Of a stretch of 64,000 bases of DNA, positions 1 through 64,000 are shown piece after piece (position 1 is the first letter of the stretch; each line of letters opens with the position of its first letter). The stretch comes from Burkholderiaceae bacterium (GTDB lineage Bacteria > Pseudomonadota > Gammaproteobacteria > Burkholderiales > Burkholderiaceae_B): assembly GCA_030158305.1 (NCBI GenBank), contig JAOATE010000007.1, positions 1-64,000 of the forward strand. The letters run 5' to 3'. A program made the position numbers and the translations under genes. A model generated the notes under the pieces. That model did not search any database, had not been told where the DNA came from, and saw only the letters and a program-made list of their open reading frames with translations.

Positions 1-43
1 CACCCATAAATGTGCCGCAAATTCCCAAAATATGCAGATGCAT
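1..43 (-). CDS. mpl: UDP-N-acetylmuramate:L-Ala-gamma-D-Glu-mDAP ligase, N-terminal fragment
   Basis: Only the first 14 codons are inside the window. They read MHLHILGICGTFMG, which is the start and glycine-rich nucleotide-binding loop typical of Mpl, the cytoplasmic ligase that reattaches recycled murein tripeptide to UDP-MurNAc. An AGGAG-type ribosome binding site lies just upstream on the minus strand (about positions 50-54). The gene runs off the left edge and is divergent from the thioredoxin-like gene. MurC shares a related loop, but the HILGICGTFMG form points to Mpl. Identification rests on very few residues. Confidence 0.7.
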   Translation of the reverse strand, partial: MHLHILGICGTFMG

Positions 44-153
44 GAACAGTCTCCTGCCCACATTGTAGAGGCAGATGTCCTCCGGCTCAGATGCTTTCGA
101 AACCCCTTTGTGATTGGCGCACTGAGAACACGAGGGGCGCTATGATATGAGGT

Positions 154-732
154 ATGAAGAGAAGAACCATGATCTTTGGCGGAGCGGGTGTGGTGGCGAT
201 TGCCACGACGGCCTGGTTTGCCTGGCACGCGACCTCGACGCGCGCTCCGGCTGCGAATCGTGCCGTCAGTCTGCCAGGCAGTACGCCTAGCAAAGCCACG
301 CCCAATCCAAGTGCTTTGTACTCGGCCTCGTTACCGGACTTATCAGGCAATCCCGTTGCACTCAGTCAGCTTAAAGGGCGCCCGCTTGTGGCGAATTTTT
401 GGGCGACTTGGTGTGCACCTTGTGTTGAGGAGATGCCGCATCTTGATGCATTATCTAAATCTTTGCCTAATATTCAATTTGTTGGCATCGGTATCGATAC
501 TGCGGCTAACATCTCTAAATTTGTCGCTAAAGTTCCAGTTTCTTATCCGTTATATGTTGCAGGGCATTCGGGTATTGCGCTTGTGAGAGAGTTGGGCAAT
601 GCAGCAGGAGGGCTCCCTTTTACCGTACTGTTGGATGCAGAAGGGCACATTTTCGACACAATACTGGGTCAGGTCTCACCTGAGGATTTGCAGAGGCGAA
701 TTGCTCGCTTAGTGGCAAAATCAAAGACGTAG
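154..732 (+). CDS. TlpA-family thiol:disulfide oxidoreductase
   Basis: A 192-residue exported thioredoxin-fold protein. Residues 1-25 form a basic N-terminus plus a hydrophobic segment (signal peptide or anchor), then a low-complexity Ala/Pro/Ser linker to about residue 55. The AhpC/TSA-Redoxin fold follows, with the redox motif WCAPC at residues 86-90 and the cis-proline in GGLPF near 155. Members of this family reduce or shuffle disulfides in the periplasm, for example in cytochrome c maturation. It lies upstream of aroQ, a context known in Burkholderiales, but nothing nearby fixes its substrate. The start is the ATG before the basic KRR cluster. Confidence 0.85.
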   Translation: MKRRTMIFGGAGVVAIATTAWFAWHATSTRAPAANRAVSLPGSTPSKATPNPSALYSASLPDLSGNPVALSQLKGRPLVANFWATWCAPCVEEMPHLDALSKSLPNIQFVGIGIDTAANISKFVAKVPVSYPLYVAGHSGIALVRELGNAAGGLPFTVLLDAEGHIFDTILGQVSPEDLQRRIARLVAKSKT

Positions 733-795
733 ATAGACAAATGGCGGGAATTGGCGTAAAAATGCGCACCTGATCATTGCTTTTGGCGATACGGC

Positions 796-1239
796 ATGGC
801 ACAAAACCTTCTTGTTCTAAATGGACCCAACCTGAATATGCTCGGGTTGAGAGAGCCGCATCTCTATGGGCACACGACATTGCCACAACTAGAGTCTGGT
901 TTAGTGGCCTTAGCGCAGACGCTAGGTGTCAAGCTCTCTACTTTTCAGAGCAATCACGAAGGTGCGTTGGTCGACCGTATTCAGCAAGCCCGTACCGACG
1001 GGACAGATTTCATCATTGTGAACGCGGGTGCTTACACCCACACGAGTGTTGCAATACGTGATGCCTTGGCGGGTGTCAGTATTGCGTTTGTAGAAGTGCA
1101 TGTGTCTAACGTCTACAAACGTGAAGAATTTCGTCATCATTCTTACCTGTCAGATTTGGCGGTTGGTGTGGTGGCAGGTCTTGGCCCATCTGGGTATGAG
1201 GCTGCAGTGCGCTTTGCCGCTCAATACGAGCTTATCTAG
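796..1239 (+). CDS. aroQ: 3-dehydroquinate dehydratase, type II
   Basis: Converts 3-dehydroquinate to 3-dehydroshikimate, step 3 of the shikimate pathway, as a cytoplasmic dodecamer. At 147 residues it has the usual type II length. Visible family motifs: [13 protein letters not shown] at 9-21, the catalytic Tyr24 in [15 protein letters not shown] at 50-60, NAGAYTH at 76-82, the catalytic His in EVHVSN (about 102) and FRHHSY at 112-117. It is followed after 17 nt by accB; the linkage aroQ-accB-accC is widespread in proteobacteria. Confidence 0.97.
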
Positions 1240-1256
1240 AACCTTACGGAAATACT

Positions 1257-1709
1257 ATGGATCTGAGAAAACTGAAAACGTTGATTGACTTGGTGGCCGA
1301 GTCTGGCATTGCCGAACTGGAAATTACAGAGGGTGAGGGTAAGGTCCGCATTGTCAAGTTTTCCCAGGCTATTCAGCCGATGGCCTATGCGCCTGCACCA
1401 CAATACGCACCTCAGCCTGGTGCTGAAGTTGCGCCTGCGGCTGCGCCAGTCACACCTGTTCCTGCAGCTGTTGTGGGTCATACGGTCAAGGCTCCGATGG
1501 TTGGCACTTTTTATCGTGCGCCTAATCCAAACTCACCTTCGTTTGTCGAAGTGGGTCAGACCGTCAAAGAAGGCGAGCCTTTGTGCATCATTGAGGCAAT
1601 GAAGCTGCTCAATGAGATCGAGGCGGATAAGTCTGGTGTCATCAAGGAAATTTTGGTTCAAAACGGTGAGCCGGTCGAATATGGCCAGCCACTTTTTGTG
1701 ATCGTCTGA
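1257..1709 (+). CDS. accB: Acetyl-CoA carboxylase biotin carboxyl carrier protein
   Basis: Carries the biotin of acetyl-CoA carboxylase, which makes malonyl-CoA for fatty acid synthesis. The 150-residue protein has a charged N-terminal domain (1-40), a mobile Ala/Pro linker (about 43-75) and the C-terminal biotinyl domain with the biotinylation motif EAMKL, Lys116. The so-called thumb is represented by the segment after [10 protein letters not shown]. The stop is 1 nt before the accC ATG, so the two subunits should be made together. Confidence 0.97.
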
Positions 1710-1710
1710 T

Positions 1711-3060
1711 ATGTTTGAAAAGATTCTGATCGCCAATCGAGGCGAAATTGCATTGCGGATTCAACGCGCTTGCCGTGAAATGGGTATCAAGACCGTTGTC
1801 GTCCATTCCGAGGCCGATCGTGATGCCAAGTATGTGCGTCTGGCTGACGAGTCTGTCTGCATTGGCCCACCCGCGTCCCGCGATAGCTATCTCAATATGC
1901 CGGCGATCATCGCTGCAGCTGAAGTCACGGATGCAGAAGCGATTCATCCGGGTTATGGCTTCTTGTCTGAAAATGCAGATTTTGCAGATCGCGTGGAAAA
2001 GAGCGGTTTTGTTTTTATCGGACCTCGACCTGAGTCGATTCGTCTGATGGGCGACAAGGTCAGCGCAAAACACGCCATGATTGAGGCGGGTGTGCCTGTG
2101 GTGCCGGGTTCGGCGGGTGCCTTACCCGATGACCCCGCAGAGATTTTGCGTACAGCACGCGAGGTGGGATACCCAGTCATCATCAAGGCGGCAGGTGGCG
2201 GCGGTGGGCGCGGTATGCGCGTTGTCCATACTGAAGCTGCGTTACTGAATGCCGTCACGATGACTAAATCAGAGGCGGGCGCTGCCTTTAATAACCCTGA
2301 GGTTTATCTCGAAAAGTTTCTCGAAAACCCACGCCATATTGAAATTCAAGTGTTGGCGGATGGCGGCAAGAATGCTGTCTGGCTGGGTGAGCGCGATTGC
2401 TCGATGCAACGCCGTCACCAAAAAGTGATCGAAGAAGCGCCCGCCCCAGGAATTGATCGCAAGCTGATTGAAAAAATCGGTGAGCGTTGCGCTGAGGCCT
2501 GCCGCAAGATTGAATATCGAGGCGCAGGGACTTTTGAGTTTCTTTACGAAAACGGCGAGTTTTACTTTATTGAAATGAATACCCGGATTCAGGTTGAGCA
2601 TCCTGTGACAGAATTGATCACAGGGATTGACTTGGTACAGCAGCAAATTCGTGTTGCTGCAGGGGAGAAATTTCTCTTGCGTCAAAAAGATATTACGTTC
2701 CGCGGACATGCCGTCGAGTGCCGTATCAACGCTGAAGATCCTTTTAGCTTTATGCCTAGCCCAGGCCGCATCACTAACTGGCATACCCCCGGTGGTCCTG
2801 GTGTGCGTATCGACTCGCATGCGTTTAATGGCTATTTTGTGCCGCCCAACTACGACTCGATGATTGCTAAGGTCATCACGTATGGTGATACCCGCGCGCA
2901 GGCTGTGGCGCGGATGTCGATTGCCTTGTCAGAAATGGTGGTCGAAGGCATTAAAACCAATATTCCTTTGCATCGTGAACTGATGGCTGACGCTAAGTTT
3001 GTTGAGGGAGGCACGAGTATTCATTATCTCGAGCACAAACTTGCCTCACGAGCTGAATAA
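1711..3060 (+). CDS. accC: Acetyl-CoA carboxylase biotin carboxylase subunit
   Basis: ATP-dependent carboxylation of the biotin on AccB. The 449-residue chain has the expected order: N-terminal preATP-grasp domain starting [16 protein letters not shown], the ATP-grasp with the glycine-rich loop [12 protein letters not shown] near residue 160, metal- and bicarbonate-binding part [14 protein letters not shown] near 288-301, and the C-terminal biotin carboxylase domain. The length equals that of E. coli AccC. It begins 1 nt after accB and is followed by prmA after 11 nt, indicating one operon. Confidence 0.98.
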
Positions 3061-3071
3061 CGGAAACCACA

Positions 3072-3974
3072 ATGCGTGAACTGGTTCTGTTGTGCCCAGG
3101 CTCTCTCGCAGAGCCACTCTCTGACGGTTTACTGGAGTCAGGTGCCTTGTCTGTGTCTGTCGAAGACGCAGACCTCGATACTGACGAAGAGCAACCGCTG
3201 TTTGGGGAGCCGGGTAGCGAACCTAATACCCAAGCATGGGCGCGTAATCGTCTAGTGGTGCTGTTGGCAGATGGGACTGACCCTGAGCAGTTGCTGGCGA
3301 GTGCACGCGAGGACCTCGATACAGAAACGGTCTTGCCATGGCATTTACGTCAGGTGCCTGATGCGGACTGGGTGAGACTCACGCAATCACAATTTGGTCC
3401 GATCTCGGTGGGCAATCATATTCTGATCGTGCCGAGCTGGCATGCTGATCAGATGCCTGCCACACCAGAGGCCGGGCGGATCGCGATTCAATTGGACCCA
3501 GGCTTGGCTTTTGGTACAGGCAGCCATCCCACCACGCATCTTTGCCTGGAGTGGTTAGCCGATGAGCTACCCGCTGGCGCCACAGTGCTGGATTATGGTT
3601 GTGGATCTGGTATTTTGGCGATTGCGGCCAAAATGTTGGGTGCCTCAAGCGTAACGGGCGTCGATATTGATGAGCAAGCCGTTCAAGCGACAGCTGCCAA
3701 TGCGCTCGCCAATCAAACTGAAGTCAATGCGCAATTGCCCGAAGGCCTCAGAGAGGGGCAGTTCGATGTGGTCGTTGCCAACATTTTGTCTAATCCGCTG
3801 AAAGTGCTGGCACCGATGCTTTCGACGCGAGTCCGTTCTGGTGGCAGTCTAGTGCTGTCTGGTGTGCTTGAGCGACAGGCATTAGAGGTTGCAGAGGCCT
3901 ACGCGCCTTGGCTGCCAATGACCGTATGGCAGTCTCGCGATGGCTGGGTGTGTCTGGCTGGTCGCAAACCTTGA
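3072..3974 (+). CDS. prmA: Ribosomal protein L11 methyltransferase
   Basis: SAM-dependent methyltransferase that trimethylates ribosomal protein L11. The 300-residue protein has an N-terminal L11-recognition domain and a class I methyltransferase domain from about 145 with the SAM loop LDYGCGSGILAIAA, the acidic ribose-binding end GVDID, and the motif NILSNPL that corresponds to the substrate-site NILA/NP motif. It is directly downstream of accC with an 11-nt gap, the same accC-prmA neighbourhood as in Bordetella and relatives. Confidence 0.95.
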   Translation: MRELVLLCPGSLAEPLSDGLLESGALSVSVEDADLDTDEEQPLFGEPGSEPNTQAWARNRLVVLLADGTDPEQLLASAREDLDTETVLPWHLRQVPDADWVRLTQSQFGPISVGNHILIVPSWHADQMPATPEAGRIAIQLDPGLAFGTGSHPTTHLCLEWLADELPAGATVLDYGCGSGILAIAAKMLGASSVTGVDIDEQAVQATAANALANQTEVNAQLPEGLREGQFDVVVANILSNPLKVLAPMLSTRVRSGGSLVLSGVLERQALEVAEAYAPWLPMTVWQSRDGWVCLAGRKP

Positions 3975-3983
3975 GGTGAGCGC

Positions 3984-5003
3984 ATGAGTCTCGTGACACG
4001 TTGTCCAAAGTGCCAGAGCGATTTTGTCGTCAAGCTTGAGCAACTGCAAGCCCTTGATGGCTTGGTGCGATGTGGTGCCTGCTCGCATATTTTTGATGGT
4101 TTTTCTACATTGCAAAGTCAGTTGCCGACCTTGACCCAGCGTCCAGGGCTTGGCGCGATGGGGAGCGCATCATCTTCCGCACCCACACTGACAGTGGCAC
4201 CTGCACCAACGGTTATTTCTACTCCTGTTCCCATTGCTACACCATCAGTTGCCCCTGTGCCGACAGTGTTACGTCACCGCACTGAACGCACTGAGCCACG
4301 TACGTTGCCGGAGTCCGCCTCGCACACTGAACAAGTCGAGTCCAGCGAGAAACCGAGAGCCACTCAGCGCTTTTCTTTTTCTGCTAATTCAGCAGAGCAA
4401 GAGCAAGAGCGTTTGGACACAATGATCGTCGGTGAATCACGTTTGCGGGGAGACGGACCCTCTGTTGGTCGAACCCAGCCAGAGTTTTTGGTCGATGAAG
4501 TTGATACTCCGCAGTTAAAGATGTTGCTATGGAGCTTAGGCAGTATCTTGGCGCTTGGGTTACTTGTTGTGCAGTTGGCCTACGTCTTTCGTAATGATCT
4601 GGCGAGCCTTGTTCCTGCCTGGCGTCCTGTCCTTGAATCTCTTTGCGGTAAGCTGCGCTGTGAAGTCAGTTTGCGCCGACATCTTGAGCGAATTTCTGTC
4701 TCGGTCATCGCGTTCGAACGTCAGTCCGCTGCAGACCAAGAGTCTAAGTCTGCTGAAATGACTCTGAAATTCTCATTGCGTAATCGCTTTAATCAACCGC
4801 AACCTTGGCCTTATCTTTCTCTTGAGTTGACCGATGCGTCTGGGACAGTGGTGTTGAGAAAACGTCTGAGTCCGAATGAGTATCTGCCTGTTGCTTTGGT
4901 CGACAAGCCTTTTGCGGCCAGTCAGGAAGTCAGTCTAATGTTGCCCGTTACTGTGACAGGATTACAGATCAACGGCTATTCGCTTAAACCATTTTTTCCT
5001 TGA
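3984..5003 (+). CDS. Zinc-ribbon (MJ0042-type) DUF3426 membrane protein
   Basis: A 339-residue protein with an N-terminal zinc ribbon (CPKC at 7-10, CGAC at 30-33), a long Pro/Thr/Ala/Val-rich linker (about 50-150), one transmembrane helix around 176-197 (LLWSLGSILALGLLVVQLAY), and a C-terminal DUF3426 domain, which topology puts in the periplasm. The family is widespread in Betaproteobacteria beside prmA, but its function is unknown to me. Nine nt separate it from prmA and ten nt from the kinase, so it is in the same operon. A link of cytoplasmic metal/redox or ligand sensing to the envelope is inference only. Confidence 0.85.
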   Translation: MSLVTRCPKCQSDFVVKLEQLQALDGLVRCGACSHIFDGFSTLQSQLPTLTQRPGLGAMGSASSSAPTLTVAPAPTVISTPVPIATPSVAPVPTVLRHRTERTEPRTLPESASHTEQVESSEKPRATQRFSFSANSAEQEQERLDTMIVGESRLRGDGPSVGRTQPEFLVDEVDTPQLKMLLWSLGSILALGLLVVQLAYVFRNDLASLVPAWRPVLESLCGKLRCEVSLRRHLERISVSVIAFERQSAADQESKSAEMTLKFSLRNRFNQPQPWPYLSLELTDASGTVVLRKRLSPNEYLPVALVDKPFAASQEVSLMLPVTVTGLQINGYSLKPFFP

Positions 5004-5013
5004 GGCATTTAGC

Positions 5014-5955
5014 ATGACAGCGTCAGTTTTGATTTGTGGTTCAGTCGCTTTCGATACGATCGCAGTCTTTGAAGGGCAGTTTAAAGAGCATATTTTGCCT
5101 GACCGGATTCATGCCTTAAGTGTGTCTTTTTTAGTGCCCCGTATGCGCCGAGAGTTTGGTGGATGTGCGGGCAATATTGCTTACAACCTCAAACTTCTGG
5201 GCGGTCATCCCATTCCTGTGGCAACAGTGGGCGATGACGCGAATGATTATTTGCAGCGCTTTAAGCAGCTGGGGATCAATGTCAATATGATTCGTAGCTT
5301 GCCAGACACTTTGACTGCCCAATGTTTCATCACAACCGATCTAGATGACAATCAAATCTCAGCGTTTCATCCTGGCGCGATGGATCGCTCCTCTGAAAAC
5401 GATGTGACGGGTCATCAGGCTGCTTGGGCCATCGTAGCGCCCGATTCAAAAGCGGGCATGATCGCACATGCCAAGCGCTTGCATGCGCAAGGGACACCGT
5501 TTATTTTTGATCTGGGACAGGCCATGCCTCTGTTTGATGGTGAAGACATCAAACAGATGATTAGTCTTGCGCAGGCACTGACGGTCAATGATTACGAAGC
5601 AAGCGTAGTTGAGCAACGAACTGGCAAGAGTATTGCTGAATTAGCGCAGGGCTTGCGCGCGGTCGTCGTCACACGCGGCTCTGCGGGGGCGACGCTTTAT
5701 ACCGAGGGGCAAGAGCATCATATTGATCCCGTGGCGCCCCAGGGGCTTGTCGACCCGACGGGTTGCGGCGACGCGCATCGCGCGGGCTTGCTGTACGGCC
5801 TGACACAAGGTTGGACATGGATAGATGCCTGTAAACTTGGAAGTCTGATGGGTTCGATCAAGATTGCATCGCGTGGTCCTCAAAATCACGCACCGAGCCG
5901 AGCCGAAATCAACGCTATGCTCAAAGGTCAGTTCAATTTGCAACTGCCTGTTTAA
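5014..5955 (+). CDS. PfkB-family carbohydrate (ribokinase/adenosine kinase-like) kinase
   Basis: A 313-residue ribokinase-fold kinase. Seen are the N-terminal GG-containing substrate loop FGGCAGNIAYNL (about 49-60), the residues ALTVNDYEAS where PfkB proteins have a KPN/VN-E signature, and the C-terminal anion-hole and catalytic motif DPTGCGDAHRAG near 248-259, with the catalytic Asp in GD. The usual form is DTTGAGDAF; the Pro and the His after GDA are unusual. The sequence resembles the group annotated as adenosine kinase in Burkholderiales, but the substrate cannot be read from sequence. Confidence 0.85.
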   Translation: MTASVLICGSVAFDTIAVFEGQFKEHILPDRIHALSVSFLVPRMRREFGGCAGNIAYNLKLLGGHPIPVATVGDDANDYLQRFKQLGINVNMIRSLPDTLTAQCFITTDLDDNQISAFHPGAMDRSSENDVTGHQAAWAIVAPDSKAGMIAHAKRLHAQGTPFIFDLGQAMPLFDGEDIKQMISLAQALTVNDYEASVVEQRTGKSIAELAQGLRAVVVTRGSAGATLYTEGQEHHIDPVAPQGLVDPTGCGDAHRAGLLYGLTQGWTWIDACKLGSLMGSIKIASRGPQNHAPSRAEINAMLKGQFNLQLPV

Positions 5956-5978
5956 GCGAATTTGAAGGGAATTTTGCG

Positions 5979-6482
5979 ATGAATACATCAATACTCTCCA
6001 CCAATTTAAGCGCCCGCCTGTTTGTGAGTGCATGTGCCCTATCGGCGGTGGTTCTTGTTTCTGGCTGCGCAAAGCCCTCGGCTTCTGCCAATGTCTACAA
6101 CTACAACCAAACTCAACGCGACCAAATCGTGCGTAATGGAACGGTGATTAATGTTCGACCGATCACGATCCAGAGCGACCAGACTTCTGGGGTAGGCGCG
6201 ATTGCTGGCGGTGCTGTCGGTGGTGTAGCCGGCAGTGCGGTTGGGGGTGGGACGGGTCGCACGCTAGCGATTATTGGTGGTGCGATTTTGGGCGCGCTGG
6301 CTGGTAATGCTGTCGAGGACCAGGTGGGTAAAAAAGACGGACTGGAAATTTCAGTGCGTTTAGATAATGGCGAGACTCGGGTGATTGCTCAAGAGGCTGA
6401 TTTGCCGATCATGATGAATCAACGTGTTCAGGTCATTAGTGGAGCAGGGCCCACACGTGTGGTGCCGCTCACACAGAACTAA
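5979..6482 (+). CDS. Glycine-zipper outer-membrane lipoprotein (SlyB/Pcp-like)
   Basis: A 167-residue lipoprotein. The signal peptide ends in the lipobox LVSGC (Cys30). Residues about 70-110 form a glycine-zipper hairpin (GAIAGGAVGGVAGSAVGGG and IIGGAILGALAGNA), the 2TM Rick_17kDa/SlyB motif, followed by a small C-terminal domain with alternating charged residues. Such proteins are structural components of the outer membrane and are often stress-regulated. It is 23 nt after the kinase and convergent with yggT, 12 nt apart. Whether it shares the accC operon transcript is not visible. Confidence 0.9.
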   Translation: MNTSILSTNLSARLFVSACALSAVVLVSGCAKPSASANVYNYNQTQRDQIVRNGTVINVRPITIQSDQTSGVGAIAGGAVGGVAGSAVGGGTGRTLAIIGGAILGALAGNAVEDQVGKKDGLEISVRLDNGETRVIAQEADLPIMMNQRVQVISGAGPTRVVPLTQN

Positions 6483-6494
6483 ATCCTCCAAACG

Positions 6495-7067
6495 CTAGAG
6501 AATGAATAGCGGGAAAAGTTGGTAGGTGATGCGGTTAACCACCATGATGGCGATTTGAGCCAATATCAACAATACGATGGGCGACAAGTCAAAACCGCCC
6601 AGGTTTGGCATAATGCGACGGATGGGTTCCAGCAGGGGGCCTGTCATCGTGCGCAATACGGGCATGATCGTTGCCATCGGGTTCATCCATGACAGCACGG
6701 CCTGAATCAAAGTCAGCCAGACAATCAAATTGAGCGCCCAGCGCGCAACGGTTGCGAAGCCTGCGCCAAGCACACCGGGTATGAGTTTGACAGGCAACAT
6801 GCTGGTGGTTGATACCAGCCACAATAAAACGAGATACACCACTGCAACGATCAAGGCGCCAAGTAGGCTGGCCCAGTCTGTCCCGCCGCCCGTGGGCACC
6901 ACTCGGCGAAGTGGCGTGACGAGCCAGTTGGTCGCCTGGATGATCGCTTGAGAAATGGGGTTGAAGGGGTGTAGTTTGACCGCATGCAACCAGGCGCGCG
7001 CTAGAAGCACCGCACCGATGAGCGTAAAAACAATATCAAGAATAAAGCGGAGTATTTCGCCAATCAT
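6495..7067 (-). CDS. yggT: YggT-family integral membrane protein
   Basis: A 190-residue membrane protein with two copies of the YGGT module. Each copy has a hydrophobic helix pair separated by an amphipathic LNP/HPFNPISQ-type stretch (HPFNPISQAII near 33-43 and SWMNPMATIMPVLR near 125-138). The family is usually found near the pyrroline reductase proC or in cell-division contexts; here proC is not adjacent. Its molecular role is not established with certainty. It reads toward, and ends 12 nt from, the glycine-zipper lipoprotein. Confidence 0.9.
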   Translation of the reverse strand: MIGEILRFILDIVFTLIGAVLLARAWLHAVKLHPFNPISQAIIQATNWLVTPLRRVVPTGGGTDWASLLGALIVAVVYLVLLWLVSTTSMLPVKLIPGVLGAGFATVARWALNLIVWLTLIQAVLSWMNPMATIMPVLRTMTGPLLEPIRRIMPNLGGFDLSPIVLLILAQIAIMVVNRITYQLFPLFIL

Positions 7068-7154
7068 AAAGAATCTGTCCCGAGTGGAGAAACAAGGTCA
7101 CCATTGTCGCACGCGAGTCTCTGCTCGCACCAGCGTAAACAGGGTGGCATGGAC

Positions 7155-7184
7155 AAAAAAGCCGCCTGGCGAACCAGGCGGCTA
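7155..7184 (-). terminator. Rho-independent terminator of the histone H1-like gene
   Basis: On the minus strand a 10-bp perfect stem (AGCCGCCTGG pairing with CCAGGCGGCT, positions 7160-7183) with a four-base loop is followed by a run of six U. It lies 26 nt beyond the TGA that closes the -1 frame of the histone gene but 148 nt beyond its in-frame TAG. This placement supports the longer reading as the native gene. Confidence 0.9.
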
Positions 7185-7209
7185 GGTCTAACTCACCTCA
7201 GCTAAAAGC

Positions 7210-7335
7210 TCAGGGACGGCCACCCGTAGGAAAGGGCCAAGACGCAGCAGGATTCAGGGCAGTTTTTGCACCTGGAGCTGCGGCTGTCGAGGGGGCGGCG
7301 GCTGCCGGCTTTTTAGCAGCAGGTTTTTTAACTAT
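7210..7335 (-). other. C-terminal coding extension of the histone H1-like gene in the -1 frame
   Basis: Reading on from the A10 run in the -1 frame gives 41 more residues before a TGA at 7212-7210. The peptide begins IVKKPAAKKPAAAAPSTAA and ends NPAASWPFPTGGRP. It continues the Lys/Ala/Pro composition, and as I recall the NPAA-WPFPTG tail matches the C-terminus of histone H1-like proteins of Alcaligenaceae. Thus the real protein is probably about 164 residues. The frame change could be a programmed -1 shift or RNA polymerase slippage at the A run, a phase-variable tract, or a base-call error in the homopolymer. Confidence 0.8.
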
Positions 7336-7703
7336 TTTTTTTTTGCAGCAACTTTTGTAGCTGCTGGCTTTTTAGCAACGGCTTTTTTGGCCGCAGGCTT
7401 AGCTGCTACTTTTTTGACTGCAGGCTTCTTTGCTGCAACTTTTTTGACTGCTTTTTTAGCAACGACTTTCTTTGCTGCAGGCTTTTTAGCGGCGACTTTT
7501 TTCGCTGCTGGCTTTTTAGCCGCTGCTTTTTTCGCTACTTTCTTGACTGCTTTTTTAGCAACGACTTTCTTTGCTGCAGGCTTCTTAGCAGCAACTTTCT
7601 TTACTGCTGCTGGCTTCTTTGCAACGACTTTTTTAGCTGCAACTGGCTTCTTTGCTGCGGCTTTTTTCACTGCTTTTTTTGCTGCTTTTTTGGCTGTTGC
7701 CAT
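7332..7703 (-). CDS. Histone H1-like Lys/Ala-rich DNA-binding protein (zero frame)
   Basis: The in-frame product is 123 residues made almost entirely of Lys, Ala, Val and Pro in tandem AAKKPAAKKV-type repeats, as in the Bordetella histone H1 homologue and other eukaryotic-H1-tail-like nucleoid proteins. Such proteins bind and compact DNA without sequence specificity. A strong AAGGAG site precedes the ATG. The zero frame closes at TAG right after GC-A10 (run at 7335-7344), while the downstream -1 frame (7210-7335) carries the expected family tail. The repetitive low-complexity DNA is prone to indels. The open frame on the opposite strand is a composition artefact. Confidence 0.9.
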   Translation of the reverse strand: MATAKKAAKKAVKKAAAKKPVAAKKVVAKKPAAVKKVAAKKPAAKKVVAKKAVKKVAKKAAAKKPAAKKVAAKKPAAKKVVAKKAVKKVAAKKPAVKKVAAKPAAKKAVAKKPAATKVAAKKK

Positions 7704-7963
7704 GGTAATACTCCTTAGTTCAGGGTCCCAAACATTAAAACCCGTGCTCGACTCCGCCCACCATGGGAGGATGTTTCGCCCGAGTTATTCATCGTCACAA
7801 GCCACTACCAGACAGCGGTAGCATGTTGATTTGTGCTGATGAATCCGGCACAGCCATTTGAACTGCCTCCCGTTAGGACGCGAACCAATTCAAATGGCAC
7901 CAGCTGGCGGGGTGAGCCGCCGACTGGAAAGTACAAAGTGAGATTGAAACTCTGACTAGAGAC

Positions 7964-7990
7964 TTATTCCCAATTGGCTTATTCCCAATT
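7964..7990 (-). repeat. 15-bp tandem duplication across the nrdB stop codon
   Basis: On the minus strand the last codons of nrdB, AATTGGGAATAA (Asn-Trp-Glu-stop), are followed by GCC and then an exact second copy of AATTGGGAATAA. The period is 15 bp, so the second copy is in the same frame: readthrough of the first TAA would add only Ala-Asn-Trp-Glu before a second TAA. It looks like a recent slipped-strand duplication. Confidence 0.85.
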
Positions 7991-9184
7991 GAGGGCGCCT
8001 CCGGTCTGATACTCAATCACACGTGTTTCAAAGAAATTGCGTTCCTTCTTTAGGTCAATCATTTCCGCCATCCAAGGAAAGGGATTTTCTTCTTGGGCGA
8101 ACAGAGGTTCGATGCCGATCTGCTGGCAACGACGATTAGCGATAAAGCGCAGGTATGACTTAAACATGGGCGCATTCAGACCCAACACGCCACGTGGCAT
8201 GGTGTCTTCGGCGTAAGCATATTCAAGATCGACCGCTTTGGCGAACAGCGCGCGAATTTCTTCGCGGAAGGCTGGCGTCCAGAGTTGTGGGTTTTCGAGC
8301 TTGATGGTGTTGATCAGATCGATACCGAAGTTGCAGTGCATGGACTCATCGCGCAGGATGTACATGTATTGCTCGGCGGCGCCGGTCATTTTATTTTGAC
8401 GACCCAGCGCAAGAATCTGGGTAAAGCCTACATAAAAGAACAAGCCTTCCATCAGGCAGGCAAACACAATCAGGGACTTCAACAGCGTCTGATCCGCTTC
8501 GAGTGTGCCGGTTTTGAAGTTCGGGTCTGCGATCGCGTCAATAAAAGGAATCAGGAATTGATCCTTGGCACGAATCGAAGGCACTTCGTTGTAAGCGTTG
8601 AAAATTTCGGACTCATCGAGATCCAGACTTTCAACGATGTATTGATAAGCGTGTGTATGGATGGCCTCTTCGAAGGCCTGGCGCAATAAAAACTGGCGGC
8701 ATTCGGGAGCCGTGATGTGGCGATAGGTGCCCAGCACGATATTGTTGGCGGCCAAAGAGTCTGCCGTCACAAAGAAACCGAGGTTGCGCTTGATAATACG
8801 GCGTTCGTCTTCAGTCAATCCGGTTGGATTTTTCCAAAGCGCGATGTCGCGCGACATGTTGATCTCTTGCGGCATCCAGTGGTTGGCGCAGGTCGCGATG
8901 TATTTTTCCCAAGCCCATTTGTATTTGAAGGGCACGAGTTGATTGACATCGGTCTGACCGTTGATGATGCGCTTGTCGGCAACATTGACGCGTCTTGCGG
9001 GATCCGTTGCAACCGGTGCCTGTGTCAGGCCGGGCGTTGGTAAAGCAGTATCACCAAACACACCTGTGGCTGCACGCGCAGACATGGAGGCAGCGAGTGA
9101 TGCAGGTTGTACGGAGGAAAGCGCTCCACCCAAGCCAACTGGCGGGGTGGTTGCGGTCGTAGGTTCGTCGTTCCAGCTAAGCAT
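7979..9184 (-). CDS. nrdB: Ribonucleoside-diphosphate reductase class Ia, beta (R2) subunit
   Basis: Houses the di-iron/tyrosyl radical cofactor that starts ribonucleotide reduction in NrdA. The 401-residue chain has a variable N-terminal tail (about 1-65), then the ferritin-like core. Iron ligands and radical residues are visible: Asp in TADSLAANN, Glu and His in [11 protein letters not shown] with the radical Tyr four residues after that His, Glu in LMEGLFFY, and Glu/His in [10 protein letters not shown]. The C-terminal peptide GGALNWE is the NrdA-docking tail. nrdB lies 21 nt downstream of nrdA, so they form one operon, probably under NrdR. Confidence 0.97.
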
Positions 9185-9205
9185 GATATTTTTTTCCGGT
9201 GGCGG

Positions 9206-12124
<2,919 letters not shown>

Positions 12125-12237
12125 TTGGGCTCCTGCAAGGTGAGTAGGGCACACGCCCCACTCGAATTCGGTCATGGCAAATCACGTAGTCAATCAGGAC
12201 GTATGCGAAAAGAGCTATTTGGCATCTTGGCAAGCGA

Positions 12238-12284
12238 CCACTACATGTAGTGTTTTAATGTCTAGTAAATACCAATTCTAGTGT
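12238..12284 (-). promoter_or_regulatory. Tandem NrdR boxes in the nrdA promoter region
   Basis: The 366-bp gap 12125-12490 holds the nrdAB control region. Box 1 at 12238-12253 (CCACTACATGTAGTGT) contains a perfect 14-bp palindrome and matches about 13 of 16 positions of the NrdR consensus ACACWATATATWGTGT. Box 2 at 12269-12284 matches about 11 of 16 and ends in AGTGT. Their centres are 31 bp apart, three helical turns, the spacing NrdR sites usually show. The regulator gene nrdR is in this window at 25972-26442. The rest of the gap is AT-rich with no other gene seen. Confidence 0.75.
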
Positions 12285-12490
12285 TTGTCACCAAGCTAGG
12301 CAATATTTAAATTTATTATTTTTTACCTATCGTTAACCCTGTGTTTTGAAAAAGTGTGGCATAAACGCCAATTCTGTCGCTTTTTGAAATGGGAATTTTG
12401 TGAAATCAACAGAGAGGTGACTTTTTCTCACTAAATATGTAGCACTATTCCACTTGCATGTTCCGATTCTGATGTTGCTTTGAGGTGTTG

Positions 12491-12994
12491 ATGTCCAATT
12501 ATGGTTTTTTGCGCTGGTCTGCAGCGGCTGTTTGTTTAATATTAGCTGGCTGCGGGACTCCGCGCCCCTCTGATTCTTTGCTATTGCTTGCACCAGAAAA
12601 CTTACCCGAGCCTGTCTGCGTTGCGCCGGCAGCAGGGCAAGCTCTGACAGGCGTTTGGTACGCTGTGCGCAAACAAGCGGATGTTGCGGGTGAAGTTCAG
12701 ACGCTTTGGACGTTGACGGCAGATGGCAAGATGCGACAGCAGATTCGTGTCAAACAGGGACGTAATATTCGCTCTGAGCTCCGGGAAACCGGCTGCTGGG
12801 AGGCACCACAAGGAAAACTTGTGTTGCGCATCAGCCGTTCCAACGGTGAAATGGTGGACTACCGCGACCCGATGTACACGCTCACCTATCTAATAGAGCG
12901 AAATGATGCTCGTCGGCTGATCTTTCGTGAGGACAAGCCTGGCAGCAAGCCCATCACGGGGCAGCGTGTTCAAGACAGCTTTAGGTTGATGTAA
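12491..12994 (+). CDS. Putative lipoprotein of unknown function
   Basis: A 167-residue protein with a signal peptide ending in the lipobox LILAGC near residue 20, then a mature domain containing TGVWYAVRKQ, WTLTADGKMRQQIRV and repeated short beta-like stretches, similar in style to lipocalin-like or DUF-type outer-membrane lipoproteins. I do not recognise the family. The ATG at 12491 is preferred because TGAGG lies 5 nt upstream; GTG and TTG codons at 12485 and 12488 are in frame. It stands alone, divergent from nrdA and convergent with gltX. Confidence 0.75.
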   Translation: MSNYGFLRWSAAAVCLILAGCGTPRPSDSLLLLAPENLPEPVCVAPAAGQALTGVWYAVRKQADVAGEVQTLWTLTADGKMRQQIRVKQGRNIRSELRETGCWEAPQGKLVLRISRSNGEMVDYRDPMYTLTYLIERNDARRLIFREDKPGSKPITGQRVQDSFRLM

Positions 12995-13016
12995 GTCACT
13001 CTCTCTGTGAGAGACG

Positions 13017-14420
13017 TCAAACTAAGGCAAGTCTTTCGAGCACGGTAATTTTTCCTAGAATCTCCAGCACGGCATCAATCGCAGGTGTTTGCGTGGTGCC
13101 AGCCACAGCGACGCGCAATGGAATGGCAAGCTGAGGCATCTTGAGGCCATGTGTCGCCAAAGTGGACTTCACTAAAGCACCGATTGACGCTCGTGTCCAC
13201 TCCAAGGTGACGGCCTGGGCGGCGAAATCTTTTAAAACAATACGCGCCGCTTCTGTCAGATGCTGTGCCACGAGCTCTGGCGCGGCCGGTTGAAAGCCAC
13301 CACAAAACAACATTGCGCTATCGGCGAGTTGCTCGAGCGTCTCTGCGCGATCTTTGAGCAAAGCAACCACTTGAGTTAAATCGATTTTTTGGGTGTCTCC
13401 ACCGCGGGCAGCGATGCGAGGCGCCACTGCTTGAGCAAGGACGGCATCATCGCTCTGCTTAATATAGTGCGCATTGACCCAGTTCAGTTTTTTAGGATCC
13501 CACTGCGCTGCGGACTTGGATAAATGTTGTGGATCAAACCATGCAACGAGTTGTTCACGTGAAAACAGCTCGTCATCGCCGTGACTCCAACCCAAGCGAG
13601 CCAAGTAATTGATCATGGCCTCGGGTAAATATCCGTCTCGGTCATATTCCATCACACTGACTGCCCCATGGCGCTTGGAAAGCTTTTCGCCGTCAGGACC
13701 CAAAATCATTGGTACGTGTCCGTACTCTGGCACAGGCGCGCCGAGGGCTCGCAAAATCGTGATTTGTCGAGGCGTGTTGTTGACATGGTCATCACCACGC
13801 AACACGTGAGTAATGCGCATGTCCCAGTCATCCACCACCACGCAAAAGTTGTAGGTCGGTGTGCCGTCAGGACGTGCGATGACGAGATCATCGAGTTCGC
13901 TATTGTCAAAAGTGATGGGACCTTTGACCATATCGATCCAGCCGGTCGCGCCGTCCTGTGGGCTTTTAAAGCGCACGACTGGCTTGCGATCTGCAGGAAT
14001 GGCAGGCAAGGTTTTGCCGGGTTCGGGACGCCAAGTGCCGTCGTACCGTGGTTTTTGACCGAGCGCACGGGCGCGTTCGCGCATCTCGTCTACCTCCGCA
14101 GGAGAGCTGTAGCAGTGGTAGGCGGTGCCTTCTGCGAGCATCTTGGCCACAACCGCACGGTAGCGATCCATGTGCTGCATTTGATAAAAAGGACCTTCGT
14201 CAGGCGTGAGCCCCAGCCAAGCCATGCCGTCTAAGATCGCTTGCACCGCTTCAGGCGTTGACCGCTCGAGGTCAGTGTCTTCGACACGCAAAATAAAGGT
14301 GCCACCAAAATGTCTGGCGTAAGCCCAGGAAAACAGAGCCGTGCGGGCGCCACCCAGGTGGAGAAAACCAGTGGGTGAGGGCGCAAAGCGTGTGCGAACG
14401 GGTGTTGAAGCGGAGGACAT
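13017..14420 (-). CDS. gltX: Glutamyl-tRNA synthetase
   Basis: Charges tRNA-Glu (and possibly tRNA-Gln in bacteria with GatCAB). The 467-residue protein starts with the class I signature [13 protein letters not shown], where HLGG is the HIGH-like motif, and has the KMSKS-equivalent KLSKRHGA near residue 245, followed by an alpha-helical anticodon-binding domain. It is the third gene of a minus-strand run darP-esterase-gltX with a 10-nt gap from the esterase. A short stem (CTCTC/GAGAG) near 13004-13016 has no U run and is not a convincing terminator. Confidence 0.97.
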
Positions 14421-14430
14421 AGAAAACCTT

Positions 14431-15105
14431 TTAAATCAGCACGCTTTGTAAAAAACGTGAAATATCGTGAATCTCTTCGGCGCAAACAGAGTGCTGCATC
14501 GGATAAGTGTGCCACTGAACGGGATAGCCCAGCGCGACAAGTTTGGCGCGTGAGGCTTCAGCGCGCTCGAGTACGACGACAGGATCATGTGTGCCATGCG
14601 CCAAAAAGATCGGTGTGTCTGAATTGGCGGAATGACGTTCGTTGTCTGATAAATCAATCAGAGGCAAATAGCCTGACAAGCCCATCAAACCTGCGAGCTT
14701 GCTGGGTAAACGCAAACCTGTATGCAGTGTCATGGCGCAGCCTTGCGAAAAGCCGGCTAGCACGATGCGTTCGGTCGGAATGCCGCGCGCATTTTCTCTA
14801 GCGATCAACGCTTGTATCAAGCGCTCGGAGGCGCGGATGCCTGATTCGTCCTCTCGCTTGACGAGGTTGGGCGTCAAAATGTCATACCACGAGCGCATCG
14901 CCATGCCACCGTTGATGGTGACGGGTTGAATCGTGGCGTGTGGAAAGACAAAGCGAACGGATAGCGAAGCGGGCAAGCGCAGCTCGGGTACGATGGGTGC
15001 AAAGTCATGGCCGTCGGCACCCAGGCCGTGTAACCAAATGACGCAATGCGTGGGTTGAGAACCTGTGTTGTGTTCAACACAGTCAAGCAGGGCGTCTGTG
15101 GTCAT
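14431..15105 (-). CDS. Alpha/beta-hydrolase carboxylesterase (phospholipase/carboxylesterase family)
   Basis: A 224-residue serine hydrolase of the Abhydrolase_2 family. The oxyanion part [12 protein letters not shown] is near 24-35, the nucleophile elbow GFSQG at 118-122 (Ser120), the acid Asp174 in GTHDPVV and His205 in MQHSVCAEE. Length and motif order fit the EstB-like carboxylesterases. No signal peptide is seen, so it acts in the cytoplasm. Its ATG overlaps the stop of darP (ATGA), suggesting translational coupling. Confidence 0.92.
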
Positions 15106-15662
15106 GCTTCAGTGTCCGGATCTTGAAGAGTTTTGAGCGCCTGAAATAGTGCGCGGTAATGTTTGCGTTGTGGCTCTTGGCCTTGGCGCAGCGACTCGTT
15201 GGCAGTGGCTTCTTTGCGCCCCTCGCGGATGAGTGTGCGGATGTGCTGAATATCCGCATGTGGATATTTTTGCAACAAAACAGTGAGTGCGGCATCTTCT
15301 TTGAGGAGGCGATCGCGCAAGGCTTCGAGGCGATGCATGGCTTGCGTTTGCACGCGGGAGCCATTTTTCCAGGTGTCCAGAAGCACGCGGATCTCCTCCG
15401 CGGGCGCATCTCGCATGAGCTTGCCGACATAGTGAATCTGTCTACGCAGGCCTTCGCGGCTGGTGGTGCGCTGCGCTAAGCGGACCGCATCATAGAGGCG
15501 TTCTGATAAAGGCAGTTGTTTAAGACGCTCCGGGGACAAGTCCACCAGCTCGCGTCCAAGGTCGACCAAAGCGTGCATGTCGCGTTTTAATTGCGACTTG
15601 CTTGGGCCGTCATATGGGGACTCATCGGTCCCGTCAGGTGTTTGAGGTAATTCTTGTGTCAT
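15102..15662 (-). CDS. darP: Ribosome biogenesis factor DarP (YjgA family)
   Basis: Dual-action ribosomal assembly protein that promotes 50S maturation. The protein is about 186 residues, all-alpha and highly charged, with the family landmarks [20 protein letters not shown] and [13 protein letters not shown] start at the ATG at 15662 (MTQEL); an in-frame GTG at 15683 would add seven residues. A TATGAT hexamer lies just 6 nt upstream of the ATG with no clear ribosome site, so the start or a leaderless message is open. It is divergent from pmbA with about 35 nt between. Confidence 0.92.
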
Positions 15663-15697
15663 AGAGCTATCATAAAGCCTCACGCTAACGGACTAAT

Positions 15698-17065
15698 ATG
15701 ACTTCCTCAATTTCTTTTCTTCCTGTTGCTGAAAATCGACCGATTTTCGAAGATTTAGTGACTCAGGCGCTTAAACACGCCCAAAGTTTAGGCGCGAGCG
15801 ACGCGGCCTCCGAGGTTTCCGAAGGACAGGGGCTGGCTGTTTCGGTCCGAAAGGGCCATGTCGAGACGGTCGAGCAGACCCGAGATCGCTCCCTGGATGT
15901 GACGGTATTTGCCGGGCAGCGCCGCGGCTCGGCCTCGACTTCTGATTTTTCTACCAAAGCGTTACGCGAAACGGTCGAGGCGGCTTGGCATATTGCGCGC
16001 TATACGGCGGAAGACCCTGCAGCGGGCCTGCCCGAGGCAGATCAGTTGGCCATTGGTGTCAAAAACAAGCTTCAACTGCATCACCCTTGGGCGTTGAGTG
16101 TCGAAGAGGCCACGCGCCTGGCTGTAGAGGCTGAGCGCGCCGCGCTGGCCACTGATAAGCGCATCACCAATACAGAAGGTGCGGGTGTCGATACGCACGA
16201 AGGGCATTTTGTCCTGGGTAATACACGCGGCTTTTTAGATGGTTATGCGTATTCAAGGCATGGTTTGTCTGTTTCACCCATTGCCGGGCGTGGTCATTCA
16301 ATGCAGCGAGATTATTGGTACACCAGCGATCGCCGCGCTGACCGTTTGGCAGATCCTGCAGCGGTGGGCCGTTACGCGGCCGAACGCGCTCTGGCGCGCC
16401 TTTCTGCTCGTCGGATCCCGACCGGTCATTTTCCGGTGCTGTTCGAAGCACCGCTCGCGCTGGGCTTGCTGGGCGCGTTGACCCATGCTACGAGCGGGGG
16501 GGCGCTGTATCGCCAGACGAGCTTTTTGTTGGATTCGCTTGGTCGCCAACTGTTTCCAACGCATATCAGCGTCCTTGAGGACCCCCACATCAAGGGTGCC
16601 ATGGGAAGCTCGCCCTTTGACGAAGAGGGTGTCAAAACTCAGGCGCGTGAGGTGATCAATGCGGGGGTGTTGCAAGGTTACTTTTTGTCCTCCTACACGG
16701 CCCGCAAACTCGGCATGGTGACGACCGGTAACGCCGGAGGCTCTCATAACCTCGTCTTGCGTTCCTCGCAGACGCGTAAAAAAGACGATTTTGAGGCAAT
16801 GTTGCGCAAAATGGGTACGGGCTTGCTGGTGACCGAGTTGATTGGTCAAGGGGTGAACTACGTAACCGGAGACTATTCACGGGGTGCGTTTGGTTACTGG
16901 GTTCAAAATGGTCAAATTCAGCATGCTGTCGAAGAAGTCACGATTGCAGGCAATTTGAAAGATATGTTTGCCCAAATCGTTGCGGTAGGTGCCGATACCA
17001 TCACCCGTGGCAGCAAGACGACCGGCTCAATCCTCATTGAGCGGATGTCGATTGCGGGGACCTAG
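15698..17065 (+). CDS. pmbA: Metalloprotease PmbA (TldE)
   Basis: Partner subunit of the TldD/TldE heterodimeric protease that degrades unfolded peptides and matures some ribosomally made peptides such as microcin B17 and supports CcdA turnover. The 455-residue length fits. Landmarks are the N-terminal modulator domain, the segment TVFAGQRRGSAST, HSMQRDYWYTSDRR near the middle, and the C-terminal GNAGGSHNLVL and YSRGAFGYWV. The catalytic zinc site belongs to TldD, whose gene is not in the window. The linkage darP-pmbA divergent is common in proteobacteria. Confidence 0.95.
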   Translation: MTSSISFLPVAENRPIFEDLVTQALKHAQSLGASDAASEVSEGQGLAVSVRKGHVETVEQTRDRSLDVTVFAGQRRGSASTSDFSTKALRETVEAAWHIARYTAEDPAAGLPEADQLAIGVKNKLQLHHPWALSVEEATRLAVEAERAALATDKRITNTEGAGVDTHEGHFVLGNTRGFLDGYAYSRHGLSVSPIAGRGHSMQRDYWYTSDRRADRLADPAAVGRYAAERALARLSARRIPTGHFPVLFEAPLALGLLGALTHATSGGALYRQTSFLLDSLGRQLFPTHISVLEDPHIKGAMGSSPFDEEGVKTQAREVINAGVLQGYFLSSYTARKLGMVTTGNAGGSHNLVLRSSQTRKKDDFEAMLRKMGTGLLVTELIGQGVNYVTGDYSRGAFGYWVQNGQIQHAVEEVTIAGNLKDMFAQIVAVGADTITRGSKTTGSILIERMSIAGT

Positions 17066-17095
17066 TTGGCTGATCGTCGAATTTTGTTGTAGAAT
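17066..17095 (+). promoter_or_regulatory. Candidate sigma-70 promoter for rplM-rpsI
   Basis: TTGGCT (17066-17071) and TAGAAT (17090-17095) are separated by 18 bp, directly after the pmbA stop. Transcription would start near 17102 and produce an untranslated leader of about 155 nt before rplM. This is a match by eye only. Confidence 0.5.
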
Positions 17096-17101
17096 CAAAG
17101 G

Positions 17102-17256
17102 CTTTCCCCGAGTATTGGCATTGTTTTTGATGTCCATGCTTTGGTTTTTGTGAGTGTTTGCACGGGCGGGTAACAACGTTTTGGCAACATGCTTTTTCAA
17201 AAATCAGGGGGAGTCTTTCCGGGATGGTCCCAGAGAGAATTTATTAGGATCCAATC
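17102..17256 (+). promoter_or_regulatory. Long untranslated leader of rplM-rpsI, possible L13 autoregulation site
   Basis: About 155 nt lie between the likely start point and the rplM ATG. The stretch has GC-rich segments near the end (GTCTTTCCGGGATGGTCCC) just before the ribosome site AGGATCC. In E. coli and some Gram-positives the rplM leader is a binding site for free L13; that this leader does the same is inference from position and length only. Confidence 0.35.
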
Positions 17257-17685
17257 ATGAAGACATTTGTGGCCAAGCCGCATGAAGTCAAGCGTGACTG
17301 GTTCGTGATTGACGCGAAGGGCAAAGTCCTCGGTCGTGTGGCCAGCGAAGTCGCACGTCGTTTGCGCGGTAAACACAAACCAGAATTCACGCCCCACGTT
17401 GACACTGGCGATTACATCGTCATTATCAACGCCGCTGAGATCGTCGTAACCGGTAATAAGTCGCAAGACAAAAAGTATTTCCGTCACACGACATACCCAG
17501 GTGGTATTCGCGAAACGAACTTTGCAAAAATGCAAGAGCGTTTTCCGGGTCGTGCAGTCCAGAAGGCCGTTAAGGGCATGTTGCCCAAGGGTCCTTTGGG
17601 TTACGCGATGATCAAAAAGCTGAAGGTCTATGCTGGTGCCGAGCATCCGCACTCTGCCCAACAGCCACAGCCCCTCGAATTTTAA
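17257..17685 (+). CDS. rplM: 50S ribosomal protein L13
   Basis: Early-assembling large-subunit protein. The 142-residue chain begins [20 protein letters not shown] and contains the L13 signature around [21 protein letters not shown]. It is the expected length and is followed after 9 nt by rpsI, the universally conserved pair. Strong codon bias compared with neighbours fits high expression. Confidence 0.99.
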
Positions 17686-17694
17686 GGACAGGCC

Positions 17695-18087
17695 ATGATC
17701 GGTAATTGGAATTACGGAACCGGCCGCCGCAAGACTTCGGTGGCTCGCGTCTTCATGAAAAAAGGTGCAGGCAAGATCGTCGTGAACGGCAAGCCCGTTG
17801 ACGAGTACTTTGCCCGTGAAACAGGTCGCATGGTGGTGCGTCAGCCTCTTGAGCTGACAGGCCATACTGCTTCGTTTGACTTTCATATCAACGTGCACGG
17901 TGGCGGCGAAAGCGGTCAAGCGGGTGCGGTGCGTCACGGTATTACTCGTGCGCTGATTGACTATGATGCAACGCTCAAGTCCGCGCTGTCGAAAGCCGGC
18001 TTTGTCACACGCGATGCACGCGAAGTCGAACGTAAGAAAGTCGGTTTCCACAAAGCACGTCGTCGGAAACAGTTCAGCAAGCGTTAA
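17695..18087 (+). CDS. rpsI: 30S ribosomal protein S9
   Basis: Small-subunit protein whose C-terminal tail reaches the P-site tRNA. The 130 residues start with the family sequence [15 protein letters not shown] and end in the basic tail [10 protein letters not shown], with the signature [15 protein letters not shown] in the middle. It is the last gene of the transcript, closed by two hairpins (18129-18148 and 18151-18185). Confidence 0.99.
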
Positions 18088-18150
18088 TCACGCATGCGCG
18101 GATGACTCAAGCGCTTGTGACCCAAGCGCGAGATCTTTCGGGATCTCGAA

Positions 18151-18185
18151 ACAAACAGGCCGCGCAAGCGGCCTGTTTGTTTTTA
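18151..18185 (+). terminator. Rho-independent terminator of rplM-rpsI
   Basis: A 13-bp perfect stem (ACAAACAGGCCGC at 18151-18163 with GCGGCCTGTTTGT at 18168-18180) with a GCAA loop, followed by TTTT. A second smaller hairpin (CGAGATC/GATCTCG) lies just upstream at 18129-18148. Confidence 0.93.
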
Positions 18186-18242
18186 AACATCTCTCGTGTA
18201 AATTCGCATGGGATAATGTAGGCATTACTCAGGATCACTCTC

Positions 18243-19304
18243 ATGACACAAACATCATCAAAGCGTATCAAGGTCGGTATTGTGGGCGGCACGGGTTATA
18301 CCGGTGTAGAACTGTTGCGCATTTTGTCTCAGCACCCACAGGTAGAGCTTCACGCGATTACGTCGCGCAAAGAAGACGGTATGCCAGTCTCTGATATGTT
18401 TCCCAACCTGCGAGGGCACGTTAATCTGGCGTTTTCCTCGCCAGACAAGGCACCTCTGACAGGATGTGACGTGGTGTTTTTTGCGACGCCTCACGGTGTA
18501 GCAATGAGTCAGGCCAAAGAGTTGCTTGCCGCAGGTGTGCGCATCATTGATCTGGCTTCTGATTTTCGTCTGAAAGACATTGCCACCTTTGAGCACTGGT
18601 ACAAGATTCCACATACCTGCCCTGAGGTACTCGAAGAGGCCGTCTACGGTTTGGTTGAGCTCAATCGCGAGGCAATTTCGCGCGCGCGCGTGATTGGCAA
18701 TCCAGGTTGTTATCCGACTACTGTGTTGTTGGGGCTTGCGCCGTTACTAGGTGGTAAGCCGCTGATTGATACCACTGACATCATCTCTGACTCCAAGTCA
18801 GGTGTGAGTGGTGCAGGTCGCAAGGCTGAGGTCGGCATGTTGTTTTCTGAGGCGGGCGATAACTTCAAAGCCTATGGTGTGGCTGGCCACCGTCACCACC
18901 CCGAAATTAAAGCTCAGCTCGATCGTATGGCAGGGACCTCGGTCGGACTGACATTTGTGCCTCATCTCGTACCGATGATTCGCGGCATGCTCAGTACGAT
19001 TTATGTGCGAATTTTGCCTGAGGCGCGTGAGACTGATTTTCAGGCGTTGTTTGAAAAGCGTTATGCCGACGAGGCGTTTGTGGATGTGATGCCTGCTGGC
19101 AGCTTGCCAGATACGCGTTCTGTACGCGCGTCTAACGCGTTGCGTATCGCGCTGCATCGTCCAGGTAACGGTGACCGTCTGATTATTCTTGTCGTGCAAG
19201 ATAATCTTGTCAAAGGCGCTGCAGGACAGGCGATTCAAAATATGAATTTGATGTTTGGTTTGGCTGATCACGTGGGTTTGAATCAGGTTGCGATTTTGCC
19301 TTGA
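18243..19304 (+). CDS. argC: N-acetyl-gamma-glutamyl-phosphate reductase
   Basis: NADPH-dependent reduction of N-acetyl-glutamyl phosphate to the semialdehyde, third step of arginine synthesis. The 353-residue type 1 enzyme has the Rossmann loop [11 protein letters not shown] at 11-21, the active-site GNPGCYPT with Cys156, and the His-containing AGHRHHPEI. It starts 155 nt after rpsI and runs into the DUF6776-like gene with an 11-nt gap. Confidence 0.97.
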
Positions 19305-19314
19305 GGAGTGCCTC

Positions 19315-20064
19315 TTGAGCGGATTTTCTGGTGACAAGTTCCCACTCAAGACACTTGTGTTTTGGGTGTTCGGGGCCTTTGCCCTGATTGCGGCAGGCAT
19401 GGGGGCAGGTGTGTTTTTAACGCAATCCTCTGGCCCGGATGCGCTTGAATTGCAGCTGCGCACGCAGCAGGCTGCCCAAGTCCAAGTCCTCACAGAGTTT
19501 GAGTCTCAAATTGCAGCTGCGAACGCGCGCACCCAGCAAGTGCAACAAGCGCTCACGATTGAGCGGGCAGCAAGAGCAGAGCTTGAAAAAAGTTTGGCCA
19601 CGCTCCAAGAAGAGCTAGGCCGCACCAAAGACCACCTCGCGTTTTACGAGCAGTTGTTGCCACCAGGACCTCAAGGTGCCCTTGCCTTACGAGCTGTCGA
19701 ATTAGAACGGCAGGACCGGACGCTTGCATTCCGAGTGCTGCTTATGCGCAGCGGTAAGCCCGGTAAACCTGCTGAACGGTTTAATGGACGTCTGCAATTC
19801 GTGGCGACGGGCATCAAGGACGGTCAAGAGGTCACCTTTGTATTGCAACCTTCTCAGCGTGCGGTGAGTGCCGGGGCCTCAACGTCCCCCTTAAATACGC
19901 TGGGCGCTGCGACCGAAGATCAGGATAGCCTAAAGCTGAGTTTTGACCAGTTTCAGCGCAGTCAGGGCGTACTTGCGCTGCCCAAAGATTTTGAGCCAAG
20001 CTCGGTGGTGGTGAGTATTTTGTCAGGTGAGATTGTCCTTGCTTCGCGCAAGGTTGATCTCTAA
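19315..20064 (+). CDS. Single-pass membrane protein with coiled coil (DUF6776-like)
   Basis: About 249 residues: a short N-terminus, one transmembrane helix (LVFWVFGAFALIAAGMGAGV, about 14-33), a coiled coil rich in Gln/Glu/Ala (about 45-110), and a C-terminal beta-type domain. The family sits between argC and erpA in Burkholderiales and has no known function. I use the TTG at 19315 because GAGGAG lies 6 nt upstream, overlapping the argC stop; a longer reading from 19288 would start inside argC. Confidence 0.8.
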   Translation: MSGFSGDKFPLKTLVFWVFGAFALIAAGMGAGVFLTQSSGPDALELQLRTQQAAQVQVLTEFESQIAAANARTQQVQQALTIERAARAELEKSLATLQEELGRTKDHLAFYEQLLPPGPQGALALRAVELERQDRTLAFRVLLMRSGKPGKPAERFNGRLQFVATGIKDGQEVTFVLQPSQRAVSAGASTSPLNTLGAATEDQDSLKLSFDQFQRSQGVLALPKDFEPSSVVVSILSGEIVLASRKVDL

Positions 20065-20084
20065 TTCCACCGTCAGTTTGCGGT

Positions 20085-20109
20085 ATAGTTGAGCTAATTA
20101 GTCGGGTAT
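20085..20109 (+). promoter_or_regulatory. Predicted IscR type 1 operator upstream of erpA
   Basis: The 25-bp stretch has left half ATAGTTGAG and right half TTAGTCGGGTAT. Against the type 1 IscR consensus as I remember it (ATASYTGAC-TR-WWWYAGTCRRSTAT) 22 of 25 positions agree. It is 60 nt upstream of erpA, an Fe-S insertion gene that is IscR-regulated in E. coli. iscR itself is not in the window. Confidence 0.6.
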
Positions 20110-20168
20110 CTCCGACAGTACATTAGATTGATTGCGATAGTCGCCCTTAAGCAGGGCAGGAGCTAAAT

Positions 20169-20537
20169 ATGAGCACACTGAGCCAAACCGTCGATCTTCA
20201 GGCACCACCCACGCCTATTCTTTTTACTGACTCCGCTGCAGCCAAGGTCAAAGACCTGCTGATCGAGGAAGGTAATGCCAATCTCAAGCTGCGCGTATTT
20301 GTGCAGGGTGGGGGCTGTTCGGGTTTTCAGTATGGATTTACGTTTGATGAAGACGTCAACGAAGACGACACTACGTTAGAAAAAAATGGCGTCGCTTTGC
20401 TGGTCGATCCCATGAGTTTTCAATATCTCGTTGGCGCTGAAATTGATTACAAAGAAGACATCGAAGGTTCGCAGTTCGTGATCCGCAATCCAAATGCGAC
20501 CACGACTTGCGGTTGTGGTTCTTCGTTCTCGGTCTAA
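20169..20537 (+). CDS. erpA: Iron-sulfur cluster insertion protein ErpA
   Basis: A-type carrier that delivers Fe-S clusters to enzymes such as IspG/IspH. The 122-residue protein has the three cluster-binding cysteines Cys50 ([11 protein letters not shown]), Cys114 and Cys116 (TTCGCGSSF) and the standard A-type length. A strong AGGAG site precedes the ATG. It ends 1 nt from the convergent anmK stop; a 9-bp stem (GCGCCAAGG/CCTTGGCGC, 20555-20582) inside the end of anmK may stop its transcription, but there is no U run. Confidence 0.97.
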
Positions 20538-20538
20538 G

Positions 20539-21672
20539 TTACGCAGGCCAGCAAGCGCCAAGGATACGTATCCCCTTGGCGCCCGTCACGGCAGGGTTGC
20601 CAGCAGGTACGCCCTGCTGGTGAGCCCAAGCAAGCCAAGCAAACGCTAAGGCTTCCACATCCTGAGTACCAACTCCCTCGCGATCCGTTGTACGTACATC
20701 GCAGAATAGCGTGCGTTGTAGGTCAGCCATGAGTGCGGTGTTTCGAGCACCACCCCCACACACAAGAACTTCTTTTGCATCGGCAGCGTAAGTCTGTATC
20801 GATCGCGCGACCGTTTCTGCGGTCAATCGTCTGAGTGTGGCTTGAATGTTCTGGGCGAGAGCGCTGTCGACAGCCGTGCTTTGCTGAGCGCCTGTTTGAC
20901 TGGCGGTGAGTCGTGTCTCGAGCCAGTCCCAATTGAATAAGTCTCGCCCCGTGGATTTTGGTGCAGGCAAGGCGAACCATGGTTCTGAGTCAAGCATCGC
21001 TGTCAGCAGTGCTGTAATGGCTTGTCCGCCTTCGCCCCAAGCTCCATCCTGATCAAAGGCACATCCTGTATGACGTGCGCACCACATATCCATCAGCACA
21101 TTTGCCGGTCCTGTATCAAACCCGACGGGCGGTTGGTTGGGACGCAGGATAGTGATGTTGGCAATGCCGCCGAGATTCAAAATCACGCGGGTGTGGGGAG
21201 CGGAAAATATTCCCGCATGAAAGATCGGAACAAGAGGTGCGCCCTGACCGCCGGCCGCGATATCCCGACTGCGGAAATCGGCAATCACGCTAATGCCCGT
21301 GAGTTCAGCCAAGAGTGCGGGAGCGTTGAGCTGAATGGTGAAACCGCGATCAGGTCTGTGGCGAACTGTTTGTCCATGTACACCCAAGGCCGAGACTTGT
21401 TTGGGCCTCACACCTGCCTTCAGTAAAACTTCTTGAACGACCTGTGCATAGAGTGTGGCCAGAGCATTTGCTGCGAGCGCAGCGCGTTCAAGCTCATCGG
21501 GGCCTGTCTGATTGAGCGCGAGAAGCTCAGCTTGCAAATTGGAGGGAAACTGTGTGGCTGCGCGTGCAAGCAGTGTCGGGTGACCCGCATGATCAAAGCG
21601 CGCCAAGACCGCATCAATGCCGTCCAAGCTGGTGCCTGACATTAAACCGACGTAAAGAGTGTGCTCAGCCAA
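20539..21672 (-). CDS. anmK: Anhydro-N-acetylmuramic acid kinase
   Basis: Phosphorylates and opens 1,6-anhydro-MurNAc to MurNAc-6-phosphate in cell-wall recycling. The 377-residue sugar kinase starts with the diagnostic VGLMSGTSLDGIDAVL and has LGVHGQTVRHRP, NLGGIANITIL and VCGGGARN in the expected order. It follows the M23 peptidase with a 14-nt gap, pairing murein cleavage and recycling. Mpl, at the left window edge, belongs to the same recycling process. Confidence 0.97.
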   Translation of the reverse strand: MAEHTLYVGLMSGTSLDGIDAVLARFDHAGHPTLLARAATQFPSNLQAELLALNQTGPDELERAALAANALATLYAQVVQEVLLKAGVRPKQVSALGVHGQTVRHRPDRGFTIQLNAPALLAELTGISVIADFRSRDIAAGGQGAPLVPIFHAGIFSAPHTRVILNLGGIANITILRPNQPPVGFDTGPANVLMDMWCARHTGCAFDQDGAWGEGGQAITALLTAMLDSEPWFALPAPKSTGRDLFNWDWLETRLTASQTGAQQSTAVDSALAQNIQATLRRLTAETVARSIQTYAADAKEVLVCGGGARNTALMADLQRTLFCDVRTTDREGVGTQDVEALAFAWLAWAHQQGVPAGNPAVTGAKGIRILGACWPA

Positions 21673-21686
21673 AAGAGCGTACGCTT

Positions 21687-23138
21687 TTAACGGCTAGCAA
21701 CATTACTCGTTTCTGGAACAGCTTCCTGAAACTTAGCAAGCACTTGCAATTGTTGCTTGAAGGGGCTAACGACCGCGGCAAATTTTTCGCGATGCTCTGG
21801 CGCGAGCGGCTGAGACGTTGGCATGTTTGCCGTCGCAGTTAACGGATCGATTGGTTTTTCAGCGACGCGGAATTCGTAATGCAAGTGTGGTCCAGTGGAC
21901 CACCCTGTAGAACCAACATAACCAATCAGATCACCTTGTGAAACTTTGCTGCCCGCCTTGAGGCCAGACGCGAAGCGACTCTGATGGGCATAAAGTGTGG
22001 TGATTCTGCTGTGGTGTTTGAGAATGACGGTGTTGCCGTAGCCATTGCGCCAGCCCACAAACTCGACCGTACCATCTGCCGTAGCGTGAATGGGTGTCCC
22101 GGTTGGTGCGGCATAGTCGACACCGGCATGGTGGCCAGACCACGCTTGCAAACCAGGCAGTTTGCGCATACCAAAGGTTGAGCTGATACGGGAAAACTTG
22201 AGCGCGCTGCGTAAAAATGCGCCTCTCAAGCTTTCACCCTCAAGGTCGTAATAGCCGCCCGTTTGACCGTCAGGGCTGAACCAAACTGCATTATGAGTCT
22301 TGCCACCATTGATAAACTCTAGCGCCAGCACTCGGCCATTGCCTGCGGTGCGACCGCCTATCGTACGTGTCTCATAGACGACGCGAAATTGATCATTTGG
22401 GCGCAGACCACGTAAAAAGTCGACTTTGCTGCTCAGGATCTCAGCCATTTGCGAGGTGATGCCATCGGGAACGCCTGCAATGTCAGTGGCGGCGAACAGC
22501 GAAGAGCGAATGGTGCCGACTGCAACCTCAATGTGCGTCTCGAGAGGCTGAAGGAGTTCTTCGGCAACAAAACCAGACTTTGTTGCGGTGATTTGGAGGG
22601 TCTTGGCCATCCCCGAGCCGTTGGAATCAGAATTGGGGGTATGGTAATAACGCACCCACAACAAATCTCCTTCGTCGTTTGTGGCAGCCTGTACGGAACG
22701 ACCAACAATCAGCTTATAGACGGAGCGCGCTTTGGGCTCACGTGTCAGAAAGTTAAGAAGATCGGAATCCGAGACGTCTACGCGCTTGAGAACGGTTGCC
22801 AGCGTATCGCCTGAACGGATACGCGTCTCAACAATATAAGGTGTCTCTTCGGAGGCTTGCTCAACTGGGGTTGCCTCGACTGGCGTCGGGACAGGCACCA
22901 CATCAAGAACCAATTTTTGCTCAGGAGCAGGTTCGTTTGTCGCCTTGGACTTTCCGTCGGCGGCATCAACCTGAGTGGGTTGGATCACGCCCAGTGCCAC
23001 AGCACCCAGGGCCAATAACAATGCTGCACTCACCACCACGCCACGCACCATACCCGAGCGACCTTCTTGTTGACCAGACAGCGGCAAGGCTGTGGGGGCG
23101 AGGGCGGGTTGGGTAGTTGAGTGGTTTTTAAAACGCAT
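21687..23138 (-). CDS. M23-family murein endopeptidase with LysM-like/OapA-type N-terminus
   Basis: A 483-residue MepM-like peptidoglycan hydrolase. A cytoplasmic basic tail and a transmembrane helix (about 32-50) anchor it, then a Pro/Glu/Val-rich linker, an opacity-protein/LysM-like domain (about 105-165), and the lysostaphin-like domain with zinc ligands in HHAGVDYAAP (HxxxD) and the HLHYEF motif. It cleaves peptide crosslinks in the periplasm, so it is expected to be activated or limited by partners. It sits between anmK and the divergent tyrS, a gene order shared by many Betaproteobacteria. Confidence 0.93.
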   Translation of the reverse strand: MRFKNHSTTQPALAPTALPLSGQQEGRSGMVRGVVVSAALLLALGAVALGVIQPTQVDAADGKSKATNEPAPEQKLVLDVVPVPTPVEATPVEQASEETPYIVETRIRSGDTLATVLKRVDVSDSDLLNFLTREPKARSVYKLIVGRSVQAATNDEGDLLWVRYYHTPNSDSNGSGMAKTLQITATKSGFVAEELLQPLETHIEVAVGTIRSSLFAATDIAGVPDGITSQMAEILSSKVDFLRGLRPNDQFRVVYETRTIGGRTAGNGRVLALEFINGGKTHNAVWFSPDGQTGGYYDLEGESLRGAFLRSALKFSRISSTFGMRKLPGLQAWSGHHAGVDYAAPTGTPIHATADGTVEFVGWRNGYGNTVILKHHSRITTLYAHQSRFASGLKAGSKVSQGDLIGYVGSTGWSTGPHLHYEFRVAEKPIDPLTATANMPTSQPLAPEHREKFAAVVSPFKQQLQVLAKFQEAVPETSNVASR

Positions 23139-23357
23139 TAGTGAATAATCCTATGTACAGCGTACGTCGCAACATCAGTTCGCATCGAGCTTTCGTGTAA
23201 AACGATGCTTAAACACCACACTCATGCCGGATTTTGCGTGGCAGAGCAAGATTAGTTTGCGTATGATGTCAGTCTTGTAAAAAAGTATGTTAGCCGATTT
23301 CGAGCGATCAAACAGCTTTTTTGTCACTTTCACCGATCAAATTGGCTTACTTCTTTT

Positions 23358-24584
23358 ATGTTGACGTCTAAATACGCGATTACCCCAGAAGTTGAGGCTA
23401 ACTTACGCATAGTCGAGCGCGGCTGCGATGAGCTGCTGGTCAAGACCGAGTTTGCCCAGAAAATGGCCCGCAGTCAGGCGACAGGTATTCCTCTGAGAGT
23501 CAAGCTGGGCTTGGATCCTACGGCACCTGACATCCATCTTGGGCACACGGTCGTGCTCAATAAAATGCGCCAGTTGCAAAACCTCGGGCACACCGTGATT
23601 TTTCTGATTGGAGACTTTACCTCCATGATTGGCGACCCATCGGGTCGTAACTCAACGCGTCCTCCGTTGACCCGTGAGCAGATTGAGGAAAATGCCCGTA
23701 CTTATTACGCCCAAGCGAGCTTGGTGCTGGATCCTGCCCGAACCGAGATTCGTTACAACTCAGAGTGGTGTGACCCTCTGGGCGCGCGAGGAATGATCCA
23801 GCTGGCCTCTCGTTACACGGTGGCACGCATGATGGAGCGCGATGACTTTACCAAGCGCTTTAAGTCAGGGGTGCCGATTTCTGTGCATGAGTTTCTATAC
23901 CCACTTATGCAGGGCTACGACTCAGTTGCCTTGAAATCAGACCTTGAACTGGGCGGTACGGACCAAAAATTCAATCTGTTGGTCGGTCGAGAGCTGCAAA
24001 AAGAATACGGTCAAGAACCGCAATGCATTTTGACGATGCCTTTGCTTGAGGGCACGGATGGCGTCGAAAAGATGTCAAAGTCCAAGAACAATTACATTGG
24101 AATTGGTGAGGCGCCAGAGTCCATTTTTGGCAAAATCATGTCGATTTCGGACACAATGATGTGGAAATACTTTGATTTGCTGTCGTTTCGCAGCATCGAA
24201 GAGGTTGCCGCTCTGCGCGCCGAGACCGAGGCGGGTCGTAATCCCCGTGACGCAAAAGTCATGCTTGGCCAGGAAATTGTGGCGCGTTTTCATTCTCAGT
24301 CTGCCGCAGACGCGGCACTGGCAGCGTTTGAGGCACGCTTCCGTGATGGTGCCGTGCCGGAAAATATGCCTGAGGTGACGGTTGCCGGTGCGCCTGTGGG
24401 CATTTTAAAGTTGCTGAGAGAGGCCGGGCTCGTGGCCTCAGGTGCGGAAGCCCAGCGCAACGTCGAACAAGGTGGTGTGCGGGTGGATGGCGATCGGGTC
24501 GAGGACAAAGGCTTGCAGATCAGCGCGGGTACCTACGTCATTCAGGTCGGAAAGCGTAAGTTTGCCCGGGTAACGGTGGCTTAA
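23358..24584 (+). CDS. tyrS: Tyrosyl-tRNA synthetase
   Basis: Class I synthetase charging tRNA-Tyr. The 408-residue protein carries the HIGH-like HLGH at 60-63, the KMSKS motif near 241 and a C-terminal S4 RNA-binding domain from about 345. The sequence is of the TyrZ-like long type common in Betaproteobacteria. A 219-bp divergent gap separates it from the M23 gene; no clear promoter was recognised there. Confidence 0.97.
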
Positions 24585-24595
24585 GCTATCCCTAA

Positions 24596-24626
24596 GCGCC
24601 TTGAGTCTTTAAGAGAACCAAGGCGC
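24596..24626 (+). other. Perfect hairpin between tyrS and glyA
   Basis: GCGCCTTG (24596-24603) pairs with CAAGGCGC (24619-24626) around a 15-nt loop that itself holds TCTT/AAGA. No U run follows, so this is either a weak terminator of tyrS or a leader element of glyA. Confidence 0.5.
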
Positions 24627-24675
24627 AGTACACTAGCAGCATTCAAAATTTGCTTTTAATTTCGCCAGGATTCCT

Positions 24676-25920
24676 ATGTTTGATCGCAAACTCACTCTAG
24701 ACCGTGTTGACCCTGAAGTTTGGTCCGCCATTCAGAAAGAAGACACACGGCAAGAACAGCACATTGAGCTCATCGCTTCTGAAAACTACGCCAGTCCTGC
24801 CGTGATGCAGGCGCAGGGCACACAGATGACGAACAAGTACGCCGAAGGCTATCCAGGCAAGCGCTACTATGGTGGGTGCGAGTATGTGGACATTGTTGAG
24901 CAGCTTGCCATTGATCGCCTCAAGTCCTTGTTTGGTGCTGAAGCTGCGAACGTGCAGCCTAACTCTGGCTCTCAGGCTAACCAAGCTGTTTATTTAGCTG
25001 TTTTAAAGCCAGGTGACTCTGTGCTGGGCATGAGCCTGGCTGAAGGGGGACACTTGACGCACGGTGCTTCGGTCAATGCCTCGGGCAAGCTCTACAACTT
25101 CCACCAGTATGGTTTGGACGCTGATGAAGTGTTGGACTACGACAAGGTCGAAGAGTTAGCCAAGACGCAAAAGCCTAAGTTGATCGTGGCGGGTGCCTCA
25201 GCGTACTCGTTGCGCATGGACTTTGAGCGTTTGGCCCGCATTGCTAAAGATAGTGGAGCGTTGTTGTTGGTAGACGTGGCGCACTATTCAGGTTTGGTCG
25301 CGGGTGGTGCATATCCCAACCCGGTCCCTCATGCTGATTTCGTCACTTCCACCACGCACAAGTCTTTGCGCGGTCCCCGTGGCGGCGTCATCATGATGAA
25401 AGCCGAATACGAAAAGGCGATCAACTCCGCGATTTTCCCAGGCATTCAAGGTGGTCCGTTGATGCACGTGATCGCCGCCAAGGCTGTGGCCTTCCGCGAA
25501 GCCGCGACGCCTGAGTTCAAAGCCTATGCCGCGCAAGTAGTCAAAAACGCGCAAGTATTAGCCGAGACCTTGGTCAAGCGCGGTTTGCGTATCGTCTCTG
25601 GTCGCACAGAAAGTCATGTCATGTTGGTGGACTTACGCGCCAAGGGCATTACTGGCAAAGAAGCCGAGGCTGTTTTGGGCGAAGCGCACATCACTGTCAA
25701 TAAAAATGCGATCCCGAACGATCCTGAAAAGCCATTTGTGACAAGCGGTATCCGTTTGGGTACACCTGCGATGACCACACGTGGCTTCAAGGAAACCGAA
25801 GCGCAACTCACAGGTAATCTGATTGCTGATGTGTTTGACAACCCACGTGACCCCGCCAATATCAAGTCGGTGCGCGAGCGTGTCAATGCACTGACAGCTT
25901 CTTTTCCGGTCTACCGTTAA
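24676..25920 (+). CDS. glyA: Serine hydroxymethyltransferase
   Basis: PLP enzyme that converts serine and tetrahydrofolate to glycine and 5,10-methylene-THF, the main one-carbon source. The 414-residue chain has [15 protein letters not shown] at 29-43 and the PLP Lys229 in [13 protein letters not shown]. It heads a likely transcript glyA-nrdR-ribD-ribE: nrdR follows after 51 nt. The pairing glyA-nrdR-rib is typical of proteobacteria and ties folate, deoxynucleotide and flavin supply. Confidence 0.98.
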
Positions 25921-25971
25921 TCAACGGGCAGCGCAGCGCGTTGCCCTGAGTATTTTGATCAAGGCGACCTC

Positions 25972-26442
25972 ATGAAGTGTCCCTTTTGCGGGCATGCTGA
26001 TACACAAGTCGTAGACTCACGTGGCGGGGATGAAGGGGACTTCATTCGTCGTCGCAGGCGGTGTCCTTCTTGTGATCGTCGTTTTACAACCTACGAGCGC
26101 GCCGAGCTCGAGATGCCGACGATCGTCAAGCGCAATGGCAGCCGCAACGACTATGAAGCTAGCAAACTTCGTGCGAGCTTGTCGCTTGCCTTGCGTAAGC
26201 GTCCTGTGAGCACTGAGGAAGTCGATGCCGTTGTCGCGCGAATCGAAGAGCGCCTGCTGACCAGTGGGCAACGTGAGGCGTCGACCGAGTTCTTGGGTGA
26301 ACTGGTCATGAATGAATTGAAAAAGCTCGACAAGGTTGCCTACGTGCGCTTTGCTTCCGTTTACAAAAGTTTCGAAGACATCGGTGAGTTTGTCGAAGCC
26401 ATACGCGAGATGCAGGGTCCGCCCGCACAGCGCAAAATTTGA
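25972..26442 (+). CDS. nrdR: Transcriptional repressor NrdR
   Basis: Represses ribonucleotide reductase operons when dATP/ATP bind. The 156-residue protein has the N-terminal zinc ribbon (Cys3, Cys6, Cys31, Cys34) with the basic stretch [11 protein letters not shown], and the ATP-cone domain (about 49-139) with [15 protein letters not shown]. Likely targets in this window are the two boxes ahead of nrdA (12238-12284). Its stop is just before the ribD start. Confidence 0.98.
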
Positions 26443-26444
26443 AT

Positions 26445-27650
26445 ATGAAACCTTCCCATTCTCTCGATGTGCGCAATCCCGATAAAGATGTGTTTTTTAT
26501 GCGTCAGGCGCTCGCACTCGCAGAGGAGGCGCTGTATGTACCATCGCCTAATCCACGCGTAGGTTGTGTCATTGTGCGTGACGCGCAGGTGATTGGTCGC
26601 GGTGCGACGCAGGCTGTTGGCTCCCATCACGCAGAGGTGATGGCCTTGCAGGACATGCGTGCGCGCGGCTTAACCGCCGAGGGCGCCACGGTGTACATCA
26701 CGCTCGAACCCTGTAGTCATCATGGACGCACGCCTCCCTGCGTGGATGCACTGATTTCTGCCAAGCCTGAGCGTGTCGTCTTTGCGCATTTTGATCCCAA
26801 TCCGCATGTGGCCGGGCGTGGCATGCAGATGCTGCGCGACGCGGGGATTGAGGTCAATGTGGGGATTTGTGCAGACCTCGCGCTGGCCGTCAATCCAGGC
26901 TTTGTGTCTCGCATGACGCGCGGTGTGCCATACGTCTGGATGAAAATCGCGGCTTCGCTGGATGGTCGCACCGCACTTACCAATGGCGTGTCGCAATGGA
27001 TCACAGGTGCTGAGGCGCGTGCAGATGGCCATCATTGGCGGGCACGAAGTTGTGTGGTGATGACCGGTATCGGTACTGTCCGCGCGGATGATCCGCAAAT
27101 GAACGTGCGACATGTGGCGACGATGCGCCAGCCGCGCCGCGCTGTGATTGATCCAGGTTTTGAAATCAACGAAGATGCCGCCATTTTGAAGGGTGAGGGG
27201 GCGATCGTTTTTACCGGTGATCAAAATCCCGAGAAGCTTGCGCGTTTGTCGGATCGAGGTGTGCAGGTGGTGTACGTGCCTGAAGACGACGCACCCGCCA
27301 ACGGTCGCGTGCGTCGACGTGTGGATATGCGTGCCATGATGAAATGGCTGGGCGAGCACGATGCGAACGAGGTGCACATTGAGGCGGGTTCGGGTTTGAA
27401 TGGCGCACTTCTCAACGCGAACTGTGTCGATGAGTTATTGATTTATCTGGCGCCGATGTTGCTGGGTGAGGGGATGGGGATGGCCCAATTGCCGACTCTG
27501 ACCAAGCTCGACGGTGTACAGCGTTTTGAATTTACTGATCTCAAGCAGCTCGGTGCGGATGTGCGTCTGCGCGCGCGACTGCCAGAGCACTGGCGTGAGC
27601 TGATGCAAAAAATCCATTTGACTGAATACAGCACAGGACAGGCACTCTAA
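26445..27650 (+). CDS. ribD: Bifunctional riboflavin deaminase/reductase
   Basis: Catalyses deamination and reduction of the pyrimidine intermediate in riboflavin synthesis. The N-terminal deaminase domain has the zinc site SHHAEVMA and EPCSHHGRTPPC; the C-terminal reductase domain starts near VPYVWMKIAASLDGR. The length is 401 residues from the ATG at 26445, 2 nt after the nrdR stop; a TTG at 26439 overlapping nrdR is in frame. The stop overlaps the ribE ATG by one base. Confidence 0.96.
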   Translation: MKPSHSLDVRNPDKDVFFMRQALALAEEALYVPSPNPRVGCVIVRDAQVIGRGATQAVGSHHAEVMALQDMRARGLTAEGATVYITLEPCSHHGRTPPCVDALISAKPERVVFAHFDPNPHVAGRGMQMLRDAGIEVNVGICADLALAVNPGFVSRMTRGVPYVWMKIAASLDGRTALTNGVSQWITGAEARADGHHWRARSCVVMTGIGTVRADDPQMNVRHVATMRQPRRAVIDPGFEINEDAAILKGEGAIVFTGDQNPEKLARLSDRGVQVVYVPEDDAPANGRVRRRVDMRAMMKWLGEHDANEVHIEAGSGLNGALLNANCVDELLIYLAPMLLGEGMGMAQLPTLTKLDGVQRFEFTDLKQLGADVRLRARLPEHWRELMQKIHLTEYSTGQAL

Positions 27651-28267
27651 TGTTTACTGGGATCGTCGCGGCCGTGGGTCGCATTGAAAAAATTGAACCT
27701 CTCGCGGGCGGTCAGGCCGATGCGGGTGTGCATCTTTCTATTCATGCTGGTGGTTTAGATCTGAGTGATGTCGGTTTAGGTGACTCGATCGCGATTCAGG
27801 GTGCTTGCATGACAGTGGTCTCTAAGCACGCCGAGGGTTTTGCTGTGGACGTCTCGCGTGAAAGCTTGAGGCTGACCATGGGATTGGATGCGCAGGGTGC
27901 GGTCAATCTTGAAAAGTCCTTACGTGTCGGCGACCAAATCGGCGGTCATATCGTTTCGGGTCACGTGGATGGTCTGGGCGAAGTGGTTAAGTTTGAGCCG
28001 GTTGGTGAGTCTTGGGAGCTGATTGTGCAGGCACCCGCTTCCTTGGCGCCTTTTTTGGCTTATAAGGGATCGATTACGGTCAATGGTGTCAGTTTGACAG
28101 TCAACCGCGTCGAGGACTTAGCCGGCGGGACACAATTCAGCATTAATCTGATTCCACATACGATCGCTGTCACGACCTTGCAGCACCTCACAGTCGGTCA
28201 ACGGGTCAACCTCGAAGTCGACACAATTGCCCGTTATGTTCAGCGGATGCTGTCTTTGCCCCGTTAA
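27650..28267 (+). CDS. ribE: Riboflavin synthase, alpha subunit
   Basis: Dismutates two 6,7-dimethyl-8-ribityllumazines into riboflavin. The 205-residue protein is two lumazine-binding repeats, the first starting MFTGIVAAVGRIE, the second after GHIVSGHVDGLG. It overlaps the ribD stop (TAATG), indicating coupled translation. No FMN riboswitch was seen upstream, as the genes follow nrdR directly. Confidence 0.96.
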   Translation: MFTGIVAAVGRIEKIEPLAGGQADAGVHLSIHAGGLDLSDVGLGDSIAIQGACMTVVSKHAEGFAVDVSRESLRLTMGLDAQGAVNLEKSLRVGDQIGGHIVSGHVDGLGEVVKFEPVGESWELIVQAPASLAPFLAYKGSITVNGVSLTVNRVEDLAGGTQFSINLIPHTIAVTTLQHLTVGQRVNLEVDTIARYVQRMLSLPR

Positions 28268-28276
28268 TGCTAGAAT
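28268..28276 (+). promoter_or_regulatory. Extended -10 promoter of the tRNA-Ser gene
   Basis: TGCTAGAAT begins right after the ribE stop: an extended -10 (TGn) with hexamer TAGAAT at 28271-28276 and no recognisable -35. Transcription would start about 13 nt before the mature tRNA. Confidence 0.5.
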
Positions 28277-28295
28277 AGCAGGCTGTAGTGAAAAC

Positions 28296-28386
28296 GGACA
28301 GGTGGCCGAGCGGTTGAAGGCGCACGCCTGGAAAGCGTGTATACGTTCAAAGCGTATCGGGGGTTCGAATCCCCCTCTGTCCGCCA
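28296..28386 (+). tRNA. serT: tRNA-Ser (anticodon GGA)
   Basis: A 91-nt class II tRNA. The acceptor stem GGACAGG pairs with TCTGTCC (one G-U pair), followed by discriminator G and encoded CCA. The anticodon loop CTGGAAA has GGA at 28330-28332, reading UCC/UCU. The long variable arm (about 28340-28359) and the T loop GGTTCGAATCC are clear. It is transcribed with or just after ribE and is followed by a terminator. The gene symbol for the isoacceptor is by convention only. Confidence 0.97.
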
Positions 28387-28400
28387 GTAAGTCAATGATT

Positions 28401-28429
28401 AAGCGCCTTGCGAGGCGCTTTTTCTTTTG
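28401..28429 (+). terminator. Rho-independent terminator after tRNA-Ser
   Basis: Stem AGCGCCT / AGGCGCT (28402-28408 and 28413-28419) with a four-base loop followed by TTTTTCTTTT. It closes the tRNA transcript and probably readthrough from glyA-nrdR-ribDE. The next 182 bp to the lipase gene hold no recognised element. Confidence 0.93.
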
Positions 28430-28611
28430 GTGGCTCAAATGCTCACGTCGAACTGTATAGCCTTTCGCCTTGGCCGACAGATTACGACGAATACCGATAT
28501 TTCTTGCATAGCCATTGTGTAATCAGACCAGACTTTTTAAACTCGGTCGTATAGGGGCTTACTTTACAGCCACTTTGTCAATCAAGCTTTTAGATTAGAT
28601 AGGCATCATCA

Positions 28612-31437
28612 ATGTCAGATAAATTAACGTATGCCATTCTGGCCATGGATGCCTATAACAGGGGTTATGGGGCAAAACTCCCTGGTCTTTCGGATGCGCC
28701 TGGAACAAAAATCGGACTTGCGACGATTTTAAGTTCTGATGGCAACGCTTCAGCACAAAAGATTGGTTTTTATGCGCTGGCTTACGAACTCGAAGGCAAA
28801 ACCGTCGTTTCTTTTCGCGGCACTGACGAACTGAATATTTTCAATCGCGCCAATGATATCTTTAATGGATGGGTTGGTGGGGCTGGTTTTATTTCGACGC
28901 AAGCAAAACGTGCTGCACAATATTACGAGTCTGTTGTTGAAAATTCGTTATATCAGCGAACATCAGATGTCCTGTTGACAGGCCACTCCCTTGGAGGAGG
29001 TTTGGCTGGTTATGTAGCTGCCTTGTCTAACGGTCAAGCATATATTTATGATGCGATGCCTTTTGCAGCCGCAGCGGTCACAAGTACCATCCAAGAGAAT
29101 ATCAATAAAGGGCTCAAGAATTTTGTTGGATTTCTCACGGGTTTGACTGACTCTCCGTACACACTAGATCCTGATGTCAGTGGTATAGAAAGCATTTATG
29201 TCAAAGGCGAGATACTCGCCCCAGTTCGTTTTCTAGCTAAATCGGCCGGTTCTGTGCTGGAGGTCGTCATTGCAGAGCGGTTGCTCAATTCGGCGGGTTT
29301 CTATGTTCAAAAGATTCCCTCTGCAGTGGCGGCAGGTGTCATGGCTTTCGACTTGGCCCGCAACGTGTCAGAGTCATCTTTTAATGTTGACTCCGCTGGA
29401 CTCTCTGGCACTCAGTCGCATAGCCAAGCGCTCCTTGTTCTGTTGCAGTTCTCGCAGGATCAACAGTACGACGCTTGGCAGTCCGTTGTTGCCACGCTTG
29501 TTCCAAAATGGTTCGATGATACGGTGGCATCAAGCTTTGGTTTGAATGCGGACAAGATGCTGGTCAGCATTGCTTATTCCGCGATAGATGAAGGGGAAAA
29601 ACCCTTTGGCGATGTTGCAATCAAAGCGCTATTTAATGATAGTAACGATCTAGGCTCACTATTCTCGTCATTGACGACTGCACAGCATTTTAAGTGGCAG
29701 CCTGTTCAAGAGAATTTGGCTAGTATTGTGACTCAATATGCCGCGAACCTGGCACTAAATGGTTCGACAGATGCCAGTCAAGCCGATGGCATTATTCAAT
29801 TCGATGAACGTGCGGACTTAGTGACGATTGATCTTGATTCGACACATTGGAATATCGGAAGCAAGAGCCCCTCAAAAATCCTAAATAAGACAGAACTCAT
29901 CAACAGTTTGATGCCAGGTTTTACTGTCGTGGATGCGCTATACGACGTGGACTATGTCTACGTTGATAATATTGATCTGAGCTCTGAGGTGTACTTTTCT
30001 GATGCACTCACCTTGTCAGACAGTATTCTGATGATTGGTAATGGTGGTAACGATAGAATTTACGGGGGACAGTCGAACGATTACTTTACCTCTGCCGATG
30101 GCGGAAGTGACTTTATTGATGGCGGTGGTGGAGTCAATACTGTGATCTTCCAGGGGCGCTATCAAGACTATCAGATTGATTATGTTGATAACAGCATTAA
30201 AGTATATGAGTTATTGACAGGCTCACAAGGCTACGACATTTTTGTCAACATACAACATCTTATCTTTGCAGATCTCACGACTGAGTTTGATCTAACCTAT
30301 GCCGATTCTGATCCGGACGTAGAGGAGAGTTTTTATACTCTCGCTCGAACGGATAGGCCTCCTACCGGCACTATTGTGATTACAGGTGCACCGCAGTTAG
30401 GAAAAGAGTTGGCTGTTTCAAATACTCTAGAAGATATTGATGGTCTTGGAGAGATTCGGTATCAATGGCAATTGAATGGCATCAGTATTGACGGTGCCAC
30501 GGATGCTCGTTACACGGTCACTCAAAATGATGTGAACAAAGCAATTTCTGTCGTCGCCACATATGTCGACCAACATGGTGACTCTGAAATTTTCTGGAGT
30601 ACACCTGTCACAGTCTCGGTAGCCGCCACTTTTGCAACTTCGATATCAACTATCGAATCAGTAGGGCTCTCGCCTGACGGACAATCCCTTTTGATCAAGG
30701 TGGGGGGGAGCACGAGTGCTGTGAATCTTGGATCTGCCTTGAGTTTTAATGGTGATTTGGTGACGACGGAGGACTTGCTTCGTACGATTGAATCCCGTCC
30801 AACTTTTCAATCATCGACTGATATCAACGATTATGTACTGGCCGAGTTGTATACGGGTTCGCTTCAAGGAATTGATTATCAACTCATAGAAACTGCAGAC
30901 AATCCTGTGGTGATTGGAGGAGCGACAAATGATTTCATTCGGGTCTCCAGTACGCGCTCAATTGGAAAAGCTGTAGATGGGGGTGCTGGTGATGATGTGA
31001 TTGATGGTGGAGTAGGTTCAACGTTTATTTCTGGCGGAAAAGGAAATAACACGATCTATCTTGATGGGCGTGCGCCGGGAGTTTCTTGGTCGACAGTGAC
31101 TGACTTTAAGTTTGGACTGGACCAAGTCACGATTTGGGGTTGGAGGGAAGGTGTCAGCAGAATCAGTACGTTGTTGACAGATATCAACACAGATGGTGCC
31201 GAGGGGTATCAGGGATTGACGCTACATTTTGAAAACTTGCTGCCCGATGGTGCTGGACCCGACCAGACGAACTTAGAGATGAACTCCCTCACTCTGACCG
31301 GTTACACCTTGGCTGACTTTGGAGCATCAAGTCTTGATGATTTGAATCATCAAATCACAACGGGAATGAATAGTCATTTCGTTGTGGGTCAGATGGTCGA
31401 TAATCTTGGGGATCATGGATATTTATTTTTGAATTAA
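28612..31437 (+). CDS. RTX-type secreted lipase/esterase
   Basis: A 941-residue protein with no N-terminal signal peptide. Residues about 1-200 form a lipase class 3-like domain with GHSLGGG at 124-130 (Ser126). A long middle part of unknown fold follows, then Gly/Asp-rich repeats of the calcium-binding RTX kind (NGGNDRIYGGQSNDYF near 480 and DGGAGDDVIDGGVGSTF near 790), an Ig-like repeat between them (ITGAPQLGKELAV, YQWQLNGISIDGA), and a C-terminal domain typical of type I secreted proteins. Export by an ABC/MFP/TolC system is expected, but none is encoded here. Base composition is AT-richer than neighbours, suggesting later acquisition. Confidence 0.85.
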   Translation: MSDKLTYAILAMDAYNRGYGAKLPGLSDAPGTKIGLATILSSDGNASAQKIGFYALAYELEGKTVVSFRGTDELNIFNRANDIFNGWVGGAGFISTQAKRAAQYYESVVENSLYQRTSDVLLTGHSLGGGLAGYVAALSNGQAYIYDAMPFAAAAVTSTIQENINKGLKNFVGFLTGLTDSPYTLDPDVSGIESIYVKGEILAPVRFLAKSAGSVLEVVIAERLLNSAGFYVQKIPSAVAAGVMAFDLARNVSESSFNVDSAGLSGTQSHSQALLVLLQFSQDQQYDAWQSVVATLVPKWFDDTVASSFGLNADKMLVSIAYSAIDEGEKPFGDVAIKALFNDSNDLGSLFSSLTTAQHFKWQPVQENLASIVTQYAANLALNGSTDASQADGIIQFDERADLVTIDLDSTHWNIGSKSPSKILNKTELINSLMPGFTVVDALYDVDYVYVDNIDLSSEVYFSDALTLSDSILMIGNGGNDRIYGGQSNDYFTSADGGSDFIDGGGGVNTVIFQGRYQDYQIDYVDNSIKVYELLTGSQGYDIFVNIQHLIFADLTTEFDLTYADSDPDVEESFYTLARTDRPPTGTIVITGAPQLGKELAVSNTLEDIDGLGEIRYQWQLNGISIDGATDARYTVTQNDVNKAISVVATYVDQHGDSEIFWSTPVTVSVAATFATSISTIESVGLSPDGQSLLIKVGGSTSAVNLGSALSFNGDLVTTEDLLRTIESRPTFQSSTDINDYVLAELYTGSLQGIDYQLIETADNPVVIGGATNDFIRVSSTRSIGKAVDGGAGDDVIDGGVGSTFISGGKGNNTIYLDGRAPGVSWSTVTDFKFGLDQVTIWGWREGVSRISTLLTDINTDGAEGYQGLTLHFENLLPDGAGPDQTNLEMNSLTLTGYTLADFGASSLDDLNHQITTGMNSHFVVGQMVDNLGDHGYLFLN

Positions 31438-31501
31438 TTTCAATAAATAACTAGTCCAACATAAACAATCAACATGGACGTCAGAGACACGTTTCTGAAA
31501 A

Positions 31502-32995
31502 TTAATGAGCGATTGAAAACCCATACCTTTTATTTAATAAGTTGATCGCTGACTTATAAGCACCATCAGACCAAGTGGCGCGCTGCGGGTTGTAGCTCTC
31601 TCCCGCGAGAGCTACATTTTCATCACCAAGCGGCTGGACTGCCCAATTAAAAATATCACGTGTTGAAAAGGGAAATCCGGCACGTATGTAATACCAGCCA
31701 TCTGGCCATTCCCAGTAGAAGGTTTTGTTTGCCTCCCCAATTTCAATGGGCTGTGTCACGCCATTATTGGAAAATAAATGTTCGAGGCCTTTTTTAACTT
31801 CACGTTCAATTGACTGAGGCCCCTCTGAGGCGAGGTCTCGCCATTTTTGAACACAAGCCAGACTATCGCTGTAAACGGAGCGAATCACATTTTGTTTGGC
31901 TGCGTATGGCTCTTGCGGAATTTCAATAGAGTTAATGCAACTATCTGTTGTCCAAGCACGCCATACTTTTTTATTGTCCTTGATCTCGCGGATATTTAGC
32001 CACCAAGGGTTGTCGTACCATTGAGCGATTGTCACGACATTGATCCCTATCAACGACTTGTATTGATCCTGTGATTGAATCGCCAGAGCGATATTCCCTT
32101 TGATATGGTCAAAGGCTTTTGGTGGGACGGTAATGACTACGCGTGCACTATTGACACGATGCTTGCTCGTGACTAATAAGTAGTGTGATGATTCTTTATC
32201 AATACTCTTGACGGGTTCTTCTAGGTAGATGCGTACGCCACTTTCTTGCGCTTGGCGAGTCAATCCTCTCACATAGGCAGACATTCCGCCTACCGGGTAA
32301 GATGCCTCACAGCAAACGTCAATGTCTTCTTCCAGAAAATCCAGATAGCCTTTGGTACTTAATGAGTATTCGAAATCACTACGAAAACGACTCATGTCGC
32401 GTAGATATTCATAGCCATTATTCCCAAGAACACGCGTTGCATAGGATTTAAAACTAGGAAATTGATCGATGTCCTTGCGCTGCTCACTGTCAAGCAAACG
32501 CCGCAGAAGTTGAGTCGGTGCATCCCCTTTTGCTTGGTCAAACTCTACCCCTGGATATAAAACAACGAAATCATCAGGATTCGTTGAGTACATGCCACGG
32601 GCGAAGATGAGCTCTTTCTCAAGACTTGGCTTTTCTAGTTCGATTCCGAGATCCTGAGCGAGTTTAAATAAAACATTTTGCCCCTCCATCACACGTCGAC
32701 CACCCACAGCAATCAGAGGGCCTTGTGGTTGCTGTGGGTCTTTACCGATATCGTAAATACGCCCACCCAGGCGATTTTCTTTTTCAAACACGCAGACTTT
32801 ATTTTTATAGAGAGGGCCGAGTTGGTACGCCATATATAGGCCAGCGGGTCCGCCTCCAATGATACTGATCTCGCACTCTAGGCTGGGTAATGGATTTTCA
32901 GAATCTTTTTTAATTAGGTTTTCTGCTCGAGCAAAATGACTCAGGCCAGAGAGTGCACAAAAAAGTATCCAAACAGAGAGTTTCTTGATTTGCAT
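31502..32995 (-). CDS. Exported FAD-dependent amine oxidase-like flavoprotein
   Basis: A 497-residue protein with a Sec-type signal peptide (about 1-24, cleavage after FARA). The mature part begins with the Rossmann FAD loop ISIIGGGPAGLYMAY and the second signature EKENRLGGRIYD, as in the monoamine/L-amino acid oxidase family, and ends with the FAD-contacting ALAGESYNPQRATWSDGAY. It probably oxidises an amine or amino acid outside the cytoplasm, producing H2O2. A Sec rather than Tat signal is unusual for a flavoprotein. It is divergent from the transporter gene and convergent with the lipase. The substrate is unknown. Confidence 0.8.
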   Translation of the reverse strand: MQIKKLSVWILFCALSGLSHFARAENLIKKDSENPLPSLECEISIIGGGPAGLYMAYQLGPLYKNKVCVFEKENRLGGRIYDIGKDPQQPQGPLIAVGGRRVMEGQNVLFKLAQDLGIELEKPSLEKELIFARGMYSTNPDDFVVLYPGVEFDQAKGDAPTQLLRRLLDSEQRKDIDQFPSFKSYATRVLGNNGYEYLRDMSRFRSDFEYSLSTKGYLDFLEEDIDVCCEASYPVGGMSAYVRGLTRQAQESGVRIYLEEPVKSIDKESSHYLLVTSKHRVNSARVVITVPPKAFDHIKGNIALAIQSQDQYKSLIGINVVTIAQWYDNPWWLNIREIKDNKKVWRAWTTDSCINSIEIPQEPYAAKQNVIRSVYSDSLACVQKWRDLASEGPQSIEREVKKGLEHLFSNNGVTQPIEIGEANKTFYWEWPDGWYYIRAGFPFSTRDIFNWAVQPLGDENVALAGESYNPQRATWSDGAYKSAINLLNKRYGFSIAH

Positions 32996-33068
32996 TTAAA
33001 CACGCCCAGAAAGGGTAGAAAGCCAGTGATTAAAAAAGACCAGCCTTGATGGAAAAAGATTTCAAAAT

Positions 33069-33082
33069 GTAATAATTATTAC
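33069..33082. promoter_or_regulatory. Palindrome in the divergent oxidase/transporter promoter region
   Basis: GTAATAATTATTAC is a perfect 14-bp palindrome in the 170-bp AT-rich gap between the divergent amine oxidase and DASS transporter genes. It could be an operator for a shared regulator, but AT-rich palindromes arise easily by chance. Confidence 0.35.
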
Positions 33083-33165
33083 TAGATTTTACTTAGAACA
33101 GATGTAAAAATTGATGATTACGGAAGCTTTTCTTTTAAATATATGAGTCTCACGTTATTAATCGG

Positions 33166-34587
33166 ATGTCCCTGATGTTAAAAAAAAATGAAAATGCATC
33201 TATCCGAGAAATCGTGGGGTGGTCTTCTCTTTTAGTTCTTCCTCCTGCGTTGTATTTTTTAGGAGTTGCGTACGCGTTGACCGTTCAGGCGGCTCTGTTC
33301 GTTTCTATTCTGACTGTTGTGATTTTGATGTGGTTATTCAACTTAGTGGATGATTACATCCCACCCCTTCTCGGGATGGTGGCAGCACTTCTTTTTGGGC
33401 TCGCCCCCGCATCCGTTGCGCTCTCTGGTTTGTCCTCTCCCAGCTTGATCACTTTAATGGGAGTGTTTGCGTTAGCTTCTGTGATTACGAGCTCTGGATT
33501 AGGTCGCAGATTTGTTCTGAGTATGCTCAACAAAGTCCCCAACCGATTTTTTTTACAAGAAAACATTTTGGTCTGTTGTGGACTGTTGCTGTCTGTCGTT
33601 TCACCTTCGGGTAATAGTCGCGTGACATTAGTGTTGCCACTATTTAAAGAAATTAGTGATGCGATGAATTTGCCGAAACGCGGTAAGGCGATCACTTCTT
33701 TGATGGCGGCTACGTATGGCGGTGCAATGTTATTTTCTACGGCCTTGTCTAATAGCAAGTCCGCGAGTATTGCTGCTTTGAGTATGCTTCCTATTTATTT
33801 GCAAGACCAGTATCTGGGTGTGTTCTGGATCATGGCGGCAAGTGTGCCGATGGTTGTATTGCTACTGATACATTTCCTATCGGTACGCATCATGTTTTCA
33901 AATGAAGAGCCCAAAGCGCTCTCAAAGGAAATTCTTGTTGCGCATCTAAAAGAGCTCGGACCGCTCAGTGCGAAGGAACGTACCGCAAGTGTGGCCTTTA
34001 TATTTTTCTTTTTTGGTTCGCTGACAAGTGGTTTGCATCACATTGGCACCGCGAGTATTGCCGGTATGACAATCCTCTTATTGTTGGTGATGGGGGCCTT
34101 CAATAAGATTGATTTTCAAAGGTCGATGGACTGGCCGATGATTTTTTTCATGCTGTGTATGGATAGCATGATGCGTACCATGGCTCATTTGGGATTGGAT
34201 CAACAGCTTTCAAATGCAGTGGGCTCTTTCTTTGCATTCGTAGATGGTAGTTTTATTCTGTATATGTTGGCCACTTTAGTCGTCACTCTAGTGTTACGGT
34301 TAGCATTTCCCGTCGCGGCAGGGATGTTATTGAGTTTCCTCGTCATGTTACCTGTCACGTTATCCCAGGGTTACAGTCCGTGGGTGTGCGTATTCATGAC
34401 TGCAATTTTTAGTGATATCTGGTTTTTTCGTTACCAAAATTCAGTTTTCCTCATCATATGGAATTCTGAGTCTGTTGATGACTTTGACTATCAACTATTC
34501 ATGCGTCACAACATGATCATGAATTTTGCGCGTGTATTTTGTGTACTTGTGGCGATTCCATTTTGGTCGTGGATGTCGATGATATGA
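33166..34587 (+). CDS. DASS/SLC13-type sodium:carboxylate symporter
   Basis: A 473-residue polytopic membrane protein with about 11-12 hydrophobic helices. The family features are a first repeat SPSGNSRVTLVLPLF and the segment ALSNSKSASIAALSMLPIY, which takes the place of the SNT motifs of divalent anion symporters, and the duplicated half with MIFFMLCMDSMM and FPVAAGMLLSFLVMLPV. It likely imports a dicarboxylate or similar anion. Its stop TGA overlaps the ATG of the binding-protein gene (ATGA), indicating coupled synthesis. A run of nine A lies just after the start (33180-33190). Confidence 0.8.
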   Translation: MSLMLKKNENASIREIVGWSSLLVLPPALYFLGVAYALTVQAALFVSILTVVILMWLFNLVDDYIPPLLGMVAALLFGLAPASVALSGLSSPSLITLMGVFALASVITSSGLGRRFVLSMLNKVPNRFFLQENILVCCGLLLSVVSPSGNSRVTLVLPLFKEISDAMNLPKRGKAITSLMAATYGGAMLFSTALSNSKSASIAALSMLPIYLQDQYLGVFWIMAASVPMVVLLLIHFLSVRIMFSNEEPKALSKEILVAHLKELGPLSAKERTASVAFIFFFFGSLTSGLHHIGTASIAGMTILLLLVMGAFNKIDFQRSMDWPMIFFMLCMDSMMRTMAHLGLDQQLSNAVGSFFAFVDGSFILYMLATLVVTLVLRLAFPVAAGMLLSFLVMLPVTLSQGYSPWVCVFMTAIFSDIWFFRYQNSVFLIIWNSESVDDFDYQLFMRHNMIMNFARVFCVLVAIPFWSWMSMI

Positions 34588-35606
34588 AAAAGTCCCATTT
34601 GCGGTTTTTGGTAGGAATGACTGTTTTTGCTTTTTTTGTTTGGGTTTTTTTAGCAAACCTAAACAAAACGAGGATCTTTGTGTTGTTGCCGCTCAGTCAG
34701 TCTGCGGATTGGACGAACCGTGTCGAGACGGGAATCAAACAGGGACTTGTCAACAATCGGCGGCCTGTCAATGTGACGTATTACTACATGAACATGGACC
34801 AACAAAACACTGAGCAGCAATTACGGGTCGCAGTAGCTTCCGCACGTCGGGCGATTAAAAAAGACAATCCTGACATATTAATTTCTGTTGATGATGAAAG
34901 TAATGGTTTGGTGACAAGTAAAATAAACGCGCAAGAAAGACCTCCTGTCGTTTTTACCTCAATGTTGCAGTCTCCGTCATTCTATGGGTATTCACCTGCC
35001 AAACGTGTCACGGGCGTGGTGGAAAGTATGCCAACGGGTGGAATCATTGAAATATTGAATGTGCTCAAACCGCAGGCATCATTAAAAGTTGCAGTGATAG
35101 GCATAGACGATTTGACGGGCCGAAGTGAAATGCAGCTTATCCAAGAGGCCGATTGGGGACAACATGTTTTAGGACCGGTGTCCTTAGTCGACAATTTCTC
35201 AGATTGGCAGGCATTTATTAATGGCTTGGCTAGTACAGCGGATGTGTTGATCGTGCTGACGACCGATCTTTTGAAAAAGGGTGCCGGTGATGATTTTGTT
35301 CCTGAAAAAGAGCTTGTGGCTTGGACGCAAGCGAATGCAAAGCCTCTCTCTATCGGTATTCGTCTGAGTTATGTGCGTTATGGTGGTGGACTGGCCGTTG
35401 CCATGCCTGGTTCTGTTTTTGGGCGACGCGCGATTGAAATGTCCTTGAAGTGGCTGGAGAGTGGGACGGATCTTCCCCCTCCTCCTATAGAGAAACCGAG
35501 TGATTTCGATGTGGCGATGCGCGCCTCCGTATTGAATCAACGGGGACTTGTGTTGCCTAATGTGTATCGCGAGCTTGCGCGCTCGTCTGGAAGCTCCTAT
35601 CCTTAG
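34584..35606 (+). CDS. TrpX-like (ABC sugar/aromatic type) substrate-binding protein
   Basis: A 340-residue protein of the TrpX-like (PF04392-type) group of periplasmic binding proteins. The N-terminus has one hydrophobic helix (LRFLVGMTVFAFFVWVFLANL) with no obvious cleavage site, so it may stay membrane-anchored. Then come two Rossmann-like lobes with RIFVLLPLSQSADW, PPVVFTSML, VTGVVESMPTGG and AVAMPGSVFGRRA. Members of this group normally serve ABC importers, but no ATPase or ABC permease is near; instead the start codon is embedded in the stop of the DASS transporter. I use the ATG at 34584. Confidence 0.7.
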   Translation: MKKSHLRFLVGMTVFAFFVWVFLANLNKTRIFVLLPLSQSADWTNRVETGIKQGLVNNRRPVNVTYYYMNMDQQNTEQQLRVAVASARRAIKKDNPDILISVDDESNGLVTSKINAQERPPVVFTSMLQSPSFYGYSPAKRVTGVVESMPTGGIIEILNVLKPQASLKVAVIGIDDLTGRSEMQLIQEADWGQHVLGPVSLVDNFSDWQAFINGLASTADVLIVLTTDLLKKGAGDDFVPEKELVAWTQANAKPLSIGIRLSYVRYGGGLAVAMPGSVFGRRAIEMSLKWLESGTDLPPPPIEKPSDFDVAMRASVLNQRGLVLPNVYRELARSSGSSYP

Positions 35607-35644
35607 GTCTATGTCATGTGGCATCAACATGAATGGATAAAGCG

Positions 35645-36241
35645 ATGTTTTGTCATTTTCGTTTCTTATGTGCACTGTTTGTGTTTGGCCTATTGACGGC
35701 TTGCAGCAATGCACCCATCGTGCGGAGTGATTACGATCCACGCGCTGATTTCGCCTCTTATCGAACATTTGCGTTTATGGAGCCGCTCGGTACCGATCGC
35801 GCTGGTTATACGACGCTGCTGACCGAACGACTCAAGCGCGCTGCAGCCATGCAGATGGAATCAAGGGGGTATACCTTTGATGAAAAAAATCCTGACTTGT
35901 TGATGAATTTTCAGACGCATGTGCAAAGTCGCACTGAGTATGTGGGGCCACCACCGATGATGTGGGGGGGTGGCTTTGGCTATGGCTATGGCGCCGGCTT
36001 TTACGGTGGCTGGCCGGGCTATGCGTTTGGTCCGGATGTGATTCAGTACAACGAGGGTACGATGAAGGTGGATCTGATCGATGCCAAGCGCAAGCAGATG
36101 GTTTGGGAGGGCATTGGCACTACGCTTGTGGGCGATGCACAGCAGACGACGTCTGATGAGCAGGTCCAGAACATGATGTCTTCGCTCTTTGCGCGCTATC
36201 CGTTCTTGGCGGGATCAGGGGCGGTGTTGCCTCGAAAGTAG
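35645..36241 (+). CDS. DUF4136-family lipoprotein
   Basis: A 198-residue lipoprotein with signal peptide ending in LLTAC (lipobox) and a DUF4136 domain: DYDPRADFASYRTFAFMEP at the start of the mature part and a C-terminal VDLIDAKRKQMVWEGIGTT. A Gly/Tyr/Trp-rich insertion (GGGFGYGYGAGFYGGWPGY) interrupts the domain. The family is of unknown function, probably outer-membrane associated. An in-frame ATG at 35633 would add four residues; both lack a strong ribosome site. It ends 10 nt from the convergent racemase. Confidence 0.88.
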   Translation: MFCHFRFLCALFVFGLLTACSNAPIVRSDYDPRADFASYRTFAFMEPLGTDRAGYTTLLTERLKRAAAMQMESRGYTFDEKNPDLLMNFQTHVQSRTEYVGPPPMMWGGGFGYGYGAGFYGGWPGYAFGPDVIQYNEGTMKVDLIDAKRKQMVWEGIGTTLVGDAQQTTSDEQVQNMMSSLFARYPFLAGSGAVLPRK

Positions 36242-36251
36242 ATACTTTTAC

Positions 36252-36980
36252 TTAGCTCCTCAGATGCAACAGCGTTGCATCCACCAAAGACTGGGTGGAG
36301 TCGATAAATCGCAGCGGGTCATTTTCCAGTTCGTGGATCATGCCAAGCGGGATCTCCGTGCATCCAAGAATGACAGATTCAGCGCCTCTATCGAACAGCC
36401 GATTGGCGGCTTGTCGCAACAGAGCGCCTCCTGCCTCCAGATCACCCGCTTTAACAAAAGCGATACCGGGCGACACCAGCACACGAAAATCATCTTCACT
36501 CGGTACTAAAGGCTTGAGACCCAGTGCAGTCAGGCGTTGACTGTAAATGCCCATGTGTGCAGTGCCCTCAGTTGAAAGCACACCGATGGAACTGGCATTC
36601 GGGTTGCGAGCCAGAACTTGTTGGGCACTCGCATCCACGATATGCAGAAAAGGCATGTTCGCTCGTTTAGCCAAGTCCTCGTACCAGCAATGCGCGCTGT
36701 TGCAAGGCATCGCGATGACTTGCACGTTCGCAGCGTTCAGGAAGTCGACCGCTGCGAGCAGTTGAGGGAGCGGACTCGGGCCCTCACCCAGCACGGATGC
36801 TGTTCGATCGGGGGTCGTGCAGTCACCGTATAAAAGAACAGGAATATGTTGCTGGTCGGTTTGCGCTGTTGTGGAAAGAGTGAGTTTGCGCAGAAAGTCT
36901 GAAGTGGCTAGCGGCCCCATGCCGCCTATGACGCCTAGCCAGCCAGGAGGTAATTGTGCGAATGCGTTGGGAGAGGTCAT
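36252..36980 (-). CDS. Aspartate/glutamate racemase-family protein
   Basis: A 242-residue PLP-independent racemase. The N-terminus has the phosphate-like loop GVIGGMGPLATSDFLRKL, the two catalytic cysteines are in MPCNSAHCWY and LGCTEIPLGM, and length fits the Asp/Glu racemase (RacX/YgeA) group. It would interconvert D- and L-amino acids in the cytoplasm; broad substrate enzymes are known in the group. Its ATG overlaps the UPF0149 gene stop (ATGA). Confidence 0.9.
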   Translation of the reverse strand: MTSPNAFAQLPPGWLGVIGGMGPLATSDFLRKLTLSTTAQTDQQHIPVLLYGDCTTPDRTASVLGEGPSPLPQLLAAVDFLNAANVQVIAMPCNSAHCWYEDLAKRANMPFLHIVDASAQQVLARNPNASSIGVLSTEGTAHMGIYSQRLTALGLKPLVPSEDDFRVLVSPGIAFVKAGDLEAGGALLRQAANRLFDRGAESVILGCTEIPLGMIHELENDPLRFIDSTQSLVDATLLHLRS

Positions 36981-37573
36981 ATTCCGGTTCCACGACGGCG
37001 TTTTTGAAAGTATGCGAATAGGTTAGCCAAGCCCTCGAACATCGACTCGAGCAACTCTTCACGGGCCTCGGCGACTATGGTTGGGGGGCGCATCTCGGGG
37101 TCAGGGTGATGCTCATGGGCGAGCATCATCATTGGCACGAGTAGTTGGCTAAGCGTTTCATGATCCATGAGGTCTGACCAACTCCCGTCGTCGCTCAGCG
37201 ACACGCCCAACATAAAGCCTGCTGCCCAGTCATTCCCTAGCGTCACGCCTTCTTCGTCCATGATGAGTGGAGGCACGTAAATATTATCTGTCTTGACGGT
37301 GCTTTGGAGCTCGTCCGCGATGGTATTCCAGTGACGCATCATCCATTCCATCACCTCACGGGATTGCTGTTCAGTCTTAAACGCGTCGCTCTGGTCCATG
37401 ATGACATCGACGTATTGATCGATTGGCACCAAGTGGGGCGCACAAATCAAGGCACAAAACAGTCCATCAAGCGCTTCAAAGCTTTGGATCGACCCATGAC
37501 ACTCGGATAAAAACTCATCAAAGGCTTCGATCTCTGTTGGTGTTAATGGATTGTTCTTGAGGTGCTGAGCCAT
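36977..37573 (-). CDS. UPF0149 (YgfB/YecA) family protein
   Basis: A 198-residue acidic, all-alpha protein with the family pattern LTPTEIEAFDEFLSE near the N-terminus, then LDGLFCALICAPHLVP and WAAGFMLGVSL. YecA homologues often end in a SEC-C zinc motif; none is present here. The biochemical role of the family is not settled. It lies upstream of, and is coupled to, the racemase gene by a 4-nt overlap. Confidence 0.88.
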   Translation of the reverse strand: MAQHLKNNPLTPTEIEAFDEFLSECHGSIQSFEALDGLFCALICAPHLVPIDQYVDVIMDQSDAFKTEQQSREVMEWMMRHWNTIADELQSTVKTDNIYVPPLIMDEEGVTLGNDWAAGFMLGVSLSDDGSWSDLMDHETLSQLLVPMMMLAHEHHPDPEMRPPTIVAEAREELLESMFEGLANLFAYFQKRRRGTGI

Positions 37574-37649
37574 GCTGATTTCCTAAGACTGAATGCGTAG
37601 ACGACACTTTAGCAATTATTTCTATATCAATGGTTTCTCGGGCGCTACG

Positions 37650-38600
37650 CTATTGAAGTTTAAAAACCCTTAAAGCATTTTTATATGCGACTTGTTCGAT
37701 CACATCTGGTCGCAGATAGGGCAGCAGGTTGGCACGAATTTCAGCGATGGCCTCGTCATAATGGGCATCCCAGCCACAGCATGTATCCGAGCCGAGCATG
37801 ATGCGATCCGGGAAGGCTTCGATCAGTGCTTTCCATTTCGGACGCAGTCCCTCTGTCGTGTAGGCGCGACCTGGTCGATTGATTTTTGCTAAACGATTAT
37901 GCAGTTCGCCCGAAGCCGACATTTCACACATGATGTTTTTGCGCTGCTTAAAGAGATTGGCAAGATCATCTGGTTGCGCGAGCGGCAAGCAGTGCGAAAG
38001 AATCGTGATGGTGTTTGGAAAATCAGCAGAGAGACGCAGGAGGTCTTCGGTGAACTCTGGATTGTGCTGAGAATGAATTTGTATAAAGCCACCATAATCG
38101 TTCGCGATCTCATAAAACTTTCGCATTGCAGGATTATCAGTTTTTATTTTTCGGCGAAAGGGCTGCGGGCCGCTCGACTCGTTGTTGGTATGTAATTCAC
38201 CAAAACCTTTGATGGTCCCAGACGCAAACATGCCACGGGCATTCGTAAACAGATCACGGAAATAGATATTTTCTGTCGCAACAAGCGTTGAAGCTCCTTG
38301 TCGAACAAAACTTTCAGCGAACTCTCGTTGACCTGCTGCAGGAATATGTCGGTTGCCTAAGGCGTCAGCAATATCTGGACGCAGGTCACCGACGCCACCC
38401 CCCCAGCGGACACCATTGGCATTCATTCTTTGAACAATGTCCGCACTTGCGGGCCCATTGCGGGAGTATGTGTGCAAATGCACGTCTGCGATGGGGACTG
38501 TTTTTGCGAGTGCGACAGACTTTGGGTCGGGCGATTGAGCAAAACTGAAGGAGGCAAATAAAATCAAGCCACATACGGATACTACTTTTAAATATTTCAT
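37650..38600 (-). CDS. Exported amidohydrolase (TIM-barrel metal-dependent hydrolase)
   Basis: A 316-residue member of the amidohydrolase 2 group. A signal peptide (about 1-22, ending SFAQS) precedes the barrel, which opens with the metal-binding HxH in IADVHLHTYS and has HSQHNPEF, LSHCLP and the late Asp in MLGSDTCCGWDAH. Export is unusual for these enzymes. I start at the ATG at 38600; upstream codons to 38672 are open but lack a signal. It follows a Bug receptor (gap about 100 nt), so it may hydrolyse an imported or periplasmic carboxylate or lactone. Confidence 0.78.
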   Translation of the reverse strand: MKYLKVVSVCGLILFASFSFAQSPDPKSVALAKTVPIADVHLHTYSRNGPASADIVQRMNANGVRWGGGVGDLRPDIADALGNRHIPAAGQREFAESFVRQGASTLVATENIYFRDLFTNARGMFASGTIKGFGELHTNNESSGPQPFRRKIKTDNPAMRKFYEIANDYGGFIQIHSQHNPEFTEDLLRLSADFPNTITILSHCLPLAQPDDLANLFKQRKNIMCEMSASGELHNRLAKINRPGRAYTTEGLRPKWKALIEAFPDRIMLGSDTCCGWDAHYDEAIAEIRANLLPYLRPDVIEQVAYKNALRVFKLQ

Positions 38601-38702
38601 TGCTTTCGTTTTGTTTGCTGAGCCGATCAATATAAGCTCGGTGGATGCGCGCTGTGATGACACGCTACGCATCCACCAAGAGGACGTCGACGGCTACTTT
38701 GA

Positions 38703-39695
38703 TTAGTTGAGTTTGATATTGTTGGCCTTGCCGACATCCTGCCATTTTTTGTTATCGGCTCGGACATAGGCGGCAAACTGTTCAGGCGTATCGCCGACCG
38801 GTTGAGCTCCCAGCTCAAGTAGTTTCTTTTGCATCTCAGGCGTATTTAAAATTGCCACGATGTGCTTGTTTAAGTCATCCACGAGTGGTTTGGGCGTACC
38901 TGCGGGCGCAAACAAGCCAAACCACGCTGACATTTCATAACCAGGCACACCTGCTTCGGCCAAGGTGGGAATCTCTGGCGCGGCTGGCCAGCGTGTCTTC
39001 GTCGTAACAGCCAGCGCGCGTACTTTGCCTGCTTTAATCAGACTCATTGATGACGGCAGGTTGTCAAAGCCGATTTGAACTTGTCCACCCATCAGGTCGG
39101 TCAACATCGGAGAACCGCCTTTGTAAGGGATATGGGTGATATCGATTTGTGCGAGTGTTTTGAGCAGTTCGCCGCTCATATGTGGCGAGCCACCATGGCT
39201 GGTTGAACCAAAATTAATCGAGCCTGGTTTTGCTTTTGCCATCGCGATCAGTTCTTTGACATCCTTGGCAGGAAACGCGGGGCTCGCCAATAAAACGTTG
39301 GGCGTGCTGGCAACAAGTGTCACAGGCACAAAATCTTTGGTGGGATCGTAAGGAGGTGGTGATTGGAGCGCAGGAATAATGCCGTGGGAGGCGATCGTGC
39401 CCATGACAAGTGTTTTTCCATCGGGGGCGGCTTTAGAGACTTGTTGTGAGCCGATCACGCCGCCTGCGCCCGCTTTGTTTTCAATGACGACGGTCATGCC
39501 GGTGCGCTGCTGTAGGCCAGGGGCGAGGTTGCGTGCTAAGAGGTCTGTTGTTCCGCCGGGAGGATAGGGGACGACAATGCGCAAGGTCTTGTCGGTCGTT
39601 TGTGCAGAGGCGAGGGCGGACCATGCGATGAGCGTGGTGAGTGCGAGACCTTTGAGGGTGGTGCGACGTGTGTCAGTACGAGTGGGATGAGTCAT
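38703..39695 (-). CDS. Bug-family tripartite tricarboxylate transport receptor
   Basis: A 330-residue periplasmic binding protein. The signal peptide carries an RR pair before the hydrophobic stretch and ends in ASAQT, followed by the family sequence LRIVVPYPPGGTTDLLAR, then ENKAGAGGVIGSQQV and PYKGGSPMLTDL. Bug proteins bind carboxylates and many are orphans without TctAB, as here. It lies downstream of the split AtuA-like genes, which suggests the ligand is a substrate or intermediate of that pathway. Confidence 0.93.
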   Translation of the reverse strand: MTHPTRTDTRRTTLKGLALTTLIAWSALASAQTTDKTLRIVVPYPPGGTTDLLARNLAPGLQQRTGMTVVIENKAGAGGVIGSQQVSKAAPDGKTLVMGTIASHGIIPALQSPPPYDPTKDFVPVTLVASTPNVLLASPAFPAKDVKELIAMAKAKPGSINFGSTSHGGSPHMSGELLKTLAQIDITHIPYKGGSPMLTDLMGGQVQIGFDNLPSSMSLIKAGKVRALAVTTKTRWPAAPEIPTLAEAGVPGYEMSAWFGLFAPAGTPKPLVDDLNKHIVAILNTPEMQKKLLELGAQPVGDTPEQFAAYVRADNKKWQDVGKANNIKLN

Positions 39696-39775
39696 GATGT
39701 CTCCTAATTATTATGAAGTTTTTGTTACATGATCGAAAATTCAGGTCTGTCAGTACAAGTGCAGATTGCTCTTTC

Positions 39776-40132
39776 TCAGGCAATCAACTCTGGGGCCTGA
39801 AGAAATGCTTTTAAATGCTCGGGCACTTCGATCTCAAAGCCTAGCACTGCGGCGGAAAGTGCTTTGCCATAGTTGTCCAGACACAGACTCCTGGAGACGC
39901 CACCACCGAGAGCGCCCTGACAGACAAAGTTCATCGCATGAATATTGTCAACGTCATAGCGCGTCACAGTACCCGTAATGGCGCCACCATAGAATTTTTT
40001 GAAGCGTTCTTCGGTGAGTTGTTCTTTGAGCAGTGGATAAAGCTCTGGTGTGTAAGCAAAGACAGCAATATTGGATGTGTTGCCTTTGTCGCCCGAGCGC
40101 GTATGCGCGACGTGTTGTAGTTTGACTTTCAT
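39776..40132 (-). CDS. AtuA-like C-terminal domain protein (stand-alone)
   Basis: A 118-residue protein: VKLQHVAHTRSGDKGNTSNIA at its start, ALGGGVSRSLCLDNYGKALS further on. This resembles the C-terminal domain of AtuA-type proteins (DUF1446 family), which in acyclic terpene users is fused to the larger domain. Here it is encoded separately 3 nt after the larger part. Residues DKGNT may take part in ligand binding. Probably the second subunit of a two-part enzyme; the reaction is unknown. Confidence 0.78.
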   Translation of the reverse strand: MKVKLQHVAHTRSGDKGNTSNIAVFAYTPELYPLLKEQLTEERFKKFYGGAITGTVTRYDVDNIHAMNFVCQGALGGGVSRSLCLDNYGKALSAAVLGFEIEVPEHLKAFLQAPELIA

Positions 40133-40135
40133 GGC

Positions 40136-41491
40136 TTAGCTCTCAATGTAGGTGACAGACGCAGGGACTTTTTCGCGCGGGACGAGTGAAGACCACACGC
40201 CAATGACTTCGCGTGTGCGGTCTTGGTGGGGCACCCGCTTGCCTGTGTGTGCAATGCCAGAGACGGCCATGCCATCAATTTCGCGCCCAACCTTGGCCGC
40301 CTCTTCTTTCGTTTTGGTTCGTGCAGCGACGCGTACCGCAATTTCGTAGGGCTCTGGAGCATCTGCTGGAGTGGCATCGCCATGGATGGCATTCAAGCCC
40401 AGAAAATCAATGCGGAGATCTTCGGCTTGTAGCTTGACGATTTTGAACCGCTCTTCGAGTACTTTTTTGGCAATCTGGGCACGACGCAGAGCGCCAGGGC
40501 CAGCGTAAAAAAACATGTCTTCGCCGATATGACCTTCGGTGCAACCGATCGAGACTTTGAGTGTGGGTGTGCGGGGCTTGCCGCTGATGTGGCTTACACG
40601 CACGCGATCTGGCCCGACTTGTTCGAGTTTGACCGTGGTGAAATCGACGACGACATCGGGCGTGAGGTAGTTGGCAGGGTCGTGTACTTCGTACAGGAGT
40701 TGCTCTTTGACAGTCTGTAACGTGACCGCACCACCTGTGCCGGCGACTTTGGTGATGACGGCGCTGCCGTCACGGCTCACTATTGCGATGGGGAAGCCAA
40801 ATTTCCAAGGCTCAGGTACGTCTTTAAAGCCCGGGTCCATAAAGTAACCCCCAGTGACTTGTGCGCCGCACTCCATCAGGTGGCCGATGCCTGTGCCTTG
40901 GCCGAGTTTGACGTGATCCAGCGGATCCCAGCCAAACTCGAACATCATGGGCGCCATAAAGATCGAAGGGTCTGCGACCCGTCCGGTGATGACGATTTGG
41001 GCGCCTGCTTTCAGTGCCTCGACGATGGGCTCCGCTCCGAGATAGGCCTCGGCAGAGATCAAGGTAGACTTAAGCGTGGAGGTTTTTTCTCCCGTTTCCA
41101 TGATGGTATCGGTCAGCTCAAGCACATGCTCTGTGATGAGGCTGCCATTGACCGAGGCGATTTTCACACCGCTGTAACCTAATTCTTGTAAAAGGACAGC
41201 AACACGCCTCGCAGCGGCGTCTGGGTTAATCCATCCCTGATTGGTAATGATTTTGGTACCGCGTTTCATGCAGGCGGGGAGGACCGCCTTCATGCGGTCA
41301 TCCAGGTAGGTGTCGTAGCCCGGAAAGGACTTGTCGCGTCTGGCCCTGACTTGTGCGGCTGAGACAGTTGCCTCCGCCATGGTTTCAAAGCATAGGTAGT
41401 CTAGATCGCCTTGTTCTGCGTTTTGAGCGGCGGGTTCGACACGATCCCCCCACCACGCAGCACCTGAACCGATGCGGATGGTTTCTTTCAT
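40136..41491 (-). CDS. AtuA-like DUF1446 family protein
   Basis: A 451-residue protein beginning IRIGSGAAWWGDRVEPAA, with DYLCFETMAEATVSAA, NQGWINPDAAARR and ITGRVADPSIFMAP, hallmarks of the DUF1446/AtuA family (acyclic terpene utilisation and related carboxylate routes). Stand-alone N-terminal parts paired with a small C-terminal partner are known in Burkholderiales. With the downstream Bug receptor and amidohydrolase it forms a candidate catabolic operon reading on the minus strand from 41491 to 37650. Confidence 0.82.
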   Translation of the reverse strand: MKETIRIGSGAAWWGDRVEPAAQNAEQGDLDYLCFETMAEATVSAAQVRARRDKSFPGYDTYLDDRMKAVLPACMKRGTKIITNQGWINPDAAARRVAVLLQELGYSGVKIASVNGSLITEHVLELTDTIMETGEKTSTLKSTLISAEAYLGAEPIVEALKAGAQIVITGRVADPSIFMAPMMFEFGWDPLDHVKLGQGTGIGHLMECGAQVTGGYFMDPGFKDVPEPWKFGFPIAIVSRDGSAVITKVAGTGGAVTLQTVKEQLLYEVHDPANYLTPDVVVDFTTVKLEQVGPDRVRVSHISGKPRTPTLKVSIGCTEGHIGEDMFFYAGPGALRRAQIAKKVLEERFKIVKLQAEDLRIDFLGLNAIHGDATPADAPEPYEIAVRVAARTKTKEEAAKVGREIDGMAVSGIAHTGKRVPHQDRTREVIGVWSSLVPREKVPASVTYIES

Positions 41492-41640
41492 TGTCTCGCT
41501 CCTCTTTTGTTTTCTAACTGTTATCTATGAATCATTGACGTAAAAGTCGTTTGCGTCAACATATATGGCGTGCACCACACACATCTTTGGTGTGGTCTTC
41601 ACGGGTTTGGGAATACTTTCATGATCTACTGCGTCCCACT

Positions 41641-42294
41641 ATGATTACTGTCGTGATTGCCTCGTATCGATACGGGCACCTCGCTGCACATTGCATCGAG
41701 TCTTTGTTATCCCAAACCAGCTCCCCTTCGAGAATTTTATTTGTCGACGATGGCGGGATGGATTGCGGTCATCTCCCCAGCCTGTACCCAGATATTGAAT
41801 ATATTCTCAGGCCTAAAAATTTAGGCACAGTCAGTAACTTTCAAGACATGCTCTCAAGGGTAGAAACTGAGTACGTGCTCTTTATTGGCGCGGATAATTG
41901 GCTCAGGTCTGATTCGATTGAGCTGTTGTCAATGGCGACAACGGACATCGTGACCTATGACATCGTAGTGACCGGTGAGCTTAAAGAAGAAATCTTGACG
42001 CGCGTGCCTGGCGAGACACGCCCGCATTTGGGTGACTTGTATTGGGACCGCCAAGCGCAACACCACGGTTCAATGATGTATCGCACTGACTTCGGTCAAC
42101 GTGTGGGGTACCAGAGGAGATTCGAACACGTTGGGCATCCGCAAGAGGATTGGAATCTCTGGGACAAAATGTTGGAGCAGGGGGCGACTGTCGGAAGCTT
42201 AAAAGAAGGCTTATTGTTTTACAGAAGACATCGAGAAAACTTTTTGAAATATGGTGAGCAAATTGTCTCGCCAGACGTGGAAATGTCTCAGTAA
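41641..42294 (+). CDS. Family 2 glycosyltransferase
   Basis: A 217-residue GT-A enzyme: MITVVIASYRYGHLAAHCIESLL is the family opening, FVDDGG the nucleotide-sugar part, FIGADNW the DXD-like site and HPQEDWNLWDKML the acceptor-side ED motif. It stands alone between two minus-strand transport regions. I use the ATG at 41641; a longer reading to 41551 exists without typical sequence. It could modify LPS, a glycan or a cell-surface polysaccharide; no partner is nearby. Confidence 0.8.
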   Translation: MITVVIASYRYGHLAAHCIESLLSQTSSPSRILFVDDGGMDCGHLPSLYPDIEYILRPKNLGTVSNFQDMLSRVETEYVLFIGADNWLRSDSIELLSMATTDIVTYDIVVTGELKEEILTRVPGETRPHLGDLYWDRQAQHHGSMMYRTDFGQRVGYQRRFEHVGHPQEDWNLWDKMLEQGATVGSLKEGLLFYRRHRENFLKYGEQIVSPDVEMSQ

Positions 42295-42340
42295 GTCTTT
42301 GAGTGAGTGTTTGAGCGCAGAAGCAACTGTTTGAAATGCA

Positions 42341-42380
42341 AATGAGGCTGCCATCCTTTTGGGAGGCAGCCTCATTTTTA
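42341..42380 (+). terminator. Terminator between the GT2 gene and the convergent Bug gene
   Basis: A 12-bp perfect stem (AATGAGGCTGCC at 42341-42352 with GGCAGCCTCATT at 42365-42376), 12-nt loop, followed on the plus strand by TTTTTATT. It lies between two converging genes and could also act weakly on the minus strand. Confidence 0.9.
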
Positions 42381-42420
42381 TTACTCGACCAAAAACGGAT
42401 CAAGAACCTTTGTACGTCGT

Positions 42421-43404
42421 TTAGTCTACGCGAGCGCCAGAACTTTTGACGATTTTCTGCCAGTTAGCCAGATCATCTTTGATGAGTGTGGCGAATTGCT
42501 GGGGGGTACTTTCGAGAGGTTCGCAACCTTGCTTAAGCAGGCGCTCTTGCACACCTTTATCGGCCAATACGGTTTTGATGGCTGCATTGAGCTTGTTGAC
42601 GATGGCGACAGGTGTGCCTGCGGGGGCCAAAATACCGTACCAAGGTGTTGAACCAAAGCCGGGAATCGTTTCGCTGATGGAAGGCACGTCAGGCAGTGCA
42701 CCGATACGTTTTTCGTTGGTCACAGCCAAGGCTTTGATTTTTCCGGCTTTAATTAAGCCCAAGGAGGAGGGCGCACTTTGTACTGAGACGGGAACGACTC
42801 CGCCTGCCACATCTGCTGCTGCTGCAGAAGCAGTTTTGTAGGGCACATGTTGTATGTTGAGGCTCATCTGCTGTTTGAACATTTCCATGATCAAGTGATT
42901 GAGCGTGCCATTTCCTGCCGAGGCATAGTTGTATTTGCCCGGGTTAGCTTTGAGTTGAGCAATCAGTTCGTTGACATTGTTGGCTGGAAAGGCGGCGTTA
43001 GCGACAAGCACATAACCGGCGCTGGCCACAAGGCCCACAGGCGTGAAGTCTTTGATGGGGTCAAAGCCTGTGGTTTTGTAGAGCCAAGGGTTGATGACCT
43101 GAGCGCCGTTGGTTGTCAGCATCAGTGTGTAACCGTCTGGCTTGGCCTTTGCGGCGGCGGCGGTGCCGATGTTGCCACCCGCGCCTGTACGGTTTTCAAC
43201 CACAAATTGTTGGCCTAGAACCTCGCTGAGCTTGGCGGAAATAATGCGGGCAATGGTGTCGTTTGCGCCACCTGCGCCTTGGGGCACGATCACGTTTACG
43301 GGACGCGTTGGGTAATCAGCTTGTGCCGAGGCGGTGCCATGCGCCAGTGCGACGAGGGCGGCGCCTGCGACGAGCGCGCGGGTCATGGTCGAAATAATGC
43401 GCAT
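42421..43404 (-). CDS. Bug-family tripartite tricarboxylate transport receptor
   Basis: A 327-residue periplasmic receptor. The signal peptide ends in GTASAQA, followed by YPTRPVNVIVPQGAGGAND, VENRTGAGGNIGTAAAA and VPYKTASAAAADVAGG. The start at 43404 has a CGGAG site 6 nt upstream; the frame is open to 43536 but that part does not look like protein. No TctA/TctB genes lie nearby. It is divergent from the copper operon, gap about 118 nt, without an evident functional tie. Confidence 0.93.
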   Translation of the reverse strand: MRIISTMTRALVAGAALVALAHGTASAQADYPTRPVNVIVPQGAGGANDTIARIISAKLSEVLGQQFVVENRTGAGGNIGTAAAAKAKPDGYTLMLTTNGAQVINPWLYKTTGFDPIKDFTPVGLVASAGYVLVANAAFPANNVNELIAQLKANPGKYNYASAGNGTLNHLIMEMFKQQMSLNIQHVPYKTASAAAADVAGGVVPVSVQSAPSSLGLIKAGKIKALAVTNEKRIGALPDVPSISETIPGFGSTPWYGILAPAGTPVAIVNKLNAAIKTVLADKGVQERLLKQGCEPLESTPQQFATLIKDDLANWQKIVKSSGARVD

Positions 43405-43522
43405 GTCAATCTCCGGTATTTTTGTAAGAAGTGCTTTTATACAGCATGACTCTGACTTTTGGGTGTCAGACAAGCATTTCAAGGGAAAATCATGAGTATC
43501 AAATGCAGTAGAATTATTACTT

Positions 43523-43909
43523 ATGTTTACCCTCATTCAACTCAAACGTCTCGCTACAACGCTCCTCGCGGTGATGTTGTTGGCCGTTTCTGCGCCCACG
43601 ATTTCCAAAGTGATCGTGATGGACGGGGCGCAGTCTGCATTGATTGAGATTTGTACGACTGAGGGTGTCAAACAGATCAGTTTTTCGGAATCGGGGTTGA
43701 TTTTTCAAGATTCTTCAGGGGATCATAGTGCGCATGCTGAGGACTGTCCTTATTGTCATCTTCAGCTCACCTCCTTTACACCCCCTGCAGCGCAGACTTT
43801 TCTGAATGTTCGAGTCCTTGCGTTTTTTCCCTCACTTTTTTATCAAGCACCTAAGTCCCAGTTTGCCTGGGCACCTCAGCTCGCCCGAGCGCCACCCACC
43901 CTCTCCTAA
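43523..43909 (+). CDS. DUF2946-family small secreted/membrane protein (copper-linked)
   Basis: A 128-residue protein with an N-terminal hydrophobic segment (LATTLLAVMLLAVSAPTIS), a short mature domain with HSAHAEDCPYCHL (the H...CPYC motif of DUF2946) and a hydrophobic C-terminal part (FLNVRVLAFFPSLFYQ). Proteins of this family usually occur in copper uptake or resistance loci, and the CxxC/His cluster suggests metal or heme handling. No good ribosome site is seen before the ATG. It heads the operon with the PCuAC-like, MbnP and MbnH genes. Confidence 0.8.
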   Translation: MFTLIQLKRLATTLLAVMLLAVSAPTISKVIVMDGAQSALIEICTTEGVKQISFSESGLIFQDSSGDHSAHAEDCPYCHLQLTSFTPPAAQTFLNVRVLAFFPSLFYQAPKSQFAWAPQLARAPPTLS

Positions 43910-43975
43910 GTTCTAAATCCAGAGAGCCTCTCGCCTGTAGGCGCGGGGAGCTGCATTTATATATTTGGAGAAGTC

Positions 43976-44482
43976 ATGAGCCGAGTTCAACTCGTGCGTC
44001 GGACATTGTTGGCAAGCGTTGCGGCGCTGCCCTTTGTGATGGGAGTGGTCCATGGTCACGCCTATAAAGCCGACGGTTTAAAAGTCGATCATCCCTATGC
44101 GACGCCCACTCCATCCGGCGAGAAAAATAGTGCTGTGTATTTTCGCTCCCTTGAAAACGGCGGGAAAAATGCTGATGCACTGATTGGCGCGCGTGCCGAT
44201 GTCGCTGAGCGTGTTGATATTCAACGCACTGAGCCAGGGCGTGCAGTTCCGGAGGAGCTGAGCGTCAAGGAAGTGAATTTGCCGAGCGGTCAGGCTCCTT
44301 CTTTTCGGCATGATGCGGCAAGTGGATATCACTTGTTATTGGTCAATCTCAAAGCACCTTTGAAAAGCGGCGATCGCTTTCCGATCTGGCTGACGTTTCG
44401 TCACGCAGGTGAAAAGAAAGTCATGGTCTGGGTACAGACACCTAGAGGCTCGCAAGCGCCTCAGCACGATCACAAACATTAA
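43976..44482 (+). CDS. PCuAC-family periplasmic copper chaperone-like protein, degenerate ligand set
   Basis: A 168-residue protein with an export signal (RRTLLASVAALPFVMGVVHG) and the cupredoxin-like PCuAC fold: VDHPYATPTPSGEKNSAVYF, then SVKEVNLPSGQ, GYHLLLVNLKAPLKSGDRF and LTFRHAGEKKVMVWV. Standard members bind Cu(I) through H-x-M, M and H-x-M residues. Here the HxM position reads IQRT, the next Met positions are Pro/Ser-rich, and only GYH is kept. The C-terminal tail HDHKH is histidine-rich and may be an alternative metal site. It lies second in the copper operon. Confidence 0.85.
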   Translation: MSRVQLVRRTLLASVAALPFVMGVVHGHAYKADGLKVDHPYATPTPSGEKNSAVYFRSLENGGKNADALIGARADVAERVDIQRTEPGRAVPEELSVKEVNLPSGQAPSFRHDAASGYHLLLVNLKAPLKSGDRFPIWLTFRHAGEKKVMVWVQTPRGSQAPQHDHKH

Positions 44483-44491
44483 GGAATAAAA

Positions 44492-45379
44492 ATGAAATCT
44501 TATTTAGCTTTGGTTGGAACATCACTGTTGGTTGCATGTTCGACCGTCCCTTCACAACAGACTGCCACTCAGCCCGTTGAGTTGCGTTTTGTCGCAGAGG
44601 TCAACGGACAGTCGTTCGAATGTGGTCAATCCTATAAAAATATTGGCACGACACGTTCAACGATGACACCTACTGACTTCCGGATGTTTGTCAGTCAAGT
44701 GCACTTGATGACGGCAGAGGGAAAGGCTGTCCCCGTGCAGTTGGTCCAGGACAATACTTGGCAGTTAGAGGGCATTGCTTTGCTGGACTTTGAGAATGGT
44801 CAGGGCCCTTGCAGAAATGGTACGCCTCCTATGAACACGGTTGTCCGTGGGACCGCGCCTGCGGGACAATATACTGGGGTCAAACTCACAGTGGGCGTCC
44901 CCTTTGAGCGCAACCATGGCGACCCGACTGTTGCACCTGCTCCGTTGAGCTCGACAGCGATGTTCTGGACATGGCAGGGCGGCTACAAGTTCCTCAAATT
45001 TGATACGGCAACCTCGGGTCGCCCGATCCAGTCTGCCAAGCCCGCAGCCGACGGTGGTGGAAATGCCTCGGGTTTTTCGGTCCACCTGGGTAGCACGATG
45101 TGTGCCTCTCCCTCACGGACTCAGGCACCGACCGCATGTCAGAATCCCAACCGGATTGACGTGACACTGACTGACTTTGATTTAAAGAAAAATCAGGTGG
45201 TAGTGGATATTGGCCGAGTCTTGGCTGGTTCTAATGTGGATGTAAATGCACCCAAAACTTCGCCCGGCTGCATGAGCTTTCCAAAGGATGCGGATTGTCC
45301 GCCGATCATGAATGCGATGGGTCTGCCCTACGATGGCAAGGCACCCTCGGGTCCTCAGCAGTTCATCATGAAACGGTAA
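44492..45379 (+). CDS. mbnP: MbnP-family copper-binding lipoprotein
   Basis: A 295-residue lipoprotein (lipobox LVAC, Cys16) of the four-Cys metallo-mystery-pair group. Cys-containing parts FECGQSY, GQGPCRNG, TMCASPS and CMSFPKDADCPP are seen, as are MFVSQVHLM and the aromatic FWTWQGGYKF. In the characterised MbnP, a partner di-heme enzyme converts a Trp to kynurenine, which creates the copper site; the Trp in FWTW is a candidate by inference. mbnH follows 4 nt later. No methanobactin precursor or biosynthesis genes are present. Confidence 0.88.
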   Translation: MKSYLALVGTSLLVACSTVPSQQTATQPVELRFVAEVNGQSFECGQSYKNIGTTRSTMTPTDFRMFVSQVHLMTAEGKAVPVQLVQDNTWQLEGIALLDFENGQGPCRNGTPPMNTVVRGTAPAGQYTGVKLTVGVPFERNHGDPTVAPAPLSSTAMFWTWQGGYKFLKFDTATSGRPIQSAKPAADGGGNASGFSVHLGSTMCASPSRTQAPTACQNPNRIDVTLTDFDLKKNQVVVDIGRVLAGSNVDVNAPKTSPGCMSFPKDADCPPIMNAMGLPYDGKAPSGPQQFIMKR

Positions 45380-45383
45380 GCCG

Positions 45384-46529
45384 ATGAAATTGCGTTTATT
45401 ACGCCTGGCCATGGTGTCTTTTTTAGGCATCATGGCAAGTGCTGCACAGTTTAATGTCGCTGCACAGACCTATCGGTGGGATATTCCACAATGGGTCCCT
45501 GTGCCTGTGGTGCCAGACGACAATCCTATGACGGATAAAAAAGTCGAATTAGGGCGTCATCTTTTTTACGATCAACGTTTGTCGGCAGATCAAACGATGT
45601 CTTGTGCGACCTGTCATCACCAAGACAAGGCGTTTACAGATGGCCGTCGGTTTGCAAAGGGAATTAGTGGGCAGTCGGCGATTCGCAATGCAATGTCACT
45701 GACAAATGTTGCGTATCTGCCTGTGTTGACATGGTCCAATCCGCTGTTGACTTCCATGGAAGCGCAGGCGCTGATCCCGCTTTTCGGCGAGCACCCGGTT
45801 GAAATGGGTATGGCGGGCAAGGAAGCACTTTTGTTTGAGCGGCTGAAAACAGAGCCGGTCTATCAGCGTTTATTTCGTGACGCTTTTCCAAAAGAGGCGC
45901 AGGGCGGGGAGTTTCAGCTGTACTCCCTTTCAACAGTCACCAAGGCGCTCGCGAGTTTTCAACGCAGACTGCTGTCCTTTGATAGCCCCTATGATCGGTT
46001 TCGCTACGGTGGCGATCAGGCCGCACTGAGCCCACAGGCTAAGCGTGGGGAGGCTTTGTTTTTCGGTGAAAAAATGGAGTGTTATCACTGCCATGGCGGT
46101 CTGAACTTTACTGACAATATCAAGCATGCACGCCTGCCATTTCCGGAGCTTGGCTTTCACAATACGGGTCTCTACAACGTAGATGGAAAAGGCGCGTATC
46201 CGACAGGTCAGACGGGGATCGAAGAGTTCACGGGGGCAGCCTCGGATATGGGCAAGTTTCGCACACCGACTCTGCGAAATATTGCTAAAACTGCGCCCTA
46301 TATGCATGATGGCTCTGTGCCGGATCTGGCAACAGTGATTCGCGCGCATTATGCGCGTGCGGGTCGTGCCGGTGGGCAGCCCTCCGGTCCGAACCCAAAG
46401 CGAAGTGAATTGTTAGTGGGATTTCAGGTAAACGAACAAGAGGTGCAAGATCTGATCGCGTTTTTACATACCCTCACGGATGAGGGTTTTTTGAAGGATG
46501 AGCGATTAAGCGATCCGTGGAAGCGGTGA
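45384..46529 (+). CDS. mbnH: MbnH-family di-heme peroxidase-like enzyme
   Basis: A 381-residue exported c-type di-heme protein of the bacterial cytochrome c peroxidase/MauG superfamily. After the signal peptide (to about residue 27) come two heme sites, SCATCHHQD and ECYHCHGG, the conserved segment TVTKALASFQRRLLS and the C-terminal ligand region TPTLRNIAKTAPYMHDG. MbnH oxidises its MbnP partner. It is the last gene of the operon and its last 24 bp overlap the end of the convergent ATPase gene. Confidence 0.92.
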   Translation: MKLRLLRLAMVSFLGIMASAAQFNVAAQTYRWDIPQWVPVPVVPDDNPMTDKKVELGRHLFYDQRLSADQTMSCATCHHQDKAFTDGRRFAKGISGQSAIRNAMSLTNVAYLPVLTWSNPLLTSMEAQALIPLFGEHPVEMGMAGKEALLFERLKTEPVYQRLFRDAFPKEAQGGEFQLYSLSTVTKALASFQRRLLSFDSPYDRFRYGGDQAALSPQAKRGEALFFGEKMECYHCHGGLNFTDNIKHARLPFPELGFHNTGLYNVDGKGAYPTGQTGIEEFTGAASDMGKFRTPTLRNIAKTAPYMHDGSVPDLATVIRAHYARAGRAGGQPSGPNPKRSELLVGFQVNEQEVQDLIAFLHTLTDEGFLKDERLSDPWKR

Positions 46530-47684
46530 GGCTTGAGCGACATCTTTCCAGCCCCATACTGTGATTGCGTCGCGTTCGAAGTTGTTTGTTCCACCATACA
46601 GTATGGTCGAGTCGAGAGACTCTGTGCCTGCGAGTGATTGCCACTTTTTGAGACTCTGTGCCCAGTCTGAAGCGTAGGTGCTGCCTGATTTGATTTCGAT
46701 GGCTTGAAGCCCTTGCGTTGTTTCGCACAAGACATCAATTTCCTGGCCTGAGTTGTCTCGCCAAAAATAGAGATCGGGTGCGAGACCCGCGTTTAGACGT
46801 TGTTTGTAAAGCTCGCTGACAACCCATGTTTCAAATAGTGCGCCTCGCGCTGCGTGTGTCTCTAAGGTTTGGGCATCGCGTATGCCCATGAGCCATGCCG
46901 CTAAACCCGAATCTAAGAAGTAAAGTTTTGGCGTTTTGACGAGTCGTTTGCCGTAGTTGCGAAAGTGTGGCCGCAGCAAGGTGACGATATAACTGGTTTC
47001 GAGTACGGTCAGCCACTGTTTGGCTGTGACGGCACTAATGCCACAGTCTGCGCCTAGTGCCGTAAGGTTGAGGAGTTGCCCCGTCCGAGCCGCGCACATT
47101 TTGACGAAGGTTTGAAACTGACCTAGATCACGCACTGCGATCAACTGACGCACGTCGCGCTCTACATAGGTCGCGACGTAATTGCTGAACCAGTCTTGCG
47201 GGCTAACAGGACGGTCATACAGTGTCGGATAGCCCCCTTGAAAAAGCGTTTGAGTGAGTGTCTCTGGGAGCTTGTTGACTTGTCCGAGTTCAGAAGCGCT
47301 CAAGGGCAGTAATTCAACACGCGCAACGCGACCTGCGAGAGTTTGTGTGATGCTTTCAATCAAACTGAATTGCGCCGAACCCGTCAGGACAAAATCGCCC
47401 ATGCGTTGTCTCTCATCGACCAGACCTTGTAACCAGGATAGTAATTGAGGGCAGCGCTGAACCTCATCCAGAATCGCACCCTGAGGAAAGCGCGCCAAAA
47501 ACCGCTTTGGATCAGTGAGCGCAAAATCCCGCTCATCTGGGTTTTCCAGAGAAATATAAGGTTTGTCTTGGAAAAGATTGCGTGCAAGCGTAGTTTTCCC
47601 CGCTTGACGAGGTCCGGTAATCGCAATCACAGGGAATCCCTTGGCGAGGCGAGTCAGGGTATGTGCTGCATCACGAGGGATCAT
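46506..47684 (-). CDS. AAA ATPase with DUF4143 C-terminal domain
   Basis: A 392-residue P-loop ATPase: Walker A GPRQAGKTT at about 23-31, Walker B GAILDEVQ, sensor-like FVLTGSAQFSL, and the C-terminal DUF4143 nuclease-like domain ending around EIDVLCETTQGLQAIEIKSG (PD-(D/E)xK-like E-x-K). Such proteins are scattered among bacteria with no settled role; defence or toxin functions have been proposed. The ATG lies at the edge of an 11-bp inverted repeat, see 47683-47719. Confidence 0.88.
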   Translation of the reverse strand: MIPRDAAHTLTRLAKGFPVIAITGPRQAGKTTLARNLFQDKPYISLENPDERDFALTDPKRFLARFPQGAILDEVQRCPQLLSWLQGLVDERQRMGDFVLTGSAQFSLIESITQTLAGRVARVELLPLSASELGQVNKLPETLTQTLFQGGYPTLYDRPVSPQDWFSNYVATYVERDVRQLIAVRDLGQFQTFVKMCAARTGQLLNLTALGADCGISAVTAKQWLTVLETSYIVTLLRPHFRNYGKRLVKTPKLYFLDSGLAAWLMGIRDAQTLETHAARGALFETWVVSELYKQRLNAGLAPDLYFWRDNSGQEIDVLCETTQGLQAIEIKSGSTYASDWAQSLKKWQSLAGTESLDSTILYGGTNNFERDAITVWGWKDVAQASPLPRIA

Positions 47685-47719
47685 TTACAAATCCAAGTTT
47701 CAACTTTAGATTTGTAAAT
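47683..47719 (-). promoter_or_regulatory. Inverted repeat covering the start codon of the DUF4143 ATPase gene
   Basis: ATTTACAAATC (47683-47693) is repeated perfectly inverted as GATTTGTAAAT (47709-47719) with a 15-bp spacer. In the minus-strand mRNA the second arm runs into the ATG and contains the only GGA that could be a ribosome site. It could be an operator for autoregulation or an RNA hairpin that hides the start. Confidence 0.65.
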
Positions 47720-47762
47720 TATAGGGTAAAAGTGATTTAGATGTTTGATTTAAATGGTTTTT

Positions 47763-48341
47763 CTAAAAACCAAACCCAGCGCCGGCTCCAAACAAGGTCG
47801 CAATACCGAGTATGGCAAAGATCGCAGCGGCGATGGAGTGCACAAGCTTCATCGGGATCTTGTTGGCTAATTTATCCCCAAGAAAGACCGCCGGTACATC
47901 CGCGATGAGCATGCCGAGCGTTGTGCCGATCACTACCATGAGGGGAGCGGCGTAATGGGCGGCCATGGCAACGGTCGCGATTTGTGTTTTGTCGCCCATT
48001 TCGGCGAGGAAAAAAGTGATGAGTGTGGCACCAAACACGCCAAATTTTTGAGCAACTTTGGTTTCCTCTTCTTCGATCTTGTCGGGGATCATGGTCCAGA
48101 TTGCCATGCCGATAAAGGAAATGCCCAACACCCAACGCAAGATCTCAGGCGTCACGGCTGAGGTGATCCAAGCACCGAGGGCTCCTGCGAGGCCGTGGTT
48201 GATCAGGGTCGCTACCAAGATACCGAGAATGATGGGCACAGGTTTTTTAAAGCGTGCAGCGAGGATAAACGCTAAGAGCTGCGTTTTATCGCCGATTTCG
48301 GCGAGCGCGACGACGCCTGTTGAGACAAGAAGGGATTCCAT
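47763..48341 (-). CDS. TMEM165/GDT1-family Mn2+ exporter
   Basis: A 192-residue membrane protein with two copies of the cation-transport signature: VALAEIGDKTQLLAF in the first half and FFLAEMGDKTQIATV in the second, each flanked by three hydrophobic helices. Bacterial MntX/UPF0016 members export manganese. No yybP-ykoY manganese riboswitch is visible in the 58-bp gap upstream. It is the second gene after the SbtA-like transporter on the minus strand. Confidence 0.92.
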   Translation of the reverse strand: MESLLVSTGVVALAEIGDKTQLLAFILAARFKKPVPIILGILVATLINHGLAGALGAWITSAVTPEILRWVLGISFIGMAIWTMIPDKIEEEETKVAQKFGVFGATLITFFLAEMGDKTQIATVAMAAHYAAPLMVVIGTTLGMLIADVPAVFLGDKLANKIPMKLVHSIAAAIFAILGIATLFGAGAGFGF

Positions 48342-48399
48342 GTGTTGGCGAGTCAGTCGGCTGCTAATGAAAAGACCATAATCATAACAGGGACTTGTG

Positions 48400-49344
48400 T
48401 CAGCTCAGGAAATATTCAGCCACCTTTGCGTAAAGCGGAATTCCAACTATCAAATTAAACGGAAAGGTCAGCCCGAGCGATAAACCAAAATACAGACAAG
48501 GATTGGCCTCAGGCACGGCGTAGCGCAGCACGGCTGGAACGGCAATGTAGGAGGCGCTGGCAGCCAGTACCATCAGCAGCGTGGCATTGCCGGGTGATAA
48601 ATTGAGTAGAAGTGCTAGACCAAGTGCAATCGAGGCATGCACCAGTGGACCAATCACTGCATAGAGAATCAGGGCGGGTGAGATGCCCTTTAGTTGAGGC
48701 AAGTTGCGTGCCGTCATCAGTCCCATATCCAGCAAGAAAAACGCCAACATGCCTTTAAAAAGATCGCCTGAAAAAGGTTGCATGGCGGCCTGGCCTGCCT
48801 CGCCTGTCAGGAGGCCCACCACCATGGCGCCGAGCAAAAGGAGTTGCGCACCATCAGTAAAAGATTCATGCAGAATTTTTCCAATCGGAATCGCTTTTTG
48901 TTGACGTAATGAGTTGGCGAGGATGACAGCCAAAATTATCGCGGGCGACTCCATCAGCGCCATGGCTGCAGCCATGTGACCGCCATATGCGATCTCTTGG
49001 TTTTCTAAAAACTGGATCGCTGTGACAAAGGTGACCGCGCTGACAGAGCCATAGGTGGCAGCAATGGCTGCCGCATCAAACCCTGAGAGAAAGCGCTTGA
49101 GTATCCAATAGCCCAGGACGGGAACAATGATAGCCAACAGAATCGCAGCCCCCAAACTCGTGGCCACTTCGGCAGTGAGTCCAGATTGCGCGAGTGCAAA
49201 GCCGCCTTTGAGACCCAGTGCCATCAACAGATACAGAGACAAAAACCTGGAAATAGCGGGAGGGATTTCTAGATTGGAGCGGACGAAACCCGCTAGTACG
49301 CCGAAGATAAAAAACAAAATGGCAGGGTCGAGAAGATTTTGCAT
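48400..49344 (-). CDS. SbtA-like sodium-dependent bicarbonate transporter
   Basis: A 314-residue membrane protein of the DUF897/SbtA family with about ten helices and inverted repeats; PAILFFIFGVLAGFVRSNLE at the start and LAASASYIAVPAVLRYAVPE near the end are typical. The ATG at 49344 has an AAAGGA site 5 nt upstream; an in-frame start at 49362 lacks one. It is divergent from a LysR regulator resembling CbbR/CmpR types, which supports bicarbonate or a similar anion as substrate. No SbtB-like PII gene is nearby. Confidence 0.88.
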   Translation of the reverse strand: MQNLLDPAILFFIFGVLAGFVRSNLEIPPAISRFLSLYLLMALGLKGGFALAQSGLTAEVATSLGAAILLAIIVPVLGYWILKRFLSGFDAAAIAATYGSVSAVTFVTAIQFLENQEIAYGGHMAAAMALMESPAIILAVILANSLRQQKAIPIGKILHESFTDGAQLLLLGAMVVGLLTGEAGQAAMQPFSGDLFKGMLAFFLLDMGLMTARNLPQLKGISPALILYAVIGPLVHASIALGLALLLNLSPGNATLLMVLAASASYIAVPAVLRYAVPEANPCLYFGLSLGLTFPFNLIVGIPLYAKVAEYFLS

Positions 49345-49413
49345 GTGCGTCCTTTCATGCAATCGTAGTGCGACTCACCATTCGTTGTAAAATCGATTCT
49401 TATGTATAAATAT

Positions 49414-49429
49414 ATAGATAAATATCTAT
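49414..49429. promoter_or_regulatory. Palindrome in the sbtA/lysR divergent promoter covering the LysR start codon
   Basis: ATAGATA and TATCTAT (49414-49420, 49423-49429) form a perfect 7-bp inverted repeat with a 2-bp spacer, overlapping the LysR ATG at 49428. The divergent gap (49345-49427) is AT-rich. A LysR-type regulator binding here would repress its own gene and face sbtA; this is inference from position. Confidence 0.45.
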
Positions 49430-50324
49430 GAATATCACTTTTCGACAACTCAAGCTTTTTCTTGCACTTGCTGAGACGGGTAGCGTAAGTGCGGCGGCAA
49501 GGATGATGCATGTGACGCAGCCCACGGCTTCTATGCAGCTCAAGGAGATCTCGCTGTCCGTAGGGGTCTCGCTGTTCGAGGTGATTTCGAAAAAGGTACA
49601 TCTCACCGATATGGGACGTGAACTCGCACAGACAGCACGTGCGATTGTTCAGACATGGGAGGCCTTTGAACAGGGCGTGGATAGCGTCAAGGGGCTCGCC
49701 CGTGGCAAGCTTAGAGTTGCCGTGGTAAGTACTGCCAAATACTTTATGCCACGTTTGATCGGATCATTTTGCAAAAAATATCCAGAAATCGATGTGTCGC
49801 TTGAAATCTTGAATCGTGATGGTGTGGTGCAGCGTATGCGCGAAAATTTGGATGATATGTACATCATGTCTCAGCCGCCAACTGATTTGGATTTAAATGA
49901 TGAGATTTTTATGGCAAATCCTCTCGTCGTGATTGCTGGAACGCGCTCAACATTGGCCAAGCAAGCAGGTGTTGAATTAAAAAGTCTTGCTGAGCAGCGC
50001 TTTATATTGCGGGAGCAGGGCTCTGGAACGCGAATGGGTGTCGATCAGTATTTAAAGAAAAATAAGTTCAGACCAAATATCAGGATGGAGCTAGGAAGCA
50101 ACGAAGCGATCAAGGAGGCCGTGGCGGGAGGCTTGGGGATTGGCATTGTTTCTCGTCATTCCTTGCATGGTCAGCAAAAAGAACATGGTGTTGCAGTGGT
50201 GGACGTCTTGGGCTTTCCGATTCTCTCTAATTGGCATATCGTGCATCCTGCCAGCAAGAAGTTGTCGCCGATTGCGACAGAGTTCAAGCTTCATATGCGC
50301 AAGGAATTGAGGCATCACGTATGA
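49428..50324 (+). CDS. LysR-family transcriptional regulator
   Basis: A 298-residue regulator with the N-terminal winged helix (FRQLKLFLALAETGSVSAAAR, recognition part AARMMHVTQPTASMQ) and a C-terminal periplasmic-protein-like effector domain containing REQGSGTRMGVD and GLGIGIVSRHSL. It resembles the CbbR/CmpR branch, which responds to carbon-fixation metabolites. Divergent to sbtA-like, it is the natural candidate for its control. Its stop overlaps the cyanophycinase start (ATGA), so the regulator and that gene share a transcript. Confidence 0.93.
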   Translation: MNITFRQLKLFLALAETGSVSAAARMMHVTQPTASMQLKEISLSVGVSLFEVISKKVHLTDMGRELAQTARAIVQTWEAFEQGVDSVKGLARGKLRVAVVSTAKYFMPRLIGSFCKKYPEIDVSLEILNRDGVVQRMRENLDDMYIMSQPPTDLDLNDEIFMANPLVVIAGTRSTLAKQAGVELKSLAEQRFILREQGSGTRMGVDQYLKKNKFRPNIRMELGSNEAIKEAVAGGLGIGIVSRHSLHGQQKEHGVAVVDVLGFPILSNWHIVHPASKKLSPIATEFKLHMRKELRHHV

Positions 50325-50836
50325 GAAAAAGAGTGACGGCGCAAAAGTATGTGCAAGCTTTGTTCGCTTGTTTAATACTCTGCATGGCGGTGTTCATTGC
50401 ACCGACAGTGAACGCCGAAGTCAACATAGAAAAATATAAACGAGGTTCACTCATTATTGTCGGTGGTGGAGACACACCGTATACGATTCAAAAACGTTTT
50501 GTCGAGCTTGCTGGCGGAGCAGGCCGCGCACGCATCGCGATTTTTCCGATGGCTGCAACTGAGTATGATGAAGAGGCCGACGAAGTGCTTGCCGAATTCA
50601 CATGGTTAGGTGCAGAGACCGTTATTTTGAATATGAATCGAGAGCAAGCGCAATCCAGTTCAATGGATGCGACGCTCACTGGTTTTACTGGCTACTGGTT
50701 TTTAGGGGGTGACCAAAACGTATTGGCCGCTTCATTACTCGGTACGAGAGCGCTTAGGACCATTGAGTTTCAGTACGAAAAAGGTGCAGTGGTCGGAGGA
50801 ACTTCAGCGGGGGCGGCAGTGATGAAACGATGCTGA
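50321..50836 (+). CDS. Cyanophycinase-like peptidase, N-terminal part (frame interrupted)
   Basis: A 171-residue open frame with a signal peptide (about 10-32, ending VNAE). It contains the S51 peptidase core: GSLIIVGGGDTPY, YWFLGGDQNVL and the nucleophile motif GGTSAGAAVM, then stops at TGA two codons later. Secreted cyanophycinases (CphE type) cut the Asp-Arg polymer cyanophycin. The remaining part lies in another frame at 50830-51237. Start overlaps the LysR stop. Either a mutation broke the gene or two coupled chains are made. Confidence 0.82.
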   Translation: MRKRVTAQKYVQALFACLILCMAVFIAPTVNAEVNIEKYKRGSLIIVGGGDTPYTIQKRFVELAGGAGRARIAIFPMAATEYDEEADEVLAEFTWLGAETVILNMNREQAQSSSMDATLTGFTGYWFLGGDQNVLAASLLGTRALRTIEFQYEKGAVVGGTSAGAAVMKRC

Positions 50837-51237
50837 CGGGTGAGCGTCGCACAGCAAGTGGTCGTATCAACGAGGACCCCAATGCCGTTGCGTTACGCAG
50901 CACTGAGGTCACGCTAGGATTTGGTCTGTTACCTGGCGCGATTATTGATCAACACTTCAGTCGGCGCTCACGCGACAATCGTCTAGTCAGTGCGGTCTTG
51001 GATCATCCGCAATTATTAGGCGTTGGTATCGATGAGGAAACCGCTTTGATTGTCCGCTCTGATGGGCGATGGGACGTATTGGGCAATGGTCACGTCAAAA
51101 TATATGATGCGAGGCGTGCCTACATTGTGAATGAGGATAATGACATGGTCGGGGCATCAGGGATCAGAATGCATGTATTGCCGCGTGGGTCTCGTTTTGA
51201 TCCAAAATTAGGCCGACTGGGTTCGTGGCGAAACTAA
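50830..51237 (+). CDS. Cyanophycinase-like peptidase, C-terminal part (second frame)
   Basis: A 135-residue frame starting MLTGERRTASGRIN, which is the sequence expected right after the GTSAG region of cyanophycinase. It holds the conserved LGFGLLPGAIIDQHFSRRSR with the likely active-site His, and LGVGIDEETALIV. Its ATG overlaps the stop of the first part (ATGCTGA). One extra base or loss of two bases near 50822-50830 would restore a single protein of about 305 residues. No independent ribosome site is convincing. Confidence 0.82.
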   Translation: MLTGERRTASGRINEDPNAVALRSTEVTLGFGLLPGAIIDQHFSRRSRDNRLVSAVLDHPQLLGVGIDEETALIVRSDGRWDVLGNGHVKIYDARRAYIVNEDNDMVGASGIRMHVLPRGSRFDPKLGRLGSWRN

Positions 51238-51268
51238 TCCGGATGGTGCTTGCGCTCAAATTGGAGTC

Positions 51269-52036
51269 GTGATTGAACACATGATTTATTTACACAAAAT
51301 TTTGCCTTTTTTGTTTTCACCACTCGTCATCACACTATTGCTAGTGGTCTATGGGGTCTTTAGAAATAAAAAGCGCTATAGCGTCGCAGGCTTGATATTG
51401 TTATATGCCTCCAGTACGTTTGTCGTAGCAGATTTTTTATTTGAAAAACTGGAAGGCCAAGGATTAAAAACCGAAGCTAAGGATGCACCTCGCGTCGATG
51501 CCATTGTGGTGCTCAGCGGCATGATGATGTACGTTCAAGGTGCGAATGGTTCGGTAGCCGAGTGGGATGATGCCGATCGATTTTTTGCAGGCATTGATCT
51601 GTATCAAGCAGGCAAAGCACCACGTTTAATTTTTACAGGCGGCGTGTTGCCTTGGGAACAAACTTCGCAAAGTGAGGGTGCTGTTCTCAAGGCTGTCGCC
51701 CAACAGATCGGGATTCCTGAAGCAAGTATCAGCGTATCTGGTGATGCTCAAAACACAGAGCAAGAAGCTGTTGCAGTCAGAATGATGCTGAGTAGCTCAA
51801 AGATATTGTTGGTGACTTCTGCCTATCATATGCCGCGTGCAAAGCATGAATTTGAACGCCAAGGCTTTGAGGTCAACGCATTTCCGGTGGACTTTAAGGT
51901 TCGTGCAAAAGCATTTACACCCATGGATATCTTGCCCGATCCTCGCGCGCTGCGTTTGGTGGATATTGTGGTTCGCGAGAGGATTGGCCGGGTCTATTAT
52001 CAATTGAGTGCTTGGATGAAGCCTAGCCGGGATTAG
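51269..52036 (+). CDS. YdcF/DUF218 family membrane protein
   Basis: About 255 residues: two N-terminal hydrophobic helices (LFSPLVITLLLVVYGVF; VAGLILLYASSTFVVADFL) and a DUF218 domain with APRVDAIVVLSGMM, RLIFTGG and TSAYHMPRAKHEF. The related SanA/ElyC proteins affect envelope integrity and vancomycin tolerance. It starts at GTG 51269 or ATG 51281; the GGAG at 51263-51266 fits neither well. Its stop overlaps the stop of the convergent repeat protein by 4 bp. Confidence 0.87.
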   Translation: MIEHMIYLHKILPFLFSPLVITLLLVVYGVFRNKKRYSVAGLILLYASSTFVVADFLFEKLEGQGLKTEAKDAPRVDAIVVLSGMMMYVQGANGSVAEWDDADRFFAGIDLYQAGKAPRLIFTGGVLPWEQTSQSEGAVLKAVAQQIGIPEASISVSGDAQNTEQEAVAVRMMLSSSKILLVTSAYHMPRAKHEFERQGFEVNAFPVDFKVRAKAFTPMDILPDPRALRLVDIVVRERIGRVYYQLSAWMKPSRD

Positions 52037-52290
52037 CGCTTACTTGAGGTGCCGGTAGTTCTGCCGGAGGCATCTTTGTAAGTTGTCTTGCCGGATGAGT
52101 TAGTGCTTGAACTGCCAGTGGTTCTGCCTGAGGCATCACGGTAGGTAGTTTTTCCGGAGGAGTTGGTCGTCGCACTGCCAGTGGTTCGGCCAGAAGAATC
52201 ACGATATGTTGTTTTGGATTGTGCAGAAGCAATATTGATGGACGAGACGGCCAATGTCATCGCAGCGCATAGTGTTAAAACAACTTTCAT
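52033..52290 (-). CDS. Small secreted protein with three 21-residue repeats
   Basis: An 85-residue protein: a signal peptide (to ASAQS, about 24) and then repeats K26-G46, K47-G67 and a shorter third copy K68-R85. The unit is KTTYRDASGRTTGSS plus TNSSG. It is rich in Ser/Thr/Gly with basic and acidic residues in register, so it may bind polysaccharide or assemble. I do not recognise the family. An AAGGAG ribosome site precedes the ATG. The nearby outer-membrane barrel gene is also on the minus strand, upstream. Confidence 0.8.
   Translation of the reverse strand: MKVVLTLCAAMTLAVSSINIASAQSKTTYRDSSGRTTGSATTNSSGKTTYRDASGRTTGSSSTNSSGKTTYKDASGRTTGTSSKR
52036..52215 (-). repeat. 63-bp tandem repeat within the small secreted protein gene
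   Basis: Units at 52215-52153, 52152-52090 and 52089-52036 (third incomplete), 63 bp each, coding the 21-residue repeat. The copies differ at a few positions, so the array is not brand new; number could vary between strains. Confidence 0.8.
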
Positions 52291-52358
52291 TTTTCATTCT
52301 CCTTGATTTCGTTATAAACAAGTGACTGTGATGCATTGAGTGATTCTTTCGGAAAAAA

Positions 52359-53309
52359 TTAAAAACTCACGGCTAAACCAATCGCAAAACCACGAACGTT
52401 TTGTCCAAATGCGTAACGGGCAACTAGTCTCGTACGTGTCACAACAGCTTTGTATTTGCTGGAGTCAAATTCGATGCCAACACCCACAGAGGAAAGGTTG
52501 TTAAAACCGAGCAAGCCACGCTGGTCACCTAAGTAAACGGTATTGGCGGCCTCTAATACATAGCGCAGTGGACGCTCCATGAGTTGAAGACCTGTCGGGG
52601 CTCGATAGCGTGCATACACGCTAGCAGCTTCTGCAGAGGCCGAGCCACTGACAACGGCGGATGAATCAAAGGTGCGTAGTCGAATGTTGGTGTAGCGCAA
52701 CTCTAGATCGATTTCGTGCTCTGGTTTGACCAGAGTGTAATCAAGCATGATGGAGCCACCTAGGCCATAGGCATTGAGGCGACCTCTTTTTAGAAAGTCC
52801 AGCGATGTGTCGAATCGATCATCGATGAAGCGTCCGGCCAGAGAGGCGTCCGATTCAAGGTGAGCAAGTGAGAAATTGAAGATTGGGCGGAGTACAAGGT
52901 TTTTAGCAATCGGAAAGTCGTAACCAACTCCGCCAGATAGTGCAAGCGAGTTCCACCGTGCAGGCACTCTGCGAGAGTCACCCTCGGTCACAAAGGTTGG
53001 ATCAAAGCGCATGAAGGCCGCTGAACCTTCAAGATAAACCGGCACACTTTTACTGATCGTTTCTCCACCAGCAAACTGTGTCATAAACAATTTGTTTTGT
53101 CCGACTTGATCATCCCTGATTGAGAGAAAGCTACTCGTTAAGTCGGGGACAACGGAATACGACATCATGGCCAACACTTCGTCAGCACTTTGTTTGATTT
53201 TTGCAGCAGGTAGCAGACCTCGACCTTGCGCATGCGACTGACTATAGGGATAGCAGAGCAGCAATAAAGTGAAAACAAGCGAAGGAGCGAGGAGAAAAAT
53301 TCTGCGCAT
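52359..53309 (-). CDS. Outer-membrane beta-barrel protein
   Basis: A 316-residue protein with a signal peptide ending SQSHAQG and a mature part of alternating hydrophobic/polar strands, about 12 amphipathic stretches, ending in Phe (IGLAVSF), the classical barrel C-terminus recognised by BAM. No homology to named porins was recognised; the layout (LSIRDDQVGQNKLFMTQF, GVGYDFPIAKNLVLRP) recalls autotransporter-type barrels without a passenger. It lies upstream of the repeat protein on the same strand with a 68-nt gap. Confidence 0.8.
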   Translation of the reverse strand: MRRIFLLAPSLVFTLLLLCYPYSQSHAQGRGLLPAAKIKQSADEVLAMMSYSVVPDLTSSFLSIRDDQVGQNKLFMTQFAGGETISKSVPVYLEGSAAFMRFDPTFVTEGDSRRVPARWNSLALSGGVGYDFPIAKNLVLRPIFNFSLAHLESDASLAGRFIDDRFDTSLDFLKRGRLNAYGLGGSIMLDYTLVKPEHEIDLELRYTNIRLRTFDSSAVVSGSASAEAASVYARYRAPTGLQLMERPLRYVLEAANTVYLGDQRGLLGFNNLSSVGVGIEFDSSKYKAVVTRTRLVARYAFGQNVRGFAIGLAVSF

Positions 53310-53524
53310 AATGTTGTTAAAAAACTTCAGAATCGGCGGACCTTGTAAGCCAATTAGAGTACGCCTGATATGTTTTAAGTAGGGGTTGTTTTTTTAATCA
53401 ATAGATTAATGCTTTCCGAGTCAGGATGCGATCAACAACAATTGTAATATTTACTAATTAAAGGTGCGGCGTTTGATTTGAACGTTGCACCATCTCTCAA
53501 GACTGATTCCTTTCTGGATGACTT

Positions 53525-54814
53525 ATGCAGACCCCATATCGTTTGTCGATGATTTTTATTGCCCTCTCTGTCGTATGGGCCGCACCTAGTATGGGCCAGT
53601 CCGCAGGTGCGGAAGGCACTGGCTCAGCTCAAACACAAAATAACAATGCACCGGTATTTTCAGCGCAAGAAATTGATGCGATGGTGGCGCCAATCGCGCT
53701 TTATCCTGATTCATTGCTTTCTCAAGTATTGATGGCAGCGACTTATCCACTAGAAATTGTTCAAGCTGCGAGATGGTCAACATCCACGGGTAATACAGGC
53801 GGAGATGCTGCGTTGAGCAAAATCAGTGACCAGACTTGGGATCCAAGTGTGCAATCGTTAGTCGCATTTCCAAAATTATTAACGATGATGAGTGATCAGC
53901 TCGACTGGACACAAAAAATTGGCGATGCTTTTCTGGCCCAGCCGGGCGACGTGATGGACTCAGTCCAGCGCTTGCGTGCTCAGGCTCAAAAGGCAGGGAA
54001 CTTAAGTTCAAATGCACAGCAGAATGTTTCTACAGAAGGTCAAACAATCATTATCGCGCCTGCGCAGCCTAGCGTGATCTATGTCCCAGCCTACAACCCA
54101 AGTGTTGTGTATGGTGCGTGGGCCTATCCTGCCTATCCGCCTATGTACTACCCAGGCGTGATGAGCTGGTATCCCGGTCAGGCGGTGGTCAATGGCTTGA
54201 TGTGGGGAGCGGGCGTTGCAGCAGCTGGCGCAATATTTGGTGGCTTTAACTGGAATAACCGTGATGTGAACATCAACGTTAATAACTTTAATCGTATTAA
54301 CCGAAATAATGTTTACTCGGGCCAAGGCAACAGCAGTTGGAAACATAATCCTCAGCATCGGGGTGCTGTCGCATACCGGGATAATGGATCACGCCAGCGT
54401 TATTCGAATCGCGATGCGGGTGCGGTGAGTGCGCGTAATGATTTACGTGGACATGCGCCGGCACGTGCGGCCAATGCAGGCAATGCTCCCGTTAGAAACG
54501 CGGCCAATATTGGCAATGCACCTGCTCCGGTACGAAATGCTGCTGCCGCAGCCCCGGCTAGAAACATTGAGCAAAATCGACCTGCTCCTCAACGTGATGC
54601 GATTCAAAATCGCGCGGCGCAGGCTGCCCCTGCCGCACGTGGTGATGCGTTCAAAGGTGTCGATGCGGGAAGGCAGTCAATTGATCGGGGACGCGCAAGT
54701 GTGGCAGCAGCGTCTCGCCCCAATGTTGGTCATGGTGGCGGTGGTGGAGGCGGTCGACTCGGTGGAGGTGGCGGCGGTGGCGGTGGTGGTGGACGTGGCC
54801 ACGGTCGCGGCTAA
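53525..54814 (+). CDS. DUF3300 domain-containing exported protein with glycine-rich tail
   Basis: A 429-residue protein: signal peptide (to about residue 25), DUF3300 domain with APIALYPDSLLSQVLMAATYP and IIIAPAQPSVIYVPAYNPS, a hydrophobic Gly/Ala segment (NGLMWGAGVAAAGAIFGGF), an Asn-rich stretch, and an unstructured Ala/Arg/Asn tail closing in a long glycine run with RGHGRG. DUF3300 and DUF2950 genes form a conserved pair of unknown function. The 215-bp gap upstream (53310-53524) is AT-rich without a recognised site. Confidence 0.9.
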   Translation: MQTPYRLSMIFIALSVVWAAPSMGQSAGAEGTGSAQTQNNNAPVFSAQEIDAMVAPIALYPDSLLSQVLMAATYPLEIVQAARWSTSTGNTGGDAALSKISDQTWDPSVQSLVAFPKLLTMMSDQLDWTQKIGDAFLAQPGDVMDSVQRLRAQAQKAGNLSSNAQQNVSTEGQTIIIAPAQPSVIYVPAYNPSVVYGAWAYPAYPPMYYPGVMSWYPGQAVVNGLMWGAGVAAAGAIFGGFNWNNRDVNINVNNFNRINRNNVYSGQGNSSWKHNPQHRGAVAYRDNGSRQRYSNRDAGAVSARNDLRGHAPARAANAGNAPVRNAANIGNAPAPVRNAAAAAPARNIEQNRPAPQRDAIQNRAAQAAPAARGDAFKGVDAGRQSIDRGRASVAAASRPNVGHGGGGGGGRLGGGGGGGGGGGRGHGRG

Positions 54815-54861
54815 GGCCGCATGTTGAGTTCGACCTTTCTTAGACTTTGATTGAGATCATC

Positions 54862-55767
54862 ATGATTGCACGCATTGGTTCAGTATTGATTGTGACGCTT
54901 GGGTTATTGATGGCATCTGCCACTACCCAGGCGCAACGTATTCAGCAAGTATTTAAAACGCCGCAGGCTGCGATGGAGGAGTTCGGTTATGCGGTAAAAA
55001 ATAAAGATGATTTGTTATTTCGTCTGATGCTCGGAGAAGATTACAAATCATACATTCCTGCACCCTCAAAAGAAGACTATCAGCGTTTTGTGGCGGCATG
55101 GGAAAAGTCTCACTCAATCGTGATGGACAATCCACAGCTCGCGCACATTGGCGTAGGTGAAAAGGGTTGGACTCTCCCGATTCCCCTTGTGAAACAAGGA
55201 GCTGATTGGCGCTTTGATTTGGATCTGGCAGCACAGGAGATGAAGCAGCGCACGGTTGGTGTCAATGAAATCGCAGCGATTAAAGCCATGCTAGCCTACG
55301 GTGATGCGCAGATGGAATATGCTGAGAAAGATCGCATGGGCGATGGCGTCTTGCAATATGCGCAACGCTTGCAAAGTACCCCGGGCACCAAAGATGGATT
55401 GTACTGGCCGACCAATGCAGATGAGCCGCGCAGCCCGATTGGTGAGTATTTCGCAGAATCCAAGTCGGTTGATGGCATCGACGAGCGCGGTTTTCATGGG
55501 TACTTGTTTCGGGTTCTAACGTCACAAGGTGCTTCTGCACCAGGCGGCGCACTCAACTATGTGGCAAATGGACGTATGATTGGTGGATATGCCCTGTTGG
55601 CATGGCCTGTGACCTACGGTCAATCTGGCGTCATGACGTTTATGGTCAATCAAGCGGGACAGGTTTATCAAAAGAATCTGGGTCCAGCAACGGAGCGATT
55701 GGCGAAACAGATCACGTCTTTTAATCCAGATGGCTCATGGCAAAAGGTATCGAAGGACGATCTCTAA
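54862..55767 (+). CDS. DUF2950 family exported protein
   Basis: A 301-residue periplasmic protein with a signal peptide (to TTQAQR) and the DUF2950 domain: VFKTPQAAMEEFGYAV, LMLGEDYKSYIP, then GYLFRVLTSQGASAPGGALNY and GGYALLAWPVTYGQSG. It is 47 nt after the DUF3300 gene and likely co-transcribed. I use the ATG at 54862; five upstream codons are open. The pair is common in Proteobacteria, with its role unknown; a cell-envelope function is inferred from export. Confidence 0.9.
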   Translation: MIARIGSVLIVTLGLLMASATTQAQRIQQVFKTPQAAMEEFGYAVKNKDDLLFRLMLGEDYKSYIPAPSKEDYQRFVAAWEKSHSIVMDNPQLAHIGVGEKGWTLPIPLVKQGADWRFDLDLAAQEMKQRTVGVNEIAAIKAMLAYGDAQMEYAEKDRMGDGVLQYAQRLQSTPGTKDGLYWPTNADEPRSPIGEYFAESKSVDGIDERGFHGYLFRVLTSQGASAPGGALNYVANGRMIGGYALLAWPVTYGQSGVMTFMVNQAGQVYQKNLGPATERLAKQITSFNPDGSWQKVSKDDL

Positions 55768-55827
55768 GTCACCATCGTCAAAGTGGTGAGGCAGAAGTCG
55801 ACGTTGTGACCGGTCTTGGAGAAACAC

Positions 55828-56253
55828 ATGAAGATGACCTGCCCCCACTGCAAGAAAACCAATCAACTCCCCATTGAGCGACTCGCGAATGCGCCGATTT
55901 GTGGCGCCTGTAAGCAAGATCTTTTGTCGGCGCCTGTAGACGTCAATGAGCAGACTTTTAATGAGCTGTTGTCACAGTCTCCTCTGCCCATCGTGGCAGA
56001 CTTTTGGGCGGTCTGGTGTGGGCCTTGTCAGATGTTTGCACCGACCTTTAAAGCAAGTGCCGCTAAACACGCCAATCGGGTCATGCACATCAAAATTAAT
56101 ACTGAAGAAAATCAAGCCTTGTCGCAACGGCTCAATATTCGTTCGATCCCGACACTCGCGACTTATGCGAGCGGTAAAGAGGTCAATCGGGTCAGTGGCG
56201 CTTTACCAGCCGCTTCGTTAGAGCAATTTATTCAACAGGCGCTAGCGACATAA
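55828..56253 (+). CDS. trxC: Thioredoxin 2
   Basis: A cytoplasmic, zinc-binding thioredoxin that resists oxidative stress. The 141-residue chain has an N-terminal zinc ribbon (CPHC and CGAC) and the redox motif WCGPC, then the cis-Pro in RSIPTL. The ATG at 55828 has a TTGGAG site 6 nt upstream, better than the in-frame TTG at 55816. It follows the DUF2950 gene by about 60 nt with a small stem between, and its 3' end overlaps the convergent GT4 gene by 12 bp. Confidence 0.96.
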   Translation: MKMTCPHCKKTNQLPIERLANAPICGACKQDLLSAPVDVNEQTFNELLSQSPLPIVADFWAVWCGPCQMFAPTFKASAAKHANRVMHIKINTEENQALSQRLNIRSIPTLATYASGKEVNRVSGALPAASLEQFIQQALAT

Positions 56254-57294
56254 CTTGGCATAAAGGGAGAGATATTTTTTTGCCATCAATGTGACATCGT
56301 GTTCAGTGCTAACGTAGTGTTGAGCACGTGTGGTCATTTCTTCGACGAGTGCTGTGTGATCCAATACCCACTCAATGTGCTGAGCAATCGCCGCTGCGTC
56401 ACCTACTCGAGCGAGTCGTCCGCGCTCTTGGGCCAGCACCTCTTTAATCCCACCCGTATTGGTCCCAATGACGGGAATGCCAAGCGACATGGCATCAAGC
56501 AGGCTGCTGCCGAGCGCCTCAAAGGTTGAGCATAAAACGAAGGCGCTGAGGATGGGATAGAGTTGCTCAGGGTTCTTTTGAAAACCTAACAAAAGATATT
56601 TTTCCCTCAGTCCGAGCTCTTCTATCAGAGCGCGAGAAGCTTCTGATGAGGCTCCGTCAGCACCCCAATGAATAAAGACAACATCTGAATGTTTTACACA
56701 AACGCGTGATGCGGCTTGAATCAGTGTTAAAGGATCTTTTTCTGCTGTGAGAGCCGCACTCGTTCCGATCAAACGTTTGCCCTCAAGCTTGTGCGTAGCG
56801 ATGAGGGTGTTCATCCTTGCTGTGTCGGGAGTAATAGACGGTGTTGCACTTGGAATGATGACGGGTGCGAGTCCAAGTCTGCGTGGTTCTGCGGCCGCCG
56901 CTTGGCTGATCGCGACGAGTTGATCGACGCAATGCCATTTGAGGCGAGTGAGGAACTGGCCGCTCGTGACTGGGAATTCGGTGCGCCTCGAGAAAACAAC
57001 GGGACGTCGGTGAAAGGGCTTTGCCAAGACTGCGCCGGTGACTGCACCAGCAGTTTGCGCATGCAAGATGTCAAAACGGGAACCATGCAGAGCAAGCCAA
57101 CGCGTCAGCGAGACTGCATTGCGAGCATGGTGAACCTTGAACCCAGCTTCGCGCGCTTTGAGCGAGAGCTCGGCACCCTCACGCGCGACCAGCTCAACAT
57201 TGTGGCCGAGATCGCGTTGCGCGCAGGCAGTTAACAGGGTTTGTCGCTCACCGCCCCGCCAGCCTTTTTCTAAATTCAGTTGAAGAATTTCCAT
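56242..57294 (-). CDS. Family 4 glycosyltransferase
   Basis: A 350-residue GT-B enzyme. The N-terminal acceptor domain has LEKGWRGGERQTLLTA, and the C-terminal donor domain STFEALGSSLLDAMSLGIPVIG with the E-x7-E motif and TNTGGIKEVL. It probably adds a sugar during LPS or other envelope glycan synthesis, but it has no glycan cluster around it. It ends inside trxC. No leader signals were recognised. Confidence 0.9.
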   Translation of the reverse strand: MEILQLNLEKGWRGGERQTLLTACAQRDLGHNVELVAREGAELSLKAREAGFKVHHARNAVSLTRWLALHGSRFDILHAQTAGAVTGAVLAKPFHRRPVVFSRRTEFPVTSGQFLTRLKWHCVDQLVAISQAAAAEPRRLGLAPVIIPSATPSITPDTARMNTLIATHKLEGKRLIGTSAALTAEKDPLTLIQAASRVCVKHSDVVFIHWGADGASSEASRALIEELGLREKYLLLGFQKNPEQLYPILSAFVLCSTFEALGSSLLDAMSLGIPVIGTNTGGIKEVLAQERGRLARVGDAAAIAQHIEWVLDHTALVEEMTTRAQHYVSTEHDVTLMAKKYLSLYAKLCR

Positions 57295-57433
57295 TGCCCA
57301 AGGATAACAGAGGTCATCGCGACATCAAGAGCACTTTAATAGAGAAAACAATGCTCGCACTCGGCGATAATAGAGTACTTGAACATATTGTCATACTGAA
57401 TCACTCACCATCATTTTTAAAGGTTGATCACGG

Positions 57434-58657
57434 ATGTCGCGCGCGCTTGATCAGGAATTTTTGCTCGATTCAAAGGCCTTGCAGCATGCTGTTGCTCTGA
57501 TGGAGCAGAGTGTTGTCTCCGGGAGTTCGACAACTCTCGAGGGAGCATTGCCCGAGACGGGTATGGGATCGCTTGCGACCTTGGATCGGCTTGCTCCCCT
57601 CGTGCTCGGCCAAGCAGCACGCTTAGGATCGCCAGTCGCGTTTGCGCATAAAGACCCGCCAACGCCATGGATCACATGGGCCACCACACTTTGGAATGCA
57701 TCGCTCAATCAAAACCTGTTACATCCAGCTACAGCGCCGGTTGCGCGCCAGCTTGAAGAAAAAGTAGTTGAGTGGTTATGTCCGTATTTTGGTATGACAG
57801 GCGGTCATATGACGCCCGGCTCATCCGCGGCGAATCTCACCGCGCTGTGGGCTGCGCGCGAATGTGCGGGCGTGACCGAAGTGGTGGCTTCTGATTCGGC
57901 GCATTTGTCGATTAAAAAGTCTGCGCATATTCTAGGTTTGCGTTTTACGATGATTCCAACGGACGAACGCGGTGTGTTGAATGTGGAGGCGTTGCCCAAA
58001 GACCTCAGTCGCGCTGCCTTGGTCTTGACGTCGGGTACGACGAGCGTTGGTGCGCTCGATCCACTGACGCTGATCGGTCAAGCCGCTTGGACGCATGTGG
58101 ATGCAGCATGGGGAGGGCCGTTGCGGCTGACCCGCTATGCAGATCATTTAGCAGGTATTGAACGGGCGGATTCTGTAGCCGTGTCTTCTCATAAATGGTT
58201 GTTTCAGCCAAAAGAGTCTGCGTTGGTGTTTTTCCGCAATTCCGCTCAAGCGACTGAAGCGATTAGTTTTGGTGGTGCATATTTAACTGAGCCAAACGTG
58301 GGTCTGCTGGGTTCGCATGGCGCGACCGCGATTCCGTTACTCGCGATGTTAATGAGTTGGGGCCGCGAGGGCGTGGCTCAACGTATCGAGCATTGCATGG
58401 ACATGGCAGATCAGTTGGCTGAATATATTGGCAATGAGGCGCGGCTGGAACTGTTTGCTTTGCCAACAACAGGTATCGTTGTGTGGCGTGCGCGCAGTCA
58501 GCCTGTCTTTGAGCACTTATTAAAAGCCTTGCCAGTCGGGATGACGTCCACAGTGACCATTGGACAAGACAAGTGGCTACGCAACACTGCAGCCAATCCA
58601 AATGCGGATATGCCACTGATGATTGAAACAATTCGAAAGGTATTGAACGAGGCATGA
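57434..58657 (+). CDS. PLP-dependent group II decarboxylase-like protein
   Basis: A 407-residue fold-type I PLP enzyme of the aromatic amino acid/glutamate decarboxylase family. Visible parts: GHMTPGSSAANLTALWAARE at 124-143, SDSAHLSIKKSAHILGL (cofactor-stacking His), HVDAAWGGP at 221-229 with the PLP-nitrogen Asp, and the Schiff-base Lys254 in SSHKWLFQP. It is shorter than most (about 480 residues), so the N-terminal dimer arm is small. Its stop overlaps the hydrolase start by 4 nt. The substrate is unknown. Confidence 0.85.
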   Translation: MSRALDQEFLLDSKALQHAVALMEQSVVSGSSTTLEGALPETGMGSLATLDRLAPLVLGQAARLGSPVAFAHKDPPTPWITWATTLWNASLNQNLLHPATAPVARQLEEKVVEWLCPYFGMTGGHMTPGSSAANLTALWAARECAGVTEVVASDSAHLSIKKSAHILGLRFTMIPTDERGVLNVEALPKDLSRAALVLTSGTTSVGALDPLTLIGQAAWTHVDAAWGGPLRLTRYADHLAGIERADSVAVSSHKWLFQPKESALVFFRNSAQATEAISFGGAYLTEPNVGLLGSHGATAIPLLAMLMSWGREGVAQRIEHCMDMADQLAEYIGNEARLELFALPTTGIVVWRARSQPVFEHLLKALPVGMTSTVTIGQDKWLRNTAANPNADMPLMIETIRKVLNEA

Positions 58658-59352
58658 ACTTGAACACAACGACTAAACCCACCATTGTGTTGGCACCCGG
58701 TTTTATGACTGATTACGATATGTGGAGTGACTTTGTTCCTTTTTTAAAAGATTACAACGTCATCTATGCGGACTTTAGAGAGGGAGCCACGTTGCAGGAG
58801 TTGGCCGCGAGTAATCTGCAGCGTTGTCCGGAGCGTTTCATTCTGATGGGTTTTTCGCTCGGAGGGTATATCGCTCGACACATGGTGTATCAGGCGCCTG
58901 AGCGTGTAGAGGCGCTGATATTGATTGGAACATCCACCAGACCGACTGTGCCGCCAGTGACGGACGGACCTGCCGCCAAAATGTTCCGGGGCATGAGTCG
59001 AAGCGCGTTAAAGCGTGCGGTGCATGTTGAGCGAGAAAATGATGAGGTCCTGATCGCGCGCCTCAAGGACATGGGCGAACGCCTTGGCGCAGAGGTGTTC
59101 GCTAGATTATCTGCACTCCAGAGAAAGTCAGATCTTGAGAAGATGCACACGATTCCATGTCCGGTGCTCGTGGTGACTGCGGATCAGGATCGGTTGCGGA
59201 CCATGCAAGAGGCCCAGGAAATGGCCGAAGCCGCGAAGGCACCTCTTATGGTCCTTGAGCATTGTGGTCACATGATGCCAATGGAAGAGCCAGCGCAGTT
59301 GGCTGGAATGGTGTTGCCTTGGATTTCTAGTGCGCTCGGGCAATCGCGGTAG
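58654..59352 (+). CDS. Alpha/beta hydrolase
   Basis: A 232-residue serine hydrolase: oxyanion LAPGFMTDYDMW near 14-25, nucleophile elbow GFSLGGY (about 69-75), Asp in VTADQDRL and the final His in LEHCGHMMPME. The ATG overlaps the decarboxylase stop (ATGA), so the two are made together; a joint pathway, such as release of an acyl group before or after decarboxylation, is inference. No signal peptide. Confidence 0.88.
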   Translation: MNLNTTTKPTIVLAPGFMTDYDMWSDFVPFLKDYNVIYADFREGATLQELAASNLQRCPERFILMGFSLGGYIARHMVYQAPERVEALILIGTSTRPTVPPVTDGPAAKMFRGMSRSALKRAVHVERENDEVLIARLKDMGERLGAEVFARLSALQRKSDLEKMHTIPCPVLVVTADQDRLRTMQEAQEMAEAAKAPLMVLEHCGHMMPMEEPAQLAGMVLPWISSALGQSR

Positions 59353-59464
59353 ATTTGGTGAGGTGTCAGTATTTGCCAGTATGTCGAGGGGTCAAGAAAG
59401 GGTGCTGGTGCTAAAGTCCCATCAAATCCGCACTTTTGCGGATTGATTCACCAGGATGTATCTC

Positions 59465-59740
59465 ATGACTATTCGTCAACTGATTTCAAGTATTTTCACT
59501 GTAACCGCCTTGTCTTTTGCGACAGTGGCCAGTGCACAGACCCCCACTGCCAGTCAGGAAAAACAGATCAAAGATGCTGAGGAGCGCTTCGCCTCTGCAG
59601 ATAAGAATGCTGATGGCAAGCTCACGCCTGAGGAAGCCAAAGCCGGTATGCCGCGTATTGCTTCAAATTTCAAGAAAATCGACTCAAATAACGATGGTTT
59701 CGTGACAATTGAAGAAATCAAGGTCATGATTCTCAAGTAA
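59465..59740 (+). CDS. Small exported EF-hand calcium-binding protein
   Basis: A 91-residue protein with a signal peptide (to ASAQT) and two EF-hand loops: DKNADGKLTPEE and DSNNDGFVTIEE, both with the 1-3-5-12 acidic pattern. Such periplasmic EF-hand proteins are widespread and of mostly unknown role. The ATG at 59465 has AGGA 8 nt upstream; an in-frame ATG at 59456 would add three residues. Confidence 0.88.
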   Translation: MTIRQLISSIFTVTALSFATVASAQTPTASQEKQIKDAEERFASADKNADGKLTPEEAKAGMPRIASNFKKIDSNNDGFVTIEEIKVMILK

Positions 59741-59836
59741 AGTGTTTTTCTAGGCTGGCGCAATAGCGCTGGCCTCGACCAGCAGCTATGATGGGCAAAA
59801 GTTTTCTTCCGAATTCGCCCACATAAAGAGCTGAAA

Positions 59837-61099
59837 ATGTCGAATACCCAGGCGTCCCATGCCAACACGCACGCGCCCAAGCCACCCGGTTTTGAAAGTT
59901 TTTCACCTAGACTTTTTAACGGGGTGGCACACTTCCCCGTTTATTACATGCGTGGCGGCACATCCACCGGTGTCGTCCTTTGGGAGCCACATTTACCCCA
60001 ATCGTTGGAATTAAAAGAAGAATTAATCCGACGCGTCATGGGTGTCCCTGTCACGGGTGAAACCAAAGGTAATAAGCAAATCAACGGCCTTGGCCGTGGG
60101 CCGGCGACGAGTAACAAAGTGTTTATGCTGAATATGCATGAAGGTCCTGAGGCCGACTTCAGCAGCACGCTGGCACAGCTTGCCGCGGACAAGTCGGCGA
60201 TCGACTGGAGTGTGAATTGCGGCAATATGTCGTCTGCTTTGCCGATTTACGCTTTAGAGACGGGTTTGATTCAGGCGCAAAAACCTCTCACGCAGCTGCG
60301 TATATTCAATACCAATACCAAAGTGATTACCGATGCGCGGTTAAGTACGCCCGAGGGGAATGCCATGGTGCCCGCCGACACCGAGATTCCCGGTGTGATG
60401 GGTGATTTTCCGGGGGTTGAACTCAGTCTCAGAGCGCCGATTGGCGCCAAGACGGGAAAGCTTTTTCCAACGGGCAATCGCAAGGATGTTTTTGCGGGTG
60501 TCACCGCGAGCTGTCTGGATGTCGCAGTGCCGATGGTGATTGTGAGTGCTGTGGAGTTGGGGCAGCAAGGCGATGAGGCACCGGATGTCCTGAATAGGGA
60601 TCTTGTTCTCCTTGCGCGTCTACGTGAGATATGGGTCGAAGCGGGTCTGAAAATGGGACTCAAGAAGCGCAACGGTGACTTGATGACCCGCACCGAACTG
60701 GAAAACAGCGAAACCGTGCCCAAGATTTGCATGGTCTCTCCACCTAAGCACTCTGGACACATCACGGTGAGATACTTTACGCCTCAGTCGGCACATAATT
60801 CTCTCGCCGTCACGGGTGGCTGCTGTCTGGCAACGGCCTGTTTGTTACCTGGAACTGTTGCGCACGATATGGCGCAGCATCTTTCCGAGTTTTCAAAAGA
60901 AGAAAGAGAAATCGTCGTGGAGATGGAAAATCCAGCCGGGGTATTGCGGGCCCGCATTTGCGGAGCCTTGTCAGGCGAGGGTGCGTCGATTCCTTGGGCA
61001 GCCTATACGCGCAATACGCAGGTGTTTATGCGTGGATATGTGCCAATCTATACACCTTCAGCTGAGTTGATGAAATTTTTCTTGGGAGCGTCGAAGTGA
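59837..61099 (+). CDS. PrpF/GalD-family isomerase
   Basis: A 420-residue protein of the DUF453/PrpF family (diaminopimelate epimerase-like fold). Features: PVYYMRGGTSTGVVLWEPHLP near the start, CGNMSSALPIYALE with an active-site Cys and HNSLAVTGGCCLATAC. Members isomerise aconitate-type acids (PrpF) or 4-oxalomesaconate (GalD/LigU). It starts an operon with the AllA-like, amidohydrolase and GST-like genes. The stop overlaps the next start (GTGA). Confidence 0.92.
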   Translation: MSNTQASHANTHAPKPPGFESFSPRLFNGVAHFPVYYMRGGTSTGVVLWEPHLPQSLELKEELIRRVMGVPVTGETKGNKQINGLGRGPATSNKVFMLNMHEGPEADFSSTLAQLAADKSAIDWSVNCGNMSSALPIYALETGLIQAQKPLTQLRIFNTNTKVITDARLSTPEGNAMVPADTEIPGVMGDFPGVELSLRAPIGAKTGKLFPTGNRKDVFAGVTASCLDVAVPMVIVSAVELGQQGDEAPDVLNRDLVLLARLREIWVEAGLKMGLKKRNGDLMTRTELENSETVPKICMVSPPKHSGHITVRYFTPQSAHNSLAVTGGCCLATACLLPGTVAHDMAQHLSEFSKEEREIVVEMENPAGVLRARICGALSGEGASIPWAAYTRNTQVFMRGYVPIYTPSAELMKFFLGASK

Positions 61100-61572
61100 A
61101 AACCATTATTGCCAAACCTTTAAATGCAAAAGATTTCGCGCCGTTTGGTGACGTGTTAGATATGCCCAAGGTGCCGAGCCGGGTGTATTTCCAAGAGGCG
61201 CTGGGAAACTTGCGTCCCCACGCCTCAGCGTCTCTGTCCACGACCTTTAAAGAGCCGAGTCCTGCTTTGCCTTTTCAAGTCGAGGTTCTGGAGCGTCACG
61301 AGTTTTCATCACAAAGTTTTATGCCTGCGGAAGTGTCTGTCTGGATGATTGTGGTCGCTCCTCATGATGCGCAGGGCAAGCCGGACATGGAACGCGTACA
61401 AGCGTTTCTGGCCGATGACACGCAGGGGATCACGTATAAGCCAAACGTCTGGCATCATGGCCTGACTGTTTTTGATGCGCCTGGAAAATTTAATATTTTT
61501 ATGTGGCGCGACAATACCTCGGGTGATGAGGAGTTTGTGACGGTGCCGCCTTTTCTAGTGTCACGCGCCTGA
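61096..61572 (+). CDS. Ureidoglycolate lyase-like protein (AllA family)
   Basis: A 158-residue cupin-like protein: KPLNAKDFAPFGDVLDMP at the start, VLERHEFSSQSFMPA, and GITYKPNVWHHGLTVFDAPG, which match the AllA family that cleaves ureidoglycolate to glyoxylate and urea. No allantoin genes are near, so the real substrate may be another hydroxy acid of this operon. The start is GTG at 61096 inside the PrpF stop. Confidence 0.88.
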   Translation: MKTIIAKPLNAKDFAPFGDVLDMPKVPSRVYFQEALGNLRPHASASLSTTFKEPSPALPFQVEVLERHEFSSQSFMPAEVSVWMIVVAPHDAQGKPDMERVQAFLADDTQGITYKPNVWHHGLTVFDAPGKFNIFMWRDNTSGDEEFVTVPPFLVSRA

Positions 61573-61622
61573 AGTGCCGCGTTTACTGTAACGATCGTCA
61601 CTTTTACAAGAGGAGCTCAGTC

Positions 61623-62705
61623 ATGCCATCCGCATTGAAGGTGAGACAAAATAAAAATCCTGACGGCTCTCCAGCAGCCGTGCATGTTCTCAAGGACAAC
61701 TCTGCTTGGCGGGGCATGCTGCGAGAAGAGATCATCGATCCTGAACGTCCGATCATTGATGCCCATCACCATCTGTGGGACAAGCCGGGTCAGACGTATT
61801 TGATCCGTGAGTTTTTTGCCGATGCGCAGTCTGGTCATAATATTCGCGGCACGGTGTATATCGAGGGCGGGTCTTATTACGGAAAAAGTGTGCCGGAGAT
61901 GATGAAACATCTCGGTGAGGTTGAGTTTGCCAATGGGATGGCGGCTGTCGCGGATAGTCAGGTCTATGGCAACACGCTTGTGGCGGCGGGGATTGTGGGT
62001 GGGGCAGATTTGACCTTTGGTGCAGAGATCGCAGAGCTGCTTGATGCGCAGCTTGCGACAGCACCTAAGCGCTATCGTGGGATTCGTTTGATCACGAAGT
62101 GGGATGCGGATGAGGCGCTCAACAATAGCCGGTATGTGATTCCACCAGGTTTGTTGAGTCACCCGCAATTTCGTGCGGGCTTTGCCCTATTGGCCGCGCG
62201 TGAATTGAGTTTTGATGCGATGGTGTATCACCCTCAACTTTCGGAGTTGGCCGATCTCGCGGCCGCTTTTCCTGAGACGACGATCAATCTCAATCACATT
62301 GGTGGCTTGATCGCCAAGACTCGGACCTATCTTGGGCACGAAGCCAAAGCCACTGCGCATTGGCAAGACTCCATGCGCGCGTTGGCGCGCTGCCCCAATG
62401 TTTACGTCAAGCTCGGTGGTTTGGGCATGCCATATCTGGGTTTTGGGATGGATGCGCTTGAGCGGCCGCCAACTTCTCAGCTGCTGGCCGAGGCATGGGG
62501 CCCTCTCTTTAATTTTTGTATTGAAACCTTTGGGCCTGAACGTTGTATGTTTGAGAGTAACTTTCCTCCAGATCGAGACTCGGTCGACTATCACGTCTTG
62601 TGGAATGCCTTTAAACGTATCGCATCACCTTATTCAGCTGCAGAAAAGCATGCGTTGTTTTTTGGTACGGCAGCCAAGGCATATCGACTGTCTGTATCGT
62701 CTTAA
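61623..62705 (+). CDS. Amidohydrolase 2 family lactonase/hydrolase
   Basis: A 360-residue TIM-barrel hydrolase. The metal pair is in PIIDAHHHLWD, then FDAMVYHPQL, INLNHIGG and NVYVKLGGLGMP, ending with the catalytic-type Asp segment MFESNFPPDRD. It belongs near the L-fuconolactonase/2-pyrone-4,6-dicarboxylate lactonase branch. Together with the PrpF/GalD-type isomerase this recalls the 4-oxalomesaconate steps of protocatechuate or gallate breakdown, but the sequence is longer than LigI (about 295). A GAGGAG ribosome site precedes the ATG. Confidence 0.88.
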   Translation: MPSALKVRQNKNPDGSPAAVHVLKDNSAWRGMLREEIIDPERPIIDAHHHLWDKPGQTYLIREFFADAQSGHNIRGTVYIEGGSYYGKSVPEMMKHLGEVEFANGMAAVADSQVYGNTLVAAGIVGGADLTFGAEIAELLDAQLATAPKRYRGIRLITKWDADEALNNSRYVIPPGLLSHPQFRAGFALLAARELSFDAMVYHPQLSELADLAAAFPETTINLNHIGGLIAKTRTYLGHEAKATAHWQDSMRALARCPNVYVKLGGLGMPYLGFGMDALERPPTSQLLAEAWGPLFNFCIETFGPERCMFESNFPPDRDSVDYHVLWNAFKRIASPYSAAEKHALFFGTAAKAYRLSVSS

Positions 62706-62720
62706 AAAAGGGCTTTGATT

Positions 62721-63329
62721 TTGACAGCTGTTTTATATTCGTATCGACGTTGTCCCTATGCCATGCGCGCGCGGATGGCGCTGCGTTGTGCGGAAATTGC
62801 CGTCGAGGTGCGCGAGATTAGTTTGCGCGACAAACCGCCCGAGATGTTGGCGATTTCTCCCAAAGGGACGGTGCCCGTGTTGCATTGTGCGGATGGTCGT
62901 GTGATCGATCAGAGTTTGGACATCATGCGTTGGGCGCTTACGAAAAATGATCCTTTGCATTGGTTGCGCTGTCAGCCTGACTCTGAGGCGTATGCGCAAC
63001 AAGAGACCTTAATTGCGTGCAATGACACGACGTTTAAACACTGGCTCGATCGCTATAAATATGCAGAGCGTTACCCGGAGTTTGATGCGGCCTATTATCG
63101 TGGGCAGGCTTTGTCGTGTCAGATAGATGTGCTTGAGCAGCAATTGTCTCAACAGGCTTTTTTAGGTGGAGAGACGGCTGCGTTGAGTGATGTGGCGCTG
63201 TTTCCGTTTGTCCGACAGTTTGCTGCGGTCGATTCGGCGTGGTTTGAGACAAGTCCCTACCCAGCAACGCGGCAATGGCTGCGCGGCTGGGTGGAAAGCG
63301 ATTTGTTTAAACGCATTATGGCCAAATAA
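62721..63329 (+). CDS. Glutathione S-transferase-like protein with glutaredoxin-type N-terminus
   Basis: A 202-residue protein: the thioredoxin-fold N-domain opens with AVLYSYRRCPYAMRARMAL (Cys at the GST/glutaredoxin position), cis-Pro in GTVPVLH, then an all-alpha C-domain with LGGETAALSDVALFPFVRQF. The start is uncertain: TTG at 62721 has AAAGGG about 8 nt upstream, TTG at 62715 is in frame. Last gene of the PrpF operon; it could act in removal or isomerisation of a thiol adduct. Its stop abuts the convergent slyX stop. Confidence 0.85.
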   Translation: MTAVLYSYRRCPYAMRARMALRCAEIAVEVREISLRDKPPEMLAISPKGTVPVLHCADGRVIDQSLDIMRWALTKNDPLHWLRCQPDSEAYAQQETLIACNDTTFKHWLDRYKYAERYPEFDAAYYRGQALSCQIDVLEQQLSQQAFLGGETAALSDVALFPFVRQFAAVDSAWFETSPYPATRQWLRGWVESDLFKRIMAK

Positions 63330-63548
63330 TCAATAATGCGGTGGCAGTTCGTCACGCAGGTTTTGTAAACCTGAGTTGCGATCCTGGGGCAACTGCTGCC
63401 GCAGCGCATTGACCTCTCGCGCCAAGGCATCGATTAGTTGCTGTTGACGAAAAATGGTTTGATTGAGTTGATCGAGCATATCGTCAGCCAGTCCGGTTTT
63501 GATTTCCAGATCTGTGAGGCGCTGCTCGAGGGAGGGCTGAGTGTTCAT
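63330..63548 (-). CDS. slyX: SlyX family protein
   Basis: A 72-residue coiled-coil protein: LEQRLTDLEIKTGLADDML and LNQTIFRQQQLIDALAREVNALR, ending in DELPPHY, the expected SlyX C-terminus. Function is unknown. It directly follows the hydrolase gene (23-nt gap) and its stop abuts that of the GST-like gene on the other strand. Confidence 0.93.
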   Translation of the reverse strand: MNTQPSLEQRLTDLEIKTGLADDMLDQLNQTIFRQQQLIDALAREVNALRQQLPQDRNSGLQNLRDELPPHY

Positions 63549-63571
63549 GGGTTTCTCATCGTGGTGTGCAC

Positions 63572-64000
63572 TCAGGCATGGGGCATGGAGCGAGGGTCAC
63601 GGACGGCCCAACGATTGGCTTCGACTGTCGCGATAAAGTCCGCTAAAAACAGATTAAACCAGTCGGGCTCTTCAAGATTGATGGTGTGACCAGTCTTGGG
63701 CAGCATGAGTAGACCACAGGCCGGAATGGTCTTTTTGAGAAAGATACCTGGCGCGATGCATTGGTCGTCTTCGTCGCCGTTGATCACGAGCGTGGGAACA
63801 TGCATGTTTTTGAGTTGCGCTTCAAAGTCGTAGATCGATGGGCGAGAAGCCTGCACACCGCGCATGGTGTTTGCCGCACCCAGACTATCGTGCTCGCCGA
63901 GCTGTGTCGCAAACTCTTGCCAGCCGCGTGGACTTTTATTTTGAAGCTGAACGCGGGTCGCGCCGAGGGCGTAGGTTTTGGAGAGCTCTTTGGCCCCGAT
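63572..64000 (-). CDS. Alpha/beta hydrolase, C-terminal part (runs off the right edge)
   Basis: The frame is open from the stop at 63572 to the window end, giving at least 142 residues: IGAKELSKTYALGATR, QNKSPRGWQEFATQLGEHD, and the core VPTLVINGDEDDQCI (acid Asp) and LPKTGHTINLEEPDWFN (catalytic His). It is an alpha/beta hydrolase of the MhpC/haloalkane type; the nucleophile lies outside the window. slyX follows after 23 nt. Confidence 0.85.
   Translation of the reverse strand: MGAKELSKTYALGATRVQLQNKSPRGWQEFATQLGEHDSLGAANTMRGVQASRPSIYDFEAQLKNMHVPTLVINGDEDDQCIAPGIFLKKTIPACGLLMLPKTGHTINLEEPDWFNLFLADFIATVEANRWAVRDPRSMPHA

Follow-up and report, generated by a model that had tools for sequence, protein, structure and literature searches.

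The dnaX gene of E. coli yields its two products, tau and gamma, by -1 ribosomal frameshifting. Slippage-rescued genes of insect endosymbionts are reportedly the subject of a 2010 study by Wernegreen. For tssM1 of Citrobacter rodentium, PMC4256274 describes a run of eleven A that gives rise to transcripts with 10–15 A and to two proteins by RNA polymerase slippage; frameshifting amounts to 20–25%, and both forms and their ratio are needed. In tssM3 of Yersinia pseudotuberculosis, it is instead the short form that arises by slippage, and the efficiencies of the cases it lists range from 15 to 55% (PMC4256274). According to PMC6260861, the enterobacterial polymerase slips on runs of nine A or T upwards, and the direction is variable.

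Here we compare with these systems a histone H1-like gene from Burkholderiaceae bacterium (assembly GCA_030158305.1, contig JAOATE010000007.1). The window, i.e. the whole stretch of DNA that was analysed, comprises 64,000 nucleotides. The gene and its surroundings are laid out as follows:

7332..7703, minus strand: histone H1-like gene in the 0 frame (ATG 7703..7701, TAG 7334..7332), encoding a Lys/Ala/Pro protein of 123 aa, the short form
7335..7344, minus strand: run of ten A, the proposed slippery site, read in the 0 frame as GCA AAA AAA AAA TAG
7213..7335, minus strand: conserved tail of 41 codons in the -1 frame (IVKKPAAKKPAAAAPSTAAAPGAKTALNPAASWPFPTGGRP), recognized by frame reading, a match to NF038053 and purifying selection
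7210..7212, minus strand: TGA stop of the tail, from frame reading
7160..7183, minus strand: intrinsic-terminator-like stem-loop of 10 pairs (8 of them G-C), followed by a T run (TTTTT)
7979..9184, minus strand: nrdB-like gene, an ORF upstream on the same strand; similar DNA is annotated as ribonucleotide-diphosphate reductase subunit beta
6495..7067, minus strand: YggT-family gene downstream, given for context only (Pfam PF02325, 101.6 bits)

The 0-frame protein begins with MATAKKAAKK and, as the initial annotation had stated, its TAG stands directly 3' of GC-A10. Past the run, the -1 frame reads KKKIVKKPAAKKPAAAAPSTAAAPGAKTALNPAASWPFPTGGRP up to the TGA, and its 41 codons end in NPAASWPFPTGGRP. 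The product spanning both frames would have 123 + 41 = 164 aa, in line with the length of about 164 residues given there, and the 26 nt between the TGA and the stem-loop, described as a strong terminator, were likewise found.

A10 occurs a single time in the 2.62-Mb assembly when both strands are scanned, and A9 has 17 matches, with the H1-like run counted twice. Three A9 matches fall into the window, which is not unusual, since 30 of 100 shuffles reach the same number. The length of the run alone is therefore not evidence; the evidence lies in the relatives. The only other A9 run within the window is at 33180-33188 on the plus strand.

The short protein and the tail cover successive parts of the NCBIfam model NF038053 (195 positions). 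Scored separately and not as a joined product, the 0-frame protein matches positions 1–137 with 39.6 bits and the tail positions 150–195 with 48 bits, each on its own below the 80-bit cut-off. Against Pfam HC2 (PF07382), the 0-frame protein reaches 39.7 bits, with a cut-off of 40. Elsewhere in the same genome, NF038053 finds just two weaker matches. The product, lysine-rich in composition, is a putative DNA-binding protein.

The genus of the window takes in Zwartia hollandica, Z. panacis, Z. vadi and Jezberella montanilacus. A tail pattern was found in 28 of its 32 genomes, and a different pattern adds a 29th. There are 23 genes with a visible start, a count that leaves out L016 and L023 (A10-TAG present, start not visible) and L025–L028 (contig ends ahead of the run). 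Twenty of the 23, the window gene among them, carry their tail in the -1 frame. Eighteen of these sites read GCA AAA AAA AAA TAG, one GTA AAA AAA AAG TAG and one GCA AAA AAA AAG TAG. The other three genes are in frame, two with A10 (L015 and L176) and one with A9 (L022). We could observe the same layout in isolates, namely Z. hollandica (L131), Z. panacis (L104), Z. vadi (L076) and J. montanilacus (L060).

Of 268 family genomes, 29 have a run of nine or more A near the tail (25 belong to the window's genus, three to g51 and one to g64); across the order, 7 of 399 genomes do, namely the window's genome and six Polynucleobacter. In the three g51 genomes the tail is in frame. The g64 locus (L175, genome G274) has its A9 in a lysine-rich frame that is open for 283 codons upstream; the 0-frame stop follows 21 nt after the run, and KKVTNTLKSPDVWPFPTGSSRP is found in another frame. 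L175 may be a third example with a tail of this kind; the tail-plus-run pattern matched one of seven g64 genomes.

Polynucleobacter belongs to another family. When named genomes were scanned for A9 or longer ahead of the tail, at least 119 stretches came up, many of them from this genus; the scan served for names and examples, and rates were taken from the tail-based searches. These found the tail in 170 of 186 Polynucleobacter genomes, and 110 of the 170 tail-bearing loci were read (L205–L314; 30 from the search output and 80 picked along the list). The tail scored as -1 in 85 loci, two of which (L254, L257) were set aside because their 0-frame stop lies elsewhere, leaving 83 with a -1 tail and the stop at the run. 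Eighteen loci are in frame, in two the tail occupies the other shifted frame, and five show no visible start (L206, L223, L231, L256, L292). The usual site is GCA AAA AAA AAG TAA (62 loci) or GTA AAA AAA AAG TAA (16 loci), mostly A9-G-TAA; the remaining shifted sites are four with GCT (A8) and one with GAA (A10). The run of the in-frame loci is A10 or A11 in eight cases and A7 in one; the other nine contain no run of seven or more within the 170 nt examined. The two loci in the other shifted frame (L222, L252) carry A8, and one added A would not restore their tail; they may reflect gene decay, errors or a different mode of slippage.

In all 103 shifted genes of the two genera (20 + 83), the 0-frame stop follows 0 or 1 nt after the run, and in all of them one added A, or a -1 ribosomal shift, would bring the tail into frame, against two genes in the other shifted frame; these locus counts are not independent, since the species share ancestry. 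The initial annotation had noted that a switch of tract length or a base-call error would look the same. A switch in the DNA of individual cells would agree with the lengths of 7, 8, 9, 10 and 11 seen between species, and with A7 (L237) and A11 (L289) being in frame. However, the lengths are not scattered, with A9 in 78 of 83 shifted Polynucleobacter genes and A10 in 18 of 20 shifted genes of the window's genus (one genome per species was sampled), and the same frame relation is kept in 103 genes against two. Phase variation is thus very improbable. Although homopolymers are error-prone and the window's assembly consists of 97 contigs, a sequencing or assembly error or a pseudogene is hardly credible. 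The same break recurs in 103 genes, in isolates as well as in MAGs, including Zwartia, Jezberella and many Polynucleobacter isolates, and the tail is under purifying selection. We therefore reject sequencing error for the group.

Selection was evident when the tails were read in their own frame. In the window's genus, pS was 0.352 and pN 0.033 for 19 distinct, equally long tails out of 20. The corresponding values in Polynucleobacter, where 43 of 78 distinct sequences were scored, were 0.223/0.057 (26 distinct) and 0.267/0.136 (17 distinct). In other frames this pattern was reversed or lost, which argues that the tail is most likely translated. A restart of translation inside the tail is unlikely in the window's genus, as there are only two candidate starts (GTG) in 20 tails; the genus tail is probably reached from upstream. 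The 78 Polynucleobacter sequences contain 93 TTG/GTG codons in their tails, at unscored positions, so the argument against a restart applies to the window's genus only.

We consider it likely that the A run is a conserved site of transcriptional slippage from which a short and a long protein are made. Most transcripts would copy the run faithfully (A10 in the window, A9 in most Polynucleobacter), and their translation would stop at the TAG or TAA at its end, giving a protein without the tail (123 aa in the window). In a fraction of transcripts the RNA polymerase would slip back and add one A, which would place the conserved tail in frame and give the long form (164 aa in the window). Both forms would hold the whole lysine-rich part and differ solely in the tail ending WPFPTG. 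Slippage itself, its transcriptional nature, its efficiency and the use of both forms are what we infer from the conserved layout. The two proteins proposed in the initial annotation, which left ribosomal and polymerase slippage both open, thus gain support from the conservation (20 of 23 and 83 of 110 genes) and stay a prediction, in which the ribosome may have a share in Polynucleobacter.

Several features of the sites agree with slippage of the polymerase. An A run of about nine or more stands at the frame junction (A10 in the window, 9–10 A in 99 of 103 shifted genes), and the downstream frame can be reached by a change in its length, with one added A in 103 of all 105 shifted genes. Against this, L214, L228, L241 and L272 of Polynucleobacter keep only A8, below the usual threshold, and still contain A-AAA-AAG. 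The direction also favours the polymerase, because one A more is reported as the commonest outcome for transcript insertions in A/T runs: according to PMC5574713, what E. coli and Buchnera transcripts gain in such runs is mostly a single A or T. On the other side, that study saw no transcription error that put a gene back in frame (PMC5574713), and according to PMC6260861 poly-A makes the E. coli polymerase slip less readily than poly-T does; both points count against slippage on poly-A.

A is the last base of the codon before the lysine run (Ala, Val or Glu) in 79 of the 83 shifted genes of Polynucleobacter and in 20 of 20 of the window's genus. For other codons before Lys, this holds for 210 of 1354 in Polynucleobacter (85 genes, including L254 and L257) and 114 of 410 in the window's genus. 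The nrdB-like gene, found by tblastn at most H1-like loci of both genera, served to build a tree. On the nrdB tree, the identity of the pre-run codon changes at least nine times among 96 shifted loci, and its A/non-A state only twice. A control codon one position further upstream ends in A in 51 of the 96 and changes its identity 22 times. The local bias towards A, and with it towards a long run at this place, is therefore real but less strong than the figure of 210/1354 suggests.

Programmed -1 ribosomal frameshifting at A-AAA-AAA or A-AAA-AAG just ahead of the stop would give the same two proteins, and we regard it as unlikely to be the main route. The heptamer, called a classic slippery site in the initial annotation, is indeed present in the 0 frame at all 103 shifted sites (as A-AAA-AAG in Polynucleobacter), including those with A8. 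Alone, however, it does not explain the data: in 38 of the 103 genes (16 of 20 in the window's genus, 22 of 83 in Polynucleobacter), in-frame copies of A-AAA-AAA or A-AAA-AAG stand upstream without the stop layout, and the window gene has its own at codon 8. Yet no A run of eight or more lies upstream of the site in any of the 103 genes, which is why polymerase slippage is preferred. The kept A ahead of the heptamer points in the same direction, since a ribosomal heptamer does not need it.

With regard to stimulators, at least 62 of the 78 distinct sequences from Polynucleobacter allow a hairpin of at least six pairs that begins 6–10 nt downstream (counts without a shuffled control), the commonest being GCCTGCT/AGCGGGC at 7 nt; the stem-loop of the dnaX type stands at 5–9 nt. 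Seven of the 78 gave no hairpin. With a shuffled control, the 45 nt from +4 have a mean z of -1.87 in this genus. In the window's genus, however, a comparable downstream structure is absent (mean z -0.4 to -0.9) and no stable consensus helix lies directly beside the site. A Shine-Dalgarno-like motif as in dnaX was seen in the 18 nt upstream at 0 of 96 sites. A universal ribosomal stimulator is therefore rejected. A ribosomal share, or a mixed mechanism, is possible in Polynucleobacter.

It is also possible, though rather unlikely, that the break is a tolerated accident: the slippery run would make loss or gain of an A nearly neutral, repair by slippage would keep the break, and the two forms would not be useful. 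This may hold together with slippage of the polymerase. A similar rescue in 12–50% of transcripts is described for insect endosymbionts in PMC5009743. In-frame relatives with A10 occur in both genera (L015, L176, L225, L244, L253, L284, L291, L293, L313), and on the nrdB DNA tree of 123 loci, in-frame and -1 members alternate, with at least ten changes. This tree is short (450 columns), leaves 58 of 120 inner branches open and places L003 on a very long branch. On the other hand, the -1 state is found on either side of early forks within Polynucleobacter (support for several is weak), and the break has nearly always the same direction. Moreover, the run invariably ends at the stop, while decay would scatter stops. 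A9 runs are also few in most of these genomes: five main-group Polynucleobacter have 5–9 matches, and others have more (G654 has 9, G775 6, G706 15, G772 28 and G693 53, and members of the window's genus have 17–29). The two genera may share a single origin of the run or may have converged; in our sample of the order, the run stands beside the tail only in these two.

The two-form state is not indispensable. Relatives with one uninterrupted frame, which the initial annotation had named as counter-evidence, are L002–L005 from four other genera of the family (no run) together with the 3 of 23 and 18 of 110 in-frame loci, nine of the latter 18 without a long run; the rest carry the break. In four in-frame A10 loci (L036, L066, L075, L090), a stop follows 1 nt after the run in one of the other frames and 5 nt after it in the other, and slippage there would give the short form. 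Different roles for the two forms, and a ratio that follows growth or nucleotide pools, are conjecture.

Five main-group Polynucleobacter genomes contain one other A9, 1.7–1.8 kb downstream of the H1-like run and on the opposite strand. It lies in frame at the junction of what we take, by eye, to be a PrmA-like protein and a C-terminal membrane domain. Within Polynucleobacter, the loci concerned are L318–L322, L329–L358, L374 and L377. Fifty loci were examined, 34 of which have the PrmA end motif, and in 31 of these 34 the junction contains an in-frame A9, with a varying linker; 30 of the 34 are the loci most similar to the query. Sixteen of 20 further chosen loci lack the motif, probably because the stretch does not cover it, and give no answer. 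Stops in the other frames mostly follow 4–21 nt on, so that slippage would yield a soluble PrmA lacking the membrane part. In the window (3000-5003, plus strand), the PrmA-like frame and the gene at 3984-5003 are separate, whereas the Polynucleobacter PrmA runs into the membrane part. Another Polynucleobacter A9 (L327) lies near the start of an open frame, in frame; this frame presumably resembles a UDP-GlcNAc 2-epimerase-like gene.

These bacteria live in fresh water, mostly free. A bolder reading, which we think improbable, is that poly-A slippage acts as a standing chromatin control in two freshwater lineages. Polymerase slippage would set the share of protein with the WPFPTG tail, perhaps following nucleotide pools or growth state, and Polynucleobacter would have a second switch about 1.75 kb away that frees soluble PrmA from a membrane-anchored fusion.

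If slippage at the H1-like gene is true, it would be a widely conserved bacterial case in which one histone-like gene gives two proteins, in genera from which strains have been cultured. The effect of run length could be studied on some hundred natural variants (A7 to A11, in and out of frame), and the role of the conserved WPFPTG tail would become testable. Gene callers that ignore slippage would report a truncated protein at this gene. No report of frameshifting in the H1-like gene of these bacteria was found in the literature searched, with most subscription papers and all supplements outside it; in a term search of PMC3711429, both 'histone' and 'Polynucleobacter' were absent.

Compared with the Burkholderiales histone H1-like protein (NF038053/PF07382), the window gene has the same lysine-rich part and tail and differs in being broken, while L002–L005 have a single uninterrupted frame without the run. 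With dnaX, it would share two C-terminal forms and shares, at the Polynucleobacter sites, the A-AAA-AAG heptamer. It has no upstream Shine-Dalgarno-like element, a hairpin is found in most Polynucleobacter sequences and not in the window's genus, and the shift would lengthen the protein. The insect endosymbionts Buchnera and Blochmannia have poly-A frame breaks of a like kind that are rescued in part of the transcripts, according to PMC5009743; their genomes are very small and A+T-rich, whereas A9 is fairly rare in the window's genome. According to PMC4256274, tssM1 and tssM3 share with the H1-like gene a poly-A run before a stop, a C-terminal part in another frame and products of two lengths, the latter being a prediction for the H1-like gene. 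The C-terminal part of tssM1 lies in the +1 frame, with the stop 28 nt after the run, whereas the H1-like tail is in the -1 frame with the stop at the end of the run; the H1-like case moreover concerns a histone-like protein, extends over 103 genes in two genera of different families and is known from sequence alone. The split between tssM1 and tssM3, with slippage giving the long or the short form, resembles the situation here, where in-frame members with A10 occur beside shifted ones with A9 or A10.
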